A stretch of DNA of 64,000 bases from NCBI RefSeq assembly GCF_003014555.1, contig NZ_PYGE01000005.1, positions 62,001 to 126,000 on the forward strand, given 5' to 3'. Source of the stretch: Haloactinopolyspora alba. GTDB lineage: Bacteria; Actinomycetota; Actinomycetes; Jiangellales; Jiangellaceae. How positions within the stretch are numbered: position 1 is the first letter of the stretch; each line of letters begins with the position of its first letter. Shown in pieces: positions 1 through 64,000 of the stretch. Position numbers and translations under genes: made by a program. The notes below the pieces were generated by a model. The model saw nothing but the letters and a program-made list of their open reading frames with translations, had not been told where the DNA came from and did not search any database.

Positions 1-949
1 CGTCACGGCGAACCAGCCGGTGACCAGCGACCGTTACCCGTTCCTGCTCACCGCGGACTTCGACGCCGGGCAGCGGGCGGGCCGCATCGACGAGCTGCTG
101 TCCTCGGCCATCGAAGCGGAGGAGCCGATCACCGCGGACGTCATGACCGACATCCAGATGGACACGCACAGCGAGCTGGCCGACATCCTCGTGCCGTACC
201 TGAGCGAGCTGGACGCGCCGGACGGTTACTACGGCGACGGCCTGCGGCTGCTGGACGGCTGGGACCACGCCATGGACGCCGACTCCGCCGCGGCGGCCTA
301 CTTCAACGTGGTGTGGCGCAACCTGCTGGAGCTGACGTTCCACGACGAGCTGCCCGAGGACACCTGGCCGCGTGGCGACGGACGCTGGTTCGAGGTCGTC
401 CGGAATCTCCTGGAGCGACCCGACGACCCGTACTGGGACGACGTCCGTTCCGAGAGCGTCGACGAGAACCGTGACCTGATCCTGATCGAGGCGGTACGCG
501 ACGCGCGCAACGAGCTGACGGCCCTGCAGGGCAAGGACGCGTCGCAGTGGGAGTGGGGCCGCCTGCACGCGCTGACGCTGACCGAGCAGACCTTCGGCAC
601 CTCAGGGATCGGGCCGGTGGAGGCGCTGTTCAACCGCGGCCCGCTGGAGGTCGGCGGCGGCACCTCGATCGTGCAGGCCACCGGCTGGGACACGGTGGAG
701 GGCTACGAGACGGTGTGGGCGCCGTCGATGCGGATGATCGTGAACCTCGGCGACCTGGGCGCGTCCCGGTGGATCGACCTGACCGGCGTCAGCGGCCACC
801 CGTACCACGAGCACTACGGCGACCAGGCCGAGCTCTGGCGCACCGGCGGGACGCTGCCGATGCGGTGGGGCTCCGACGCCGTGCGCGACGCCGCCGAGCA
901 CACGTTCACGCTGTCGCCTCCGGACACCGAGTCGCGCCCGCCGGACTGA
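1..949 (+). CDS. Penicillin acylase family protein, C-terminal part (5' end outside window)
   Basis: The reading frame is open from base 2, so this is the 3' part of a longer gene; the apparent GTG at 20 is internal. The visible 315 residues resemble the C-terminal half of the beta chain of penicillin acylase-type Ntn hydrolases. The recognisable end has W-E-W-G-R-L-H, then FNRGPLEVGGGTSIVQATGW, then RMIVNLGDLGASRW and SGHPYHEHYGDQAELWRTG. Family members are secreted or periplasmic amidases that self-cleave and hydrolyse acyl amides such as beta-lactams or acyl-homoserine lactones. The N-terminal catalytic Ser of the beta chain is not in the window, so activity and substrate cannot be judged. 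Confidence 0.85.
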   Translation, partial: VTANQPVTSDRYPFLLTADFDAGQRAGRIDELLSSAIEAEEPITADVMTDIQMDTHSELADILVPYLSELDAPDGYYGDGLRLLDGWDHAMDADSAAAAYFNVVWRNLLELTFHDELPEDTWPRGDGRWFEVVRNLLERPDDPYWDDVRSESVDENRDLILIEAVRDARNELTALQGKDASQWEWGRLHALTLTEQTFGTSGIGPVEALFNRGPLEVGGGTSIVQATGWDTVEGYETVWAPSMRMIVNLGDLGASRWIDLTGVSGHPYHEHYGDQAELWRTGGTLPMRWGSDAVRDAAEHTFTLSPPDTESRPPD

Positions 950-977
950 CGTCGACGCACGCCACTCGCCGCGGTCC

Positions 978-1024
978 GGCGACACCGAGCTTCCACATGG
1001 TCGCTCTGGCGACACCGAGCTTCC
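978..1024. repeat. 17-bp direct repeat, two copies 30 bases apart
   Basis: GGCGACACCGAGCTTCC occurs at 978-994 and again at 1008-1024, in the short gap between two convergent genes. The second copy forms one side of the hairpin that follows. It is probably a local duplication with no clear function. Confidence 0.7.
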
Positions 1025-1030
1025 TCGGTG
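1013..1030. terminator. Short hairpin between convergent genes
   Basis: CACCGAG, a CTTC loop and CTCGGTG form a 7-bp stem with a tetraloop. It lies 64 bases after the acylase stop and 20 bases after the hxlR-like stop, so it could end transcription from both sides. There is no T-run, which is common in high-GC actinomycetes. Confidence 0.5.
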
Positions 1031-1049
1031 CGCGAGCCCGCTCCGTCCG

Positions 1050-1496
1050 TCACGGCTGACCGGTGCGAGGGGAGACGTCGGACTCGTCGTAGCGTTCGCG
1101 CGCGGCGGCGACGTAACCCCGATGCTCTTCGGCCCAGTCGATCAGCGTGCCGACCTGTGCCGAGAGCGTCTCTCCGACGGGGGTCAGGTCGTAATCGACC
1201 CGCGGCGGTGACGTGGGCGTCACGGTCCGTGAGACGAGCCCGTCGCGCTCGAGGCCGCGCAACGTGCGGGTGAGCATGCGCTGGGAGATCCCGTCGATCG
1301 CGCGGTGGAGTTCGGCGTAGCGGCGAGGGCCGTCCCGGAGCAGCGCCATCACCAGGACGCTCCACTTGTCGCCGACCCGGTCGAGCACGTCACGCAGCTG
1401 GCACGCAGGGGTGTCGTGGCCGATCGGCTCGGTCTCGGGGCGCACCCCACGCACATCGGTGTGCGGTCGGCGATCCAAAGTGCCTTCTTCCCCCAT
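1050..1496 (-). CDS. HxlR-family transcriptional regulator
   Basis: A 148-residue winged-helix protein of the HxlR/YodB type. The segment CQLRDVLDRVGDKWSVLVM, followed by L-R-D-G-P-R-R-Y-A-E-L and ISQRMLTRTLRGLERDGLV, is the family signature; LTPVGETL lies near the C-terminus. Such proteins usually repress a neighbouring redox or detoxification gene and respond to quinones or electrophiles through a cysteine. Here a Cys sits directly before the HTH (DTPACQLRD), at the usual sensing position. It is divergent from the NADPH oxidoreductase at 1579, its likely target. I chose ATG 1496 because the 11 residues from the upstream Met are not family-like. Confidence 0.88.
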   Translation of the reverse strand: MGEEGTLDRRPHTDVRGVRPETEPIGHDTPACQLRDVLDRVGDKWSVLVMALLRDGPRRYAELHRAIDGISQRMLTRTLRGLERDGLVSRTVTPTSPPRVDYDLTPVGETLSAQVGTLIDWAEEHRGYVAAARERYDESDVSPRTGQP

Positions 1497-1540
1497 CTGG
1501 CCATGGTCGCGGAGACTGGAGGCACGCACAAGGAGTGCGT

Positions 1541-1555
1541 TACATACTCTTCGTA
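1541..1555. promoter_or_regulatory. Candidate HxlR operator, TAC-N9-GTA
   Basis: The sequence TACATACTCTTCGTA lies in the only AT-rich stretch between the divergent hxlR-type gene and the oxidoreductase. HxlR and YodB proteins bind spaced TAC...GTA dyads, so placement and form fit. Only the outer triplets are symmetric, so this is a weak call. Confidence 0.4.
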
Positions 1556-1578
1556 CCTAGGCAAGGGATTCCACGCAG

Positions 1579-2511
1579 ATGCGCGCCGTCGCTTTCACCG
1601 ATTTCGATCAGTCCGCAGCTCTCCTCGACGTCCCCGCCCCCGAACCGGGTCCCGGGGAGGTGGTGGTGCGCGTCTCGCACTCGTCGGTCAACGGGTTCGA
1701 CCTGGGTGTCCTGGGCGGGTTCCTCCAAGGCGCCTACGAGTACGAGTTCCCGGTCGTACTGGGCAAGGACTTCGCCGGCGTCGTCACCGGCGTCGGGCAG
1801 GACGTGTCCGAACAGTCGGTCGGTGACGAGGTCTTCGGCGTGGTGATGCGCCCCACTCTCGGCCAAGGTGGCTTGGCCGAGTACGTCGCCGTCCCTGCTG
1901 GGTACGGCGTCGCGACCCGCCCGGCCGGCCTGGAGCCCGAGGGCGCCGCCGCGCTGGCGTTGGCGGGAACCGCGGCAGCGAACGCCGTGACGGCGGCCGA
2001 TCCGGGGCCGGGCGACACGGTGCTGGTGTGCGGGGCGACAGGCGGCGTGGGTGCCATGGCCGTGCAGCTCGCCGCCGCGCGTGGCGCGAGGGTGATCGCG
2101 ACCGCACGGCCCGGCCACGAAACCGAGTTCGTCACCGGGCTCGGCGCCACCGGGGTCGTGGACTACACGGGCCTCGACGCGGCCGTGCGCGACGTGGCGC
2201 CCCGTGGGGTCGAGGTCGCCCTGCACCTGGCCGGCGTGGGAGAGAACGTCGCCGAGCTGGTCGCCGACGGCGGCCGCTTCGTCTCGACCGTCCACCACGT
2301 GCCGGCCGACTCCGACGAACGCGGTGTCGCGGTGAGCACCATCATGGCCGACCCCACCCGCGACACGCTCGACCGGCTGGCCGGCGAGGTGATCGCGGGA
2401 CGGCTCCGGGTGCCGGTCACAGCGCGGTACTCCCTCGCGCAGGCGCCGCAGGCGCTGGCGGATCTGCGGGCCGGCTCGCTGGGAAAGCTCGCGATCACCG
2501 TCGCTCATTGA
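1579..2511 (+). CDS. NADP-dependent medium-chain oxidoreductase (quinone reductase type)
   Basis: A 310-residue zinc-less medium-chain dehydrogenase/reductase. The GroES-like N-terminal part carries SSVNGFDL and PVVLGKDFAGVVTGVG; the Rossmann part carries VLVCGATGGVGAMAVQLA around residue 150, the usual NADPH-binding glycine motif. No structural or catalytic zinc cysteines are visible. Family members reduce quinones or enones with NADPH. The divergent HxlR-type gene suggests induction by electrophiles or quinones. The substrate is not evident from sequence. Confidence 0.88.
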   Translation: MRAVAFTDFDQSAALLDVPAPEPGPGEVVVRVSHSSVNGFDLGVLGGFLQGAYEYEFPVVLGKDFAGVVTGVGQDVSEQSVGDEVFGVVMRPTLGQGGLAEYVAVPAGYGVATRPAGLEPEGAAALALAGTAAANAVTAADPGPGDTVLVCGATGGVGAMAVQLAAARGARVIATARPGHETEFVTGLGATGVVDYTGLDAAVRDVAPRGVEVALHLAGVGENVAELVADGGRFVSTVHHVPADSDERGVAVSTIMADPTRDTLDRLAGEVIAGRLRVPVTARYSLAQAPQALADLRAGSLGKLAITVAH

Positions 2512-2552
2512 AGCCCCGCGTGCCCACCTGATCATCGGGTAGGGGAGAAGAA

Positions 2553-3140
2553 CTACCGGAAGCGGTGCAGGCCGGACGGGGTGGCGGCGGCGGTGACGGG
2601 CACGTCGTGCGGTTCGCGGGGGACCGGGATGTCCATGACCTCGCCGTCGTGCAGCAGCACGCAGGTGAAGCGCCGCCCGCCCTGCCGCGCCAGCACCCGG
2701 TCGTACGAGCCGCCGCCGCGGCCCAGCCGCCCGCCGGATCGGTCCGCCGCGAGCCCGGGGACCAGCAGCGCGTCGGCGTCGTCGGCGGCGTTCACGCCCA
2801 GCGGTGATCCGGCCGGTTCCAGCAGCCCGCGTGCGGCGGTCACCAGGGCCTGCGGGCCCTCGTACGGCGCCCAGTCGAGGTCGCCGTCCGGCTGCAGCTG
2901 CGGCAGCAGCACCTCGACGCCGGTGTCGCTGAGCGTCTCGATCAACGGGCCGGTGCCCGGCTCGCTGCCGACCGAGACGTACGCCGCGACCCGGCGGGCG
3001 CCGGCGACCTCGGGCACCGCCAGCGCGACGTCGCGGATGGACGCGGCGGCACGGGCGAGCTCGCCCGCCTTGAGCGCGGCCCTGCGAGAGAGGATGCGTG
3101 CGCGCAGCGCCTTCTTGGCCTCGGGGGTCGACGTCGACAC
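2553..3140 (-). CDS. fthC: 5-formyltetrahydrofolate cyclo-ligase
   Basis: A 195-residue protein that should convert 5-formyl-THF to 5,10-methenyl-THF using ATP, salvaging folate in the cytoplasm. The start is basic, KKALRARILSRRAAL; the family motif GRLGRGGGSYDR near residue 148 binds ATP and folate. Length fits the family. I chose GTG 3140: a TACAGT -10 box at 3147-3152 lies six bases before it, giving a leaderless transcript, whereas an upstream ATG at 3170 would overlap that promoter. It is divergent from galU, an arrangement common in actinomycetes. Confidence 0.9.
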   Translation of the reverse strand: MSTSTPEAKKALRARILSRRAALKAGELARAAASIRDVALAVPEVAGARRVAAYVSVGSEPGTGPLIETLSDTGVEVLLPQLQPDGDLDWAPYEGPQALVTAARGLLEPAGSPLGVNAADDADALLVPGLAADRSGGRLGRGGGSYDRVLARQGGRRFTCVLLHDGEVMDIPVPREPHDVPVTAAATPSGLHRFR

Positions 3141-3205
3141 GACCCCACTGTACGGCGCGCGCGGATGCACTTCTGCCGCCGCGGTGGGCTTTGTAGGGTG
3201 ACGCC

Positions 3206-4198
3206 ATGAGCGGCGACGAGCGTGACCGTCAGGCGGAGCAGACCGGATCCGGAAGCAGGCGACCAGGCGGCGCGGCCGCGGTGACGAAGGCGGTCATCCC
3301 TGTCGCCGGGCTCGGCACCAGGTTCCTCCCGGCGACCAAGGCGACGCCGAAGGAGATGCTGCCCGTCGTCGACAAGCCGGCGATCCAGTACGTGGTCGAA
3401 GAGGCCGTCGAGGCCGGGCTCAGCGACGTGCTGCTCGTGACCGGCCGGAACAAGGACGCCATCGAGAACCATTTCGACCGCGCGTGGGAGCTCGAGGCCG
3501 CGCTGGAGAAGAAGGGCGACGAACACCGCCTGCGGCGGGTGCAGAAGTCGCAGGTGCTGGGCGACATCCACTACGTGCGCCAGGGCGACCCGCGCGGACT
3601 GGGGCACGCGGTGCTGTGCGGGGCGCAACACGTCGGCAACGAGGCGTTCGCCGTCATGCTCGGCGACGACCTCATCGACCAGCGCGACCCGCTGCTGCCG
3701 GCGATGCTCGACGTCCAGAAGCGCTACGGCGGCAGCGTGATCGCGCTCATCGAGGTCGACCCGGCGCAGATCAACATGTACGGGTGCGCGGCGGTGGAGC
3801 CGGCCGAGGACGACGTCATGCGGGTGAGCGACCTGGTCGAGAAGCCCGAGCCGGCGTCGGCGCCCAGCAACCTGGCGATCATCGGCCGGTACGTGCTGCA
3901 CCCGGCGGTCTTCGACGTCCTGCGCGAGACCCCGCCCGGGCGCGGCGGCGAGATCCAACTGACGGACGCGCTCAAGACGCTCGCCGGCCGCCCGGCGGAC
4001 GAGGGCGGCGGCGTGCACGCCGTGGTCTTCCGCGGCCGCCGCTACGACACCGGCGACCGGCTCGACTACCTGCGCACCACCGTCAGCCTGGCCAGCGAGC
4101 GCAGCGACCTGGGTGCGGACTTCCGCGCGTTCCTGCGCGAGTTCGTCGCCTCGCTGCCCCCGGAGACCGACGGCGACGACACGCGGAGCGGCTCGTGA
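3206..4198 (+). CDS. galU: UTP--glucose-1-phosphate uridylyltransferase
   Basis: A 330-residue nucleotidyltransferase making UDP-glucose from UTP and glucose-1-phosphate, which feeds wall polysaccharides, glycolipids and trehalose. The signature GLGTRFLPATKATPKEML lies near residue 35, followed by VVDKPAIQYVVEEA; VMLGDD and the later EKPEP and RYVLHP segments are also typical. About 25 residues precede the conserved core. A TAGGGT -10 at 3194-3199, six bases from the ATG, suggests leaderless transcription from this start. Its stop overlaps the glp start as GTGA, so it is the first gene of a translationally coupled chain. Confidence 0.95.
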   Translation: MSGDERDRQAEQTGSGSRRPGGAAAVTKAVIPVAGLGTRFLPATKATPKEMLPVVDKPAIQYVVEEAVEAGLSDVLLVTGRNKDAIENHFDRAWELEAALEKKGDEHRLRRVQKSQVLGDIHYVRQGDPRGLGHAVLCGAQHVGNEAFAVMLGDDLIDQRDPLLPAMLDVQKRYGGSVIALIEVDPAQINMYGCAAVEPAEDDVMRVSDLVEKPEPASAPSNLAIIGRYVLHPAVFDVLRETPPGRGGEIQLTDALKTLAGRPADEGGGVHAVVFRGRRYDTGDRLDYLRTTVSLASERSDLGADFRAFLREFVASLPPETDGDDTRSGS

Positions 4199-5421
4199 AG
4201 CGCGTCGCCGATCATCTCTCGGACATCCTGGGCGCGGTCCGGCCGCTGGGCGAGCTGGACTTCCAGTTGATCGACGCGCACGGATGCGTGCTCACCGAGG
4301 ACGTCGTCGCCCCGTGGAACCTGCCGCAGTTCGACAACACCGCCATGGACGGCTACGCGGTGCGTGCCGAGGACGTCGCCGACGCCTCCGAGGAGCAGCC
4401 GGTCGAGCTGCCCGTCGTCGCCGACATTCCCGCCGGCGACACCGAGATCAACGCGATCGGGCCGGGCCTGGCCGCCCGGATCATGACCGGCGCGCCGGTG
4501 CCGCCGGGTGCGGACGCCATCGTCCCGGTCGAGCAGACCGACGCCGGCACCGCCCGGGTGGGCATCCGCGCCGCGGCGAAGGTGGGCGCGCATATCCGCC
4601 GCGCGGGCGGCGACGTGGTCTCCGGCGACGTCGTGCTGGGGGCCGGGACGTACCTCGGCGCCGCCCAGATCGGGCTGCTGGCCGCGGTCGGACGCGACCG
4701 GGTGGTCATCCGGCCGCGTCCGCGCGTGGTCGTGATCTCCACCGGCAGCGAGCTCGTCGAGCCGGGGTATCCGCTGGCCATGGGCCAGATCACCGACTCC
4801 AACTCGTACAGCCTCACGGCCGCCGCGCGTGAGGCGGGCGCGATCGCCTACCGGGTGCCGCCGGTGCCCGACGACAAGGAGCGTCTGCTCGGCCTGATCG
4901 AGGACCAGCTCATCCGCGCCGACATGGTCATCACCACGGGCGGCGTCAGCGCGGGCGCGTACGACATCGTGAAAGAGGTGCTCTCCGAACTCGGCACGGT
5001 GAACTTCGACAAGGTCGCGATGCAGCCCGGCAAGCCACAGGGGTTCGGCACCATCGGCGAGGACGCCACGCCCATCTTCACGCTGCCGGGCAACCCCGTC
5101 AGCGCGTTCGTGTCTTTCGAGGTCTTCGTCCGTCCCGCCATCCGCAAGATGCTCGGCTCGCCGCGTCTGCACCGCCCGAGTGTCAAGGCCGTGCTGCAGG
5201 AGCGGCTGTACTCGCCCGACGGACGCCGGCAGTTCGCCCGCGCCCAGGTGCAGTCGGCCAACGACGGCTCGCACCAGGTACGTCCGCTCGGTGCGCAGCA
5301 GTCGCACCTGATCGGTGATCTCGCCGCGGCCAACGCGCTGATCGTCGTGCCCGAGCACGTCACCGAGGTGGCCGCGGGACAGGTGGTCGACACGGTCCTG
5401 CTCGAGCGGCGGAGGGAGTGA
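4195..5421 (+). CDS. glp: Gephyrin-like molybdotransferase Glp (MoeA family)
   Basis: A 408-residue MoeA/gephyrin-family protein. Motifs include FDNTAMDGYAVRAEDV near residue 45, IMTGAPVPPGADAIVPVEQ near 97, VISTGSELV near 180, ITTGGVSAGAYDIVKEVL near 245 and FTLPGNPVSAFVSFEVFVRP near 300. MoeA inserts molybdate into adenylylated molybdopterin. In corynebacteria the paralog Glp has been shown to bind FtsZ and a membrane receptor, GlpR. The partner gene lies 2.5 kb downstream here, so the divisome role is likely. Start GTG 4195 overlaps the galU stop (GTGA); longer in-frame extensions upstream run through galU and are not real. Confidence 0.92.
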   Translation: MKRVADHLSDILGAVRPLGELDFQLIDAHGCVLTEDVVAPWNLPQFDNTAMDGYAVRAEDVADASEEQPVELPVVADIPAGDTEINAIGPGLAARIMTGAPVPPGADAIVPVEQTDAGTARVGIRAAAKVGAHIRRAGGDVVSGDVVLGAGTYLGAAQIGLLAAVGRDRVVIRPRPRVVVISTGSELVEPGYPLAMGQITDSNSYSLTAAAREAGAIAYRVPPVPDDKERLLGLIEDQLIRADMVITTGGVSAGAYDIVKEVLSELGTVNFDKVAMQPGKPQGFGTIGEDATPIFTLPGNPVSAFVSFEVFVRPAIRKMLGSPRLHRPSVKAVLQERLYSPDGRRQFARAQVQSANDGSHQVRPLGAQQSHLIGDLAAANALIVVPEHVTEVAAGQVVDTVLLERRRE

Positions 5422-5924
5422 GCGTGCCCGGCGACACCCCTGCGGCCGAGCGGCACGGCCGGCTGACCCACGTCGACGACGAGGGCGCGGCGCGGATGGT
5501 CGACGTTTCGGCCAAGGACGTCACGGTCCGCACGGCGACGGCGTCGGGGCGGGTGCTGGTCGCGGCTCAGGTCGTCGAGGCGCTGCGCGGCGAGGGTGTG
5601 CCGAAGGGCGACGCTCTCGCCGTCGCTCGCATCGCCGGTATCCAGGGGGCCAAGCGCACGCCGGACATCGTGCCGTTGTGCCATCCGCTGGCGCTGCACG
5701 GCGTGGACGTCGACCTGACCGTCGCCGACGACGCCGTGGACATCACCGCGACCGTGCGCACGGCGGACCGCACCGGCGTCGAGATGGAGGCACTGGCGGC
5801 GGTGTCGGCGGCGGCGCTGACCGTGGTCGACATGGTCAAGGCGCTGGACCGCGGCGCCGTCATCACCGACATCCGGGTCGACGAGAAGACCGGCGGCCGC
5901 TCGGGAACCTGGCGGCGTCGGTGA
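5418..5924 (+). CDS. moaC: Cyclic pyranopterin monophosphate synthase MoaC
   Basis: A 168-residue protein of the MoaC family, which makes cyclic pyranopterin monophosphate in molybdenum cofactor synthesis together with MoaA. The family hallmark KRTPDIVPLCHPLAL lies around residue 77, and ADRTGVEMEALAAVS and VVDMVKALDRG follow; LTHVDDEGAARMVDVS is the usual N-terminus. It begins at GTG 5418, overlapping the glp stop as GTGA; a GTG six bases later is also possible. No moaA is visible in the window, so the rest of the pathway, if present, is elsewhere. Confidence 0.94.
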   Translation: MSVPGDTPAAERHGRLTHVDDEGAARMVDVSAKDVTVRTATASGRVLVAAQVVEALRGEGVPKGDALAVARIAGIQGAKRTPDIVPLCHPLALHGVDVDLTVADDAVDITATVRTADRTGVEMEALAAVSAAALTVVDMVKALDRGAVITDIRVDEKTGGRSGTWRRR

Positions 5925-6406
5925 GAGCGATGGTCGTGACGGTCTCGTCGCGGGCCGCGAGCGGCGTGTACGACGACCGCGGCGGTCCGCTGGTGGTCGA
6001 CGGCCTGCGTGAGCTGGGCGCGTCGGTCGACGGGCCGGTGGTCGTGCCGGACGGCGACGGCGTCGAGACCGTGCTGCGCGACGCCGTCGCCGAGGGGTAC
6101 GACGCGGTCGTGACGACTGGCGGGACCGGCTTGAACCCCACGGACGTGACGCCCGAGATGACCCGCCGGGTGCTGGACGCGGAGGTGCCCGGGCTGGCCG
6201 AGGCGATCCGCGCGCACGGCATCGCCCAGGGGGTGCCCACGGCGGCGCTCTCGCGCGGGGTCGCGGGACGGGCGGGACGGACGCTGGTGGTGAACCTGCC
6301 CGGGTCGACGGGCGGCGTCCGGGACGGTCTGGTGGTGCTGTCGACGGTGCTGACCCATGCCGTGGAGCAGATTCACGGCGGTGACCACCCGAGGGGCGCG
6401 ACGTGA
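5921..6406 (+). CDS. mog: MogA/MoaB-family molybdopterin adenylyltransferase
   Basis: A 161-residue protein that should adenylylate molybdopterin with ATP, giving the substrate of MoeA. The motif TTGGTGLNPTDVTPEMT near residue 60 and VNLPGSTGGVRDGL near 125 are diagnostic of the family. The true start is GTG 5921, which overlaps the moaC stop as GTGA; a much longer open frame upstream is only read-through across moaC. Its own stop overlaps the next gene in the same way. Confidence 0.92.
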   Translation: MRAMVVTVSSRAASGVYDDRGGPLVVDGLRELGASVDGPVVVPDGDGVETVLRDAVAEGYDAVVTTGGTGLNPTDVTPEMTRRVLDAEVPGLAEAIRAHGIAQGVPTAALSRGVAGRAGRTLVVNLPGSTGGVRDGLVVLSTVLTHAVEQIHGGDHPRGAT

Positions 6407-7026
6407 GGTCGCGGCGTTCCGGGCGCCTCGGCTGGCCGGTCGAACTGCACGAGGGTCCGGTCGGGCTGCGGCCGTTGCAGCGCAAGGACATGCGGGCGTG
6501 GACGCGGATCCGCGCGCGCAGCGAGGAGTGGCTGCGCCCGTGGGAGGCGACGCCTCCGCCGCCGGCGCCGCCGTTCGCCATGAGCTTCCGGCAGATGGTG
6601 CGTCTGCACGCCGCTCAGGGGCGCGCCGACGAGGCGCTGCCGTGGGCGGTGACGTACGAGGACCGGCTGGCCGGGCAGCTCAACGTGTCGAACATCGTCT
6701 GGGGGTCGGCGCGCATGGGCAGCATCGGCTACTGGCTCGACGTCGACCTGGCCGGGCGCGGCATCATGCCGACAGCGGTGGCGATGGCTGTCGACTACTG
6801 CTTCTTCACCGTCGGGCTGCACCGGCTCGAGGTGAACATCCGCCCGGAGAACCGCGCGTCCCTGCGCGTGGTCGACAAGCTGGGGTTCCGCGAAGAGGGC
6901 GTCAAGCCGCGCCTGCTGCACATCGACGGCGAGTGGCGCGACCATCGCTCGTTCGCGTTGACGGTCGAGGACGTCCCCGAGGGGCTGCTCTCGCGGCATC
7001 GTGCTCAACGGTTCTCGCCGCCCTGA
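6403..7026 (+). CDS. rimJ: GNAT N-acetyltransferase, RimJ/RimL type
   Basis: A 207-residue GNAT-fold protein. VELHEGPVGLRPLQRKDM at the N-terminus, IGYWLDVDLAGRGIMPTAV near residue 107 (acetyl-CoA loop) and LHRLEVNIRPENRASLRVV near 145 are typical of ribosomal-protein-alanine acetyltransferases. The usual substrate is the N-terminal Ala or Ser of a ribosomal protein, but specificity cannot be read from sequence. It starts at GTG 6403, overlapping the mog stop as GTGA, and closes the galU-glp-moaC-mog chain. The same gene occupies this place in many actinomycetes. Confidence 0.88.
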   Translation: MRSRRSGRLGWPVELHEGPVGLRPLQRKDMRAWTRIRARSEEWLRPWEATPPPPAPPFAMSFRQMVRLHAAQGRADEALPWAVTYEDRLAGQLNVSNIVWGSARMGSIGYWLDVDLAGRGIMPTAVAMAVDYCFFTVGLHRLEVNIRPENRASLRVVDKLGFREEGVKPRLLHIDGEWRDHRSFALTVEDVPEGLLSRHRAQRFSPP

Positions 7027-7148
7027 CGCGGGGATTCGTCGACGGCCGTGTGGCTCGGCGGGAACAGATGTGAGACCCGATCGTTGTTTGTGGGATTATT
7101 GTCCCGGTATCTTCTTCGCGGTGACGCGATGGTGAACGACACGGGGGA

Positions 7149-7787
7149 ATGGTCATGGCCGAGCCGGTCGGCGTGCGCATGTGGCGCGGCACGCAACTAC
7201 CGACACCGGGCGTCTTCGAGGTCGACCCGGCGCACACGACGGCCGGGTTCGTCGCCCGGCACCTGATGGTGACGCAGGTGCGCGGCAGGTTCGAGGGCGT
7301 AACCGGAACGGTCCGGGTGGCCGAGGACCCGCTCGAGACCACCGCCGAGGCCCGGCTCGACACGGCGAGCATCGTGACCGGCGCCACGGACCGCGACGGG
7401 CACCTGCGCAGCGCCGACTTCCTGGACGTCGAGACCTTCCCGGAGATCCACTACGTGTCGCGCCGGGTCGCCGGCGGCGACACCGGGCCGAAGTTCGCCC
7501 TCGTCGACGGGACGATGGTGCGGCGTCGTCGTGGCTCCGCCGGGAACTTCACGGTGAGCGGAGACCTGACGATCAAGGGAGTGACCCGACCGCTCGATCT
7601 GGACGTCGTGGTGGACGGGGTGACCTCCGACCCCTGGGGCGCCGAGCGCCTCGCGCTGACCGCCAACGGCGAGATCGACCGCGAAGAGTACGGCATGACC
7701 TGGAACGTCGCCCTCGAGGCCGGTGGCTGGCTGGTGTCGCAGAAGGTCCAGATCGAGATCCGCGCGCAGGCCGTCCGCACGACCTGA
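7149..7787 (+). CDS. YceI family lipid-binding protein
   Basis: A 212-residue YceI-domain protein (an extended lipocalin-like barrel that binds polyisoprenoids or other amphiphiles). Recognisable parts are FEVDPAHTTAGFVARHLMVT, VRGRFEGVTGTV, TASIVTGATDRDGHLRSADF and FTVSGDLTIKGVTRPLDLDV. No signal peptide is visible, so it is probably cytoplasmic, as in many actinobacterial homologs. ATG 7155 is an alternative start two codons later; a purine-rich CACGGGGGAA precedes both. A short AT-rich stretch at 7080-7110 upstream is a likely promoter zone. Confidence 0.88.
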   Translation: MVMAEPVGVRMWRGTQLPTPGVFEVDPAHTTAGFVARHLMVTQVRGRFEGVTGTVRVAEDPLETTAEARLDTASIVTGATDRDGHLRSADFLDVETFPEIHYVSRRVAGGDTGPKFALVDGTMVRRRRGSAGNFTVSGDLTIKGVTRPLDLDVVVDGVTSDPWGAERLALTANGEIDREEYGMTWNVALEAGGWLVSQKVQIEIRAQAVRTT

Positions 7788-7871
7788 ACGTCACACCCGT
7801 CACACCCGTTACCGGCGACACACCGATGTAGTTCCGCCGTGTGACATCGTGCACGCCGTAGCGTCTGTGGC

Positions 7872-8780
7872 ATGGGGTACAGCGGTCTCATCTACGCGGC
7901 GATCGTCGCTGCGTGGGCCGCGTTTCTGGTGCCCCGGTGGGTGCGCCGGAACGAGGAGGTCGAACGCGCCCGCGAGGCCGACACCGCGCGCGGCGTCAGG
8001 GTGCTGCGGCGACGTTCGGGGTCCATCCACGCGCCACACCGGGCCGCCGAGGGCCAGCGCGAGGCGCCGGACGACCAGACCCCGGCGGCCGACACCGACC
8101 GGCCGGCGAGAACACAAGAACCCGCCGAACTGACCCCGGACCAGTTGGACGCGCTCTTCGGCGCGGCGGCGCTACGGCGGCGGCGGATTCTCGCGGTGCT
8201 CGTGGTGGCGACCGCCGTCGCGGCCGTGACAGCGCTGGCCGGGATCTCGCCCGCCTGGACGCCGGCGATGACGGTCGGGCTGACCGGGGTGTTCCTGGTG
8301 CTGGCCCGCCGCGCCGCGGTGCTGCAGGCACAACGCAGGCGCGAGGCCGCACGACGGGTTCCGGCGGAATCCGGCGGCGCCGCCCATGCCGTTGACGACG
8401 ACTCCGCGGACGAGGGCGAGCACGCCGTGGACGACGGCATCTCCGGGCGCCGGCTGGTCCTGCCGGACCCTGTCGAGAGCGCCGACGACGCCGACGGCTG
8501 GCAGCCCGTCCCGGTGCCGTTGCCGACCTACCTCACCAAGGCGAAGGCCCCGCGCCAGAGCCGCCGGATCGACCTCGGCCAGGAAGGGTCGTGGACGTCC
8601 GGTCGTCTCGACCCGGTCGGCTCGGTCGAGCTGCCGCGTCGTGCCCCGGACGAGCGGGCACCCGAGGCGCCGGACACCGCGGTGCCGGGCACCGCGACGG
8701 CAGACACGTCCGATGCCGCGGCGGAAAGCGACGCCGCCGTGTCGGACCTTCCGGAGCACCGCCGCGCCGTCGGCGACTGA
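7872..8780 (+). CDS. glpR: Divisome membrane protein GlpR/SepX
   Basis: A 302-residue membrane protein with the N-terminal segment YSGLIYAAIVAAWAAFLVPR, a cytoplasmic linker, a pair of hydrophobic segments near residues 99-145 (AVLVVATAVAAVTALAG and AMTVGLTGVFLVLARRA), and a long acidic C-terminal tail containing WQPVPVPLPTYLTKAKAPR. These match SepX of Streptomyces and GlpR of Corynebacterium, the membrane receptor of Glp. Reported roles are stabilising division septa and linking them to polar growth. A TAGCGT -10 at 7859-7864, seven bases from the ATG, suggests a leaderless mRNA with its own promoter. glp lies upstream in the same locus. Confidence 0.88.
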   Translation: MGYSGLIYAAIVAAWAAFLVPRWVRRNEEVERAREADTARGVRVLRRRSGSIHAPHRAAEGQREAPDDQTPAADTDRPARTQEPAELTPDQLDALFGAAALRRRRILAVLVVATAVAAVTALAGISPAWTPAMTVGLTGVFLVLARRAAVLQAQRRREAARRVPAESGGAAHAVDDDSADEGEHAVDDGISGRRLVLPDPVESADDADGWQPVPVPLPTYLTKAKAPRQSRRIDLGQEGSWTSGRLDPVGSVELPRRAPDERAPEAPDTAVPGTATADTSDAAAESDAAVSDLPEHRRAVGD

Positions 8781-8802
8781 CTGCCCCTCCGCTGCGAGCG
8801 AC

Positions 8803-8856
8803 GTGATGGGGGCGTGGCTAGTGGGGTGATAGCACCAGTAACCACGCCCCCATCAC
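8803..8856. terminator. 15-bp perfect hairpin between convergent genes
   Basis: GTGATGGGGGCGTGG at 8803-8817 pairs perfectly with CCACGCCCCCATCAC at 8842-8856, with a 24-base loop that contains a smaller GGTG-ATAG-CACC stem. It lies between the ends of glpR and the oxidoreductase on the other strand, so it most likely terminates both. Confidence 0.8.
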
Positions 8857-8888
8857 GGCTGAAACCGTGCTTCGACACCGCGACCCGC

Positions 8889-9815
8889 TCAGTCGCCGGT
8901 GGTGACGACGATCTTGCCGCGGGTGTGCCCGCCCATGCTCTCGCGGTACGCATCAGCCAGCCGCTCGAGCGGGTATGTCGACGACACGTCTACGGTGAGC
9001 TTGCCCGCGTCGGCCAGTTCGCCCAGCGAGGCGAGGTCGGCGCCGTCGGAGACCACCCAGATCCAGCGGCCGCCGTGCTGCTCGACCTCGGCGTCCGCGA
9101 TCGACGCGTGCCGGCCGCCGGGCGCGAGCACCGCCAGCGTCGTGTCCAGGACACCACCGACGAAATCCGCCACCACCGTCACGCTGTCCGGCGCGAGGCC
9201 ACGGACCCGCTCGGTCAGCCCGTCGCCGTAACTGACCGGCTCCGCACCCAGGGCGCGCAGGTGGTCGTGGTTGCGCTCGCTCGCGGTGGCGATGACGCGG
9301 GCACCCAGTGCCCTGGCCACCTGGACGCCTGTCTGGCCGACGCCGCCCGCGCCGCCGTGGATCAGCACGGTGTCGTCGGCGCCGACGCCGAGGCGCCGGA
9401 CGGTCTGGTATGCGGTGAGGCCCGCCAGCGGCAGTCCGGCCGCCTGCTCCCAGCTCAGCGACGCCGGTTTGCGAGCCAGCACCCGCGCCGGCAACGACAC
9501 GTACTCCGCGGCCGTGCCGTGCTGCACCTCGTCGCGGCGGCCGTTGGCGACGACCTCGTCGCCGACCTCGAACTGGTAGGTGTCGACGCCGAGCTCCTCG
9601 ACGACGCCCGCGACGTCCCACCCCGGGACGACCGGGAAGTGCACGTCCATGAGCGGGTCGAGGCCGCCGGCCATGAGCTTCCAGTCGACCGGGTTGACGG
9701 CCGACGCGACCACCCGGACGAGGGCGAAACCCGGCGGGACCTTCGGCTTCGGCCGGTCGGTGGTGAGTTCCAGGACCTCGGGACCGCCGTAGCGGGCGTA
9801 CGTCATCGCCTTCAC
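8889..9815 (-). CDS. NADP-dependent medium-chain oxidoreductase
   Basis: A 308-residue quinone-oxidoreductase-type MDR protein. It opens with K-A-M-T-Y-A-R-Y-G-G-P-E-V-L-E-L, then ASAVNPVDWKLMAGG, VVPGWDVAGVVEELGV, and the NADPH site VLIHGGAGGVGQTGVQVA near residue 150. It lacks zinc ligands. I chose GTG 9815 because it gives the usual M-K-A-x-T-Y start; the longer frame adds an unlikely basic stretch. It ends next to the 15-bp hairpin. The substrate is unknown; the family reduces enones and quinones. Confidence 0.85.
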   Translation of the reverse strand: MKAMTYARYGGPEVLELTTDRPKPKVPPGFALVRVVASAVNPVDWKLMAGGLDPLMDVHFPVVPGWDVAGVVEELGVDTYQFEVGDEVVANGRRDEVQHGTAAEYVSLPARVLARKPASLSWEQAAGLPLAGLTAYQTVRRLGVGADDTVLIHGGAGGVGQTGVQVARALGARVIATASERNHDHLRALGAEPVSYGDGLTERVRGLAPDSVTVVADFVGGVLDTTLAVLAPGGRHASIADAEVEQHGGRWIWVVSDGADLASLGELADAGKLTVDVSSTYPLERLADAYRESMGGHTRGKIVVTTGD

Positions 9816-9933
9816 ACTGGTGGCAACAGCGGGTGCCGGGAGGAGATTCCGGCCCCGCCGTGCGCCGTCGTGGCCGTGCCCCGCCGATTCGAAATCCACT
9901 GCCTCGGGGTGATAAAGTCACGTCGGTCTGCAC

Positions 9934-10007
9934 GGGGCTGTGGCGCAGTCTGGTAGCGCATCTCGTTCGCAACGAGAGGGTCAGGGGTTCAAATCCCCTC
10001 AGCTCCA
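9934..10007 (+). tRNA. tRNA-Ala (anticodon CGC)
   Basis: The cloverleaf folds completely: acceptor GGGGCTG with CAGCTCC (one G-T pair), D-stem GCGC/GCGC, anticodon stem TCTCG/CGAGA with loop TTCGCAA, and T-arm AGGGG-TTCAAAT-CCCCT. The anticodon CGC reads GCG alanine codons, abundant in this GC-rich genome. The discriminator is A; a complete CCA does not directly follow it, so CCA is probably added after transcription. Confidence 0.96.
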
Positions 10008-10055
10008 CCCACGTCAGAAGCCGGATCACCCGATCCGGCGCCGAAGGCGCACGAG

Positions 10056-11177
10056 TCAGCCGCAGAAGGCCTCGTCCAGGAACGCGTCGACGGCGGCGTC
10101 GGTCTCACCGCTGAAGTCGGGCGTGAGCGCGATCGTCACCTGACGGCGCCGGTCCGGTGTGGAGTACGACCAGGACTGGTACCCCAGGGCGTCGCCGTCG
10201 TTGCCGTAGACGCGGACTCCGCACGAGGTGTCCTGCCAGGCCAGTCCGAGACCGTACGTTCCGCCCTCGATGCCCGGCGTCCGCATCTCGTCGAGCAGGT
10301 GGTCCGGGAGCAGGCGCCCGCCGAGCAGTGCGTCGACGAACCGGTTGAGGTCCCTCGTCGTGGAGATCATTTCGCCGCCCGCGCCGAACAACGACGGATT
10401 CATCTCGGTGAAGTCGACGAGGTCGAATTCGCCGTCGCGCAGCACCGGGAGGTAGCCGTGCGGATGCGGCCCGCGAATCCGCGGGAACGTCCCCGGGACC
10501 GAGGTGCCGTGCAGCCGCAACGGCCGGATGATCCGGCGCTCGATCTGCTCGCCGTAGGTCCGGCCGGTGACCGCCTCGATGATCTGGCCGAGCAGGAGGT
10601 AGCCGGTGCTCGAGTACGAGAAGTCGCTGCCCGGTGGTTCGAACGCCGGCGGGTGGGCCACGCCGCGCTCGACCAGTTCGGTCGGGTCCCAGGTTCGCCA
10701 GCGGTTGTCCAGGATGAAGTCCGACTCCGGTGGCATCGGCAGCGTGTCCTGGTAGTCGTACAGCCCACTGGTGTGATCGAGCAGCTGGCGCACGCTGATG
10801 CGATCACCGTCCGGGACGGCTCCGGGCAGCCACGTCTGCACCGTGTCGTCCAGCCGCAGCCGGCCCTCGTCGACCAACTGCAAAGTGACGGTGGCGACGA
10901 ACGTCTTCGTGATGCTGCCCACCCGGAATCGGCCGTTGACCGGGACGGTCCGCGGCTTGTCCCGTTCGGCGGTGCCGCTGGTGGCACGCCACACGCCGTG
11001 CTCGTCACGCACCTCCGCCAGGGCGCCCACAGCGCCGGCGGCAACGACGCCGTCCAGCCGTTCCCGCAGCTCGGCACGGTCGGCTTCATCCGGCGCGGCA
11101 GTTGTGGCAGCGGCCGGTGCCGCGGTCACCGCCAACGCCGTCGTCGTGGCCACCAACGCCCGAAACGCTCGCTTCAT
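10056..11177 (-). CDS. Secreted serine hydrolase (DD-peptidase / class C beta-lactamase fold)
   Basis: A 373-residue exported protein with signal peptide RAFRALVATTTALAVTAAPA. The penicillin-recognition fold is shown by FRVGSITKTFVATVTL (catalytic S-x-x-K), LLDHTSGLYDYQ, and FSYSSTGYLLLGQII (Tyr motif). Homologs are D-alanyl-D-alanine carboxypeptidases, esterases or peptidases outside the membrane. The third motif, usually H-x-G, appears as YGNDGDALGY, so its chemistry may differ. ATG 11177 follows a strong GGGAGGA ribosome site; the longer frame upstream has none. The 3' end faces the tRNA-Ala gene. Confidence 0.88.
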   Translation of the reverse strand: MKRAFRALVATTTALAVTAAPAAATTAAPDEADRAELRERLDGVVAAGAVGALAEVRDEHGVWRATSGTAERDKPRTVPVNGRFRVGSITKTFVATVTLQLVDEGRLRLDDTVQTWLPGAVPDGDRISVRQLLDHTSGLYDYQDTLPMPPESDFILDNRWRTWDPTELVERGVAHPPAFEPPGSDFSYSSTGYLLLGQIIEAVTGRTYGEQIERRIIRPLRLHGTSVPGTFPRIRGPHPHGYLPVLRDGEFDLVDFTEMNPSLFGAGGEMISTTRDLNRFVDALLGGRLLPDHLLDEMRTPGIEGGTYGLGLAWQDTSCGVRVYGNDGDALGYQSWSYSTPDRRRQVTIALTPDFSGETDAAVDAFLDEAFCG

Positions 11178-11359
11178 CCAGTCCTCCCGGTGAGTGGGTC
11201 GTCGGCGACGAGTCTGGCCCGAGCAGGCGACGGGACACATCGGGGAACGCCCTCGATCTTCCCCTGGGTGAGGTGTGTGTGCCCGGGGTGACTGGGAAGG
11301 CAACTGTCGACCGCCATGTCATCCTTCGCTGACACGCAGGCTGGACAACCCATGACGAC

Positions 11360-11394
11360 GGCGCCTCCGGGATCAGGGAGATCCCGGAGGCGCC
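11360..11394 (-). terminator. 14-bp hairpin terminator after the subtilase gene
   Basis: GGCGCCTCCGGGAT at 11360-11373 pairs perfectly with ATCCCGGAGGCGCC at 11381-11394 around a 7-base loop. It lies about 30 bases beyond the stop of the minus-strand protease gene and upstream of the next minus-strand gene, so it separates the two units. Confidence 0.85.
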
Positions 11395-11425
11395 GATCGG
11401 GCCCTTCGTCAACTGCCGAGGACCG

Positions 11426-14400
11426 CTACGTCCCCGGGCGCGGGTCCTCCAGGACCTTCAGCGTGCTGAGAATCGGGTCGCGCTCCCCGTTCTCGCCGAT
11501 CAGCTCGACCGTCAGGTCACCGCCGGTGTGCTCGACGGTGACGGTGTGTGTGTCGGCGGCGAGTGCACCCGCTTCCGTCTGAACGTCGTGGTCGTACAGC
11601 ACGACCTCGCCGTTCACCAGCACGTCGAAGGGACGCTCGCCGGCCTTGACGTTCGCGATCTCGGCGAAGCCGAGCCCGATGACGTACCTGCCGGCGGGTG
11701 CGTCCTCGAACACGTAGGAGAAGGTCCGACCGGTCCGCTGGGTGCGGAACAGGTCGTCGTCCTCGGTGCCCGCGATGTCGGCGCTCGTGGAGTCGGCGGT
11801 GCCGTCGACATGACCCCACGACCCGTTCGCCAGGGCCTGGTCCGCGGACCACACGAAGCCGTCCGTGCCGGTGAGCGACGGGCCGCCTGCGTTGACGCCG
11901 ACCCAGTAGGCCGACGAGCCCAGGCGAGCGGGCACCGGCTGGTCCGGCGTCCTGCCCGCGTTCGACGACACCAGCACGGCTCCGGTGAACAGGCCCGGTT
12001 CCACGGCCGAGGTGTCGGCCGTCGCCGTGACCGTGGTCGACTCACCCACGCTGAGCTCGATCTCGCCCGCGACAGCGTCGCCGGTGAGCGAGAGCCACGG
12101 CAGGTCGGCGGGCTCACCCGGCCCGTCCCCGTCGCTGCGCTGATGCTCGGCGACCGTGACGTCGAGCGGGGCCGAGCCCGTGTTGGTCACGGTCATCTCG
12201 GCGGTGGCCGTCTGGTCCGGGCCGAGGAGCCAGTCGAGGTTGTCGCCGCTGACCTCCGCGACGCCCGTGGCCAGTTCCGTGTCGAGCGTCTCGGACTGCC
12301 CCCGCTCGGTGAAGGTGACCGTCTCGGTGGTCGCGACGTAACCGGGACTCGAGACCTCCACCGTGTGCTCGCCGAGCAGCATCTGGGCCTTCCAGAGCCC
12401 CTGCTCGTTGGTCGTGGCCGTGCGGGTGTCACCATCTGCGGTCGTCAGCGTGACGGTTGCGTCGGCGACCGGCTCGCCGTCGTTCGCGTCGGTGACCGCG
12501 CCCTCGATCATCCCCGACGCCGGGAGGGTGAACTCCAGACCCGTGCCGGCCGTCAGCACGGGCTCGTCGAAGGAATGGACGATGGAGTCTCCGGCGAGGT
12601 TCTCGATACCGACCGTCGCCGAGGCGCCCTTGGTCAAGGGGTGTTCGCCGCCGACGCCGTCTCCGTACCCGATCTGGATGCGTCCGTCGGCCACGAGGGT
12701 GACCGAGAAGCTCACCCGCTGCTCGGGTGCGTCGTCGAACGTGACGTCGCGGTACTCGATGACCTGCGCGTCCAGGCCGTCCACCTCGGTCGTGCCGATG
12801 TAGATGCCGCCCTCGTCGTCGATGTGCAGGTAGTCCCAGAACGGATAGATCGCGTCGGCGCCACGCGTCGGAAGGTCCTTGTTGTTCGCGTTGGTCCGGC
12901 TCCGATCGAAGGTCAGCATGCCGGTCGGGGACACGCACACCCCGTCCCACGTCGTGTCGTAGAAGGGGAAGTCGAACTCGAACCACAGCACTCCGCACCC
13001 GAAGGAGCCGGCCCAGCCCGTCCTGGTCGTGCCCTCGCGGTACAGGCCGGTCGTGACCTCCATCTCGTACGAACGGCCCGCGGGTACGACGGGTACCTCC
13101 TCCGGTTCCTCCGGCTCGGGCTCCGGGTCGGGTGTCTCGGCGGCGCCGCGCGGGTCGAGCGTCACGCGCAGGGACGCGATGCTCGGGGCGCGCATCCCCT
13201 TGGAACCCCTGAGCTCCACCGTCAACGGACCACCGGAATGCTCGACGACGGTGGTGCGCACGTCCGCGGCTGCCGTGCCGACGTTGCTCGCGGCGTCGTA
13301 GGCGTAGTGGGTCAGTTCGCCGTTCACGAGCACGTCGAAGACGCGTTTGCCTTCGGCGGCGTGCCGGATCTCCGCGAAGCCGAGATCGAGGACGTACGTG
13401 CCCTCGGGGGCGTCGTCGAACACGTAGGTCGTGTCCTGACCCCGGGCGGCGCGCTGAGCCTGGAACAACGCGTCGTCGGTGGTGCCGTCCACGGCATCGT
13501 CGGTGGTCATCGTCCTGGTCTTGCCCTGATGACCCCACGATCCCTCGGCGTAGGCCTGGTCCGCGGACCACGCGAAGCCGACGCCGTCGGTGAACGCCTG
13601 CCCACCGGCGTTCACGCCGACCTGGTACTCGGTCGTCGTGAGCGTCACCGGAACGTACTCCTTGGACTGACGGCCGGCATCGGACGTCACCAGGATGTTC
13701 GCGGCGAGGACGCCGGGATCGGCGTTCTGCGTGGAGAGGGAGACGTCGACCGTCATCGACTCACCAGGGTCGAGCGTGCCACCCGTCGCGGACAACGAGA
13801 GCCACGGCAGGTCGGTGGTCAGGTCGTCCTCGACGTCGACCAGCAGCACCTCGTCGGCGATCTGGTCGACGGCCCACAGCGCTCCGGTGACGTCGGTGGC
13901 GAGGCCGCCACCCTGCCCGCCTTTCGTGTCCGGGAACCACCAGGCATTGACCAGGGAGCAGTCGTCCGGATTGATCTGCCACAGCCGGCTGCGGTAGTTG
14001 TCCCGGTCGGAGTACCAGATGGTGTCCGACGCGGCGTTGTAGGCCAGGCCCATCACCGCGCGTTCGGGAGGAACGCAGTGCGACAGCAGCGCGCCCGGTG
14101 TCTCGTGCGAGGTGCCGGCGACCGTGCCGATCCGGCCGTTTCGCCGGCCGCCGACGTAGAACACGTCACGGTCCGCGTTGTACGCGAGGCCGGTCAGTTG
14201 GATGCTGGACCACTCGCCTTTGATCTCGCGGGTCTTCTCGCCGGTCTCCCGGTCGAAGCAGTGGATGTAGCTGGCCGGGCTGTCCTCCATCTGGCACATG
14301 TCGCCCGTCAGCGTGTCGAGTGCCATGTCGAACGCCTTGAAGTCGGGGTTCCACGCCGCCGCGAACTCCTTACCGGTCTTCTGGCCGGTCACCGTGAACT

Positions 14401-17400
14401 CGGTGTTGGTCTCCGAGTCGTAGTCGTGGACCCACACGTCACCGTCGTAGCCGAGGCCGGTCGGTTCGCCCTCGCCGTCGGGGATCGGCTTGAAGCGGGC
14501 GAGAACGTCGCCGCCGGCGAGCGTGCCGAAGGTGTCCTCGGTCTCCGCGGCGTTACCGGCGGGCTTGTGGGTGCCGTCGTCCGCGTCGGACGGCGCGTGC
14601 CCGTCCGGTGCATCAGGTGCGTCCGGTGCGTCGGCTGCCCAGCGCTCGAGGTCGATGCTGGTCTGCCCGCCCTCGGCGGTGCGCGTCACGACCTCCGAGT
14701 CGTCGAGCTCGGGGTGGCGGCCCACCTCGGCGAGGTCGAACGTGACGGGGGCGGATCCGGAGTTGGTGAGGGTCAGCGACCCCGCGCCTTTCTGGTCGGT
14801 GCCGAGCACGGCGTCCAGGCCGTCGGTGGTCACGTCGGTGATGCCGGTCGTGAGCCTGGCCTCGACCTGGGTCGACGCGTAGAGCTCGTCCAGCGAGAAC
14901 TCGTACGTCGCGGTTTCGTAGTCGTCCGCCGAGACGGTCATCGTGTAATCGCCGGTGGGCAGCTGACGGTGGAAGGCTCCGGTCGCGTCGATGGTGAGGC
15001 TCTCGATGACGCCGCTGTCGTCCGCGATCGAGACCTGGGCACCCTCCACGGGCAACCCGTCGTTCTCGTCGATCACTGTGGCGTCGAGATAGCCGAAGTC
15101 GGGCATGTCGTAGGTGACGACGAGCCCGTCGTGCAGCACGGGCGCCTGGTGCGAGAACCGGATCCCGGCCACGTCGCCGGGACCCTGGATGCCGGTGGTG
15201 GCCGTGGAGCCCGCGCTGAGCGGCCCGTCCGCGCCCACGCCGTCGCCATAGCCGATGATCACCGTGCCCGACCGGGTGAACGTGACCGAGAAGTTGATCA
15301 CCGCCTCCGTGACGTTGTCGGTGGCCTCGATGACGACGTCGCGGTACTCGACCACGAACGCGTCCTCACCGTCCACGGTGGTCGCCGCCGTGTAGATGCC
15401 GCCCTCGCCGAGGTCCAACGCGCGGTGGGTGTAGAAGGGAAAGACCGCCCGTTCCGGCCCGCCAGGTTTCGCCGTCCGTTCGGGGGTGATCAGGCCCCGC
15501 TTCCCGACTTTGAGGGAGTCGAACGAGCCGTCATAGAACGCGACGGGGAACGGCAGATCCACGTCCCCCCAGACGCCGTAGGTGCTGAACTCGACCTTGT
15601 CCGTGCCGCGCCGGTAGTCCCCCTCGGACACGGCGCAGCTGTACCCGCCGCCGTCCACGAAGAGCTCGACCGGGACGGTCATGGACTCCGCGCCGTCGAC
15701 TGTCAGCGCGACGTCGGTGGGCGAGAAGCAGGCGTTCGGTTTCACGGCGATGGTGTAGTCGCCGACCGGAACGTCGGCGATCGCGAACGTGCCGTCGTCA
15801 CCGGTGTGGACGGTGGACAGCGGCGTGTCCTCGACCGTGACGTCCGCGTTGGGGACCGGCTCGCCGTCGTCGGTGACGACCGTGCCGGTCACGTCGTGCC
15901 GCTCGGCAGGCTCGAGGGTCGCGTCGGACGTGGTGCCCTCGTCGATGGTGATCGTCACGTCGGTGGTCGAGGAGACGTAGCCGAACTTCGTCGTGGTGAC
16001 CTCGTAGTCGCCGGCGAGCAGCCGCAGCGAGAAGGTGCCGTCCTCGCCCGTCGTCGTGGTGCGCGCGTGCGTGCCCTCGGCCGAGATGGTGGCGCCGGTG
16101 AGCGGTTCGCCGTCGGGGCCGGTCACGGTGCCGGTCAGGTCACCGGCTCCGCCGGCTTCGATGCCGGCGTTCACGAGCGCGAGGGCGTCCAGCTTTCCCT
16201 CGCCCCAGGTGGGATTGTCGTCGGCGGTGCCACCGCAGGTGGTGTCGTCGACGTCGCGTGCGGTGTCGTCGAGCAGGGCGCGGGTGCTGGCGATGTCGCC
16301 CACGAGGGCCGGTACAGCAGACCACAGCAGCGCGACGGCGCCGGTGACGTGCGGTGCCGCCATCGACGTGCCCCCGATGGTGTTGTAGCCGCCGTCGTGC
16401 CAGGCCGACCGGACCTGAACTCCGGGCGCGGCGATGTTCGGCTTGATCTCGCCGTCCTGGCCAGGACCGCGGGAGGAACCGGGGGCGATCTCGCCGTTCT
16501 CACCGTAGGAACCCACCGAGTAGGTGAGGATCCGCGACCCCGGGCTGCCCGACGTCTGGCACTGCGGACCGTTGTTGCCGTTGGACCACACCGAGAACAT
16601 GCCTGCGGCATTCCAGGCGGTGATGATGTCCTCCATGAACGGCTCGTTGGTCGGCGCCTCCGAGCCCCACGAGTTGTTGATGACGTGCGGGCGCCTGGCT
16701 GGGTCGGGGTCGCTGCCGTCCGCGCGGGTCGGCGCGAGCATCCACTGCGCGGAGGCGATCATGTCCTCCGTGGAGCAGGTCTCGCAGCCGTTCGCCGCGA
16801 TCCACTCCGCGGCCGGGGCGACGCCGATCTTGTTGTCTTCTCCGTCGTCTCCCAGCACCGTGCCGATCGTGTGTGAACCGTGCCCGTCCAGGTCGCACGG
16901 GCCGGCCCCGTCCGGGCAGACGTCCGCGACGTCGAGGAAGTTGTAGTCGTCGTCGAAGCTGCCGGTCGCCGGGTCGTACCCGCGGTACGCGTCCATCAGG
17001 GAGGCGTGATCGCCGTCCACACCGGTGTCCAGTCCCGCGACGGTGATGCCCTCGCCGGTGATCCCGGTCGCCCAGACGTCGTCGGCGTTGATGTCGCGCA
17101 CGCCCCACTCGGGGGTCGCGTCGGCGGACGTCGCCGTATCGGTGACCTTCGGTTCCTCCAGCTCGAACTCCTCGGCCTCGCTGATCTCCGCCACTGTGGA
17201 GTGCAGCGCGAGGTCGGTCGCCAGCTCGGCCGAGCCGTTCTGGACCAGGATGGCGTTGCTCACCCAGTACGACTCGTAGTCGACGCCGTTCTCGTCGAGC
17301 TCGGCGACGACATCGGCTTGGGCCTTCGTCGCCGACGTGCGCAACGCGTCGTAGACGGCCCGGCCGCGCTCGGCCCAGTCGTCGATCTGCCGCGCCTCGG

Positions 17401-17629
17401 ACAGATCGGCCTCGTCGGCGAACCGGATCCAGTAGTCGGCCTCGTCGGTCTTCAGCGACCGCTGCAACCTCGGCTCGATCTTCTCGTCGGGGGCAGGCGT
17501 GTCGGCGGCCGAGTCCTGCTGTGTCCGCGTGTTCGGGTCAGGTTGGCTCGGGGCGGCCGACGACGGCGGCGCGCCCACCGTCAGTCCGGCCACCACGGCC
17601 AGCGACGTCAAGACGGGTAGGAGTCTCAT
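11426..17629 (-). CDS. Giant secreted S8 (subtilisin-like) protease with CarboxypepD_reg and malectin-like modules
   Basis: A 2067-residue exported protein. Residues 1-25 form a signal peptide; an I9-like propeptide follows to about 165. The S8 domain (about 180-490) has Asp in AGLDTGVDGDH, His in DGHGSHTIGT, the oxyanion Asn in VINNSWGSE and Ser in IGGTSMAAPHVTGAVALLW. Behind it are carboxypeptidase-regulatory-like domains (about 495-650), then two related blocks, each with a beta-rich IGYGDGVG region, a regulatory-like domain, a D-x-L-L-G-x-D-Q repeat and a malectin-like domain (VGVNAGG...FAWSADQA near 1336 and VGVNAGG...FVWSADQA near 1906). A PQQ/propeller-like insert lies between. It probably digests extracellular protein while binding carbohydrate. 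No sortase signal is visible. Confidence 0.93.
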   Translation of the reverse strand: MRLLPVLTSLAVVAGLTVGAPPSSAAPSQPDPNTRTQQDSAADTPAPDEKIEPRLQRSLKTDEADYWIRFADEADLSEARQIDDWAERGRAVYDALRTSATKAQADVVAELDENGVDYESYWVSNAILVQNGSAELATDLALHSTVAEISEAEEFELEEPKVTDTATSADATPEWGVRDINADDVWATGITGEGITVAGLDTGVDGDHASLMDAYRGYDPATGSFDDDYNFLDVADVCPDGAGPCDLDGHGSHTIGTVLGDDGEDNKIGVAPAAEWIAANGCETCSTEDMIASAQWMLAPTRADGSDPDPARRPHVINNSWGSEAPTNEPFMEDIITAWNAAGMFSVWSNGNNGPQCQTSGSPGSRILTYSVGSYGENGEIAPGSSRGPGQDGEIKPNIAAPGVQVRSAWHDGGYNTIGGTSMAAPHVTGAVALLWSAVPALVGDIASTRALLDDTARDVDDTTCGGTADDNPTWGEGKLDALALVNAGIEAGGAGDLTGTVTGPDGEPLTGATISAEGTHARTTTTGEDGTFSLRLLAGDYEVTTTKFGYVSSTTDVTITIDEGTTSDATLEPAERHDVTGTVVTDDGEPVPNADVTVEDTPLSTVHTGDDGTFAIADVPVGDYTIAVKPNACFSPTDVALTVDGAESMTVPVELFVDGGGYSCAVSEGDYRRGTDKVEFSTYGVWGDVDLPFPVAFYDGSFDSLKVGKRGLITPERTAKPGGPERAVFPFYTHRALDLGEGGIYTAATTVDGEDAFVVEYRDVVIEATDNVTEAVINFSVTFTRSGTVIIGYGDGVGADGPLSAGSTATTGIQGPGDVAGIRFSHQAPVLHDGLVVTYDMPDFGYLDATVIDENDGLPVEGAQVSIADDSGVIESLTIDATGAFHRQLPTGDYTMTVSADDYETATYEFSLDELYASTQVEARLTTGITDVTTDGLDAVLGTDQKGAGSLTLTNSGSAPVTFDLAEVGRHPELDDSEVVTRTAEGGQTSIDLERWAADAPDAPDAPDGHAPSDADDGTHKPAGNAAETEDTFGTLAGGDVLARFKPIPDGEGEPTGLGYDGDVWVHDYDSETNTEFTVTGQKTGKEFAAAWNPDFKAFDMALDTLTGDMCQMEDSPASYIHCFDRETGEKTREIKGEWSSIQLTGLAYNADRDVFYVGGRRNGRIGTVAGTSHETPGALLSHCVPPERAVMGLAYNAASDTIWYSDRDNYRSRLWQINPDDCSLVNAWWFPDTKGGQGGGLATDVTGALWAVDQIADEVLLVDVEDDLTTDLPWLSLSATGGTLDPGESMTVDVSLSTQNADPGVLAANILVTSDAGRQSKEYVPVTLTTTEYQVGVNAGGQAFTDGVGFAWSADQAYAEGSWGHQGKTRTMTTDDAVDGTTDDALFQAQRAARGQDTTYVFDDAPEGTYVLDLGFAEIRHAAEGKRVFDVLVNGELTHYAYDAASNVGTAAADVRTTVVEHSGGPLTVELRGSKGMRAPSIASLRVTLDPRGAAETPDPEPEPEEPEEVPVVPAGRSYEMEVTTGLYREGTTRTGWAGSFGCGVLWFEFDFPFYDTTWDGVCVSPTGMLTFDRSRTNANNKDLPTRGADAIYPFWDYLHIDDEGGIYIGTTEVDGLDAQVIEYRDVTFDDAPEQRVSFSVTLVADGRIQIGYGDGVGGEHPLTKGASATVGIENLAGDSIVHSFDEPVLTAGTGLEFTLPASGMIEGAVTDANDGEPVADATVTLTTADGDTRTATTNEQGLWKAQMLLGEHTVEVSSPGYVATTETVTFTERGQSETLDTELATGVAEVSGDNLDWLLGPDQTATAEMTVTNTGSAPLDVTVAEHQRSDGDGPGEPADLPWLSLTGDAVAGEIELSVGESTTVTATADTSAVEPGLFTGAVLVSSNAGRTPDQPVPARLGSSAYWVGVNAGGPSLTGTDGFVWSADQALANGSWGHVDGTADSTSADIAGTEDDDLFRTQRTGRTFSYVFEDAPAGRYVIGLGFAEIANVKAGERPFDVLVNGEVVLYDHDVQTEAGALAADTHTVTVEHTGGDLTVELIGENGERDPILSTLKVLEDPRPGT

Positions 17630-18021
17630 CCGGGGGTCCTCTCGTACGCTCCATCGAGACGGGCGCGCGGCACGGTGCCCGTCTGCCGGGGCTACAGGGG
17701 TCGGTAGGGGTCGTGAGGTTCGCGGCCGGGTCCCGCGTCGTCGTCCGTACCGGCTTCCGGCTCGTCGGGTGGATCCGTCGGTGCGTCCGCATCGGAGCCG
17801 GCGTCGTCATCTGGCGGGCTGGGTCGCTCACACATTCGCAACCCCGGGGGCATGGATCATGACGTCATGGTCCGGGTCCGGCCGGATGGTCGCTATCCTG
17901 CGGATGCGTTAATAAATCACGATTCGCCCTGTGGGCTGCGCCCCGAAGCGCCGAGATCACGCCCTCGCGACCGCCGGTCCTCGGCGCCGGGATCGTGCGT
18001 CGTGAGGCGTTTTTCGGTCCT
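17630..18021. other. 392-base intergenic region upstream of the protease gene
   Basis: I see no convincing gene. It must hold the promoter of the protease. It contains a 12-bp palindrome at 17858-17869 and an AT-rich patch near 17905-17930 (GTTAATAAATC). A 73-codon plus-strand frame from 17852 runs into the antisense of the VOC gene and is not supported. Confidence 0.6.
17858..17869. promoter_or_regulatory. 12-bp palindrome, candidate operator
   Basis: CATGACGTCATG is perfectly symmetric and extends to 18 bp with one mismatched pair (GATCATGACGTCATGGTC, 17855-17872). It lies about 230 bases upstream of the protease start. The binding protein is unknown. Confidence 0.4.
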
Positions 18022-18468
18022 CTATTCGTGCTGGGTGAACAGCACCTGGTCTTGCACGGAGGTGCCCGGATAGGTCGTGCCGGCTCCGGAGGGGGCGAGG
18101 TCCTCGTAGTAGCCGAGCCGGTTGTGCCATGGGTCGTGGAAGTCGAGGAACGCCACGACGCCCGGTAGCTGTGACGGCTCGGAGTGCTGGATGTCGCGTT
18201 CGTCGAGGAACGCCGTCGCCTGCAGCAGGTCGTTCACCCGAAACCTGATCCGGTTCTGCAACGGCTGGGCAGGGGTGCGGGCCACGACCTGGAGCCAGCA
18301 CTCCTGACCGGAGATCGGTGCCCACTCGAAGAAGTCGTCGTGCGGCTCGAACTGCGGAGGGCGGCCGAAGAGGTCGCTGTAGAACGCGCGCGCCGCGGCG
18401 CGGGCCTCGCTGGGCACGGATACCTGAAGCGTCATGCCGGACATGCCGGGCGCTGTCGTTCTCGACAT
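18022..18468 (-). CDS. VOC (glyoxalase-like) family protein
   Basis: A 148-residue vicinal-oxygen-chelate fold protein. LQVSVPSEARAAARAFYSDL begins the first beta-alpha-beta module, and VVAFLDFHDPWHNRLGYYED near the C-terminal end matches the second, where D-P-x-x-N-x-x-G-Y-Y is typical of family members. Function is not recognisable; relatives include dioxygenases, isomerases and antibiotic-binding proteins. Starts at 18468, 18444 or 18435 are all possible; none has a clear ribosome site. A longer frame to 18579 passes through a palindromic repeat element and is unlikely. Confidence 0.8.
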   Translation of the reverse strand: MSRTTAPGMSGMTLQVSVPSEARAAARAFYSDLFGRPPQFEPHDDFFEWAPISGQECWLQVVARTPAQPLQNRIRFRVNDLLQATAFLDERDIQHSEPSQLPGVVAFLDFHDPWHNRLGYYEDLAPSGAGTTYPGTSVQDQVLFTQHE

Positions 18469-18525
18469 GCCCCGACATTCGGTAACGCTCGGAAAAGTGT
18501 CAAGCATGACGAGACCCGACCAGTG

Positions 18526-18595
18526 GACTTCGATACCGCCGGAGGCGATTCGCGGCTGATTCCGACCGTCGGGCGCCACGGGCGGTATCGAAGTC
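18526..18595 (+). repeat. 70-bp palindromic repeat element, copy A
   Basis: GACTTCGATACCGCC at 18526-18540 is the exact inverted complement of GGCGGTATCGAAGTC at 18581-18595. The 40-base centre contains GGCTGATTCCG, and GGCTC follows the right arm. A second copy with the same arms, orientation and flank lies at 27622-27690. It sits in the gap between two minus-strand genes. Confidence 0.88.
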
Positions 18596-18657
18596 GGCTC
18601 ACGCCCGACGTCGTGGTCCGGTGCCGGCCGGGCGTGACTGGTGGTGCGTCGCTGGTC

Positions 18658-19104
18658 TCAGGTTCTCGACGGCGACTGGGAGCGCCGTTCCAGTGCCTCG
18701 CGGATGTGGCGCATGTGGTTCTTCTCAGCACGGCGGATCGACACCAGGAACAGTGGGAAGGCCAGCCGGAACCAGCCGTGTGGCCGGGGCGCGAACTCGA
18801 TGGACAGCAGTGTGCCCTCGGCGACGCCTTCGACCCGGCCGGTGAAGGTCACCTCGAGCGGGCCGCCGTTGTGGGTCCTCCACATGTGCGGGCGGTCGTA
18901 GGCGACGACTTCGGGCTCGATCGGCGGGCCGCCGTGCCTCCACTTCGCCCGGTACGTCGTGCCCACGCCGATCGGCCCCTCGGTGAGCTTCTCCACCATC
19001 TGACAGTCGGGGTTCCACTCGTGCTCCGAGCGGAGGTCGGACAGGTAATCGAACGCCTCGGCCGGCGTGCACCTGATCACCACGGAGTTGCGGATGACCG
19101 CCAT
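18658..19104 (-). CDS. SRPBCC (START-like) family protein
   Basis: A 148-residue protein of the Bet v1/polyketide-cyclase-like fold. RNSVVIRCTPAEAFDYLSDL and H-E-W-N-P at the N-terminus are typical of SRPBCC proteins that bind a hydrophobic ligand, and TFTGRVEGVAEGTLLSIEF follows. It ends with a basic helix. ATG 19104 is chosen; the frame upstream is antisense to the TetR gene. It is divergent from that TetR gene with only 54 bases between start codons, so it is the most likely regulated partner. The ligand is unknown. Confidence 0.85.
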   Translation of the reverse strand: MAVIRNSVVIRCTPAEAFDYLSDLRSEHEWNPDCQMVEKLTEGPIGVGTTYRAKWRHGGPPIEPEVVAYDRPHMWRTHNGGPLEVTFTGRVEGVAEGTLLSIEFAPRPHGWFRLAFPLFLVSIRRAEKNHMRHIREALERRSQSPSRT

Positions 19105-19127
19105 GAGAACCCCCTGACTAGAGTAAA

Positions 19128-19135
19128 CACTAGTG
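19128..19135. promoter_or_regulatory. Palindrome CACTAGTG, candidate TetR operator
   Basis: An 8-bp perfect palindrome in the 54-base gap between the SRPBCC gene and the divergent TetR gene. The flanks are AT-rich (GAGTAAA on the left, TTTAGTAG on the right), which fits the shared promoter. TetR proteins normally bind such centred dyads. Confidence 0.45.
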
Positions 19136-19158
19136 ATGCCTTTAGTAGACTCCGGAAC

Positions 19159-19848
19159 ATGACCGACGTCAAGGCCCGCACTCGCGCAGAACGCGCCCGG
19201 GAGACCCGGAGACGGATGCGCGATGCCGCGCGCGAGCTGTTCGTCTCGCAGGGGTACGCCGATACCACGATGAAGCAGATCGCCGCCGACGCGGGTGTCG
19301 CGGTACAGACCGTCTACTACACGTTCAAGACCAAGGGGGCGCTGCTCTGCGAGGTCGCAGAGGTGACCGCTGCCGGAGAGGACGACCCGGTGCCGGTCAG
19401 CCGCCGGGCGTGGATGCGTGAGGCGATGGCGGTGCCGTCCACGCAGCGGACCATCGCGCTCGTCGTCGAGCACGGGAGCGGGATCTACGAGCGGGTCGCG
19501 GTGCTGTGGCCGGCCGTCAACGCGGCGGCCGCGGCGGACCCGGAGGTCGACGAGTACTGGCGCGGTGTCGCCGCGAACCGCAGGTCCGGCCAGCATGCTT
19601 TCGTGGCTCGCATCGCCGAGCTCGGAGGTCTCCGCTCCGAGTTGGATGTCGGACGGGCAACCGACATCGTGGTCGTGCTGTGTGGCCACGACGTGTACCG
19701 AGGCCTGGTCCTGGACGCCGGCTGGACGGTTCCGGACTACAAGGCCTGGCTCTTCACCACTCTGATCCAGCAGCTGCTCGGCCATCGACAGCCGGACCCC
19801 GAAGCCCTGCGCGGCCTTTCGTACGCCCCCTTGGTCGACGCGAGCTGA
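19159..19848 (+). CDS. TetR/AcrR family transcriptional regulator
   Basis: A 229-residue regulator. The N-terminal HTH is clear: RMRDAARELFVSQGYADTTM followed by KQIAADAGVAVQTVYYTFKT. The ligand-binding half (after residue 60) is not assignable to a known effector. ATG 19159 is chosen because it begins the typical basic run before the first helix. It is divergent from the SRPBCC gene and probably represses it and itself. Confidence 0.9.
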   Translation: MTDVKARTRAERARETRRRMRDAARELFVSQGYADTTMKQIAADAGVAVQTVYYTFKTKGALLCEVAEVTAAGEDDPVPVSRRAWMREAMAVPSTQRTIALVVEHGSGIYERVAVLWPAVNAAAAADPEVDEYWRGVAANRRSGQHAFVARIAELGGLRSELDVGRATDIVVVLCGHDVYRGLVLDAGWTVPDYKAWLFTTLIQQLLGHRQPDPEALRGLSYAPLVDAS

Positions 19849-19870
19849 GCGCCGAGCGAGACGTCGGTGT

Positions 19871-20728
19871 TCACGGTCCGGTCGTTCTGGCCGGGACGAA
19901 CCGGGCGACCGTCGACGCGTAGTCCGCGGGATGGGTCAGATGTGGGAGGTGGCCAGCGCCGGGCAGTATGTGCGGCGCCGCCGCTCCGACCGTGTCCGCG
20001 AGGCGCATCGTGATCGTCGTGAAGAACACGGGACTCTCGTCACCCCGCGTGAGCAGCAGCGAAAACCGGGTGGGATCGAGTGCGGCGGGATCGAGTGAGG
20101 CCCAACCGGGGTCTCGAAGTTCCTCGGCGAAGGTGCCGGCGGCGGCGACCGTCTCCGCGTGTTCCTCGGGGCTCATCGTCTCCCATGCCCCCGGGCCCAG
20201 CGCGACGTTGTCGATGAAGTCGTGGACGGCGCCCTCGGCATCTCCACGCTCGATCCGTTCGCGGATCGCCTGCAAGGACCTGCGGACGTCGGCGACCGCC
20301 GGATCGTCCGCCGCGAGATCGAGCAGCGGCGGTTCGTGAACGCACAACGTGGCGATCAGCTCGGGCCTCCGAGCCGCCAACCCGAGTGCGATGGAGGCGC
20401 CGAACGAGTTGGCGACCACGTTCGCCGGCGCCAGGCCCAGCGACTGGATCAACTCGGCGAGGTCGTCCTCGTCGTCGCTGCGCAGTCCGGGCTCGGGGCC
20501 GTTCTCGCTGCCGGAATGGCCGCGCCGGTCGTAGGTGATCACGCGGAAGCTGCCCGCGAGCTCCTGCTCGACGGGCTCCCAGACTCGGTGGTCGTCCAAG
20601 CCCCCGTGCACCAGCACGAGTGGTTCGCCGCTACCGGCCTCTCGCACCAGCAGCCTGACTCCGTTGACCGTCACCAGGCGCTGATCGTGTTGGGCACTCC
20701 GGTCCGGAGGCCGAGTTGTGTCGGACAT
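19871..20728 (-). CDS. Alpha/beta hydrolase
   Basis: A 285-residue alpha/beta-hydrolase fold protein. PLVLVHGGLDDHRVWEPV holds the oxyanion HGG loop; VVANSFGASIALGLAAR contains the nucleophile elbow (N-S-F-G, so the first Gly of G-x-S-x-G is Asn); the catalytic His is in PGAGHLPHLTHP near the C-terminus. The acid is probably the Asp of LLLTRGDESPVFF. Substrate not predictable; relatives are esterases, epoxide hydrolases and haloperoxidases. It is convergent with the TetR gene. Confidence 0.87.
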   Translation of the reverse strand: MSDTTRPPDRSAQHDQRLVTVNGVRLLVREAGSGEPLVLVHGGLDDHRVWEPVEQELAGSFRVITYDRRGHSGSENGPEPGLRSDDEDDLAELIQSLGLAPANVVANSFGASIALGLAARRPELIATLCVHEPPLLDLAADDPAVADVRRSLQAIRERIERGDAEGAVHDFIDNVALGPGAWETMSPEEHAETVAAAGTFAEELRDPGWASLDPAALDPTRFSLLLTRGDESPVFFTTITMRLADTVGAAAPHILPGAGHLPHLTHPADYASTVARFVPARTTGP

Positions 20729-20863
20729 CTCTTCTCCCGTTGCACGTCGGTGCGAATCCGGGTTGGCCGAGCTCTCCAGCCTATCCGGGTCGACGCCGGT
20801 GGCGGTGTGGTCCGTGGCACGTCAGGTCGACGATCGTGGCGAGCTCCGTCGCCTTGGAGTTCC

Positions 20864-21010
20864 TCAGTCGTTGCGGCGGTGGGCCTGTTCGAGCACGGCG
20901 CGTTGGAGAGGCCGGCAGGCCTCCGCGACCGCGAGCGTCAGCAACAGCCCGCAGGCGACGGTGACGAGGACGAGCACGACGCCGAAGGTCTCCACCGGGA
21001 AGACGATCAT
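20864..21010 (-). CDS. Small membrane ORF, probably the 3' remnant of a longer gene
   Basis: A 48-codon frame with one hydrophobic stretch, F-G-V-V-L-V-L-V-T-V-A-C-G-L-L-L-T-L-A-V-A, followed by an amphipathic tail ending AHRRND. Seven in-frame codons upstream of the ATG (R-L-L-A-T-P-Y) still look coding, then a TGA stops the frame. This suggests the C-terminal end of a larger membrane protein whose 5' part is missing. It lies back to back with the 5'-truncated kinase gene. I do not recognise the family. Confidence 0.4.
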   Translation of the reverse strand: MIVFPVETFGVVLVLVTVACGLLLTLAVAEACRPLQRAVLEQAHRRND

Positions 21011-21087
21011 GTACGGGGTGGCGAGAAGGCGTCGGTGCTGTCATCTGTCTCTGGGCGGCCTCGGCACGGACCTGGGCACCGATCCCG

Positions 21088-21903
21088 ATGCTCATCGTCG
21101 TGGCGTCGTGGCTGGGACTGTGCATTGCGCTTCAGCTTGCCCTGGAGCGGCGTAAGTCGCTCGTGGTGCCGCCCCGGAGCGGGCCGGAATGGGCGCACCA
21201 TGTCGGCCAGCTGCGTTCCTCGCGGATGGCGATCGTCAATGCCTTCGAGATCGAGCGCCGCCGGATCGAGCGAGACCTGCACGACGGCGCGCAGCAGCAC
21301 ATCGTCGCATCGTCGCTGAAGATCGGTGAGGCGGTGCTGCTGCTCAGCGCCACGGGTCACGAGACCCGCGAACTCAGGCAGGCGACCGACCTGCTCACCC
21401 AGGCGCAGGAGGCGACCGAGTCTGCCCTGGCCACGCTGCGCACCACCGTTGCGGGCATCCATCCCAAGGTCCTTTCCGACCTGGGGCTCGACTCCGCCGT
21501 CCGCGATCTGGCACACCGTTCGACGCTGAGGGCCGTGGTCCGCGTCCCGCACCCGCTCCCGTCCATCCCTGACGCGGTTGCGGCCGCCGCGTACTTCCTC
21601 GTCTCCGAAGCACTGACCAACGTCGCCAAGCACGCGCCCGACGCGCAGGTCACCGTCCTGCTCGGCGCCGATCACCAGCTCCACCTGTCCATCGTCGACG
21701 ACGGACCCGGCGGCGCCCACATCCGGCCCGGTCACGGGCTCGCCGGCATGGCGGAACGGCTCGCAGCCTTCGGTGGCACCCTGAACGTCACCAGCCCGTC
21801 GGGCGGTCCCACTTCTCTCGCTGCCCGCGTGCCGCTCCTGCTGCCCGAGGGTGAGCCGGGTGTCGTGGTGGGCGCACCGGCCGGGCCGCAGGCGGCCGGG
21901 TGA
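21088..21903 (+). CDS. NarL-type sensor histidine kinase, probably lacking its N-terminus
   Basis: A 271-residue kinase with the H-box RRIERDLHDGAQQHIVASSL (His near residue 65), the HATPase N-box VSEALTNVAKHA and a final G-x-G region GPGGAHIRPGHGLAGMAERL. Only one membrane helix (MLIVVASWLGLCIALQLAL) precedes it. In-frame codons upstream to about 21028 still encode a membrane-like stretch (VGAVICLWAASARTWAPIP) without any start codon or ribosome site. The natural gene was therefore probably longer. Its stop overlaps the response regulator start (GTGA), so the pair is coupled. Function in vivo is doubtful. Confidence 0.78.
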   Translation: MLIVVASWLGLCIALQLALERRKSLVVPPRSGPEWAHHVGQLRSSRMAIVNAFEIERRRIERDLHDGAQQHIVASSLKIGEAVLLLSATGHETRELRQATDLLTQAQEATESALATLRTTVAGIHPKVLSDLGLDSAVRDLAHRSTLRAVVRVPHPLPSIPDAVAAAAYFLVSEALTNVAKHAPDAQVTVLLGADHQLHLSIVDDGPGGAHIRPGHGLAGMAERLAAFGGTLNVTSPSGGPTSLAARVPLLLPEGEPGVVVGAPAGPQAAG

Positions 21904-22589
21904 TGAGGCTCATCGTCGCGGACGACGCCGCTCTGCTGCGCGAAGGCCTGGCCGGGCTGCTCGAGCGGCAGGGACACGAGGTACTCGGCCGAGCGGCAAC
22001 CGCACCGGAACTCGAAGCGGTCGTCGACCATGCGGTCGCGCACGGACGCCTGCCCGACGTCGTCCTCACCGATGTCCGGATGCCGCCGGCGATGGCTGCT
22101 GACGGGCTGGACGCTGCCGTGCGGATCCGCGCCGAGCACCCGCGGATCGGGATCATGGTGCTCTCGCAGTACGTGGCGCCGGCGTACGCGAGCGAACTCT
22201 TCGACGGTCGATCGAGGCGCGCGGGGCCGGAGGCCGACGGCGCTGGTGGCCTGGGTTACCTGCTGAAGGAACGAGTAGCGCGGATCGCGGACTTCATCGA
22301 CTCCCTCCAGCTCGTGGCCGCGGGTGGTGTCGTCGTCGACCCGGAGGTCGCCGCACTGCTGGTCTCGGGCGGCCGTGGCGCATTGGACGTTCTGTCCGCC
22401 CGCGAACGTGAAGTGCTCGAGCTCATGGCGCGTGGACTCAGCAACTCCCAGATCGCCGAGCAGCTCGTTCTGTCGGCAGGCGCGGTCTCCAAGCACGTCG
22501 CCAACGTCTTCACGAAGCTCGACCTGCCGCCAGGAGAGGACAACCGCCGCGTGCGAGCCGTCCTGGCCTACCTCACCGATCAGCCGTGA
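21900..22589 (+). CDS. NarL/LuxR-type response regulator
   Basis: A 229-residue regulator. The receiver domain has acidic residues in LIVADDAALLREGLAGLL and the phosphate-accepting Asp in VVLTDVRMPP; GYLLKERV supplies the Lys. The LuxR HTH is LSAREREVLELMARGLSNSQ and IAEQLVLSAGAVSKHVANVF. About ten extra residues (GRSRRAGPEA) lie between ELF and DGAGGLGYLLKERV compared with what I expect for this subfamily. GTG 21900 overlaps the kinase stop. Target genes are unknown. Confidence 0.9.
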   Translation: MMRLIVADDAALLREGLAGLLERQGHEVLGRAATAPELEAVVDHAVAHGRLPDVVLTDVRMPPAMAADGLDAAVRIRAEHPRIGIMVLSQYVAPAYASELFDGRSRRAGPEADGAGGLGYLLKERVARIADFIDSLQLVAAGGVVVDPEVAALLVSGGRGALDVLSAREREVLELMARGLSNSQIAEQLVLSAGAVSKHVANVFTKLDLPPGEDNRRVRAVLAYLTDQP

Positions 22590-22636
22590 TGATCTGATCC
22601 TGCCGGACGGTTTCGGTGTCGGACCGGGCGATCACG

Positions 22637-22676
22637 CGAACGGCGCCGCTTCCCTCGCGAGGTGCGGCGCCGTTCG
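22637..22676. terminator. 13-bp hairpin between convergent genes
   Basis: CGAACGGCGCCGC at 22637-22649 pairs perfectly with GCGGCGCCGTTCG at 22664-22676. The 14-base loop contains the palindrome CCTCGCGAGG. It lies between the response regulator and the methyltransferase ends and should terminate both. Confidence 0.85.
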
Positions 22677-22703
22677 TCTCCCCGGCTCGCGGTCCCGGCA
22701 CGC

Positions 22704-23732
22704 TCAGACGCGGCCCCAGGTGAGAGCGTGCACAGGGGTCAACGATGCGGTGCCGAGGTCGGTGAACCCGTGCCGCTGCAGCAGCGCGTCGTAGGTGCGG
22801 CGTGGCAGCAGCTGGTCGTCGATCTGGGCCTCGAAGAACTGGATGCCGGCCATCACCCGGCCGGGCACCGTGGCCAGTGCCTCGTCGTCGTCCGGGAACG
22901 GGAAGTCGGAGATGACGAACAGCCCGCCCGGCTCGAGCGCGTCCACGACCCGCTGGGTGACCCTGTCGATGTCTCGGCACTCGTGCATGGTGATGTTGTT
23001 GACCACCAGCGTGGCCGGGCGGTCGATCGTGAACTCCTCCAGCGGTTCGGTCACGAACCGGACCCGGTCGGCGAGGCCCGCCTTCTCGACGGTGCGCCGG
23101 GCCAACTCGATCGAGTGGGCGTCGCCGTCCACCCCGATCAGCTCACAGGCGGGGTAGTGCTCGGCCAGCCGTACCAGTCCCAGCCCGGCGCCGCAGCCGG
23201 TGTCGACGATCACACCGCCGTCGGCCAGTCGCTGCGCCAACCCCGGAATCTGCTCGAGCCCACCGGGCACCAGCCGGGTGTAGAAGGGGCGGCCCGACTT
23301 GGACACCCCGTCGATCCACGCTGGGCTGCAGTCGTTCCACCACAGCCGCTCCCCGGTGCCGAGTGCCTGTTCGAAACGGTCGAAGAGCTCGTGTTGCTCG
23401 AAGACCGCGAAGATGCCGCCTGCGTAGGCCGGGGAACTCTCGTCGAGCAGCAGGGTCGCCATGTGCGGTGCCAGGCGGTAGGTGTCGCCGTCCCGCTCAC
23501 AGACGCCGCCGGCGAAGGCCGAACGGCACCACACGCCCACGTAGAACGGATCGTGACCTGTGCGCGCGGCCAGATCGTCGGCAGTCGCGCCTGTCGCTGC
23601 GTCGGCCAGGGCACGGACGAGCCCCGAACGAAGGCCGATCCCGACGGTGCGGTGCCCGGTGTATCCGGCCACCTGGCCGAGCAGGATCGCCGCCTGGTCC
23701 TTGATCTCCGGTGCTGGAGTCACAGTGGTCAT
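22704..23732 (-). CDS. Class I SAM-dependent methyltransferase with N-terminal winged-helix-like domain
   Basis: A 342-residue protein. Residues 1-100 resemble the winged-helix dimerisation region seen in this family (GIGLRSGLVRALADAATGAT, TADDLAARTGHDPFYVGVW). The SAM site is VIVDTGCGAGLGLVRLAEHY with LIGVDGDAHSIELARRTVE behind it, and VVNNITMHEC is motif-like. Start ATG 23732 has a GGGAAG ribosome site; ATG 23744 has none. It follows the lipoprotein gene by about 25 bases, so the two are likely co-transcribed downstream of the SARP-type regulator. Substrate unknown. Confidence 0.87.
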   Translation of the reverse strand: MTTVTPAPEIKDQAAILLGQVAGYTGHRTVGIGLRSGLVRALADAATGATADDLAARTGHDPFYVGVWCRSAFAGGVCERDGDTYRLAPHMATLLLDESSPAYAGGIFAVFEQHELFDRFEQALGTGERLWWNDCSPAWIDGVSKSGRPFYTRLVPGGLEQIPGLAQRLADGGVIVDTGCGAGLGLVRLAEHYPACELIGVDGDAHSIELARRTVEKAGLADRVRFVTEPLEEFTIDRPATLVVNNITMHECRDIDRVTQRVVDALEPGGLFVISDFPFPDDDEALATVPGRVMAGIQFFEAQIDDQLLPRRTYDALLQRHGFTDLGTASLTPVHALTWGRV

Positions 23733-23757
23733 GGTGCTTCCCATCTGTTGTAGGTGA

Positions 23758-24453
23758 TCACGGCGTCGGGAAGGCCGCGGACTGCGAGAGCAGGCACTGG
23801 TTCGGGCCGGGCTCGCCGTCGGCCAGGGCGGTGGCGGGGAAGATCGACGGGAACGGGCTGTCGTCGGCGCACCCGCCGCGGTAGGTGTGGATCATCCCGG
23901 GCATGTGGTCGGCGAGAGCCGGCCCGTGGTCGTTGAGCGTGAACAGGAACTGCGCGCTCGTCGCGTCGTCGAGAGAGCGGTCCGGCAGCCAGCCGGTGAG
24001 CGGGCCCTCCTTCACGTGTCCGGCGAACGTGGCCCGGCCGTTGCGGCCCACGACGTGCCCGGCGCCGAAGCGCACCTGGGCGTCCGCGTCGACATCCGGG
24101 TCGAAGAGCTCCGGCCCCGTGCACGGAGTGCCCTCGCACGCGTCCGGGTCGTTCACCGTGATCAGCCACAGCGTGTAGGCATGGCCGGGTTCCAGGTCGC
24201 GGGCGTGGAACTGGTACGACGCTCCTCCCTCGTGGCGTGTCAGGGCGACCCACGCGTCCTCGACCCTGCCCTCGTTGCCGGCCGGCTTCTGCTGTGGGTG
24301 CCAGTTCACCGCGGCTTCCTGGTGCACGGCCGGAACCGGCGGCTCCTCGGCCGGTCGGGCCGCCCCTCCGGCGGACTGAGCGCAGGCTGCCAGCGGAACG
24401 ACGAGGACGCCGGTGAGCAGGCCGAACGTCGATGTCTTGCGCGAGAGCATCAT
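23758..24453 (-). CDS. Secreted lipoprotein of unknown function
   Basis: A 231-residue protein with a lipoprotein signal, FGLLTGVLVVPLAACAQSAG; the Cys of L-A-A-C would be lipidated. The mature part holds a repeated beta pattern (YQFHARDLEPGHAYTLWLIT, RFGAGHVVGRNGRATFAGHV), three or more Cys pairs such as DACEGTPCTGPE and GGCADDSPFP, and a C-terminal NQCLLSQ. It looks like an extracellular beta-sandwich domain, but I do not recognise a named family. It lies between the SARP-type regulator and the methyltransferase on the same strand. Confidence 0.75.
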   Translation of the reverse strand: MMLSRKTSTFGLLTGVLVVPLAACAQSAGGAARPAEEPPVPAVHQEAAVNWHPQQKPAGNEGRVEDAWVALTRHEGGASYQFHARDLEPGHAYTLWLITVNDPDACEGTPCTGPELFDPDVDADAQVRFGAGHVVGRNGRATFAGHVKEGPLTGWLPDRSLDDATSAQFLFTLNDHGPALADHMPGMIHTYRGGCADDSPFPSIFPATALADGEPGPNQCLLSQSAAFPTP

Positions 24454-24580
24454 GACGACTCCTCGGTGTGTGATGGTGACGAACACCGTCACGATGCGAG
24501 CCGCCGGTTGTGGCCGGGCTGCGGCTCGGCTGCAGGAGAGCTGTGGAGGTGGTCACGCCGCGGCGTCGCGCCGCTGTGCC

Positions 24581-27523
24581 TCAGGTTTCCAGCAGGACGT
24601 CGAGCCGGGCGAGTGCCTCGTCGCCCACGCGGCGCACGCCGAGCCGCTGGCCACGCTCGGCCAGTGCATCCGCCGTCTCGTGACCGAGACGCTCCTCGAC
24701 CCGCTGCCACGCTCGGGTGAGGCGCTGCGCCTCGAGGCCGTACGTGGGAGTGTCGCCCGAAGTGACCGCCCCGTACAGGACGGCCGCGGGTTCGTCGGCC
24801 TCCATCTCGGCGAGCAGCTCCACGAGGTTGCGCACGGCCGTCAGCTGGTGGGTGTGATCACCGACCTGGCGCCAGTGCACCACGACGTCCCGGAAGGCGT
24901 GCAACGCCTCACGCACCTGTCCGCGGCGTCCCTGGGAGGAGGCGAGGCACACCAGCGAGACGCCCTCGATGAGGCGATTGTTCACGCTGCGGGCCAGGGC
25001 AACTGCCTCCTCCAGGCTCGCCGTGGCACGGTCCGGATCCCGCTCCAGGTGGACCTCGCCGTCGCAGTAACGGGAGAAGGCACGCATCGTCGGGCTGCCG
25101 GAACGCTCGGCGATCCGCCGCAGCTGGGGGACTCCGGCGGCGGCCTCCTCGGTCTCACCCCGGTAGAGGTGGCCCAGGACCCGGCAGACCCATGCGTAGG
25201 TCAGGCGGAAGTCGTCGTCCAGTGCCACCGCCGGCACCTCCTGGCGATCGGTGAGCGCGAGCACCTCCGCCAGGCGTCCTTGATACAGGGCCGCCGTGCC
25301 GAGCGCGCCCAGGGCGAGCAACGCCACCGCGCCGCCCGGCTCGACCTCGGCGAGCGACGTTTGCGCCTCACGCACAGCTCGCTCGCACTCGTCCCGGCTG
25401 GTAGCACCCCACGCCGCCGTGGCCAGTGCCCCTGCGTGGGCCGGGTGATCGCCCGCCCCCGCGAGGGCAACCGCCCGACGTGCCCAGGTGGTCACCTCGT
25501 CGCGCAGCCGGAAGAAGACCTCGTCGGCGAGCGCGGCCGGCAGCCGCAGCGCGGTGTCCACGTCTTCTGCGGCGACAGCCCACGCATGCGCGGCGCGCAG
25601 GTCGTCCATCGCCCGGGTGATCACCTCCGCGGCCTCCGGCTCCTCGGGACCACGAGACCGGCGGGCCTGGGTCTCGGCCAGCGTCACGTGGTGGGCGGCG
25701 TGGGCGCGGCGCAGCGCATCGGCGAGACCGCGGTCCTCGAGCCTTCGCAGGCCGAAGTCCCGCATCGTGTCGAGCAGCCGGTAGCGCACGTCCTCTCCGT
25801 CGCGCTGCACCACGACCATCGACTTGTCGACGAGCTCGCCCAGCAGGCCCGCGATCGCTGTGTGCGGGAGGTGTCCGGCGGAGCACACGGCTTCGACCGA
25901 CGCCAGCGGCACCGCACCGGCGAACACGGCCAGGCGGTCGAACAGGTCGGCCTCCTCCGGCGCCAGAAGCTCGTACGACCACGCCACCACCGCCTCGAGC
26001 GTGCGGTGGCGCCCACCCTCGTGTCGCGGTCCGCCGGCGAGCACGGCGAAGCGCTGGTCGAGCCGCTGCGCCAGCGCAGCAGGCGTCAGCGCCCGGGTGC
26101 GGGCGGCAGCGAGCTCGATGGCCAGCGGCATGCCGTCGAGGCGGCGGCACAGCTCTGCCACGGCGCCCGCGTTGGCGTCGTTGAGCCGGAAGGCCGGGTC
26201 CACGGCCAAGGCACGCATCCGGAACAGGCTGCCGGCCGAGGTCGCCGTCACGTCGGTGGGCCGTGCGTTTTCCGGTGGGACGTCGAGCGGAGTCACCGGC
26301 CACACCCGCTCGTTCCGCAGGTGCAGCCGTTCGCGTGTCGTGACCAGCACCGTGGTGCCCGGGCAGGCATCCACGATCGCTTCCACGTGCGGCGTCACGG
26401 CATCGAGAACGTGCTCGCAGTTGTCGAGGAACAGCAACAGGTGCCGGTCGCCGAGCCCGGACACCAGGGCGTCGGTCACCGAGTGCCCGCCGGACGGCTG
26501 GATCGCCAGCGCGGTGATGAGCGCACCACCGACGCCCTCGGCGTCCCGCACGTGCGCCAGGGCGCAGGAGATGACGCCGTCGCGCCAGATGTCGCGAGTG
26601 TGCTCGACGAGGCGCTCGGCCAGGCGGGTCTTTCCGATGCCGCCGGGCCCGGTGAGCGTGACCAGCGAGGCGCTCCGCAGCCAGGTGCCCACGGTCTCGA
26701 GGTCGCGCTCGCGGCCCAGCAGGGGGTCCGACCGCCGGACGAGCTCGGCCGTCCGGTTCGGGGGAGGCGCGGGCACGGAGGACTCCGTGTCCTGGCGCAG
26801 GATGTGTTCGTGCAGCCCTCGCAATTCGGATGACGGATCGACCCCCAGCTCGTCGCGCAGGCGGGTCTGCACCTGCCGGAAGGTGGCGAGCGCCTCGGCC
26901 CGCCGGCCGGTGGCGACGAGGGCGCGCATCAACTGTCCGTGGGCCCGCTCGTCGAACGGCTCGGCCTCCACGACCCGGGACAGTGCCCGGGCGGCGTCGT
27001 CGTGCCGGCCGAGCGTGAGCAGGGTCTCGTGCCGCTCGGCAGCTGCCGCGTTGCGCTGTTGGTCGAGGTGGCGGGCCGGTGCCTCCAGTCCGGGGTGTGC
27101 GGCCAGGTCGCCGAACGCGGGGCCGTCCCAGCAGCCTTCCGCACGTTCGAGCAGGCTGAGCGTTTCCCGGGGGTCGCTGCAGAGCTTCGCCTGCTCCACC
27201 AGGTCCCGGAACAGGTGTGCGTCGAACTCGTGGACGGCGAGATCCATGCGGTACCCGTCGGGCGCGCTCTCCAGGGGGTCCCGTTCACCGGGCGCCATCG
27301 ACAGCAGCAGGTGGCGCAGCCGGGAAACGTGGCTCTGTAGCGATTTCCGGGCGGTGTGCGGAGGCGCCGACCCCCAGAGCGTGTCCACGAGCCGGTCGGT
27401 GGTGACGACCTCGCCGTTGCCCGCGAGCAGCATCGCCAGGATGGTCCGCTGCTGCCCACGCGCGAGCGTGATCCGGCGTCCGCCTGCGAAGACGCCCACC
27501 GGCCCCAGCACCAAGAACCGCAT
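24581..27523 (-). CDS. SARP/AfsR-type transcriptional regulator (BTAD, NB-ARC, TPR)
   Basis: A 980-residue regulator. Residues 1-95 are an OmpR-like DNA-binding domain (LARGQQRTILAMLLAGNGEV, SLQSHVSRLRHLL); about 96-240 is the bacterial transcriptional activator domain. An NB-ARC/STAND ATPase follows with the P-loop LTGPGGIGKTRLAERLVEHT near residue 293 and LLLFLDNCEHVLD as Walker B. The C-terminal third is helical repeat (TPR-like). Such proteins activate secondary-metabolite or stress genes after ATP-dependent assembly. Genes directly downstream on the same strand are the lipoprotein and methyltransferase, possible targets. Confidence 0.93.
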   Translation of the reverse strand: MRFLVLGPVGVFAGGRRITLARGQQRTILAMLLAGNGEVVTTDRLVDTLWGSAPPHTARKSLQSHVSRLRHLLLSMAPGERDPLESAPDGYRMDLAVHEFDAHLFRDLVEQAKLCSDPRETLSLLERAEGCWDGPAFGDLAAHPGLEAPARHLDQQRNAAAAERHETLLTLGRHDDAARALSRVVEAEPFDERAHGQLMRALVATGRRAEALATFRQVQTRLRDELGVDPSSELRGLHEHILRQDTESSVPAPPPNRTAELVRRSDPLLGRERDLETVGTWLRSASLVTLTGPGGIGKTRLAERLVEHTRDIWRDGVISCALAHVRDAEGVGGALITALAIQPSGGHSVTDALVSGLGDRHLLLFLDNCEHVLDAVTPHVEAIVDACPGTTVLVTTRERLHLRNERVWPVTPLDVPPENARPTDVTATSAGSLFRMRALAVDPAFRLNDANAGAVAELCRRLDGMPLAIELAAARTRALTPAALAQRLDQRFAVLAGGPRHEGGRHRTLEAVVAWSYELLAPEEADLFDRLAVFAGAVPLASVEAVCSAGHLPHTAIAGLLGELVDKSMVVVQRDGEDVRYRLLDTMRDFGLRRLEDRGLADALRRAHAAHHVTLAETQARRSRGPEEPEAAEVITRAMDDLRAAHAWAVAAEDVDTALRLPAALADEVFFRLRDEVTTWARRAVALAGAGDHPAHAGALATAAWGATSRDECERAVREAQTSLAEVEPGGAVALLALGALGTAALYQGRLAEVLALTDRQEVPAVALDDDFRLTYAWVCRVLGHLYRGETEEAAAGVPQLRRIAERSGSPTMRAFSRYCDGEVHLERDPDRATASLEEAVALARSVNNRLIEGVSLVCLASSQGRRGQVREALHAFRDVVVHWRQVGDHTHQLTAVRNLVELLAEMEADEPAAVLYGAVTSGDTPTYGLEAQRLTRAWQRVEERLGHETADALAERGQRLGVRRVGDEALARLDVLLET

Positions 27524-27621
27524 CCGTCGTCATACTAGGCCCGGAATGGCGCTGGTGGTGTCGTTCTCCGGTCGGCGTGCAGACACGCCGGCACAGGATC
27601 GGCCGCATCGTGTCCATCGGG

Positions 27622-27690
27622 GACTTCGATACCGCAGGTTGCGTTTCGTGGCTGATCCGCTCGCCCGGTGCATCTGGCGGTATCGAAGTC
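27622..27690 (+). repeat. 69-bp palindromic repeat element, copy B
   Basis: GACTTCGATACCGC at 27622-27635 is the inverted complement of GCGGTATCGAAGTC at 27677-27690. The centre includes GTGGCTGATCCGC and the right flank is GGCTCGCG, as in copy A at 18526-18595. It lies in the 225-base gap between the SARP-type gene start and the sigma factor gene end. Confidence 0.88.
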
Positions 27691-27748
27691 GGCTCGCGAC
27701 GCGTTGCCGACATCCTCGAGCGTCGCCGTGCTACGAACAACGGCTGCG

Positions 27749-28636
27749 CTAGCGCCAGGTGGTGAGTTTGGCCGGGTTCCGCATCACCCAGATGCGGTCG
27801 ATGTGGTCGTCGAGCACGGCGACGGACATGACCGCCAGGACGGATCCCGCGGCATCACGTGCGACGAGGCCCGGCTCGGCGTTGACGGTGGTCGTGTCGA
27901 TGGTCAGGTCGTGCTGCCGCCGGCCGACACCGAGCAGCAGCTTCGCTATCGGCTCCGCGCCGTGCACCGGGTTGAGCATGGCGCTCACCTGACCGCCGCC
28001 GTCAGCGATCGCGGTCGCATCGGGGTCCAGCCACCGGATGAGTCCGGTCAGATCGCCCGCCTGCCACGCCGTCCTGAAGGCCGCGACGACGTGCGCATGG
28101 TCTTCCGGGCGGACGCGCCGCTGACGTTGTTCACGGACGTGCCGTCGCGCTGCCGAGGCGAGCTGTCGGCAGGCCTGGGGTGAGCGGCCGACGATGTCGC
28201 CGACGTCGGTGAACGGATAACCGAAGACGTCGTGCAGGACGAACGCGACTCGTTCGGCAGGTGTCATGGACTCGAGCACGACCAGCAGCGCCATGCTGAG
28301 CGACTCGTCCAGCGAGACTCGCTCCGCCGGATCGCCCACGGATTCGAGAGCGGCGTGACTGGTCCAGAACGTCGAGGCCGACACCGGCTCGGGCAGCCAC
28401 TCACCGACGTAGCGTTCGCGCCGCGCCCGCGCCGAGTTCAGGAGGTCCAGGCAGATCCGGCTCACCGTGGTGACGAGCCAGGCGGTGGGTGCGTGCACGT
28501 CGTCTCGGCGTCGCTGCGACATGCCGTACCAGCGGGCGTACGCCTCCTGAACCGCGTCCTCCGCGTCCGACGCGGACCCCAGCAGCCGGTAGGCGACGTT
28601 GAGCAGCAACGCCCGGTCGCCCACCTGCGTGTTCAT
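27749..28636 (-). CDS. sigJ: SigJ-type ECF sigma factor with C-terminal SnoaL-like domain
   Basis: A 295-residue sigma factor. Region 2 is LLNVAYRLLGSASDAEDAVQ plus WLVTTVSRICLDLLNSARAR, and region 4 is LLVVLESMTPAERVAFVLHD plus FTDVGDIVGRSPQACRQLAS. The C-terminal 100 residues (AAFRTAWQAGDLTGLIRWLD, then ADGGGQVSAMLNPVHGA) form a SnoaL-like domain that in this ECF41/SigJ class modulates activity in place of an anti-sigma factor. ATG 28636 is chosen. It is divergent from a DoxX-family gene, a typical neighbour and target for this class. Confidence 0.9.
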   Translation of the reverse strand: MNTQVGDRALLLNVAYRLLGSASDAEDAVQEAYARWYGMSQRRRDDVHAPTAWLVTTVSRICLDLLNSARARRERYVGEWLPEPVSASTFWTSHAALESVGDPAERVSLDESLSMALLVVLESMTPAERVAFVLHDVFGYPFTDVGDIVGRSPQACRQLASAARRHVREQRQRRVRPEDHAHVVAAFRTAWQAGDLTGLIRWLDPDATAIADGGGQVSAMLNPVHGAEPIAKLLLGVGRRQHDLTIDTTTVNAEPGLVARDAAGSVLAVMSVAVLDDHIDRIWVMRNPAKLTTWR

Positions 28637-28789
28637 CGTCCGCGCTTCCGTCGATGGAGTCCTCACGACAGTACAGACGAAGCAGCCGCACGATGTGTCA
28701 GGTCGCTCGTCCGTGAACTGTGTCACCTGACATTCACCGACCCTGCGCCGTCATGACCGTGACCGGACGAGAACAACTGGGGAGTGTGC

Positions 28790-29140
28790 ATGCCGACTAT
28801 TGCCATCGTGGTCATTTCGGTCACGATCGCCGCGAACGCCGCGATCGCGGTCGCCGACCTGGCACGGGCGAAGTTCGTGCTCGCCAACGGAGCGGAGGTC
28901 GGTGTCCCCGAGTCGTGGCTTCCCGGGCTGGCCGCGCTCAAGGGCGCGGGCGCGGCCGGCCTACTGCTCGGGTTCCTGGACTTGCCTGTCGTCGCGGCCA
29001 TGGCCGCCGCCGGGCTGGTGTTGTTCTACGTCGGCGCGCTCATCGCCCACGTTCGGGCCCGGGTGTTCTACAACATCGCCTTCCCCGGGGCGTTCTTCGG
29101 GCTGGCGGTGGCTTCTCTGGTATCGACGGCCACGTACTGA
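28790..29140 (+). CDS. DoxX family membrane protein
   Basis: A 116-residue integral membrane protein with four hydrophobic segments: IAIVVISVTIAANAAIAVAD, ALKGAGAAGLLLGFLDL, VVAAMAAAGLVLFYVGALIA and FPGAFFGLAVASLVS. DoxX-like proteins of this size are common beside ECF41 sigma factors and are linked to redox or thiol stress, but their chemistry is unsettled. ATG 28790 is preferred over GTG 28784. It is divergent from the sigJ-type gene and likely controlled by it. Confidence 0.82.
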   Translation: MPTIAIVVISVTIAANAAIAVADLARAKFVLANGAEVGVPESWLPGLAALKGAGAAGLLLGFLDLPVVAAMAAAGLVLFYVGALIAHVRARVFYNIAFPGAFFGLAVASLVSTATY

Positions 29141-29216
29141 CGCGCCGTGGGCGCGCCGTCATGTCGATCGCGGTGCTCGCGGCGGCCGCGCCGGCCACGC
29201 GGACGGGTCGCGTTCG

Positions 29217-30608
29217 TCAACCCGCGGTGCAGTCGGTGCAATGCACGTCGTCGACGGGCTCACCGGCGACCAGGTCGGCGGCCCAGTCGGCGAGCGCGGT
29301 GCCGTCGACGGTCTCGGTGTAGAAGGAGCCGTCGCCGAACGCGACGTGGCCGTCGCCGGGGGCGGTGTAGCTGTGCAGGTTCACCCCCGCGTCCTCGATC
29401 CGTGCCTCGTTCGTGTCGATCAAGGTGAGCAGGTCGTCGAAGGGCACTCCGGTGAGGTCGAGGTGCCGTGCCTGGTTCTCGTCGTAGGCGTGGTCGTAGC
29501 GGGCGAACGTGACGTCCGGGGCGTGTCGCGCACTGCGGATGACGAACCCGGGCAGGCTGAAACGGCCGGTGCCCGCGCGGGAGTTCTCGACCCAGCCGGG
29601 GACGGCACCGGCCACACCCCACCCGCTGCCGCTTCCGCTCAGCAGGTCGTTGATCTCCGGAACGTCGGGGTAGGAGCCGGACGAGTCCGCGATCGACGTG
29701 ATCGTGGCTTCCGGCAGCCGGTCCGCCAACATCCCGGCGTAGACCGGCGCGGTCGTCGAGCCGGCGCTGGCGCCGATCACGACGATCTCGGTGGCGTCCG
29801 GGAAGGTCGCCGTCAGGTGGTCGAGGGCGGCGGTGCCGTTGACGAAACCCTTGTGCTCGACGGTGAGATCCGATGCGTACTCGGTGGTGGTGTCGCCGAT
29901 GTGCAGGTCGCCGGTGCAGTACGGGACGAACACGAAGGAGTGGTCGGCGAACGGATTGCGCTCGTCGGCGAAGTCGAACACGCCCTCGCCGTCCGGCCCG
30001 TCGACCGTGCGCTGGTACTCGTTGGCTCCGCCCGGCCGGCACGTCTCCGCCGACCAGCAGACGCCGCCTCCGTCGAGGAACAGGACCACCTTCTCCGGGT
30101 CCGCCTCGCGGGCGTAGAAGCTGAACTCGGAGCCGTCGGCGCAGTTGCAGTCGCCGCCCGGGACGATCTCTTCCCAGCCCGCCGCGGCCGGGGCGACCGT
30201 CTTCTGCTCGCCGGGCTCGACCGAACCACCGGGGTCGCTGGGACGCACACGATCGAGGATGGGTTCGCAGACCGACCGCGCAGCATCCATGCGCTCGCCG
30301 GACGCGAGCTCGGAGACGCCCTCGAAGAAGATGCTGCCGTCGGATTCGACCTTCGGGTCCGGGTAGTCGTCGATGCCCTGCTCGCGCATGCACGTCGCGA
30401 ACTCGTACGCGGCAGCCTCGGCTTCGTCGGTGGCTCCTCCGGCCTCGGTGGGCGGGTCGTCACGGCTGAGGCCGACCGCGGTGACACCGGCGACCACCAC
30501 GAGGGCGACCCCCGCGGCGACGATGCGTCTGCGGCTCAGCCACCGCCGCCAGCCGGTGCTGCTGTCGGTCGTGTCGTCCGGACGCGGCTCGTTTGGTGTG
30601 TCGCCCAT
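29217..30608 (-). CDS. Membrane-anchored pectinacetylesterase-family hydrolase with N-terminal CMREQG domain
   Basis: A 463-residue protein. A cytoplasmic start is followed by one membrane helix (IVAAGVALVVVAGVTAVGL, about residues 29-47). Residues 65-130 hold YEFATCMREQGIDDYPDP, a motif of small actinobacterial envelope proteins. The rest matches pectin/Notum-type acetylesterases: GWEEIVPGGDCNCADGSEFS, VVLFLDGGGVCWSAETC, the nucleophile in VVIGASAGSTTAPVYAGML, and a late D/H pair (YTAPGDGHVAFGDG). It would deacylate an extracellular carbohydrate or lipid. ATG 30608 is chosen; 40 upstream codons look non-coding. It has no close operon partner. Confidence 0.87.
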   Translation of the reverse strand: MGDTPNEPRPDDTTDSSTGWRRWLSRRRIVAAGVALVVVAGVTAVGLSRDDPPTEAGGATDEAEAAAYEFATCMREQGIDDYPDPKVESDGSIFFEGVSELASGERMDAARSVCEPILDRVRPSDPGGSVEPGEQKTVAPAAAGWEEIVPGGDCNCADGSEFSFYAREADPEKVVLFLDGGGVCWSAETCRPGGANEYQRTVDGPDGEGVFDFADERNPFADHSFVFVPYCTGDLHIGDTTTEYASDLTVEHKGFVNGTAALDHLTATFPDATEIVVIGASAGSTTAPVYAGMLADRLPEATITSIADSSGSYPDVPEINDLLSGSGSGWGVAGAVPGWVENSRAGTGRFSLPGFVIRSARHAPDVTFARYDHAYDENQARHLDLTGVPFDDLLTLIDTNEARIEDAGVNLHSYTAPGDGHVAFGDGSFYTETVDGTALADWAADLVAGEPVDDVHCTDCTAG

Positions 30609-30823
30609 GGTGAGTACTCGGCCCTCTCGTCGGTGTGACTCGGCGCTTCGTCCCGTGACGCTAGGTGCGGCCGCCGGTCGGGCACGTCTGTCCGCAGGGG
30701 TATTTCCACTACCGCGTTCGGGTGACACCGGCTCACGTCATCCGCGAGATGTAGTCGGTGGATGTACGCCCTGGTGTCTCACGGTCGGATGCCGCCGGAA
30801 GTGTGGTCGTGGACAATCAGCTG

Positions 30824-32071
30824 ATGCGACCCTTGCTGCGTGCCGTGGCGGTTGCCCTGACGAGGGCAACCGGGCCGCGACCGCAGCCGAGCCGCCGCAG
30901 TCTGGCCTTCGACATCGGCCTCGCGTTCGCCATGAGCGTCGCTACCGTTCTGTACGCCCACGTCGGCGTCGGCGACCAGGACGTCGCGTTCGTCGTCGGC
31001 ACGGAGCCCGGCATCCCACCGTCCCCGCCCGACCAGACGACGAGCGCGGTCGTGGTGGCGGTCGTCGCCGCCGCCGCGTTGGTGTTCCGCCGGCGGTACC
31101 CGCTGGCGGTTCTGTGGGTGGTGCTCGCCGCCACCATGACCGCGTCCACGGACGAGCCGAGCCTCACGTTCCTCGCGTGTGTGATCGCGGCGTTCTCGGC
31201 CGCGGCGTACAGCCCGTACCGGGTGCCGACGCTGGCGAGTGTGGCGGGAGCAGCGGTGTTGTTCGGCGTGTTCGTCGACTCGGTCTTCCCCGTCGTGCCG
31301 GCGGAATACGCCCCGTTGATCGTCCTGGTGCCGATCGCCGTGGCCGCCGACGGGCTGCGGCGCTGGAAGCTGCGGGCCGACGAACGCAGTGCTCGGCTGG
31401 CCGAGTTCGAACGCGAGCAGGCCGAGGCGTTGCGGCGTGCCGCCGAGGACGAACGCGCGCGGATCGCCCGTGAACTGCACGACGTCGTGACGCACAACGT
31501 CAGCGTCATGGTCATCCAGGCCGGAGCCGCGCGCAAGGTCATGGAGGCGGCGCCGGAACGGGCCGGCGAGGCGCTGCTGGCCGTCGAATCCGGCGGCAGG
31601 GCGGCGCTGGCGGAGCTGCGTCAGGTCATGGGCCTGCTGACGACCGACAACGGCGACGACGAAGCGGCCGAGCTGGCGCCGCAACCGACCTTGGCGTCGC
31701 TGTCGAACCTCGTGACACGCCTTCGGGATGCCGGCATGGACGTCGATCTGACGGTGCGCGGGCGCGAACGTCCATTGCCGGGCGGAATCGAGCTCGCCGC
31801 ATATCGGGTGGTGCAGGAGGCACTGACCAACACCGCCAAACATGCGTCCGGCGCGTGGGCCGGCGTGACCGTCGACTACGGTGACGACGAACTGCTCGTC
31901 GCCGTCGTCGACACCGCCGGCACCGCGGGCGAGGCCGCGTCGTCCGGCAACGGTCGAGGGCTGATCGGCCTGCGTGAACGCCTGGCGGTGTACGGAGGAA
32001 CGTTGGTCGCGGGGCGCACCGGCGCCGGCGGGTACCAAGTGGCCGCGTCGATTCCCCTGGAGGGGGCATGA
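30824..32071 (+). CDS. NarL/DesK-type sensor histidine kinase
   Basis: A 415-residue kinase. Four or five membrane segments fill residues 20-165 (DIGLAFAMSVATVLYAHVGV, AVVVAVVAAAALVF, LAVLWVVLAATMTA, ASVAGAAVLFGVFVD, LIVLVPIAVAADGL). The H-box is RARIARELHDVVTHNVSVMV (HisKA_3 type) and the ATPase N-box is QEALTNTAKHA; NGRGLIGLRERLAVYGG is the G-box. ATG 30824 is chosen; longer frames start near 30758. Its stop overlaps the response regulator start by ATGA, so the two proteins are made together. Signal unknown. Confidence 0.92.
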   Translation: MRPLLRAVAVALTRATGPRPQPSRRSLAFDIGLAFAMSVATVLYAHVGVGDQDVAFVVGTEPGIPPSPPDQTTSAVVVAVVAAAALVFRRRYPLAVLWVVLAATMTASTDEPSLTFLACVIAAFSAAAYSPYRVPTLASVAGAAVLFGVFVDSVFPVVPAEYAPLIVLVPIAVAADGLRRWKLRADERSARLAEFEREQAEALRRAAEDERARIARELHDVVTHNVSVMVIQAGAARKVMEAAPERAGEALLAVESGGRAALAELRQVMGLLTTDNGDDEAAELAPQPTLASLSNLVTRLRDAGMDVDLTVRGRERPLPGGIELAAYRVVQEALTNTAKHASGAWAGVTVDYGDDELLVAVVDTAGTAGEAASSGNGRGLIGLRERLAVYGGTLVAGRTGAGGYQVAASIPLEGA

Positions 32072-32760
32072 CCGAACCGGTGCGCGTGGTGATCGCCGAT
32101 GATCAGACCTTGGTGCGCACGGGTTTCCGGATGATTCTCGACGCTGATGGTATGGACGTCGTGGCCGAGGCGACGACCGGAGCCGAGGCGGTCGAAGCGG
32201 TGCGCAGGACCCGCCCCGACGTGGTCCTGATGGACATCCGGATGCCCGAGCTGGACGGGCTCGAGGCCACTCGCCGTATTCTCACCGGTGCGGCGGACGC
32301 ACCCCGGGTCGTCATCCTGACGACGTTCGACCTCGACCGCTACGTGTACGCGGCGCTTTCGGCCGGAGCCAGCGGCTTCCTCCTCAAGGACGTCACACCC
32401 GAGGCGCTGACCTCCGCCGTGCGCAGCGTGCAGGTCGGCGACGCGCTGCTGGCGCCGGCCATCACCCGTCGCCTGGTTGAACGATTCGCGCACCGCGACG
32501 GCGACGCAGCCTCACTGCACCGTGATCTCGGCGCCTTGACGCCGCGCGAACTCGAGGTGCTGGGTCTGCTGGCGCGCGGCCTGAGCAACGCGGAGCTGGC
32601 CGAACGTCTCTGTCTGTCCGGACCGACCGTCAAGACGCACGTCACCCGCATCCTCGCGAAGCTCGGCCTCCGCGACCGGGTCCAAGCCGTGATCACCGCT
32701 TATGAGACCGGTCTGGTCAGCGTCGGCAGCGGTCCGCAGGATCGCCCGTACGACGAGTGA
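32068..32760 (+). CDS. NarL/LuxR-type response regulator
   Basis: A 230-residue regulator coupled to the kinase upstream through an ATGA overlap. The receiver has VVIADDQTLVRTGFRMIL (acid pocket), the phospho-Asp in DVVLMDIRMPELDGLEATRR and Lys in SGFLLKDVTPEAL. The C-terminal LuxR HTH is LTPRELEVLGLLARGLSNAE and LCLSGPTVKTHVTRILAKLG. Its targets cannot be read from the sequence; no adjacent ABC transporter or other usual target gene is present. Confidence 0.93.
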   Translation: MTEPVRVVIADDQTLVRTGFRMILDADGMDVVAEATTGAEAVEAVRRTRPDVVLMDIRMPELDGLEATRRILTGAADAPRVVILTTFDLDRYVYAALSAGASGFLLKDVTPEALTSAVRSVQVGDALLAPAITRRLVERFAHRDGDAASLHRDLGALTPRELEVLGLLARGLSNAELAERLCLSGPTVKTHVTRILAKLGLRDRVQAVITAYETGLVSVGSGPQDRPYDE

Positions 32761-32775
32761 GGATGCAGCGCACTC

Positions 32776-33159
32776 TCATCCGCCGCTGCCGTAGGGACGG
32801 GTGATGATCTCCAGGTTGTGCCCGTTCGGGTCGTCGAAGTAGGTGCCGCGCCCGCCGTCGTTGTGGTTGATCCGGCCCGGCTCGCGGTGTCCGGGGTCGG
32901 CGTAGTGCGTGATGCCGGCCTCCTCGATGCGCGCGAAGATGGCGTCGAACTCGGCCTCGGACACGAGGAACGCGTAGTGCTGCGAGGTGATCTCCGCGTC
33001 GGTGTCGACGAAGTCCAGTGTGACACTGTTGCTGGTCTCGACCGGCAGGAACGGGCCGTACGGTGCGCCCACTCGTAGGCCGAGGATCGCCGCGAAGAAT
33101 TCCGCGGACACCTTCTTGTCGTGAGCGGCGACGATGGTGTGGTTCAGTTCGATGGACAT
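32776..33159 (-). CDS. VOC (glyoxalase-like) family protein
   Basis: A 127-residue single-domain VOC protein. ELNHTIVAAHDKKVSAEFFA and ILGLRVGAPYGPFLPVE form the first module; GRGTYFDDPNGHNLEIITRP is the classic C-terminal signature with the metal-ligand Glu in N-L-E-I. ATG 33159 is preceded by a strong GGGAGGATCCC ribosome site, so the longer frame to 33297 is rejected. Members include dioxygenases, glutathione or bacillithiol transferases and drug-binding proteins; this one cannot be assigned further. Confidence 0.87.
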   Translation of the reverse strand: MSIELNHTIVAAHDKKVSAEFFAAILGLRVGAPYGPFLPVETSNSVTLDFVDTDAEITSQHYAFLVSEAEFDAIFARIEEAGITHYADPGHREPGRINHNDGGRGTYFDDPNGHNLEIITRPYGSGG

Positions 33160-33334
33160 GGGATCCTCCCGGGGCGTCGGGCGTGGTTCGTCCCTTACCC
33201 ACAGTGCCCCGAGCGGCACGGGTGCCGCGAGTCTCAGCGGCGCAGCTCGATGGTGAGTTCGGCGGCGATGGCGAGATCGGTGGCGAGCGTGTCGCACTCG
33301 GCCGTGGACAGCTCCAGCGCACCGATCCGTGTGA

Positions 33335-33572
33335 TCAGGTCCGCTGCGGCGTCCTGGTCGCGGTGCCCTGTTTGATCCGCGGTCGGGTCATCCGTGGAAT
33401 GCCCGACGTCGGGACCTTTCCGAACTCGGCGCGGAGGCCGCCGGCGTACGGGGTCGGGCGCTGCTGGCGGCACGTCACCTCGAACCCGAGGGCGGTGTGG
33501 AAGGGGAGGACGTCTTTCAGGTCCCCGGCACGGCAGTCCAGGGATGACCGACTCTGCAGGCATGTCGATCAC
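33335..33572 (-). pseudogene. Frameshifted, truncated VOC/bleomycin-resistance-like gene
   Basis: From GTG 33572 the frame reads V-I-D-M-P-A-E-S-V-I-P-G-L-P-C-R; after one extra G in a G4 run (33523-33526) the next frame continues DLKDVLPFHTALGFEVTCRQ and RPTPYAGGLRAEFG. Together these match the N-terminal module of bleomycin-resistance-type VOC proteins. Nothing like the second module follows. In a third frame the DNA down to 33234 encodes a helical stretch (AADLITRIGALELSTAECDT) ending at a stop, perhaps the tail of yet another gene. A sequencing error could explain the single G but not the missing C-terminal half. Confidence 0.65.
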
Positions 33573-33785
33573 CGTACGCCGTACGCGTTTTGTTTGCGGG
33601 AGACGGCCAGCGTTTCCTGCATGGTGACGCTGCTGGCAACGAATGCCAGCTGTGTCGCCCCCTCGACATGCGGCCGCAAGCCTTGGCGTCGCGCGCGGAG
33701 CCGGTTTCGCGAGGCTCGAGGCGCGTGCCTCAGGTCGTCGGGCGCGCTTCAGTGCGTCGATGTGGTCGAGATCGTAATGCGGCAT
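33569..33785 (-). pseudogene. Frameshifted small gene upstream of the VOC remnant
   Basis: ATG 33785 opens MPHYDLDHIDALKR; the frame must then shift by one base to continue R-L-R-A-R-R-Q-G-L-R-P-H-V-E-G and TQLAFVASSVTMQETLAVSR, ending KQNAYGVR just before a stop that overlaps the VOC start as GTGA. The total, 217 bases, is one more than a multiple of three. About 71 residues would result. I do not recognise the family. The overlap suggests that it once formed an operon with the VOC gene. Confidence 0.5.
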
Positions 33786-36693
33786 GATGTGGCGGATGCC
33801 CGAGTCCGCGCCACCGGCCGAGCCGGATCCCGCGCCGGCGGCAGCGTGGGCGACCGTGACGTATCCGCGGCAGTTCCGCACGCACCAACGACAGGCGCTC
33901 GATGCCATCGACACGGCTGTCGCGTCCGGTGCGCGCCGGGCCTGGGTCGTGCTGCCACCGGGCGCCGGCAAGACGCTGGTCGGGCTCGAAGCCGCGCGTC
34001 GCGTCGGCCGGCCGATCGTGGCGTTCGGGCCGAACACCGCGATCCAGGGCCAGTGGCTCGCCGCCTGGCGGGAGTTCACGCCGGCGGCGTTGCCGGCCGG
34101 CACCGCGCGCGACCTGTCCGCGCCGGTCACCGCGCTGACCTACCAGTCGCTGGCGAACTTCGACCCGGACGCCGAGGTCGACGAGGACGGCCGTGCGCAC
34201 CTGCCGAAGGCGGGCGGCAAGCGTCGCGGCGGGCTACGCGATCGGCTGCACGACAACGGGCGCGCCCTGGTGGAGGCGCTCGAGAACGCCGGTCCGGTCA
34301 CGCTCGTCCTCGACGAGTGTCACCACCTGCTCGAGGTGTGGGGGCGGCTGCTGGCCGAACTGCTCGAGGACCTCCCGCAGGCCCACGTCATCGGCCTGAC
34401 CGGTACGCCGCCGGACACCCTGACGGCCGAGCAGTCCCGGCTCGTCGACGAGCTGTTCGGCTCCCCGCTCTACAGCACGTCCATCCCGTCGGTGGTGCGC
34501 GAAGGCAACCTCGCGCCGTTCGCCGAGCTCGCGTGGTTCACCGAGCCGACCCCGACCGAGTCACAGTGGCTGGCCGCGCAGGCCGAGCGGTTCGCCGAGC
34601 TCCGCACCGACCTGCTCGAGGCGGACACGGAGTTCCTGCCGTGGCTGGACCGCCGGTTCGTGTCGCGGCCGGTCAGCGGGCTCGGAGCCGAATCCCCGGC
34701 GGTGGCCTGGTCGAGGGTCGAACGCGACGAGCCCGAGCGAGCGGCCGCCGCACTACGGTTCCACCACGCCGGCCTGCTGGCGCTGCCGCCCGGGGCGGCC
34801 CTGCGCGAGGAACACCGGGTCGAGCCGACGGCGGACGACTGGGTCGCGCTGCTCGGTGAGTACCTCACGGCGCGGCTGCTGCCGTCGTCGGACCCGGACG
34901 ACCAGGCGGTGGTCGAGAAGATCCGGGCGGCGCTGCCGAGCGTCGGTTACCAGCTGACCAAACGCGGCATCCGCCGCGGCCGGTCGCCGGTCGACCGTGT
35001 GCTCGCCCGCAGCGAGGCGAAGACCGACGCGGCGGCCGAGATCATGGCCGCCGAATCGGACGCGCTCGGATCCCGGCTGCGCGGCCTGGTGCTGTGCGAC
35101 CACGAACGTGCGTCGGCGACGCTACCGGCCCGGTTGCGCGGCGTGCTGGACGCCGAGGCCGGTTCGGCGCGGCTGGTCCTGTCGAACCTGCTGGCCGATC
35201 CACGGACCGCTGCGCTGGAACCGGTGCTGATCACCGGCCGCGCCGTCGCCGCCGACGCCGGGACCGCCCGCAAGCTGGTGGCGTTCGTCGCCGAGCACGC
35301 ACCCGAGATCGAGCTGGACGAGATCCTGCCGGACGCCGTCGGCGCGGTCGACGTGACCGGACAGTGGAGTTCCCGCCGCTGGGTGCCGCTGGTGACCCGG
35401 TTCTACGAGACCGGCGCCGCGCAGGTGCTGGTCGGCACCCGCGCGCTGCTCGGCGAGGGGTGGGACGCGCGCGGCGTGAACACGCTGGTGGACCTGACGA
35501 CGGCGACCACGCCGACCGCGGTGGTCCAGACCCGCGGGCGGGCCCTGCGCGTCGACCCGGAGTGGCCGGAGAAGGTGGCCAACACCTGGACCGTCGTCTG
35601 CGTGTCCGAGGAACACCCCGGCGGGGCCGGCGACTGGCACCGGTTCGTCCGCAAGCATCACGGCTATTTCGCCGTCACCGACAACGGCGAGATCGCCTCC
35701 GGCGTCGGCCACGTCGACCCGTGGCTGTCGCCGTACGCGCCTCCGCCCGCGAGCACGTTCGCCGACGAGAACGAGGCGATGTGCGCCCGGGCGCAGAACC
35801 GCGCGCGAGTGCGCGAGCTGTGGCAGGTCGGCACCCCGTACCGCGACGAGCTGGTGCACACGATCCGCGTCATCCCGACCAGCCAGGCGCGGCGGACCGC
35901 GCCGCGGGAACCGGAACCAGGCGCGCCGCAGCCTCCCTCGTGGGTGTCCGCACGGGAAGCAGCGAGAAGGCCCTGGCCGGACCTCGGGGCCGGGCCGGCG
36001 CCGCCGCGTCGAGGTCTCGCCGCTTTGGCGACCGCCGTCGCGCTGATTGTCGGCGCCGTCGGGGTGGTGGCAGGGCTGTGGTGGCTCCCGGTGGCAATGG
36101 CGGCGGTGCCCGCCGCGGCGTGGTGGCGCTGGGTGTCCGCCCTCCGTGCCGCGAGCCTGGCGGCCGGGCGGGAACTGGCCGCGTTGGCCGACGGTCCGGA
36201 TCCGCTCGCGTTCGGCTACGCGGTGGCCGACGCCATGCAGGACCTGGGGCTTTCGGAGCGCGGAGCCGACGCCGTCAGCGGCGTCGTCGAGGCGGACGGC
36301 TCGTACACGATCGCGCTCAACGGCGTGGACATGGAGACGTCGCGCCGGTTCACGACCGCGCTGGACGAGGTGTTCGCGCCGCTGACCGCGCCCCGGTGGG
36401 TCATCGCCCGGTTCGTCACCGATCCGCTGCCGGACGACGACGCGGTGCGCGCTGCCGGGCTTGCCTGGCTGCGCAGGACGGCCGAGCCGAATGCGATCGT
36501 CTATCACGCGGTTCCGGCCGGGTTCTCGAGCAGCAGCGCCCGGGTGAACGCGTTCGTCCACGCGTGGAACCGCTGGGTGAGCACCGGTCTGGCCACCATG
36601 ATGACCGGGCCGGTCGCCGAATCCATCCTGGCCACGCATCGTGGCGCCGACCCGTTCGCTGCGACGACCGCCCTGCGGATCGACTGGAGCTGA
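33784..36693 (+). CDS. SF2 DEAD/DEAH-type helicase with C-terminal membrane segments
   Basis: A 969-residue protein. The SF2 core has Q/I-region FRTHQRQALDAIDTA, Walker A VVLPPGAGKTLVGLEAARR (near residue 58), DECHH box in LVLDECHHLLEVW (near 176), motif III-like LTGTP, and C-terminal motifs VLVGTRALLGEGWDARG and QTRGRALR (near 581). This resembles the ResIII/XPB-like group. After residue 700 come a Pro-rich linker and hydrophobic segments at about 742-785 (LAALATAVALIVGAVGVVAG, WWLPVAMAAVPAAAWW), then a 180-residue domain with no recognised motif. ATG 33796 is an alternative start. The role is unknown; DNA or RNA remodelling at the membrane is an inference. Confidence 0.82.
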   Translation: MMWRMPESAPPAEPDPAPAAAWATVTYPRQFRTHQRQALDAIDTAVASGARRAWVVLPPGAGKTLVGLEAARRVGRPIVAFGPNTAIQGQWLAAWREFTPAALPAGTARDLSAPVTALTYQSLANFDPDAEVDEDGRAHLPKAGGKRRGGLRDRLHDNGRALVEALENAGPVTLVLDECHHLLEVWGRLLAELLEDLPQAHVIGLTGTPPDTLTAEQSRLVDELFGSPLYSTSIPSVVREGNLAPFAELAWFTEPTPTESQWLAAQAERFAELRTDLLEADTEFLPWLDRRFVSRPVSGLGAESPAVAWSRVERDEPERAAAALRFHHAGLLALPPGAALREEHRVEPTADDWVALLGEYLTARLLPSSDPDDQAVVEKIRAALPSVGYQLTKRGIRRGRSPVDRVLARSEAKTDAAAEIMAAESDALGSRLRGLVLCDHERASATLPARLRGVLDAEAGSARLVLSNLLADPRTAALEPVLITGRAVAADAGTARKLVAFVAEHAPEIELDEILPDAVGAVDVTGQWSSRRWVPLVTRFYETGAAQVLVGTRALLGEGWDARGVNTLVDLTTATTPTAVVQTRGRALRVDPEWPEKVANTWTVVCVSEEHPGGAGDWHRFVRKHHGYFAVTDNGEIASGVGHVDPWLSPYAPPPASTFADENEAMCARAQNRARVRELWQVGTPYRDELVHTIRVIPTSQARRTAPREPEPGAPQPPSWVSAREAARRPWPDLGAGPAPPRRGLAALATAVALIVGAVGVVAGLWWLPVAMAAVPAAAWWRWVSALRAASLAAGRELAALADGPDPLAFGYAVADAMQDLGLSERGADAVSGVVEADGSYTIALNGVDMETSRRFTTALDEVFAPLTAPRWVIARFVTDPLPDDDAVRAAGLAWLRRTAEPNAIVYHAVPAGFSSSSARVNAFVHAWNRWVSTGLATMMTGPVAESILATHRGADPFAATTALRIDWS

Positions 36694-36768
36694 TCCAGTC
36701 CGCCGAACCGACGCTGTCGGAGCCGGCACGTAGCGTCCGTCCTCCGAGTCGGATGGAGGAGATGCTGA

Positions 36769-37998
36769 ATGACCGTGGCCGCCGACGACACCGTGTCGAC
36801 ACTGCGCTGGCGGGGCGGATACGGACGGTTGTGGTCGGCGGCGGTGCTGTCGCGGTTCGGCGACGCCGTCCGCAACGTCGCCGTGCCCGTCGTCGCGGCC
36901 GGTCTCACCACGTCGCCGTTCGTGCTGTCGCTGGTCTCCGCGGCCGGGTATCTGCCGTGGCTGCTGTTCGGGCTGCTCGGCGGTGCGCTGGCCGACCGGG
37001 TCGACCGGCGGCGCGCGATGTGGACCGTCGACGTCATCCGAGGCGTCCTGGTCGCCGTGTTCGCGGTGTCGCTGGTGGTGGGTGAGTCGCACATCGCGGT
37101 GCTGATGGCCTTCGCGTTCAGCCTCACGACGATGCAGACGCTGTTCGACAACGCCGCGACGGCCATTCTGCCGACGCTCGTGCCGCGCGGCGCGCTGTCG
37201 TCGGCCAACGCCCGGCTGATGACCGCGCAGTCACTCGCGGGGACGTTCCTGGGCGCGCCGGTGGCTGGGGTGCTGATCGCCACCGACCCCGCGGTGCCGT
37301 TCGCCGTGGACGCGGCGACGTACCTCGTCGCGGCGGCGCTGATCGCCTCACTGCCGCGGCCCGCCGTGCCCGCCGCACCGCCGGGTGGCACGACACTGCG
37401 AACACAGATCGCGGAAGGGCTTCGCCGGTTGTGGCGTGACCGCCTGCTGCGGGCGATCTGCACGGCCAATCTGCTCGCCAACATGGTCGTCGGTGGGCTC
37501 ACGGCGTTGCTGGTGCTCATCGTCACCCAGTGGGCGGGTGCGTCGGAGACGACATTCGGCGTGGTCGTCGCCGCGTACGGCGCCGGCGCGGTTCTCGGCG
37601 GCCTGGTGGCGACGCGGCTGGGCCGATGGGTCGGTGGCGTCCGGGTGCTCGTGCTGGCGCTGGTCGTCCAGGTGGCGTGCCTGACGGGCATCGGCACCGT
37701 GGCGCACGCGGTGGCGACAGCCGCGGGGCTCGCCGCCTTCGGGTTCGCGGGCATGCTCGTCAACGTGCACACGGTGACGTTGATCCAGCGCCGCGTGCCC
37801 GGGGAGATGCTCGGGCGGGTCAGCGCCGCCAGCCGGACCGTCGCCGTCGGCGGCGCGCCGCTGGGCGCACTGCTGGCCGGGACGCTCGCCGAGGCCACGG
37901 ACGTCAACGTGCCCGCGGTCGCCGGTGCTGGCCTCGTCGCGATCGCCGCGGTCGTCGTGGTTCGCGGGGCGGCGTCCGATCGGCTGACACCGATGTGA
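36769..37998 (+). CDS. MFS transporter (drug/siderophore exporter type)
   Basis: A 409-residue membrane protein with about 12 hydrophobic segments. GYGRLWSAAVLSRFGDAVRN opens the protein and LLGGALADRVDRRRAMWTVD is the MFS loop 2-3 signature; LVPRGALSSANARLMTAQSL and LIQRRVPGEMLGRVSAASRT are typical of the EntS/Tap-like exporter group. A GGAGGAG ribosome site lies nine bases before ATG 36769. TAGCGT at 36731-36736 is a possible -10. Substrate unknown. It follows the helicase on the same strand after 75 bases but appears to have its own promoter. Confidence 0.88.
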   Translation: MTVAADDTVSTLRWRGGYGRLWSAAVLSRFGDAVRNVAVPVVAAGLTTSPFVLSLVSAAGYLPWLLFGLLGGALADRVDRRRAMWTVDVIRGVLVAVFAVSLVVGESHIAVLMAFAFSLTTMQTLFDNAATAILPTLVPRGALSSANARLMTAQSLAGTFLGAPVAGVLIATDPAVPFAVDAATYLVAAALIASLPRPAVPAAPPGGTTLRTQIAEGLRRLWRDRLLRAICTANLLANMVVGGLTALLVLIVTQWAGASETTFGVVVAAYGAGAVLGGLVATRLGRWVGGVRVLVLALVVQVACLTGIGTVAHAVATAAGLAAFGFAGMLVNVHTVTLIQRRVPGEMLGRVSAASRTVAVGGAPLGALLAGTLAEATDVNVPAVAGAGLVAIAAVVVVRGAASDRLTPM

Positions 37999-38049
37999 GA
38001 ACAGCCACGTCAGCTGGCCCGCGGACCGGCACGGCCGGTAGAGTCGAGC

Positions 38050-38184
38050 ACAGCGAAGGGGAGTAGCCCCCAATGTCGCGGTCGACAGACTGACGCCCTC
38101 GTGGCGTCCGGCCGCGCGGCCTCCGCGAGAGGCGGGCGAGACCTTCGGCCCTGGCAGTAGTGCCGGGCCGAAGTCTCGTGCACT
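38050..38184 (+). promoter_or_regulatory. yybP-ykoY manganese riboswitch
   Basis: The RNA holds the family landmarks: GGGGAGTAG at 38058-38066, a GACAGACTGACG region, and the conserved 3' stem in which GAGACCTTCGGCCC (from 38138) pairs with GGGCCGAAGTCTC (38165-38177). It ends about 30 bases before the start of a TMEM165/GDT1 transporter gene, the usual client of this Mn2+ sensor. A G-rich SD (CGGAAGGA) follows. Established knowledge is that Mn2+ binding raises expression of such exporters; the exact switch here is not resolved. Confidence 0.88.
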
Positions 38185-38215
38185 TCCGGTCCGGTACGTG
38201 ATCGGAAGGACGTGG

Positions 38216-38803
38216 ATGGCCGACCTGTGGGCGGCGTTCCTGCTCAGTTTCGGCGTGGTCTTCGTCGCCGAGCTCGGCGACAAGTCGCAACTGATGGCGA
38301 TGGCCTTCGCCACCCGGTACCGCGCGTGGCACGTGCTGGCCGGCATCACCATCGCCACCACCCTGGTGCACCTGGCATCCGTGGCCATCGGATTCGGGGT
38401 CGGCTCGGCGCTGCCCACCGGGTGGATCTCGCTGATTGCGGCGGTCGCGTTCTTCGGTTTCGCCGCGTGGACGTGGCGCGGCGACACGCTGACCGACGCC
38501 GAGCAGGAACGTGCCGCGCGGACCACCCGGATGGCCGTCGTCGCCGTCGGCACCGCGTTCTTCCTGGCCGAGCTGGGGGACAAGACCATGCTCGCCACCA
38601 TCACGCTCGCCACCCAGCACGACTGGGTGGGCGTGTGGATCGGGTCGACCATCGGGATGGTCGCCGCCGACGCCCTGGCCATCGTCGTCGGGCGGGTGTT
38701 GCATCGGCAGCTGTCCGAGGAGCTGATCCGCTACGGCGCGGCCGCGCTGTTCGCCCTGTTCGGCGTGTGGATGCTGATCGAGGGCCTGGTGGAGGTCACG
38801 TAG
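38216..38803 (+). CDS. TMEM165/GDT1 family transporter (putative Mn2+ exporter)
   Basis: A 195-residue membrane protein with two copies of the family motif: FVAELGDKSQLMAMAFATRY near residue 16 and FLAELGDKTMLATITLATQ near 118, each leading a set of three membrane helices. The E-x-G-D-K-S/T repeats line the ion path. Bacterial members export manganese. ATG 38216 follows CGGAAGGA at good spacing; an upstream in-frame start near 38198 would overlap this site. The yybP-ykoY riboswitch directly upstream supports Mn2+ as the signal and probable substrate. Confidence 0.9.
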   Translation: MADLWAAFLLSFGVVFVAELGDKSQLMAMAFATRYRAWHVLAGITIATTLVHLASVAIGFGVGSALPTGWISLIAAVAFFGFAAWTWRGDTLTDAEQERAARTTRMAVVAVGTAFFLAELGDKTMLATITLATQHDWVGVWIGSTIGMVAADALAIVVGRVLHRQLSEELIRYGAAALFALFGVWMLIEGLVEVT

Positions 38804-38810
38804 GCGGCTT

Positions 38811-39095
38811 TTACAGCACTTCGACGCGGGCGTGGTGCCCACTGGCTCGGCCGACGCGGGCGTCGCGCGTGACCAGCGGACAGTCCAACGCTTCGGCCAG
38901 TGCCACGTACGAGGCGTCGTAGGCGGACAGGTTGTGTCCCAGGTGCAATGTCCGGCGACGAAAAGCGTCCGACGCCCACCATCGTTCGACGGGCAGATCA
39001 TCGAAATCGGTCAGCACGTCGTGTGCCCGTGAATCGCTGAGGTGACCGCCGATTCTCAGGCCACGAACCGCGGAGACCACCTCGTAGTCGAGCCC
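38811..39095 (-). pseudogene. VapC-like PIN-domain toxin, 5' truncated
   Basis: The frame reads L-D-Y-E-V-V-S-A-V-R-G-L then NLSAYDASYVALAEALDCPL and TRDARVGRASGHHARVEVL, the C-terminal two thirds of a PIN nuclease. The first 40-45 residues with the leading catalytic Asp are missing: in frame, the codons begin directly after the TGA stop of xthA. GTG 39080 could start a short product. No antitoxin gene is adjacent. The toxin is almost certainly inactive. Confidence 0.75.
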
Positions 39096-39098
39096 GGA

Positions 39099-39962
39099 TC
39101 AGCGGGACTGTGGCAGCTTCACCGAGCCGCGCTTGACCGCGGGTGCGGACGGGGGTGGCACCATCGGGCCGATGTCGCCGTCGGGTGCTTCGTCCAGGTC
39201 GACGATCACCGGCGCGTGATCGCTGGGCCCGGAGCCCTTGCGGGCGTAGCGGTCCACCCACGCAGCCTGGACACGCTCGGCCACCGGGTCGCCGGCCAGC
39301 ATCAGATCGATGCGCATGCCCAGGTCCTTGTGGAACATGCCCGCGCGGTAGTCCCAGTACGTGAAGACGCGGTCGTCCGGCCAGCGGTCACGGACCACGT
39401 CGTGCAGGCCCAGTGCCTGCAGCTCGCCCAGGGCGTTGCGCTCTGGCGGCGTGACGTGTGTGTGCCCCGCGTAGGCATCGGGATCGAACACGTCCGCGTC
39501 GGTGGGCGCGATGTTCATGTCGCCGCACAGCAGCGCGTGGTCGGGTCCGGCTTCGACGACGTCGCGCAACGCGGCCAGCCACGCGAGCTTGTAGTGGTAG
39601 TGCTCCGAGTCGGGCTCGCGGCCGTTCGGCACGTACAGCGAGTGCACCCGGACGCCGCCGCAGGTCGCCGCGACCGCCCGCGCCTCCTGATGCGGGAATC
39701 CGGGTGCGCCGGCAACGCCGGTCACGACGTCGTCGACGCCGACACGGGACAGGATGGCCACGCCGTTCCAGCGGCCCTCGCCGTGCACGGCGATCTCGTA
39801 GCCGCGCTCGTGCAGCTCGTCGCCGAGCAGGTCGACGAACGCGTCGTCGGCCAGTTTGGTCTCCTGCAGGCAGACCACGTCGGGACGGCGCTGGTCCAGC
39901 CACGGCAGCAACCGCGGAACCCGCTGCTTCACCGAGTTGACGTTCCACGTCGCGACTCTCAT
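39099..39962 (-). CDS. xthA: Exodeoxyribonuclease III
   Basis: A 287-residue endonuclease/exonuclease/phosphatase-fold enzyme for AP-site and 3'-end repair. Active-site segments are ATWNVNSVKQRVPRLL, CLQETKLAD, VHSLYVPNGREPDSEHY, ALLCGDMNIAPTDADVFDP, MRIDLMLAGDPVAE and GPSDHAPVIVDLDEAP. ATG 39962 is fixed by the conserved start M-R-V-A-T-W-N and by a TAACGT -10 at 39971-39976, eight bases upstream, which gives a leaderless mRNA. The acidic/Pro-rich C-terminal tail of about 25 residues is not conserved in the family. Confidence 0.95.
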   Translation of the reverse strand: MRVATWNVNSVKQRVPRLLPWLDQRRPDVVCLQETKLADDAFVDLLGDELHERGYEIAVHGEGRWNGVAILSRVGVDDVVTGVAGAPGFPHQEARAVAATCGGVRVHSLYVPNGREPDSEHYHYKLAWLAALRDVVEAGPDHALLCGDMNIAPTDADVFDPDAYAGHTHVTPPERNALGELQALGLHDVVRDRWPDDRVFTYWDYRAGMFHKDLGMRIDLMLAGDPVAERVQAAWVDRYARKGSGPSDHAPVIVDLDEAPDGDIGPMVPPPSAPAVKRGSVKLPQSR

Positions 39963-39984
39963 CGAACCCCACGTTAGCTCCGGC

Positions 39985-40004
39985 GCGCTGCCGCCCGGCA
40001 GCGC
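39985..40004 (-). terminator. 8-bp tetraloop hairpin after pmt
   Basis: GCGCTGCC, loop GCCC and GGCAGCGC form a compact hairpin six bases beyond the pmt stop and just upstream of the xthA promoter. It most likely terminates pmt. Confidence 0.75.
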
Positions 40005-40009
40005 CCGGG

Positions 40010-41587
40010 TCAGATCCAGCTGTCGAACCACATCCGCTGGTGCCAGTCGTCGTACGGGATCACCTGATCGACGTGGATCGGGTAGAACCAGGCCGCGATC
40101 GCGACGACGACCAGGACGTAACCGCCGGCCACGGCAGCGCCGAACGCACGTCGCCGCGGGGACGCGTCCGGCTCGCCGAGGATCTTCCCGAGCGCGAACG
40201 TCACAGCCAGCACGAGGAACGGCGCGATCAGCACCGCGTAGAAGTAGAAGATCGTCCGGTCGGTGAAGAACAGCCACGGCACCCAGGTGGCGACAACGCC
40301 GGCCAGAATGGCCCCGGCCCGCCAGTCGCGGCGGAAGAACCACCACCACAGGCAGGCCACCAGCGCGGCACAGGCCCCCCACCACAGCGGCGGGGTTCCC
40401 AGCGCGAGCACGGCCTGGCTGCAGCGGTCGGCCTCACAGCCGGACTGGCCCGCGTCCAGTCCCTGGTAGTCGAACGACACCGGGCGGCCCAGGTACAGCC
40501 AGCTCCAGGCTTGTGAGGCGTAGTCGTGCTCGCTGCTCAGCCCGGTGTGGAAGTTCCACATGTCGGCGTGGTAGTTCCACAGGCTGCGCAGCCAGTCCGG
40601 CATCAGGACGCCCAGCCCGGTGGCCGGATTCGACTCCGCCCACTGCCGGCCCCATCCGTTGTCCGAGGTGATCCAGCCGGACCACGAGGCGATGTACGTC
40701 GCCAGCGCCGGGCCGATCATCGTCACGAACGCGACCGGGCCGTCGCGCAGCAGCGTGTTCAGCACCGGGCTGCGGATGCCTGCCGCGCGGCGTGCGCCGA
40801 CCTCCCAGAGCACGGTCATGAGCCCGAACACGGCGACGGCGTAGATGCCGCTCCACTTGGTTCCGCAGGCCAGGCCCAGGGCGATGCCGGCCACCAGTCG
40901 CCAGGGCCGCCACGCGAACACCGGACCGTCACCGAGCGGGCCGCTCGCTCTGGCCGCGAAGGCGGCGAACTTCTCCCGCATCCGGTCGCGGTCGACCAGC
41001 AGGCACGCGAACGCCGCGACGACGAACATCGTGAGAATCCCGTCCAGCACCGCGGTACGGCTCATGGTGATGGACAGCCCGTCGACTGCCAGCAGCAGGC
41101 CGGCCACGCAGCCGAGCAGGGTGGAGCGGAACATCCGCCGGCCCACCCGGGCCACCAGAATGACCGTGACGACGCCGGCGAGCGCCGTGGCCAGGCGCCA
41201 GCCGGCGGGTTCCATGCCCAGCAGCCGGATGCCCTGGGCGATGAGGAACTTGCCCACGGGAGGATGCACGACGAACGACGCCTCGTCGGTGAAGACGTCC
41301 AGGTTGCCGTTCAGGATCCGCTCGTCCGCGTCCTCGACGAACGAGCGGGCGTAGCCGAACTTCAGCTGGGACAGCGCGTCCTTCGCGTAGTACGTCTCAT
41401 CGAAGATGATCTTGTGCGGACGTCCGAGGTCGACCAGCCGCAGGACCGCGGCCACCGCCCCGACCAGCAGCGGGCCGATCCACCCCCAGACGCGGTCGGT
41501 GGGCATCGGCCGGTTGAGGCGAGCCCGCAACGTGCCGGCGAGTCCGCCGGCGTCCGTCGTCTCGGGGGCGTCTACCGTCTGGGCCAC
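40010..41587 (-). CDS. pmt: Polyprenyl-phosphate-mannose--protein mannosyltransferase
   Basis: A 525-residue GT39 membrane enzyme that mannosylates exported proteins at Ser/Thr from polyprenyl-phosphate mannose. The catalytic acidic pair is in KIIFDETYYAKDALSQLKFG (near residue 62); VVHPPVGKFLIAQGIRLLGM and CGTKWSGIYAV are hallmark segments, and about 10-11 membrane helices follow the family pattern. GTG 41587 is the start, with TAGGAT at 41594-41599 six bases upstream giving a leaderless transcript. It is divergent from rsmI, a conserved arrangement in actinomycetes. Confidence 0.94.
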   Translation of the reverse strand: MAQTVDAPETTDAGGLAGTLRARLNRPMPTDRVWGWIGPLLVGAVAAVLRLVDLGRPHKIIFDETYYAKDALSQLKFGYARSFVEDADERILNGNLDVFTDEASFVVHPPVGKFLIAQGIRLLGMEPAGWRLATALAGVVTVILVARVGRRMFRSTLLGCVAGLLLAVDGLSITMSRTAVLDGILTMFVVAAFACLLVDRDRMREKFAAFAARASGPLGDGPVFAWRPWRLVAGIALGLACGTKWSGIYAVAVFGLMTVLWEVGARRAAGIRSPVLNTLLRDGPVAFVTMIGPALATYIASWSGWITSDNGWGRQWAESNPATGLGVLMPDWLRSLWNYHADMWNFHTGLSSEHDYASQAWSWLYLGRPVSFDYQGLDAGQSGCEADRCSQAVLALGTPPLWWGACAALVACLWWWFFRRDWRAGAILAGVVATWVPWLFFTDRTIFYFYAVLIAPFLVLAVTFALGKILGEPDASPRRRAFGAAVAGGYVLVVVAIAAWFYPIHVDQVIPYDDWHQRMWFDSWI

Positions 41588-41647
41588 CGGGTCATCCTAC
41601 GAGCGCCGCCTGAGAAGCCGATGAACCGGATGCGAGAGGATTGACCG

Positions 41648-42511
41648 GTGACGACGACGGACGGTGCAGGGGTGCTCGTGTTGGCCGGCACACCCATCGG
41701 GGCCGTGGCCGACGCGCCGGCCGGCCTGGCGCGCGAGCTCGAGACCGCCGACGTGGTGGCCGCGGAGGACACCCGCAGGCTGCGGCGCCTGGTGTCGTCG
41801 CTGGGGGCGACGGTTCCAGGGCGCGTGGTGTCGTACTTCGAGGGCAACGAGGCCGCGCGCACCGCGGAGCTGGTGACGGCGCTGAGCGGCGGTTCGCGGG
41901 TGCTGCTGGTCACCGATGCGGGCATGCCGTCCGTGTCCGATCCCGGATACCGGCTGGTGGCGGCGGCGGTCGAGGCGGGAGTACGGGTGACCGCCGTTCC
42001 AGGGCCGTCGGCGGTGCTGACCGCGCTGGCCGTCAGCGGGCTGCCGGTCGACAGGTTCTGCTTCGAGGGGTTCCCGCCGCGCCGGCCCGGCGAGCGCGCA
42101 CGGTGGTTCGCGGCGTCCGCCGGCGAACAGCGCACGATGGTGTTCTTCGAGTCCCGTCACCGGCTGGTGGCGACGCTGCGGGCGATGGCCGAGGCGTTCG
42201 GCGGGTCGCGCCGGGCCGCGGTGTGCCGCGAACTGACCAAGACGCACGAGGAGGTCCGGCGCGGAAGCCTCGACGAGCTGGTCGACTGGGCCGAAAGCGA
42301 GACGCCGCTGGGCGAGATCACACTGGTCGTCGAGGGAGCGTCGGCGGAACCGGAGGTCGTGTCCGCTGCGGACGCCGCGGCCCGGGTCGCCGACCGCGAA
42401 GCGGCCGGGGAACGCCGCAAGGAGGCGATCGCGTCGGTGGCGCGTGAGCTCGGCCTGCCCAAGCGTGACGTGTTCGACGCCGTCGTCGCCGCCAAGCCCT
42501 CCCGAGAATGA
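41648..42511 (+). CDS. rsmI: 16S rRNA (cytidine(1402)-2'-O)-methyltransferase
   Basis: A 287-residue tetrapyrrole-methylase-fold enzyme. VLVLAGTPIGAVADAPAGLA, VVAAEDTRRLRRLVSSLGA, LVTDAGMPSVSDPGYRLV and VPGPSAVLTALAVSGLP are the SAM and substrate motifs; FVFF-type FFESRHRLVATL and RELTKTHEEVRRG follow. It methylates the ribose of C1402 in the ribosomal P-site. GTG 41648 is the start. Its stop abuts the stop of the M56 gene on the other strand within a shared TGATCA. Confidence 0.95.
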   Translation: MTTTDGAGVLVLAGTPIGAVADAPAGLARELETADVVAAEDTRRLRRLVSSLGATVPGRVVSYFEGNEAARTAELVTALSGGSRVLLVTDAGMPSVSDPGYRLVAAAVEAGVRVTAVPGPSAVLTALAVSGLPVDRFCFEGFPPRRPGERARWFAASAGEQRTMVFFESRHRLVATLRAMAEAFGGSRRAAVCRELTKTHEEVRRGSLDELVDWAESETPLGEITLVVEGASAEPEVVSAADAAARVADREAAGERRKEAIASVARELGLPKRDVFDAVVAAKPSRE

Positions 42512-43420
42512 TCAAAGGGCAGCGGCGACGGCGGCGAGCCAGGGGGCGGCGACGGCGACGGTGGGCACGATCACCAGCGCCGCTGCGGTGAGATAGGCGA
42601 GCGACGTCACGACCGGCGCGTCGGTCAGTTCGCGCCGGGTCAGCTCGTACTCGGTCAGCCGGCGGATCCGCGCCGCCGGTGTGACGGCGCCCGCGGCCAT
42701 CGCCCCGGCGGGGGCCGGAGCGTCGGCGAGTCGCACGAGGGCGCGGGCCAGCGGGACGTCGCCGGCGCGACGGCGGGCGGCGTCGTCGGCGAGCATCTCG
42801 ACGAGCCCGGACGTGCTGTCGAGCGCGGTGCGGCTGCGTACGAATCGCGGGAACGCGTTGTGCAGCGCGCCGAACCCTTCGAGGACGAGGTCGTGCCGGG
42901 CCCGCCCGTGGGCGCGCTCGTGTTCGAGGACGGCGGTCATCTCGTCGTCGGCCAGGTCATCGAGCGCCGGCGACGAGACCACGAGCCTGGACGGCAGGCC
43001 GGGGATGCAGTAGGCGAGCGGCCGCCCGGCGTCCAGAACGTGCACGCCGGGCGCACGCCCGTCCGTGCGCGCCACGAGGTCGACGAGGTGACGTTGCCGG
43101 CGCCGTCGCGTCCGCAGTGTCATGCCCAGCACGTGCGCGGACCACAACAGCCGGGCGAGCACCACCAGTGTCAGCAGCAGCGCACTGGCGTGCAGCACGA
43201 CGAGCACCACGCTCGGGTGGTCGTAAGCGACGACCATGGCGCCGGCCGACGCGCCCGCCCCCAGCGCGGACAGCAACGCGGACAGCGCGAGCGACTGCCA
43301 GAGCACCAGAGCCGCGCGCGGCACCCGCGATGGCCAGCGGGCCCGGCTGAGCAGCGCCGGGGCCGGGCCTGCGAGCAGCAGCGCCAGCGTGAGCAGGACG
43401 GTGGGGGTCGAATGGGTCAT
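42512..43420 (-). CDS. M56 family membrane metallopeptidase (BlaR1/MecR1-like, no sensor domain)
   Basis: A 302-residue membrane protein with helices TVLLTLALLLAGPAPALL, ALVLWQSLALSALLSALGAG, VVLVVLHASALLLTLVVLA and a C-terminal pair. The zinc site is VLEHERAHGRARHDLVLEGF (H-E-x-x-H near residue 178), preceded by A-Y-C-I-P-G and VVVSSPAL-type residues. BlaR1/MecR1 cut BlaI-type repressors, but this protein ends without their penicillin-binding sensor domain, so its signal is different. Its ATG overlaps the stop of the blaI-type gene (ATGA), so repressor and protease are co-expressed. Confidence 0.88.
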   Translation of the reverse strand: MTHSTPTVLLTLALLLAGPAPALLSRARWPSRVPRAALVLWQSLALSALLSALGAGASAGAMVVAYDHPSVVLVVLHASALLLTLVVLARLLWSAHVLGMTLRTRRRRQRHLVDLVARTDGRAPGVHVLDAGRPLAYCIPGLPSRLVVSSPALDDLADDEMTAVLEHERAHGRARHDLVLEGFGALHNAFPRFVRSRTALDSTSGLVEMLADDAARRRAGDVPLARALVRLADAPAPAGAMAAGAVTPAARIRRLTEYELTRRELTDAPVVTSLAYLTAAALVIVPTVAVAAPWLAAVAAAL

Positions 43421-43857
43421 GGTGGCGATCCGGCGGTTCCGTCGGTCCGGTCGGACTCGGCGCGCCCCGGTGATTGCTCCGGGCGGCCGTTCTCCAGCTC
43501 GGCCAGCGCCGCCCGGATCGCGTCGGCGTCGTCGGCGCTGGCCGAGCCGACGAACCGCAGCAGCGCCGCCATCCGGTCGGAACCGTCGACGGTGTCCAGG
43601 GCCTGGTGCATCAGTTCGGCCGTGAGCTCGTCGCGCGAGACCGCGGGCCGGTAGCGGTAGGCGCGGCCGTCCCGGATCTGCTCGACGGAACCCTTCCGGG
43701 CGAGCCGGTCGAGAACGGTCATCACGGTGGTGTACGCGACGTCGCGCGAGTCGCTCAGTGCCTCGTGAACCTGGCGCACGGTTGCCGGCGAGTCCAGCGT
43801 CCACAACTGGTCCATGATCACGCGTTCGAGTTCGCCGAGCCGGGTGCGTCCAACCAC
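43417..43857 (-). CDS. blaI: BlaI/MecI/CopY family repressor
   Basis: A 146-residue winged-helix repressor. GELERVIMDQLWTLDSPATV and VHEALSDSRDVAYTTVMTVL with LDRLARKGSVEQIRDGRAYR are the family pattern; the C-terminal dimerisation helix follows and an acidic, disordered tail ends the protein. GTG 43857 is the start: TAGGAT at 43865-43870 lies seven bases upstream, so the mRNA is probably leaderless. Two dyads at 43885-43924 separate it from cydA. It is coupled to the M56 protease gene downstream. Confidence 0.92.
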   Translation of the reverse strand: MVGRTRLGELERVIMDQLWTLDSPATVRQVHEALSDSRDVAYTTVMTVLDRLARKGSVEQIRDGRAYRYRPAVSRDELTAELMHQALDTVDGSDRMAALLRFVGSASADDADAIRAALAELENGRPEQSPGRAESDRTDGTAGSPP

Positions 43858-43884
43858 ACCGACGATCCTACCGACCGACAGTAG

Positions 43885-43904
43885 TACTACGCCATGTCGT
43901 AGTA
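43885..43904. promoter_or_regulatory. BlaI-type operator, dyad 1 (TACTACG-N6-CGTAGTA)
   Basis: TACTACG and CGTAGTA form a perfect 7-bp inverted repeat around six bases. TACTAC-type half sites are those reported for actinobacterial BlaI. The site covers the expected -35 region of blaI (its -10 is 43865-43870) and includes part of the perfect palindrome GTAGTACTAC at 43881-43890. A TAGTAT at 43900-43905 is a likely cydA -10. Confidence 0.75.
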
Positions 43905-43905
43905 T

Positions 43906-43924
43906 CTACGACGAGACGTCGTAG
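43906..43924. promoter_or_regulatory. BlaI-type operator, dyad 2 (CTACGAC-N5-GTCGTAG)
   Basis: A second perfect 7-bp inverted repeat with the same TACGAC/GTCGTA core, one base beyond dyad 1. It covers the predicted transcription start of cydA (ATG 43944). Two adjacent repressor sites would block both divergent promoters. Confidence 0.75.
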
Positions 43925-43943
43925 ACGTGGCGGGAGCGAACCG

Positions 43944-45446
43944 ATGGACGTACTGGAGCTGGCGCGGTGGCAGTTCGGGATCACCACCGTCGTGCACTTC
44001 TTCTTCGTGCCGTTCACCATCTCGATGGCGTTTCTCGTCGCGATCATGCAAACCATCTGGATGCGCGCCACTCCCCCCAGGAGCACGCGCTGGCTGCGGC
44101 TCACCCGGTTCTTCGGGAAGCTGCTGCTGATCAACCTCGCGGTCGGCGTCGTCACCGGCCTCGTCCAGGAGTTCCAGTTCGGCATGAACTGGAGCGACTT
44201 CAGCCGCTTCGTCGGCGACGTGTTCGGCGCGCCGCTGGCCATGGAGGCGCTGCTGGCGTTCTACCTGGAGTCGGTGTTCGTCGGCGTGTGGATCTTCGGG
44301 TGGGGACGCATCCCGCCGAAGGTGCACCTCGCGACGATCTGGGTCACCGCGGTCGGGACGCTGCTGTCGGCGTACTTCATCCTCGCGGCGAACTCGTTCA
44401 TGCAGAACCCCGTCGGCTACGAGATCGACGAGGCCACCGGACGGGCCGAGATGACCGACATCTGGGCGATCCTCACCAACAAGGTGCTGCTCATCACGTT
44501 CCCGCACACGATCTTCGCGGCGCTGATGGTCGGCGGCGCCGTCGTCGGCGCGGTGTCGATGTGGCACCTCGTCCGCGGGGCGCGGCAGCCGGAACTGGCC
44601 GAGCCGGACGCGTCGAGCGACGCGGGCGCGTTCCGCACGTCGCTGCGCATCGGTGCGGTGGCGGTGCTGATCGGCGGCGTCGGGGTCGCCGTGACGGGCG
44701 ACACCCAGGGCAAGGTCATGACCGAGGTGCAGCCGATGAAGATGGCCGCCGCCGAGGCGTTGTACGAGTCGCAGCAGCCGGCGCCGTTCTCGCTGCTCAC
44801 CATCGGCACGCTGGACGGGCGCGAGCCGGTGTACCAGCTCGAGGTGCCGCAGCTGCTGTCGTTCCTCGCCACCGGTTCGTTCGACGCCGAGGTCGAGGGC
44901 ATCAACGACCTGCAGGAGCAGTACACCGAGCAGTACGGCGACGGCGAGTACGCACCGAACATCCCGGTGACGTACTGGACCTTCCGCATGATGATCACCG
45001 CCGGCGGGCTGGCCGCGGCCGTCGCGCTCTGGCTGCTGTGGTCCACCAGACGAGGACGGGCACCCACGTCGCGGTGGGCGCTGTGGGCAGCCGCGGCGCT
45101 GCCGGTGCTGCCGCTGGCCGCGAACGCCTTCGGCTGGATCTTCACCGAGATGGGCAGACAGCCATGGCTCGTCTTCGGCCTGCTGCGCACCGGCGCCGGG
45201 GTGTCCCCGGGTGTGGGCGCGGGAACGGTCGCCGCCTCGCTGGCCGCGTTCACGGTGCTCTACGCGGGGTTGTGCTGGCTGTGGGTCTGGCTGCTGCTCA
45301 AACACGCGCGACCCGGACTGCCGGACGTGTCCGCGGAGGCGCGGTGGGGCGAGCGGGGCGGGAGCGACGACGCGTCCGGCGGCGCCGGACGGGCGGACGA
45401 CGCCGACGACGCGGACGCCGACCGGCCGCTCACGTTCGCCTACTGA
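43944..45446 (+). CDS. cydA: Cytochrome bd ubiquinol/menaquinol oxidase subunit I
   Basis: A 500-residue membrane oxidase subunit. The b595/b558 haem region begins ARWQFGITTVVHFFFVPFTI (His ligand near residue 18); GLVQEFQFGMNWSDFSRFVG and PLAMEALLAFYLESVFVG follow, and NSFMQNPVGYEID and EMGRQPWLVFGLLRT (quinol loop) are diagnostic. The Q-loop is short. It oxidises menaquinol and reduces O2 at low oxygen or under respiratory inhibition. An Asp-rich cytoplasmic tail ends the protein. Its promoter region carries two BlaI-type dyads. cydB follows after 29 bases. Confidence 0.96.
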   Translation: MDVLELARWQFGITTVVHFFFVPFTISMAFLVAIMQTIWMRATPPRSTRWLRLTRFFGKLLLINLAVGVVTGLVQEFQFGMNWSDFSRFVGDVFGAPLAMEALLAFYLESVFVGVWIFGWGRIPPKVHLATIWVTAVGTLLSAYFILAANSFMQNPVGYEIDEATGRAEMTDIWAILTNKVLLITFPHTIFAALMVGGAVVGAVSMWHLVRGARQPELAEPDASSDAGAFRTSLRIGAVAVLIGGVGVAVTGDTQGKVMTEVQPMKMAAAEALYESQQPAPFSLLTIGTLDGREPVYQLEVPQLLSFLATGSFDAEVEGINDLQEQYTEQYGDGEYAPNIPVTYWTFRMMITAGGLAAAVALWLLWSTRRGRAPTSRWALWAAAALPVLPLAANAFGWIFTEMGRQPWLVFGLLRTGAGVSPGVGAGTVAASLAAFTVLYAGLCWLWVWLLLKHARPGLPDVSAEARWGERGGSDDASGGAGRADDADDADADRPLTFAY

Positions 45447-45475
45447 CGGATGCCACGGGAGGAAGAGAGCGCGCG

Positions 45476-46483
45476 ATGGAACTCGCCACGGTGTGGTTCG
45501 TGCTGGTGGCCGTCCTGTGGATCGGTTACCTGGCCCTCGAGGGCTTCGACTTCGGCGTCGGCCTGCTCACCAGGCGCTTCGCTCGTGGTGACACCGAGCG
45601 CCGGGTGCTGATCAACATCATCGGGCCGGTCTGGGACGGCAACGAGGTCTGGGTCATCACCGCCGTGGGCGCGACGTTCGCGGCGTTCCCGGAGTGGTAC
45701 GCCACCGCGTGGTCGGCGTACTACCTGCCGCTGGTGCTGATCCTGCTCGCCCTGATCGGCCGTGGCCTGGCGTTCGAGTACCGCGCGAAGGGCGACACCG
45801 AGCGGTGGCGCCGGCGCTGGGACCTGGTGATCTTCGCCGGCTCGCTGGTGCCGGCGTTCAGCTGGGGCGTGCTGCTGGCCGGGTTCGCACAGGGGCTCCC
45901 GCTGGACGCGAACCACGACTTCGCCGGCGCCGGTAACGACATCCTGACGCCGTACACCCTGCTCGGCGGCGTCCTGACGCTGACGGTGTCGCTGCTGCAC
46001 GGCACCCACTACGTCGCGGTGAAGACGGTCGGCGACATCCGGACGCGGGCGCGCCGCCTCGCCGGCCGGCTGGCTTTACCGGCAGCCGCCGTCGTGGCCG
46101 TGTTCGGCGGCTGGACGGTTCTCGGCTACGCCGACGCCGGCGCCTCGCGGTGGGTGACGGGCGTGTGCGCGGCCGCGGCGGTGGTGGCGGTCGCCGCCGG
46201 AGCCGTGGCGAACGCTCGCGGCCGGGAGGGCCGGGCTTTCGCGGCGACCTTCACCGGTGTCGTCGCGTTCGGCGCCATGCTGTTCGCGTCGCTGTACCCG
46301 GACGTCCTGCCGTCGACGTTGTCGGCGGCGGACGGGCTGACGGTCGACAACGCGTCCTCGTCGGACTACACGCTGACGGTCATGACCTGGGTGGCCGTGC
46401 CGTTCGTGCCGGCCGTGCTGGCGTACCAGAGCTGGGTGTACTGGACCTTCCGCCACCGTCTGGGTGTGCAGCACATCCCGTGA
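45476..46483 (+). CDS. cydB: Cytochrome bd oxidase subunit II
   Basis: A 335-residue membrane protein with about eight helices. LWIGYLALEGFDFGVGLL, LINIIGPVWDGNEVWVITA, FPEWYATAWSAYYLPLVLIL and RGLAFEYRAKGDTERWRRRWD are the usual CydB landmarks; the C-terminal NASSSDYTLTVMTWVAVPFV is also typical. ATG 45476 has a GGGAGGAAGAG ribosome site. With CydA it forms the core oxidase. The cydDC assembly transporter genes usually found behind cydB are not in the window. Confidence 0.95.
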   Translation: MELATVWFVLVAVLWIGYLALEGFDFGVGLLTRRFARGDTERRVLINIIGPVWDGNEVWVITAVGATFAAFPEWYATAWSAYYLPLVLILLALIGRGLAFEYRAKGDTERWRRRWDLVIFAGSLVPAFSWGVLLAGFAQGLPLDANHDFAGAGNDILTPYTLLGGVLTLTVSLLHGTHYVAVKTVGDIRTRARRLAGRLALPAAAVVAVFGGWTVLGYADAGASRWVTGVCAAAAVVAVAAGAVANARGREGRAFAATFTGVVAFGAMLFASLYPDVLPSTLSAADGLTVDNASSSDYTLTVMTWVAVPFVPAVLAYQSWVYWTFRHRLGVQHIP

Positions 46484-46517
46484 TCGTCGGAAGCGTCCCC
46501 GACAGCCGGATGACGGG

Positions 46518-46961
46518 TCAGGCGGATCCCGGGCGGAAGTGCCGCGGGGTGATGCGCGAGATCGCGACGTCGACCGGCCACGGCTCGTCCGTGGTGACGG
46601 ATTCGTCGAACTCGCCGGGGGAGACCACCTCGACCACCAGGTGGACATCGTCGGGAGCGAATTTTGCCGGTTGCCCGGCCGCGGCGTCGGCCGTCGTCAC
46701 CAGCAGGTCCGGGACGAACGAGCGCCGCTTGCTCACCCGGATCTCTACCGCCTGCGTGACGTCGTACTCCGGCGGGCAGTTGTCTTCGAGAGCGACGCCG
46801 AGCCGCGCCGCGAGCGTCTGGTGCACGTTCGTCGGGGACGGCGACACGACAAGTGTGCCGTCGATCAGTTCGTAGCGACGGTGGCTCTCGGGCAGCTCGT
46901 CGAGGTCGTCGGTAGTCCACCCACCGGCCGGTGGGTCCAGGTCGCGCAACTCGCCGGTCAC
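46518..46961 (-). CDS. Uma2-family (DUF820) nuclease-like protein, internally shortened
   Basis: A 147-residue PD-(D/E)XK-superfamily protein. HRRYELIDGTLVVSPSPTNV near the start, FVPDLLVTTADAA and DVHLVVEVVSPGEFDESVT carry the acidic active-site residues. In the family about 40 residues with a conserved R-D-x-x-x-K-x-x-x-Y-A segment follow V-S-P, but here the text jumps to DEPWPVDVAISRITPRHF, the usual C-terminal strand. This suggests an internal in-frame deletion; catalysis is doubtful. GTG 46961 is chosen. The family is abundant in actinomycetes but poorly understood. Confidence 0.75.
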   Translation of the reverse strand: MTGELRDLDPPAGGWTTDDLDELPESHRRYELIDGTLVVSPSPTNVHQTLAARLGVALEDNCPPEYDVTQAVEIRVSKRRSFVPDLLVTTADAAAGQPAKFAPDDVHLVVEVVSPGEFDESVTTDEPWPVDVAISRITPRHFRPGSA

Positions 46962-47046
46962 GGCGGACCCTCCTCTCGACCTGGCACTGCACGACACCGT
47001 ACGCCGCCGACGCGGGGCGCAGGGGCGGGTCGCTTATGGTGAGGGC

Positions 47047-48264
47047 GTGTCGACGTCGCGGATGGTGGAGGTCGCTGGACGCGAGGTCACCGTCACGCAC
47101 CCGGACAAGGTCGTGTTTCCTGAACACGGGCTCACCAAGCTCGATCTGGTCCGGTACTACGTCACGGTGGCCGACGGGGCGCTGCGCGGCGTCGTCGACC
47201 GGCCGATGATCCTCAAACGGTTCGTCAAGGGGATCGAGAAGGAGGCGTTCTTCCAGAAGCGGGCCCCGGAGAAGCGGCCGGACTGGATCGACGTCGCCAC
47301 CCTTCGGTACCGCTCCGGGACATCCGCTGACGAGGTCGTCGTCCGGGACGCCGCGGCGCTGGCCTGGGTTGTGAACCTCGGATGCGTTGATCTGAACCCG
47401 CACCCGGTCCGCGCCGACGACCTCGACCGGCCGGACGAGCTGCGCATCGACCTCGACCCGGTGCCCGGAGTGCCGTGGCCGCAGATCGTGGACGTCGCGC
47501 TGGTGGTGCGGGAGGTGCTGGCCGATCACGGCCTGACCGGCTGGCCGAAGACGTCCGGATCCCGCGGGTTCCACATCTACGCCCGCATCGAACCGCGGTG
47601 GGAGTTCCGTGACGTGCGCCTGGCCGCGGAGACGGTGGCCCGTGAGGTGGAGAACCGCGTCCCGGACCTCGCCACCAGCAAATGGTGGAAGGAGGAGCGC
47701 CAGGGCGTGTTCGTCGACTTCAACCAGAACGCGAAGGACCGCACGGTCGCGTCGGCGTACTCGGTACGCCCGAAACCGGACGCGCGGGTGTCGACGCCGT
47801 TGACCTGGGACGAGGTGCCCGGCTGTGACCCGTCGGCGTTCACGCTGCCGGCTGTGCTGGACCGGTTCGCGGCGATCGGCGACCCGTGGGCCGGCATCGA
47901 CGGCACCGCTGGCGGGCTGGACGCCCTGCTCGCGCTGGCCGAGCGGCTCGGCCCCGCCGAGAAGCCGCCGAAGGGCGCCGGGCGTCGGCAGTCGACGATG
48001 CCGCTGGTCGAGATCGCGCGGGCGAAGACGAAGGACGAGGCGCTGGCGGGCCTGGAGCGCTGGAAGTCCAGGCATGCCGCCGTGGTGCCGCACCTGGAGC
48101 CGGCCGACATCCTGGTCGACGGGATGCGCGGCCGCAGCTCGCTCTGGTACCGCATCCGGGTGAACCTGCAGCACGTCCCGGAGAGTGAGCGGCCGCCACA
48201 GGAACCGCTCGAGGTCGACTACGACCCGTGGGCGGACACGCCATGGGGACGCGACGACGGCTGA
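47047..48264 (+). CDS. ligD: LigD-type DNA polymerase/primase (NHEJ polymerase domain)
   Basis: A 405-residue archaeo-eukaryotic primase-fold polymerase as found in the LigD polymerase module. VTHPDKVVFPEHGLTKLDLV opens the domain; ELRIDLDPVPGVPWPQIV has the catalytic D-L-D metal ligands; KTSGSRGFHIYARIEP and GVFVDFNQNAKDRTVASAYS are the nucleotide and template sites. It would extend broken ends with ribonucleotides. Ligase and nuclease domains and a ku gene are not seen here. GTG 47047 is fixed by TATGGT at 47035-47040, six bases upstream (leaderless). The last 100 residues are an extension. Confidence 0.92.
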   Translation: MSTSRMVEVAGREVTVTHPDKVVFPEHGLTKLDLVRYYVTVADGALRGVVDRPMILKRFVKGIEKEAFFQKRAPEKRPDWIDVATLRYRSGTSADEVVVRDAAALAWVVNLGCVDLNPHPVRADDLDRPDELRIDLDPVPGVPWPQIVDVALVVREVLADHGLTGWPKTSGSRGFHIYARIEPRWEFRDVRLAAETVAREVENRVPDLATSKWWKEERQGVFVDFNQNAKDRTVASAYSVRPKPDARVSTPLTWDEVPGCDPSAFTLPAVLDRFAAIGDPWAGIDGTAGGLDALLALAERLGPAEKPPKGAGRRQSTMPLVEIARAKTKDEALAGLERWKSRHAAVVPHLEPADILVDGMRGRSSLWYRIRVNLQHVPESERPPQEPLEVDYDPWADTPWGRDDG

Positions 48265-48268
48265 GCGG

Positions 48269-48712
48269 TCACCGCAGCTCGAAGTCGGCGAAGTCGAACC
48301 CGGGCGAGACGACGCACGAGACCAGGACGTCGTCGCTGCCGGCGGGCCGGGCCGCCTGCCAGGCACCTGCCGGCACGATCGCCTGCGGTTCCTGCCCGCC
48401 CGCGACGTCGCCGCCGAGCGTGATCGTGTGCGGCTCGGCGTCGGGCGTCTCGCCCGTGCCGCCCAGGAACAACGACAGCGGCCCGCCGGCGTGCCAGAGC
48501 CAGATCTCGGTCGAGCGGACCCGGTGCCACCGCGACTCCTCACCGGCGGGGAGCAGGAAGTAGATGCAGGTGGCCGCGGCCCGGGTGCCGTCGTATCCGT
48601 CCGGGGCGAACTCCATGGGCGAGCGCCAGGTCTCGCGGAACCAGCCGCCCTCCGGGTGCGGCGAGAGGTCGAGCAGTTCGGCCAGGCGCGGTCGGGGCGC
48701 TGCTTCGCTCAT
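48269..48712 (-). CDS. Cupin DUF985 family protein
   Basis: A 147-residue single-domain cupin. AELLDLSPHPEGGWFRETWR is the DUF985 signature, with IYFLLPAGEESRWHRVRSTE (metal-type His/Glu) and WLWHAGGPLSLFL after it; DVLVSCVVSPGFDFADFEL ends the fold. No enzymatic role is established. It is convergent with the ligD-type gene, with only four bases between the two ends. Confidence 0.87.
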   Translation of the reverse strand: MSEAAPRPRLAELLDLSPHPEGGWFRETWRSPMEFAPDGYDGTRAAATCIYFLLPAGEESRWHRVRSTEIWLWHAGGPLSLFLGGTGETPDAEPHTITLGGDVAGGQEPQAIVPAGAWQAARPAGSDDVLVSCVVSPGFDFADFELR

Positions 48713-48747
48713 GTGATCGAGGCTAGACGACGCCGGTCGGCGGGCGG

Positions 48748-49371
48748 TCAGCCGGTGATGCCGCGCAGCAGTTGATCGAGCCCCGCCTTAATGCGCTCGG
48801 CGCTGAACCCCCGGTCGGTGTTCTGATGGACGAACAGCCGCCCGGCGAGGGTCTCCAGGATCGCTCCGGCGAGGTACTCCGCGTCGAGGCCGGAGTCGAT
48901 CTCGCTGATCAGGGTGCTCAGATGCAGGTGTTGGAGACGGTAGGCGCCGGCCTGGTAGCGCATGGTCTCGGCGGTGGTCAGCAGTTCACCATGATTGTCG
49001 AGCCGCTCGACGTAGCGGTGCACGAAGGCGTGCAGCCGTTCGGCCGGCGGGGCTCCGGGGCCGACGGGAGGCGGGCCGTGCAGCACCTCTTCCTGGAAGA
49101 CGCGTTCCTGGGCGTCGAGCAGCGCGTACGCCAGCCCGGCGAGGTCGCCGAAGCGTCGGTACACCGTACCGACCCCGACGCCGGCCGCCTCGGCGACCGC
49201 CTCCATCGACAGCGCCGCGACGCCGTGCTCGCGGACGAGCCGCTCGGCGGCGTCGATCAGTAGCCGCCGGTTGCGTGCGGCGTCGGCGCGTTCGGGACGT
49301 GGCTGGTCAGCGATCCGCAGGTCAGCGCCCGGCAGGTCAGCGGCTCGCGCGGAATCGCCCGGTCCGGTCAT
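48748..49371 (-). CDS. TetR/AcrR family transcriptional regulator
   Basis: A 207-residue regulator. The HTH is NRRLLIDAAERLVREHGVAA and AVAEAAGVGVGTVYRRFGDL; the C-terminal half resembles TetR_C_33-like domains (ETMRYQAGAYRLQHLHLSTL). About 30 Asp/Ala-rich residues precede the HTH, so a later start is possible but no better candidate stands out. It is divergent from wrbA with 159 bases between them and may control it. Confidence 0.9.
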   Translation of the reverse strand: MTGPGDSARAADLPGADLRIADQPRPERADAARNRRLLIDAAERLVREHGVAALSMEAVAEAAGVGVGTVYRRFGDLAGLAYALLDAQERVFQEEVLHGPPPVGPGAPPAERLHAFVHRYVERLDNHGELLTTAETMRYQAGAYRLQHLHLSTLISEIDSGLDAEYLAGAILETLAGRLFVHQNTDRGFSAERIKAGLDQLLRGITG

Positions 49372-49530
49372 CGTGCGCCTCCGTCCCGATCAGTGGCCGG
49401 TTCGGTGAGCAGCCTAGGACGTAACGACGGTGGCAGCGCACCACCGGGCTTGTATCCGGAAAAGTCTCCGATTATTCTATGTGGAAGTTCTTCCGGTTAT
49501 CGATTCCGACTGCACCAAGGAGCGCTTGTC

Positions 49531-50151
49531 ATGTCCGACCCGAAGATCGCCGTCGTGTACTACAGCTCGACCGGCACCGTCCACGCCCTGGCCAACGCCG
49601 TCGTCGAGGGCGCCGAGAAGGCGGGTGCGCAGGTGCGACTGCGACGTGTGCCCGAACTGGCGTCGGACGACGTCGTGCGCAGTGTTCCCGAGTGGGCCGA
49701 GCACCTTGAGGCGACCAAGGACGTGCCGTTCGCCACGCACGACGACCTCGAGTGGGCCGACGGGTTCCTGTTCGGCACGCCGACGAGGTTCGGCAATGTC
49801 GCCGCCCAGCTGCGGCAGTTCCTCGACACGCTCAGCCCGCTATGGCAGGAGGGAACGCTCGCGGACAAGCCGGCGAGCGGGTTCACCGCGGCGCACAACA
49901 CGCACGGCGGCCAGGAGACGACGCTGGTGAGCCTTTACCAGACGTTCATGCACTGGGGCTCGTTCATCGTGCCGCCGGGTTACACCGACGAATCCGTGTT
50001 TGGGGCGGGCGGCAACCCCTACGGCGTCAGTGCGAGCGTCGAGGACGGCGCTCTCGGGGACGCCGTGCTCGACGCCGCCCGCCACCAGGGGCGACGCGTC
50101 GCCGAGACGGCCCAGACGCTGCTCGCCGGGCGCAGCCGGACGGCGGCTTGA
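49531..50151 (+). CDS. wrbA: NAD(P)H:quinone oxidoreductase, WrbA type
   Basis: A 206-residue flavodoxin-fold protein. The FMN phosphate loop is VVYYSSTGTVHALANAVVEG; FLFGTPTRFGNVAAQLRQF near residue 82 and PASGFTAAHNTHGGQETTLV near 112 are the WrbA signature. It reduces quinones by two electrons, avoiding semiquinones. ATG 49531 has a CAAGGAGCG ribosome site; the longer frame upstream starts in non-coding DNA. The divergent TetR gene is a likely regulator. The closing residues include a hairpin (GACCTC...GAGGTC) just behind the stop. Confidence 0.92.
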   Translation: MSDPKIAVVYYSSTGTVHALANAVVEGAEKAGAQVRLRRVPELASDDVVRSVPEWAEHLEATKDVPFATHDDLEWADGFLFGTPTRFGNVAAQLRQFLDTLSPLWQEGTLADKPASGFTAAHNTHGGQETTLVSLYQTFMHWGSFIVPPGYTDESVFGAGGNPYGVSASVEDGALGDAVLDAARHQGRRVAETAQTLLAGRSRTAA

Positions 50152-50215
50152 CCTCGATCTTGGTTGAGGTCGTGTACTGACGGAGAGCGGATGCGCCACG
50201 ATGCGAGGAGGCGAC

Positions 50216-51085
50216 ATGACGGGGCGAGCACGGTTCGGAGTGGCACTGCCGGCGTCTCAGCGGCGGCTGTCCGAGGCACTCGAGGCGGCGACCATCGCCG
50301 AGGAGGCCGGAGCCGACCTCGTGACGGTCTCGGACCACCCGTACCTGCCCGGAGAACTGGACGCGTTCCCGTTGCTGTCGCTGCTGCTCGCGCGTACAGA
50401 ACGGGTGCTGGTGGCGCCGAACGTGACCCCGCTCGCGCTGCGCCCGCCGGCGATGCTGGCCAAGTCGGCGTCGACGTTGCAACAGGCAGGTGCCGGACGG
50501 TTCGTGCTCGGCATCGGGGTCGGCGGCCCGTACGAGCGCATTCCGGCGTTCGGCGGGGCGTGGCCCACCGTCGGGGAGGCCATCAGTGCGCTGGACGAGG
50601 CGATTCCGCTGATCCGCAGGTTGTGGGGCCCGGCACCGGTCGACCACGACGGCCGGTACTTTCGGCTCAAGCAGGCCAGTGCGGGGCCGCCGCCGGAGCC
50701 GCCGGTACCGGTCTGGGTCGGTTCGTTCAAGCCGCGGATGCTGGCCATCACCGGCCGGCACGCCGACGGCTGGTTGCCCACCAACGCGTACCTCGACCTG
50801 GCCGACGTGCCGGACATGCAGCGCCGTATCGACGACGCCGCCGGCGCGGCCGGGCGCGAGCCCGATGAGATCGGCCGGGTCTTCAACGTCATGGGGACGA
50901 TCTCGGACTCCGCCCCTCGGCGCAACGACCAGCTGCTGGTCGGGCCGGCCGAGCACTGGGCGCACGCGCTGCGCGACTACCGCGACCGGCTCGGGTTCGA
51001 CTCGTTCGTCTTCTGGCCGGTGCAGGGTGACAGCCGTGAGCAGATCCGGCTGTTCTTCGAGCAGGTGCGCCCGCAGCTCGACTGA
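50216..51085 (+). CDS. LLM-class flavin-dependent oxidoreductase
   Basis: A 289-residue luciferase-like TIM-barrel protein, probably F420- or FMN-dependent. RFGVALPASQRRLSEALEAA, EEAGADLVTVSDHPYLPGEL, RTERVLVAPNVTPLALRPPA and LGIGVGGPYERIPAFGG are typical. HADGWLPTNAYLDL near residue 184 matches the F420-dependent subset. ATG 50216 follows GAGGAGGCGAC. It starts 64 bases after wrbA on the same strand and may share its transcript. Substrate unknown. Confidence 0.88.
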   Translation: MTGRARFGVALPASQRRLSEALEAATIAEEAGADLVTVSDHPYLPGELDAFPLLSLLLARTERVLVAPNVTPLALRPPAMLAKSASTLQQAGAGRFVLGIGVGGPYERIPAFGGAWPTVGEAISALDEAIPLIRRLWGPAPVDHDGRYFRLKQASAGPPPEPPVPVWVGSFKPRMLAITGRHADGWLPTNAYLDLADVPDMQRRIDDAAGAAGREPDEIGRVFNVMGTISDSAPRRNDQLLVGPAEHWAHALRDYRDRLGFDSFVFWPVQGDSREQIRLFFEQVRPQLD

Positions 51086-51121
51086 TGAGCGACGGTGGCC
51101 CACCCGGGCGGAGGAGCCTCC

Positions 51122-53224
51122 TCAAACAGCCAGGCGTTCCGGAGCCGGCCTTTCGCTGGTTGTCGACGGTGGGATGGCCCGGAGGTCGTCGAAGCTTTCT
51201 CTGATGCCGACGAGTCGGGTGATCACGTAGCAGAAGACCACCGCGTTGACGGAGCTGATGATTCCGTGCATCCAGTTGCCGAGCAACCCGTCCAGGATGC
51301 TCATGGACAGGAAGAAGAACAGCAGTAGGAGTTGCGCGCAGATGTAGAGTCTGGGTGCCGCCGTCCGCCCGGCGACCTTGGGGGTCCGGCCGAACGGTGT
51401 CTTGGCTCCCGTGATGATCTGCTGTATCGATTTGGCCACGCCACCGAGTTGGATCGGAATCAGCATGAGGTTGAAGACGTAGACGCCGATGATGTCGCTG
51501 AATCGGCGTCCGACCATCGACAGATCCCGAGCATACAGATAGAAGTAGCAAACCGCGGGAATCGGCAGCCAGTAGGTGCTCACATCGTCGTCGAAGGGAT
51601 AGGCGAACAGTACGAGCAGGGCTGTGTTCACAGTGGCGGGGGACACAAGATAGTGCGCGCGTATGAATCCCTCCAGCATCACTCTCCGGCTCCGGGTGAT
51701 GTTCCGGAACAAGTAGGTCACCAGCTTGGGCAGGATGACCAGACCACCATTGGCCCACCGGCGCCGTTGGATGAGGATCGAGCCATAGTCCGGTGGCGTT
51801 GCGCTGAACGCCAGGCGGGCAGGATAATTGTAGATCCGCCAGCCGCGTTCGATGAGATCGATGGTGGACTCGGTGTCTTCGATCACGGTGCGGTCCTGGA
51901 TGAATCTGCTGATCGTGTATCCGCGCTCGGTGGCGTCCTGTCTGATGTCGTCGAGCGCCGCCGTGCGCAGCACCGCGTTGGCGCCGACCCAGTAGGCGGC
52001 GGAGAAAAACTCGCTGCCCTGATGTGCGAGGTACTGGATGTCGGTGGTGGCTCCGGCCAGACGCTCGAGCACATTGCTCGCGTTCGGCACTGCCGTGTAC
52101 GGCGTCTGCGCCACCGCGACCTGTTCGTTTCCGGGTTGCTCCATGTGGTGAACGAGACGATCGAGGTAGTTCCGGGTGAGGAGACTGTCGGCGTCGAGGG
52201 TGACGAGGTACTTCGTCCTCGGAACCCGCAGGTCCGGATCGGCCTGGCCGCTGGGTGCGCGTTCGAGCAGGCGCCCTTCGGGGCTCTGAAGTATGTTGTA
52301 GCTTCCCCCGACGAGGCCGATGTAGCTGTTCAGGTTCATGGCCTTGTTGGGCTCATGCGAAAGGTTCAGGTACTGCTTCCGTTCGAACAACGTGACCTCG
52401 ACCCGGAAGAGTTGCACGAGGCGTTCGTATTCGACCTGCAGTTGGGACTCACTTGCGCCTTCCGCCTTGCGTAGACGGTCGGCGTGGTCCGAGCATCCCT
52501 GCGCCGAGCCCAGGAGAATGTCGTCCACGAAGAAGGTGTCGTTGTGATCCGCGCTGGGGTATGCCTCCGCTTTTCTCCGCAGGCATTTCGCCGCGTAGTC
52601 GTACAGTTCGGCGGCACGAACGGCCTCGCCCTCGACGTCGAGGATCCCCTGTTCCCTTCTGACCTCGAACTGCCGGCTCTCCTGCCGTAACCGCACATGG
52701 AGAGGTTCGAAAAATGATTGCACCGCGGCAGGCACCGACCTGATCGCCTCGAACGCCTCCGGTTCGTCGTCCCCTTGCGGATTCGGCGGGTCGTCCACCA
52801 GCAGGACGACTCGCCGGTTGGGATATGCCTGCAGAGCAGCGGAGAACAACGTCTGCTCGACAACGCGCGGCTCTTCCTTGTAGGAGGGAACGAGTATCGT
52901 CACGAGCGGAGCCGAGTCCGTCAGGAAATGTGTGAAGGTTTCCTCGGTGTCCTTCGAAGAGGTGAGCGAATGTGCCCGCAGCCGCTTGAGGTTTCCGACC
53001 CGCGCGAGCTGGTACACCACGCCCCCGTAGATCAGGGCCAGCACCGACAGAGTGAACACGGTGTGTTCACCGGCGTCGCTCATGGAATCTATCAACGGCT
53101 CTCGCTGGTACAGGCCCGTTACCCTCGACAGAATTCCCAGGGTAGCGAAGGCGGTGACAGCCAGAGTGAAGTAGGTGATCCACAGCTCGGTCGCGATACA
53201 CCGACGAGATGAAAAGGAGTGCAT
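51122..53224 (-). CDS. Cellulose-synthase-like GT2 glycosyltransferase (GC-poor)
   Basis: A 700-residue processive GT2 membrane enzyme. Two N-terminal helices are followed by the catalytic domain: VTILVPSYKEEPRVVEQTLF, VVLLVDDPPNPQGDDEPEAF, KYLVTLDADSLLTRNYLDRL (D-x-D), TVIEDTESTIDLIERGW (T-E-D) and SILIQRRRWANGGLVILPK (Q-x-x-R-W). Five or six C-terminal helices form the export channel. It makes a beta-linked polysaccharide from a UDP-sugar. No BcsB, cellulase or PilZ partner is nearby. Its base composition (about 55-58% G+C by eye) is far below its neighbours, suggesting horizontal origin. The start has only a weak GGTGA site. Confidence 0.88.
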   Translation of the reverse strand: MHSFSSRRCIATELWITYFTLAVTAFATLGILSRVTGLYQREPLIDSMSDAGEHTVFTLSVLALIYGGVVYQLARVGNLKRLRAHSLTSSKDTEETFTHFLTDSAPLVTILVPSYKEEPRVVEQTLFSAALQAYPNRRVVLLVDDPPNPQGDDEPEAFEAIRSVPAAVQSFFEPLHVRLRQESRQFEVRREQGILDVEGEAVRAAELYDYAAKCLRRKAEAYPSADHNDTFFVDDILLGSAQGCSDHADRLRKAEGASESQLQVEYERLVQLFRVEVTLFERKQYLNLSHEPNKAMNLNSYIGLVGGSYNILQSPEGRLLERAPSGQADPDLRVPRTKYLVTLDADSLLTRNYLDRLVHHMEQPGNEQVAVAQTPYTAVPNASNVLERLAGATTDIQYLAHQGSEFFSAAYWVGANAVLRTAALDDIRQDATERGYTISRFIQDRTVIEDTESTIDLIERGWRIYNYPARLAFSATPPDYGSILIQRRRWANGGLVILPKLVTYLFRNITRSRRVMLEGFIRAHYLVSPATVNTALLVLFAYPFDDDVSTYWLPIPAVCYFYLYARDLSMVGRRFSDIIGVYVFNLMLIPIQLGGVAKSIQQIITGAKTPFGRTPKVAGRTAAPRLYICAQLLLLFFFLSMSILDGLLGNWMHGIISSVNAVVFCYVITRLVGIRESFDDLRAIPPSTTSERPAPERLAV

Positions 53225-53415
53225 AATTCACCATTGGGTCTTGGTCGAGACGCGCGGACTGCGCTGGTGCGAGTTCGCATCAGCAGCTTTTCCGGCGAGG
53301 TGGGGCTCGGATTTTTTGGGCAGGAGGGCGCTCGGTTCGAGCATTCCGCGCCGAGTCGGGGCGAATCGTCGTCGACGAAGAGGGCGTTTTCGGCGGGCTC
53401 AGGGTCCAGAGTTCG

Positions 53416-53483
<68 letters not shown>

Positions 53484-53585
53484 GCGGCGCGTTCGAGCGA
53501 TGGCAGCATCAGACCGTCCATGCGTAGCGTCTGCACACCGGCGCCACCGGCCGGGCCCGGTTCGGCCCGTCGCACCGGCGCGTCG

Positions 53586-53621
53586 GGCCCGGCTGCCGAA
53601 CAATGCGCTGGCAGCCGGGCC
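53586..53621 (-). terminator. 12-bp hairpin after the DUF1080 gene
   Basis: GGCCCGGCTGCC at 53586-53597 pairs exactly with GGCAGCCGGGCC at 53610-53621 around a 12-base loop. It lies 60 bases beyond the stop of the minus-strand DUF1080 gene and should stop its transcription before the GT2 promoter region. Confidence 0.8.
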
Positions 53622-53680
53622 GGCGCACCGACGTCGTGCGTAGATCGCTGACGATCAACGCCGTGAGGTGGCGTGCTGAC

Positions 53681-54706
53681 TCAGGAGAGGTCCCTGATTC
53701 GGACGTCGCGGAATGAGACGACGTCCTGGGGAGCGCCGTGAGCCTGTAGCCCGACGTGGCCGACCAGACCGCGGCCGCTGGAGCCCGGGTCGTCCGGGCG
53801 GCCCGGGAACGGAAGTCCTGGCACGTTCTCGAACTCGTTGATCACCACGCCGTTGCGGATCACCGTGTAGTGCTGGCCGACCACGCGGACCTCGAGGTCG
53901 TTCCAGGTCCCCTTCGGCGTGGGCTGTGCCTGGGCGAGGTTCAGGTCGGCGAACCCGTAGATCGATCCGGTCTTGCGGGGATCGTTGCCGGCCGTCTCCG
54001 GTGAGTCGTTGATCTGGACCTCGTGCCCGCAGGCGACGGAGATCCACGCGAGGTTGTCCGAGCAGCCCTCGATGGGCGCGGTGAGCTCGGGGAAGCGGAC
54101 CTGAACGCCGCTGTTCGCGCGCAGATCACCGGGTGCGTCGTCACGGAACTTCAGCCGCAGCGAGAAGTCGGCGAACTCCTGCGGTTTGTACCACAACACG
54201 CCGAACCCGCCCTCGGCGCCGACCCGGCTTCGGATCGTGCCGTCGGGCAGCAGGTCGAACCCGCCCTGGCCGGCGTAGGCCCAGTCGTCGAACGACGCCT
54301 CGGTGCCGTCGAACAGCGGAACGTAGGAGGTCGTCCTGCCGACCTCGGACCTGCCGGCCGCGGCCCGCAGCGCGCCGGCGTCGGCACGGCTGATGACGTC
54401 GGACTCCGCCAACGAGTCGGCCACGTCGACGACGTGGCGGACGAACTCGCCGTGATTCGGCCAGGCGCGTTCGTCGTCGATGAGATCGTTGATCGTGCAG
54501 CCACCGCCGGTGGCGGAGTTCGGAACGCCGCTGTCGGTGTCGAGGAACCTGACCGTGGGGCGGGCATCGGCCGCCGCGCATGTCTCGTCCGTCACGGCGG
54601 CTCGCGGCGCCGGTTCGGCGGCGGCGGAGCCCGTCAGCGCCACCAACAGGCCTGCTGTCAGTGTTGCGAAGCCGACGGCTCGCTCTCGCGTGGAAATCAA
54701 GAACAC
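53681..54706 (-). CDS. Secreted DUF1080 (3-keto-disaccharide hydrolase-like) protein
   Basis: A 341-residue exported protein with signal peptide VGFATLTAGLLVALTGSAAA. Residues 40-120 form an unrecognised alpha-helical region with a Cys pair (DETCAAADARP, TGGGCTINDLI). From about 125 the jelly-roll domain is clear: YVPLFDGTEASFDDWAYAGQ, GGFGVLWYKPQEFADFSLRL, ANSGVQVRFPE, CGHEVQINDSPETAGNDPRK and KGTWNDLEVRVVGQHYTVI. Relatives act on 3-keto-glycosides or bind carbohydrate. A candidate operator lies upstream; metG is divergent but unrelated. Confidence 0.88.
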   Translation of the reverse strand: MFLISTRERAVGFATLTAGLLVALTGSAAAEPAPRAAVTDETCAAADARPTVRFLDTDSGVPNSATGGGCTINDLIDDERAWPNHGEFVRHVVDVADSLAESDVISRADAGALRAAAGRSEVGRTTSYVPLFDGTEASFDDWAYAGQGGFDLLPDGTIRSRVGAEGGFGVLWYKPQEFADFSLRLKFRDDAPGDLRANSGVQVRFPELTAPIEGCSDNLAWISVACGHEVQINDSPETAGNDPRKTGSIYGFADLNLAQAQPTPKGTWNDLEVRVVGQHYTVIRNGVVINEFENVPGLPFPGRPDDPGSSGRGLVGHVGLQAHGAPQDVVSFRDVRIRDLS

Positions 54707-54803
54707 TCCTTGCGTTGTCAGCCCCCCTGGTGACCGACGTCACGCCGATAAGTGACGGTACGAGAGTTGGCTCCACCTTTCAATATTCGACGACGAACTT
54801 TCA

Positions 54804-54818
54804 CTTGCAAATTGCGAA
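54804..54818. promoter_or_regulatory. Candidate LacI-type operator upstream of the DUF1080 gene
   Basis: CTTGCAAATTGCGAA contains a perfect GCAA-A-TTGC core with partly matching flanks, in an unusually AT-rich stretch of the gap between the DUF1080 gene and metG. LacI-family sugar regulators use similar sites. No lacI gene is nearby. Confidence 0.35.
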
Positions 54819-54913
54819 AGTGGTTGCTTCCACAAGGAACCGAAGCGCAGCCGGGGTCGGTGGCAGTGGGCATCATTGATGATCCGGGGACAGCGGATAC
54901 TACGATCGACGCC

Positions 54914-56494
54914 ATGCCCGAACCTTCCGCCAAGGCGTTCTACGTCACCACGCCGATCTACTACGTCAACGACGCTCCCCACATCGGGCACGCGTACACG
55001 ACGGTCGTCACCGACTTCGTCGCCCGGTGGCATCGGCAGCGCCAAGAGAGCGTCTGGTTCCTCACCGGGACCGACGAGCACGGCGAGAAGGTGCTGCGCA
55101 CCGCCGAGGCGAACGGCGTCGACGCGCGGGTCTGGGCCGACCGTCTCGTCGAGACCGCGTGGAAGCCGGTGCTCGAGACCATCGACGCCTCCAACGACGA
55201 CTTCATCCGCACCACCGAGCCGCGCCACGTCGAGCGGGTCAAGGAGTTCATCCAGGGCCTGCACGACGCCGGCGAGATCTTCGAGGGCACCTACGAGGGC
55301 GCCTACTGCGTCGCCTGCGAGGAGTACAAGCAGCCGGGTGACCTGATCGACGGCACCGGCGAGTACGCGGGGCAGAAGCTGTGCGCGATTCACGGCCGGC
55401 CGGTGGAGATGCTGGCGGAGAAGAACTACTTCTTCCGGATGTCGGCCTACACCGAGCGCCTGCTGGCCTTCTACGAGGAGAACCCCGGCTTCATCGAACC
55501 GGAGAGTGCCCGCAACGAGGTCGTGAGCTTCGTCAAGCAGGGCCTGCAGGATCTGTCGATCTCGCGGTCGACGTTCGACTGGGGCGTCGGGGTGCCGTGG
55601 GACTCCTCGCACGTCATCTACGTGTGGGTCGACGCGCTGCTGAACTACGCGACGGCCGTCGGCTACGGCGCGGACGACGACGCGTTCCGCGGCATCTGGC
55701 CGCCGGACGTCCAGTTCGTCGGCAAGGACATCCTGCGCTTCCACGCGGTCATCTGGCCGGCGATGCTGATGGCCGCCGGGCTGCCGCTGCCGAAGCAGGT
55801 GTTCGCGCACGGGTGGCTGCTGGTCGGCGGCGAGAAGATGAGCAAGTCGAAGCTGACCGGCATCGCCCCGTCCGACATCATCGACACGTTCGGCTCGGAC
55901 GCGTTCCGCTACTACTTCCTGCGCGCCATCGCCTTCGGCAACGACGGGTCGTTCTCGTGGGAGGACATCGCCGCGCGTTACCAGGCGGAGCTGGCCAACG
56001 GCCTGGGCAATCTCGCGTCGCGGGTCACCGCGATGGTGGGCAAGTACTTCGACGGGGTGCTGCCGGAGCCCGGCCCCGACACCGACGCCGAGCGCCGGCT
56101 GTCGGAGGTCGCCGAGCGCGCCGCGGCCGAGGCGGACGCCGCCGTCGGCCGGGTGGCGCCGCACGAGGCGCTGGCCGCGGTGTGGACGCTGGTCGAGGCG
56201 GCCAACGGCTACATCACCGAGCAGCAGCCGTGGGCGGTGGCCAAGGACGAGTCGCGGCGCGACCGGCTGGCGAGCATTCTGTACTCCTCGGCCGAGGCGC
56301 TGCGCGCGCTGGCGGTGCTGCTCAACGCCGCGATGCCGAAGTCGTCGGCCGCGCTGTGGGCGTCGCTGGGCGCGGAGAAGGACCTCGGTGCGCTCGACGA
56401 GCAGCCGGTCGCCGACGCCGGCCGCTGGGGACAGCTCGTTCCCGGCGCCACCGTGACGAAGGGCGCCGCCCTGTTCCCCCGCTTCCCTGAGTGA
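54914..56494 (+). CDS. metG: Methionyl-tRNA synthetase
   Basis: A 526-residue class I synthetase charging tRNA-Met. The HIGH motif is VNDAPHIGHAYTTVVTDFVA, the KMSKS loop is LLVGGEKMSKSKLTGIAPSD, and FLTGTDEHGEKVLRTAEANG is the usual connecting motif. A reduced zinc-knuckle region has C-V-A-C and C-A-I-H pairs near residues 133-160. There is no C-terminal tRNA-binding domain, as in the shorter actinobacterial form. ATG 54914 is chosen; GATACT at 54896-54901 is a plausible -10. It opens the conserved metG-tatD-rpf-rsmA-ispE block. Confidence 0.96.
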   Translation: MPEPSAKAFYVTTPIYYVNDAPHIGHAYTTVVTDFVARWHRQRQESVWFLTGTDEHGEKVLRTAEANGVDARVWADRLVETAWKPVLETIDASNDDFIRTTEPRHVERVKEFIQGLHDAGEIFEGTYEGAYCVACEEYKQPGDLIDGTGEYAGQKLCAIHGRPVEMLAEKNYFFRMSAYTERLLAFYEENPGFIEPESARNEVVSFVKQGLQDLSISRSTFDWGVGVPWDSSHVIYVWVDALLNYATAVGYGADDDAFRGIWPPDVQFVGKDILRFHAVIWPAMLMAAGLPLPKQVFAHGWLLVGGEKMSKSKLTGIAPSDIIDTFGSDAFRYYFLRAIAFGNDGSFSWEDIAARYQAELANGLGNLASRVTAMVGKYFDGVLPEPGPDTDAERRLSEVAERAAAEADAAVGRVAPHEALAAVWTLVEAANGYITEQQPWAVAKDESRRDRLASILYSSAEALRALAVLLNAAMPKSSAALWASLGAEKDLGALDEQPVADAGRWGQLVPGATVTKGAALFPRFPE

Positions 56495-56591
56495 GCCGCC
56501 GCGAACGAATGATCACGTCCAGCATGAATTCCATGCAGGACCACCCGTGCAGGCCTCGTGATGCGACGAAAACCCTCGTGACGACGACCGG

Positions 56592-57479
56592 ATGACGATG
56601 CGAGAACGCCGACCAGCCACCGACGAGACCGGGCGCACCCGCGACCGGACCCGCCCGCCCGCCCCGGACCCGCTCCCGGCGCCGGTGACGGACACGCACT
56701 GCCACCTGGACATCGCCGACGGCGACGACGGTGACGCGTTCGCGCCGGAGACGGCCATCGCCGCGGCGGCGGAGGTCGGCGTCACGCGCATCGTGCAGGT
56801 CGGTTGCGACCTCGAGGGTTCGGCATGGGCCGTCGACGCCGCGCACCGCTACGACGCGGTCGTGGCGACCGTGGCGCTGCACCCCAACGACGCGCCCCGT
56901 CACGCCGCGGCGGGCACTCTGGACGACGCGCTGGCCGAGATCGATCGGCTGGCCGGCAGCAGCGACCGGGTCCGTGGCGTCGGAGAGACCGGTCTCGACC
57001 ACTTCCGCACCGGACCGGACGGCCGCGCGGCGCAGGAGGAGTCGTTCCGCGCGCACATCGAGATGGCCCGTCGGCGTGACCTTGCGCTGGTCATCCACGA
57101 CCGTGATGCCCATGCGGACGTGCTGCGCATCCTCGACGACGCCGCGCTGCCGGAGCGTGTCGTTTTTCACTGTTTTTCCGGGGACGCGGAGATGGCCGAG
57201 CACTGCGTGGAACGCGGCTGGTTCCTGTCGTTCGCCGGGCCGGTGACGTTCAAGAACGCGGCGTCGCTGCGGGCGGCCCTCGCGGTGACTCCGGCGGCGA
57301 ACATGCTGGTCGAGACGGACGCGCCGTTCCTCACGCCGCATCCGTACCGGGGGCGGCCGAACGCGTCGTACCTGGTCCCGGTGACGGTGCGGGCGATGGC
57401 GGACGAGCTCGCCCTCGATCTTGATGAGACCTGTGTCACTCTGGCTGCGAATGCCGCACGCGTCTTCGGATCCTGGTGA
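56592..57479 (+). CDS. tatD: TatD family metal-dependent hydrolase (DNase)
   Basis: A 295-residue TIM-barrel metalloenzyme. Metal ligands appear in VTDTHCHLDIADGDDG (H-x-H), GVGETGLDHFRTG (Glu), ALVIHDRDAHADVLRIL (His), VVFHCFSGDAEMAE (His) and LVETDAPFLTPHPYRGRPN (Asp). Members are 3'-5' exonucleases or D-aminoacyl hydrolases used in DNA quality control. About 28 Pro/Arg-rich residues precede the core; starts at 56592 and 56598 both fit. A hairpin follows the stop. Confidence 0.93.
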   Translation: MTMRERRPATDETGRTRDRTRPPAPDPLPAPVTDTHCHLDIADGDDGDAFAPETAIAAAAEVGVTRIVQVGCDLEGSAWAVDAAHRYDAVVATVALHPNDAPRHAAAGTLDDALAEIDRLAGSSDRVRGVGETGLDHFRTGPDGRAAQEESFRAHIEMARRRDLALVIHDRDAHADVLRILDDAALPERVVFHCFSGDAEMAEHCVERGWFLSFAGPVTFKNAASLRAALAVTPAANMLVETDAPFLTPHPYRGRPNASYLVPVTVRAMADELALDLDETCVTLAANAARVFGSW

Positions 57480-57490
57480 TATAGGCGGGC

Positions 57491-57507
57491 CCGTTTGTGG
57501 CAAACGG
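57491..57507 (+). terminator. 7-bp hairpin after tatD
   Basis: CCGTTTG, loop TGG and CAAACGG form a tight hairpin 12 bases after the tatD stop. It would end tatD transcription before the rpf promoter region. Confidence 0.65.
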
Positions 57508-57688
57508 CGCGATACGTTACCGTCTCGTGATTGTTAGCCGGAGTCGGGGAAGCTTCGGGTGGCATAAGGAGAGCCGGACACGCCGGTGGCGGTGCCCTGG
57601 GCGCGAACGCGCCTGCGGTAGCGTGACGGGGCGCTGCGAGGTCAGGCCATCCAATCCCGTGCCCGGGACGTACGACCACAGGAGCACA

Positions 57689-58852
57689 GTGCTTCCGTCC
57701 GCGAAGACGCTGGTTGTCAATGCAACCGTCGTCACTGCACTGGTAGGCGGCGGCGTCGCCTACATCACGCTTGACAACGCCGTGACGCTCAACGTCGACG
57801 GCAAGACCGAGACCGTGCACACCTTCGGAAGCAGCGTCGAGGACGTCCTCGACGACCAGGGCATCGAGGTAAGCAAGCACGACGAGGTCATCCCCACGCT
57901 GGGCAGCTCCGTCGAGGACGGCACCGAGATCTCGGTCCGGTACGGCCGCCAGATCACCGTGACCGTCGACGGCGAGAAAGAGCAGATGTGGACCACCGCA
58001 CGGTCGGTCGACGAAGCTCTCGGCGACCTGGACATCCGGCATCAAGGCGCCGACCTGTCGGTCGCACGGTCGCAGCCCATCGGACGCGGCGGAATCGACT
58101 TCACGGTCCGCACGTCCAAGGACATCACGCTCGTCGCCGGCGGCAAGCCGCGGCAGCTGACGACGACGGCGCTGACGGTGCGACAGGCCCTGTCCGACGC
58201 CGAGGTCAAGCTGGGCGAACGCGACCGGGTCAAGCCGGGGCTGTCGGCCGAGCTGACCCAGGGGGACAAGATCAGGGTCCAACGGGTCAAGGTCGAGACC
58301 GAGACGGTCACGGCCGCAGTGCCGTTCGAGACCACCGAGCAGGAGGACGACACCCTCGAGGAGGGCACCACCACCGTCGAGACCGAAGGTGAGAACGGCA
58401 CGCTCAAGCGTGTCATCCGCAACACCTACATCGACGGCAAGCTGCACGCCGAGAAGGTCGTCTCCGAAGAGGTCGTCGACGAGCCGGTCGACGAGGTGGT
58501 CCTCGTCGGCACCAAGGAACCCGAGACCGATCCCGCCCCGGACGAGGACGACGGCGGTGGCGACACCGGCGACGACGGCAGCGACGACTCCGGCGACGAG
58601 AACATCGACGGCGGCGTGTGGGACTCCCTCGCCGAGTGTGAGTCCGGTGGCGACTGGTCGATCAACACGGGCAACGGCTACTACGGCGGCCTGCAGTTCA
58701 ACCTCGAGACCTGGCAGGCGTACGGCGGCTCCGGCTACCCGCACGAGAACAGCAAGGCCGAGCAGATCCGGATCGCCGAGAAGGTCCGCGACGACCGCGG
58801 CGGGTACGGCGCGTGGCCGGCCTGTGCGGCCGAACTCGGCCTGCCGACGTAG
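57689..58852 (+). CDS. rpfB: Resuscitation-promoting factor (DUF348 repeats, G5, Rpf domain)
   Basis: A 387-residue exported wall hydrolase. An N-terminal membrane/signal helix ([20 protein letters not shown]) is followed by three ubiquitin-like DUF348 units ([58 protein letters not shown]), a G5 domain near residues 205-275, an acidic linker, and the Rpf domain, [20 protein letters not shown], with the catalytic Glu of A-E-C-E-S-G. It cleaves peptidoglycan to restart growth from dormancy or spores. GTG 57689 has an AGGAG site five bases upstream; a longer frame to 57497 is untranslated leader. Confidence 0.93.
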
Positions 58853-58884
58853 TTCCCCGCACGCCGGGCACTAGGCTCGGCTGC

Positions 58885-59757
58885 GTGGACACCAACGACG
58901 AGACGTCCGCCGGTCCCAGGTTGCTGGGGCCGGCGGACGTTCGTCAGCTCGCGGCACGTCTCGGGCTGCGGCCCACCAAGACGCTCGGGCAGAACTTCGT
59001 CGTCGACGCGAACACCGTGCGCCGCATCGTCCGCGTCTCCGGCGTGGGCCCGCAGGACGTGGTCGCCGAGGTGGGCCCGGGGCTCGGGTCGCTCACACTG
59101 GCCCTGCTGCCGCACGTGCGGCACGTGACGGCCGTGGAGGTCGACGCGGCGCTGGCGTCCGCGCTCCCGGAGACGGTGACCGAGTACGCGCCGTCGTCGG
59201 CGCCGCGGCTGGACGTCGTGCACGCAGACGCGCTGCGGATGGGACCGCTGCCGGGGCCCGAGCCGACGGCGCTGGTCGCGAACCTGCCGTACAACGTCGC
59301 GGTCCCGGTGCTGCTGCACACGCTGGAGCTGTTGCCGAGCCTGGAGCGGGCTCTGGTCATGGTGCAGAAGGAGGTCGCCGACCGGCTGGCCGCCGCGCCG
59401 GGCTCGCGGACGTACGGAGTGCCGTCGGTCAAGGCGGCGTGGTACGGCACTGTCGACAGCGCCGGAGCGGTGGCGCGCAGCGTGTTCTGGCCGGTGCCCA
59501 ACGTGGACTCCGGCCTGGTGCTGCTGCGCCGTCACGAGCCGCCGCCGGGTGACCGCCGCGAGGTCTTCGCCGTCGTCGATGCCGCGTTCGCGCAGCGGCG
59601 CAAGACGCTGCGTGCCGCGTTGAGCGGGTGGGCCGGGTCCGCCCCGGCGGCCGAGGCGGTGTTGCACGCCGCGGGGATCGACCCGCGGGCGCGCGGCGAG
59701 CAGCTCAATGTGCGGGATTTTGCCCGAATCGCTGCGGCTCGTGCCGCCATCGGATGA
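58885..59757 (+). CDS. rsmA: 16S rRNA (adenine(1518/1519)-N6)-dimethyltransferase
   Basis: A 290-residue KsgA-type methyltransferase that dimethylates A1518 and A1519 late in 30S assembly. [40 protein letters not shown] (SAM site), [20 protein letters not shown] (N-L-P-Y catalytic) and [17 protein letters not shown] are diagnostic. GTG 58885 is fixed by TAGGCT at 58872-58877, seven bases upstream, giving a leaderless mRNA; a longer frame overlaps the rpf end. ispE follows after 21 bases, again with its own -10. Confidence 0.95.
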
Positions 59758-59778
59758 TGGTGCGGTAACGTCCCGCTG

Positions 59779-60669
59779 GTGCTGCAGGTGATCACCCGAG
59801 TCCCGGCGAAGATCAATCCGGTGCTGTCGGTCGGACCAGCCCGACGGGACGGATATCACGACCTCGCGACCGTGTTCCACGCCGTGTCGCTGTACGACGA
59901 GGTGCGTGCGCGCGCCGGCGACGATCTGACGGTGACGATGTCGGGTCCGTACGCCGGCGGCGTCCCGTCCGATGCGACGAACCTGGCGACCCGCGCGGCA
60001 CGCGCCCTGGCGAAACGTGCCGGTGTGCCGGCGAAGGCGCGCGTCGACGTCCACAAGGCGATCCCGGTGGCCGCCGGTCTCGCCGGCGGCAGTGCCGACG
60101 CAGCGGGCGTCCTGCGGGCCTGTGATGCGCTGTGGGAGCTGGGCGCCTCGGACACGGAGCTGGCCACCGTGGCGGCGACGCTCGGCAGTGACGTGCCGTT
60201 CGCGCTGGCCGGCGGCACCGCCGTGGGGACCGGACGTGGTGAGCGGCTGCGTGGAATCACCGTCGGCACGACGCTGCACTGGGTGCTCGCCGTCGCTTCC
60301 AGGGGCCTGTCGACGCCGGACGTGTACCGCCGGCTGGACGAGTTGCGCTCCGGGGTGAGCGTCCCCGAGCCGGCTGTCGGAGAAGCGATCCTGACCGCGC
60401 TGGCCGGGGGAGATCCGGGCGCCGTGGCCGCCAGCCTGCGCAACGACATGCAGGAAGCCGCGGTGGCGCTGCGCCCCGAGCTGGCCGACACGCTCCGTGC
60501 CGGCCGCGAAGCGGGCGCTCTCGGCGGCATCGTCTCCGGGTCCGGCCCGACATGTGCGTTCCTCGCCCGCGACGGGGAGCATTCCGGTGAGCTCGCGGCC
60601 CGGCTGGACGCGTCGGGGACCTGTGCGCAGGTCCTGCAGGTCACAGGGCCCGCGCGCACCGGTGACTGA
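59779..60669 (+). CDS. ispE: 4-diphosphocytidyl-2-C-methyl-D-erythritol kinase
   Basis: A 296-residue GHMP kinase of the MEP isoprenoid pathway. TRVPAKINPVLSVGPARRDG has the substrate Lys and R-D-G-Y-H motif; the ATP loop is VAAGLAGGSADAAGVLRACD; LGSDVPFALAGGTAVGTGRG and GGIVSGSGPTCAFLARDG complete the set. The second position of the usual K-I-N-L is N-P here. GTG 59779 follows TAACGT at 59766-59771 by seven bases (leaderless). It is normally followed by the ABC-F gene, but here two other genes intervene. Confidence 0.95.
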   Translation: MLQVITRVPAKINPVLSVGPARRDGYHDLATVFHAVSLYDEVRARAGDDLTVTMSGPYAGGVPSDATNLATRAARALAKRAGVPAKARVDVHKAIPVAAGLAGGSADAAGVLRACDALWELGASDTELATVAATLGSDVPFALAGGTAVGTGRGERLRGITVGTTLHWVLAVASRGLSTPDVYRRLDELRSGVSVPEPAVGEAILTALAGGDPGAVAASLRNDMQEAAVALRPELADTLRAGREAGALGGIVSGSGPTCAFLARDGEHSGELAARLDASGTCAQVLQVTGPARTGD

Positions 60670-60714
60670 GCAGCCACCGGCGCGCACCGGAAGGGGACCG
60701 GTCCGGCACCTGCC

Positions 60715-61332
60715 TCACTCGACCTCGGCGGTGCCGTACTCGGGGCGACCGGCGTTCCGGTAGACCTGGATCGTCACGCCTTTCGGTGTGGCCTGTGACT
60801 CGACCAGCTCCAGCGCCGTGTCAAGACCCTTGGCCGGGAACAGCCGCGTACCGTCGCCCACGATCACCGGGAAGACGATCACGTTGAGCTCGTCGACCAG
60901 ATCGTTGTCCAACAGCCAGCGCACCAGGGTGCCGCTGCCGTGTACCTGCAGCTCTCTGCCCGGCCGTGCCTTCAGTTCGCGCACCGCCGCCGCGACGTCA
61001 CCGGAGAGCACGGTCGAGTTCGCCCACTGCGGGTCCTTCATCGTCGTCGAGGGCACGTACTTGGGCAGCGTGTTGAGGGTGACCGCCACCGGGTTGTCGC
61101 CCGGGTCGGCCATCTCTCCCCACGAGCCGGCGAAGATCTCGTACGTGCGCCGGCCGAGAAGGAACGCGTCGACCTTGCGGAAGGTCGCGTCCATGAACTG
61201 CCCGGTCACCTCGTCGAAGTACGGAACCAGCCAGCCGCCGCGCTCGAATCCGCCGGTGCGGTCCTCGTCCGGCCCGCCCGGCCCCTGCATCACGCCGTCC
61301 ACCGAGACGAACGTGGTCACTGTCAGCTTCAT
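60715..61332 (-). CDS. Dihydrofolate reductase family (RibD C-terminal-like) protein
   Basis: A 205-residue DHFR-fold protein. LTVTTFVSVDGVMQGPGGPD opens the fold; FLLGRRTYEIFAGSWGEMAD and LQVHGSGTLVRWLLDNDLVD, with VIVFPVIVGDGTRLFP, form the NADPH and core motifs of the RibD_C group. This is not the housekeeping folA; the substrate is unknown. ATG 61332 is chosen by its typical M-K-L-T start. It is convergent with ispE and, with the DUF4143 gene beside it, interrupts the conserved ispE-ABC-F order. Confidence 0.88.
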   Translation of the reverse strand: MKLTVTTFVSVDGVMQGPGGPDEDRTGGFERGGWLVPYFDEVTGQFMDATFRKVDAFLLGRRTYEIFAGSWGEMADPGDNPVAVTLNTLPKYVPSTTMKDPQWANSTVLSGDVAAAVRELKARPGRELQVHGSGTLVRWLLDNDLVDELNVIVFPVIVGDGTRLFPAKGLDTALELVESQATPKGVTIQVYRNAGRPEYGTAEVE

Positions 61333-61471
61333 GTCGCCGTTCCCTTCCGTGTGCGATGTATGGCTCAGACGTGGACCCGGCTGTCCTCGGCTGTCAAGAC
61401 CGCGTCGAACGGGGCCGGCGCATTTCGACACCGGGCGCGCAGTTCCGTCGCCCCGGTGATCGTGGTTCGTC

Positions 61472-62766
61472 TCAGGCGCCGACCTCGGGTGCGGGGTCGG
61501 CACGCCACAGCGTCGAGACAGGAACGGCCCACAGACGCTCGCCCAGGGGAAGCGTCTGGCTGCCCGAGTGCACCACGAGCCCGATCGTGAACCGTTCGCC
61601 GAGTCGGTCGCGTAGCCCGGCCAGGTGCCGGGCGTGTTTGGCCAGCGGCGTAGCGGTGAGCTTCACTTCGATGCCCGCGACGCGTCGAGTCCCGTGTTCT
61701 TCGACGATCAGGTCGACCTCGGCGCCGGCACGGTCGCGGAAGTGCGCGATATCGACCGAACGCCCGCTCCATTGGCTCTGTTTGTACACCTCACCGATGA
61801 CCAGGGACTCGAACAATGCCCCTGCCATCGGGTCGTTCACCGCAGGGTTGAAGACCGCTGCGCTCGCACCGCTGAGGTGTGCTGCCAGGCCCGTGTCGGT
61901 GAACAGGACCTTCGGGCGCTTCTTTGCTCGAGTGGTGGCGTTCGTCGCCGAGGCGGGGACGAGGACGACCAGATAGAGCGCTTGGAGCAGGGCGACATAG
62001 TTGGCGACGGTGTCACGGTGCAGTCCGGAGTCGTTGGCGAGATCGGCGAGGACGAGCTCGTGACAGTTCCGCGCGGCCAGGAGTGACAGCACGTGCCGCA
62101 GCTCGTTCTCCATCCGTACTTCCGCCATCGGGCGCAGCGCCTCCCGAGACACGACGTCCTGGAGGTAGGCCGTGAACCAGTCACGGCGGCACGCCCGGTC
62201 AACTCGTCCAGAACGACTGGAGGATAGCCACCCTGTAGCACCCACTCGGCGATGTCGTCCCGGCTGAGCACGTCCCCATGCGGCGCGGGCCACGAGCCGG
62301 CGGCGAAAAGGTGGTCGATGAACGTCTCGTGGTGCTGCCCACGGACCTCGCCGGCCGAGAGCGGCCAGAGCGTCAGGCGCCCGGTGCGTCCGGCCAGCGT
62401 CTCGGAGACAGCGCGATCTGCCAGATAGTTCGCCGAACCCGTGAGCAGCAGTTGGCCTCGTGTCCTGTCCAGGTCGGCGCGTCGCTTCACGGCGAGGAGG
62501 AAGCTCTCGCCGGCACGTTGGAACTCGTCGACCACCGCAGGGCGCGGCAGGCTCTGGACGAAGGCCACGGGGTCGTCCGTCGCGCTCGCCAGTGCGGCGC
62601 CGTCGTCCATCGTGAACCTGTTCTGGGCAGGGATGCCGAGCAGGTCTTGAGCCAGCGTCGTCTTGCCGACCTGACGAGCTCCACCGATCATGACGACTCG
62701 GAAAACTCGGAGCATCTCGTCGACCCTGCTGGTGAGGTTTCGTGCGAGCGGGTAACCAAGGTCGAC
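61472..62766 (-). pseudogene. DUF4143/AAA ATPase gene with a single-base frameshift
   Basis: The upstream frame has YPLARNLTSRVDEMLRVFR, P-loop VVMIGGARQVGKTTLAQDLL, RPAVVDEFQRAGESFLLAVK and LLLTGSANYLADRAVSE up to VVLDELTGRA; the next frame continues RRDWFTAYLQDVVSREALRP and ANYVALLQALYLVVLVPASA to GAEVDLIVEEHGTRRVAGIE. Adding one C near 62187-62193 would rejoin them, giving about 430 residues. The C-terminal DUF4143 part is a PD-(D/E)XK-like domain. The start codon is unclear; two 23-bp repeats lie just upstream. It is either a recent mutation or a sequencing error. Confidence 0.82.
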
Positions 62767-62783
62767 TCCTTGCTGACCGGCAA

Positions 62784-62829
62784 AACGCAGTAGTCCTACT
62801 AGGCAGAACGCAGTACCTCTACTGGGCAG
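62784..62829. repeat. Two tandem 23-bp units with palindromic cores
   Basis: AACGCAGTAGTCCTACTAGGCAG at 62784-62806 (23 bases; shown here as AACGCAGTAG plus TCCTACTAGGCAG) is followed directly by AACGCAGTAC plus CTCTACTGGGCAG at 62807-62829, then AACGCC. The cores AGTAG-TC-CTACT and AGTA-CCTC-TACT are symmetric. The units lie at the 5' end of the DUF4143 gene and are two helical turns apart, as expected for a cooperative repressor site. Confidence 0.8.
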
Positions 62830-62912
62830 AACGCCACCAGCCATGAGCTGTGCCCGCAGCAGGAGTCCGCTGTTTCGGGAGGTCGCGGGGCGCGTGAGAC
62901 CATGGGAGCAAC

Positions 62913-64000
<1,088 letters not shown>

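What the first reader, a model, noticed from the sequence alone, without database searches (positions are those of the whole stretch)
33784..36693. SF2 helicase with membrane segments and an unknown C-terminal domain
Walker A, DECH and motif VI are intact, but the protein continues through a Pro-rich linker into two hydrophobic segments and a 180-residue domain that I cannot assign. A membrane-tethered SF2 helicase is unusual; possible roles include phage-DNA sensing at entry, DNA uptake, or RNA handling at the membrane. It has no partner gene, so it would act alone.
Basis: partly seen in the sequence, partly recalled or inferred. Interest (0 to 1): 0.6.

Follow-up and report, generated by a model that had tools for sequence, protein, structure and literature searches.

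The report
Membrane-hairpin helicase with orphan tail domain
This gene encodes a DNA-motor protein (related to the repair helicase XPB) that is probably pinned to the inner face of the cell membrane by a hairpin and ends in a domain of no known family; the same design is shared by many actinobacteria, Chloroflexota and some Firmicutes, but what it does has not been shown.

Summary
Window 33784-36693 (+) encodes a 969-aa protein: intact XPB-like SF2 motor (Walker A, DECH, motifs III, V, VI), a helical insert that looks winged-helix-like, a Pro-rich linker, a two-helix hydrophobic hairpin (about 743-783) and a 186-aa C-terminal domain that matches no Pfam, NCBIfam, PADLOC or PDB sequence family and no solved fold at significance, although its model is confident (pLDDT 89). 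It is not a one-off: at least 105 stretches in Actinomycetota, Chloroflexota and relatives encode relatives, and Paenibacillus plus two gut contigs carry the same three-part layout. Flanking charges fit a hairpin with motor and tail both cytoplasmic. The hairpin is old but separable: a clean deletion of about 45 residues occurred in three lineages, with the tail kept. The gene is single-copy, patchy, and has no conserved partner; neighbours change even inside one genus. Some contexts hold defence systems (Wadjet, BREX, AbiE), others repair genes (uvrA, lhr/nei2, AdnAB-like). Best reading: a stand-alone, membrane-tethered duplex-DNA translocase for accessory genome protection; anti-invader slightly ahead of repair, neither shown. 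A known motor in a new, widespread, unnamed architecture.

The parts
33784..36693 (+). whole gene, 969 aa (start codon uncertain; relatives begin matching at residue 18-31)
33868..34545 (+). RecA-like motor domain 1 (residues 29-254) with Walker A and DECH
   Evidence: Pfam ResIII 31-210; structure match to XPB Z 18.5 over 17-665
33955..33975 (+). Walker A PPGAGKT, residues 58-64
   Evidence: P58, G60, G62, K63, T64 invariant in 34 aligned sequences
34312..34323 (+). motif II DECH, residues 177-180
   Evidence: invariant in 34 aligned sequences
34546..35079 (+). helical insert between the two motor domains (residues 255-432); residues 350-398 look like a winged helix (helix-helix-beta hairpin)
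   Evidence: well-conserved insert (mean column identity 51%); secondary structure of model; no sequence match in PDB, so winged helix is inference
35080..35703 (+). RecA-like motor domain 2 (residues 433-640)
   Evidence: Helicase_C
35434..35466 (+). motif V GTRALLGEGWD, residues 551-561
35527..35550 (+). motif VI QTRGRALR, residues 582-589
35884..36009 (+). Pro-rich low-confidence linker, residues 701-742
   Evidence: variable in relatives; low pLDDT
36010..36132 (+). hydrophobic hairpin, residues 743-783 (helices 743-762 and 767-801 in the model), probably two membrane spans with both ends cytoplasmic
   Evidence: missing in seven relatives
36133..36690 (+). orphan C-terminal domain, residues 784-969, order alpha-alpha-beta-beta-alpha-beta-alpha-beta-alpha-beta-alpha plus a last strand
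   Evidence: pLDDT 89.1 alone; no family, no PDB or viral fold; conserved to Paenibacillus

Best explanation
A stand-alone ATP-driven duplex-DNA translocase of XPB/RadD-like type. The motor lies in the cytoplasm and binds DNA through its two RecA domains and the winged-helix-like insert. A two-span hairpin holds it on the inner membrane face, so the polypeptide returns to the cytoplasm and the C-terminal domain packs against, or near, the motor as a regulatory or target-recognising module (it has no conserved catalytic-looking acidic or histidine residues). It is an accessory genome-protection factor that acts on DNA near the membrane, more likely invading DNA (phage or plasmid) than the cell's own lesions. 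Shown or strongly supported: architecture, family, hairpin and its separability, single gene. Inferred: DNA rather than RNA, cytoplasmic tail, regulation by the tail. Least certain: the biological role.
For: Motor: best structural matches are XPB in TFIIH and archaeal XPB (Z 18.5-17, 374 residues at 3.2 A for 8ebs), with sequence-profile hits to XPB and RadD. Full-length model pTM 0.86. Hairpin; Lys+Arg 0.21 and 0.25 per residue in the flanks against 0.011 in the core. Tail homologous in Paenibacillus (hhalign E 1.6e-16). Hairpin present in the outgroup, with three losses on the tree. Accessory pattern: 13 of 22 genomes of the family, and within one genus (g4) 8 of 12 have it; its tail in 3 of 149 Actinomycetota genomes including its own; about 6 of 151 Chloroflexota genomes; two genomes of genus g4 share the genes on one side of it but not on the other (L152, L153). 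Defence neighbours: JetA/B/C directly downstream in Brevibacterium, BrxC and BrxA close by in L145, AbiEi/AbiEii in L028. A control set of 141 more distant genes held no comparable Wadjet, BREX or AbiE hit.
Against: Most neighbours are ordinary metabolic genes, and defence neighbours are few (two contexts in the scanned set plus one found later), so the association is anecdotal. Several contexts are repair genes. No nuclease or other effector domain was found, so it is not obvious how a lone translocase would stop a phage. Membrane location is predicted, not measured, and seven relatives do without the hairpin. DNA against RNA was not tested; Foldseek alone ranks RIG-I-like RNA sensors (LGP2, MDA5) at the top.
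Confidence: 0.4

Rival explanations
1. Accessory DNA-repair translocase: it remodels damaged DNA or repair complexes of the cell's own chromosome, possibly at membrane-attached sites, like a specialised XPB or RadD.
For: Nearest motors are repair helicases. Contexts with repair genes: Lhr-type helicase, this gene and Nei2 in tandem in L073; two UvrD/AdnAB-like helicases directly upstream in L019; directly upstream of uvrA in L149, and beside an MBL-fold gene next to a divergent uvrA in four Streptomyces; Exo_endo_phos-like gene directly upstream in several Nocardioides.
Against: Patchy, variably placed and often absent from close relatives, unlike core repair genes. Repair genes make up a few percent of any genome, so a handful among some 45 contexts may be chance; no baseline was computed for them. 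A membrane anchor is not needed for repair.
Confidence: 0.35
2. The hydrophobic hairpin is not a membrane anchor but an oligomerisation or packing element of a soluble protein.
For: It is Ala/Gly/Val-rich, its hydrophobicity is marginal in some relatives (for example L066, L058, L087), and it is lost cleanly three times with motor and tail kept.
Against: Strong in most members, including this one; charges are nearly absent from the core and Lys/Arg-rich on both sides; Paenibacillus and gut relatives have longer, clearly hydrophobic segments.
Confidence: 0.15
3. RNA helicase acting on transcripts or viral RNA at the membrane.
For: Foldseek alone ranks RIG-I-like helicases first; motif VI QxRGRxxR resembles theirs (own knowledge).
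Against: The second structural look and profile searches favour XPB-type DNA motors; the neighbours with informative functions concern DNA.
Confidence: 0.1

Closest known systems
XPB / Rad25 helicases (bacterial, archaeal, TFIIH)
   Same: Order and fold of both RecA domains; best structural score (Z 18.5); weak NCBIfam hit (29 bits against a cut-off of 610)
   Different: Far below the family cut-off; helical insert, membrane hairpin and orphan C-terminal domain are extra
RadD (YejH) DNA repair helicase
   Same: SF2 motor, profile hit to PDB 6jde
   Different: 16 bits against a cut-off of 720; no hairpin or tail of this kind
ResIII / type I restriction R subunits (HsdR, EcoAI)
   Same: Pfam ResIII, 49 bits
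   Different: No nuclease domain recognised; no HsdM or HsdS gene next to it
Membrane-localised DNA-targeting defences: Zorya, Kiwa, SNIPE (reviewed in PMC12904381)
   Same: Idea of acting on DNA at the inner membrane
   Different: Those combine a membrane sensor with DNA-binding or nuclease components; here one protein, an SF2 motor, no recognised nuclease, no sequence match in PADLOC beyond the generic motor

Membership tests
SF2 helicase/translocase superfamily | Walker A, DExH, motifs III, V, VI in two RecA-like domains | tested here: met
XPB (NF045503) | Score above the curated cut-off (610 bits) | tested here: not met
   29.4 bits
XPB (NF045503) | XPB-like arrangement of the two motor domains | tested here: met
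   Z 18.5, 374 residues, 3.2 A; shows likeness of the motor, not membership
RadD (NF053632) | Score above the curated cut-off (720 bits) | tested here: not met
   16 bits
Type I/III restriction R subunit | Nuclease domain fused to the motor | tested here: not met
   No nuclease family in Pfam or NCBIfam scans; tail lacks conserved acidic residues
Type I/III restriction R subunit | Modification/specificity partner genes | tested here: not met
   none among window neighbours nor conserved in relatives
Known anti-phage systems in PADLOC | Whole-protein match to a system component | tested here: not met
   best 25 bits to PbeA over motor motifs only
Membrane-localised defence (Zorya, Kiwa, SNIPE) | Membrane location | tested here: inconclusive
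   predicted only
Membrane-localised defence (Zorya, Kiwa, SNIPE) | Protects against phage | not testable with these tools
   needs a bench assay
This family itself (motor + hairpin + tail) | Motor and tail together | tested here: met
   70 near-full-length relatives; Paenibacillus tail E 1.6e-16
This family itself (motor + hairpin + tail) | Hairpin always present | tested here: not met
   absent in seven relatives, three changes on the tree

The most novel reading that the evidence does not exclude
A new single-protein immune or genome-guarding system spread over Actinomycetota, Chloroflexota and Bacillota, in which an XPB-like DNA motor is anchored at the membrane to engage DNA as it enters and a previously undescribed C-terminal domain decides what is attacked or halted.
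Probability: 0.28. Interest if true: 0.78.

Novelty: new variant of a known kind. Interest (0 to 1): 0.52.

Why it matters
SF2 motors are among the best-studied nucleic-acid machines, yet no described family searched here joins one to a membrane hairpin and this tail. The architecture spans at least three phyla and natural relatives have lost only the hairpin, which gives ready-made comparisons for asking what membrane attachment adds to a DNA motor. If it protects against phages or plasmids it would be a one-gene system of a new design. If it is a repair factor it would point to repair at the membrane.

Tried and rejected
C-terminal domain against Pfam, PDB sequences, PDB folds and viral folds: nothing significant; a partial likeness (Z at most 5.1, 57-66 residues, model residues 14-82) to OsmC/Ohr-type, secretin (HofQ), MscS-like and SecDF domains is tied across unrelated folds and is not used. 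Insert against PDB: nothing. Phage origin: no full-length relative in IMG/VR with either query (one search hits are weak matches to motor pieces); the two 'phage' records are unverified gut contigs whose neighbours show nothing phage-like except possibly an Xre-type regulator in L089. Plasmid spread: only one Paenibacillus megaplasmid relative covers the motor. Partner gene: clustering of neighbours across 81 loci gave only genus-level synteny. PADLOC hits to mads_2 and DnaG-like models occur in the control too or are explained by housekeeping proteins and were discarded. Larger genome samples failed on the tool side. Literature: no paper in the held library was found that describes a membrane-bound bacterial helicase of this kind.

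Full report
What is there. The ORF at 33784-36693 (+) is a real gene: 969 open codons, strong third-position GC bias, single copy in its 5.5-Mb genome, and a 71% identical copy in the other held genome of its genus. It has all the SF2 motor motifs, and the key residues of each are invariant in 34 aligned sequences. Pfam assigns ResIII and Helicase_C; NCBIfam gives only weak XPB, EcoAI, Dnd and RadD hits far under their cut-offs.

Relatives. A scan of one genome per species found 105 stretches that encode relatives, 80 kept: Jiangellaceae, Nocardioides, Aeromicrobium, Marmoricola, Brevibacterium, Streptomyces, Actinospica, Frankiales, and Chloroflexota, Thermomicrobiota and Dormiibacterota MAGs. 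A Paenibacillus plasmid gene (annotated 'DEAD/DEAH box helicase family protein') and two unverified gut contigs carry motor, two hydrophobic helices and tail at about 26% identity over the motor. The tails are homologous across that gap: hhalign of the actinobacterial tail profile with the Paenibacillus tail gives E 1.6e-16. Motor and tail therefore have travelled together since before the split of these groups, or have been exchanged as a unit.

Structure. AlphaFold2 with 34 sequences gives pLDDT 87.7, pTM 0.86 for the whole protein and 89.1 for the tail alone. The motor matches XPB in TFIIH best (Z 18.5), though Foldseek alone puts RIG-I-like RNA sensors first. The insert between the RecA domains (255-432) is well conserved, with invariant residues of its own, and contains a helix-helix-beta-hairpin stretch that I read as a winged helix (inference; no PDB sequence match). 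The tail has no significant match among PDB or viral folds; absence of a match does not show that the fold is new.

The hairpin. Residues 743-783 form two hydrophobic stretches. Composition alone seldom gives this (55/5000 and 12/5000 shuffles). Hydrophobic stretches recur at the same place, in spite of poor sequence conservation, in most relatives. In 58 members with a long core, Lys+Arg run at 0.21 and 0.25 per residue in the two flanks and 0.011 in the core: by the positive-inside rule (established knowledge) both ends face the cytoplasm. Seven relatives (L017, L020, L033, L052, L056, L063, L070) lack it, with a linker region of about 50 residues instead of about 95. On a motor tree rooted on the Paenibacillus and gut branch, which has the hairpin, this needs three changes (quick tree, one long outgroup branch). 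So the hairpin is probably ancestral and dispensable in some hosts. That weakens any claim that the protein must be at the membrane to work, and gives natural controls.

Distribution and neighbours. The gene is in 13 of 22 genomes of its family (8 of 12 in one genus), while a sample of 149 Actinomycetota gave 3 tail matches including its own genome and 151 Chloroflexota gave about 6 true members. Clustering neighbours of 81 loci shows only genus-level synteny: glnA-glnE side in some Nocardioides, Wadjet side in Brevibacterium, MBL-fold gene beside uvrA in Streptomyces. Two genomes of one genus share the genes on one side and differ on the other (L152, L153). In the window the neighbours are a VOC-type gene, an MFS transporter and a GDT1 transporter. 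There is thus no conserved partner: 'acts alone' is the best reading. Defence genes next to it: JetA/B/C, BrxC/BrxA, AbiEi/ii; a control of 141 more distant genes had none of these, but two or three contexts are too few for statistics. Repair genes next to it: Lhr-type helicase and Nei2 in tandem with it in L073, UvrD/AdnAB-like pair in L019, uvrA in L149 and, with MBL, in Streptomyces. The gene was not found as a phage gene.

How it most likely works. ATP hydrolysis by the XPB-like motor drives movement on duplex DNA; the hairpin confines it to the membrane face; the tail, which has conserved Gly, Pro, Arg, Trp but no conserved acidic cluster and so is unlikely to be a nuclease, controls or targets the motor. 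The accessory, shifting, single-gene pattern and some defence contexts favour a role against incoming DNA; the motor's kinship and other contexts favour repair. I put 0.40 on the first and 0.35 on the second. Neither is shown.

Compared with what is known. The motor is ordinary; the combination is not in the libraries searched, and no paper found in the held library describes it. Zorya, Kiwa and SNIPE show that acting on DNA at the inner membrane is a real strategy (PMC12904381), but this protein shows no sequence match to any of them; it may work in a like manner, it is not shown to be one of them.

Noticed in passing
L064:7902-10856: In Brevibacterium linens ATCC 9172 the helicase ORF is split into two reading frames while the Wadjet genes downstream remain.
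   Followed up: no
L103 (about 1007-1728): A remnant: a piece with the DECH motif followed, in another frame, by a hydrophobic segment and the end of the tail domain, i.e. an internally deleted copy.
   Followed up: no
L077:3914-4432, L074:10947-12191, L087:10966-13022: By eye, PspA/IM30-like coiled-coil genes lie next to the helicase in L077 (overlapping its stop) and L074 (convergent), and NfeD-like plus SPFH/flotillin-like genes follow it in L087: membrane-stress genes in three separate loci. Not tested with family models.
   Followed up: partly
L055, L065, L068 (and L064): In Brevibacterium an MmcQ/YjbR-like gene lies directly upstream of the helicase and Wadjet jetABC directly downstream on the same strand.
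   Followed up: partly
window 38811-39080 (-): Short PIN-domain ORF (89 aa), possibly a VapC toxin fragment.
   Followed up: no
window 29217-30728 (-): Pectinacetylesterase-family protein beside a histidine kinase/LuxR-type response regulator pair (30758-32760).
   Followed up: no
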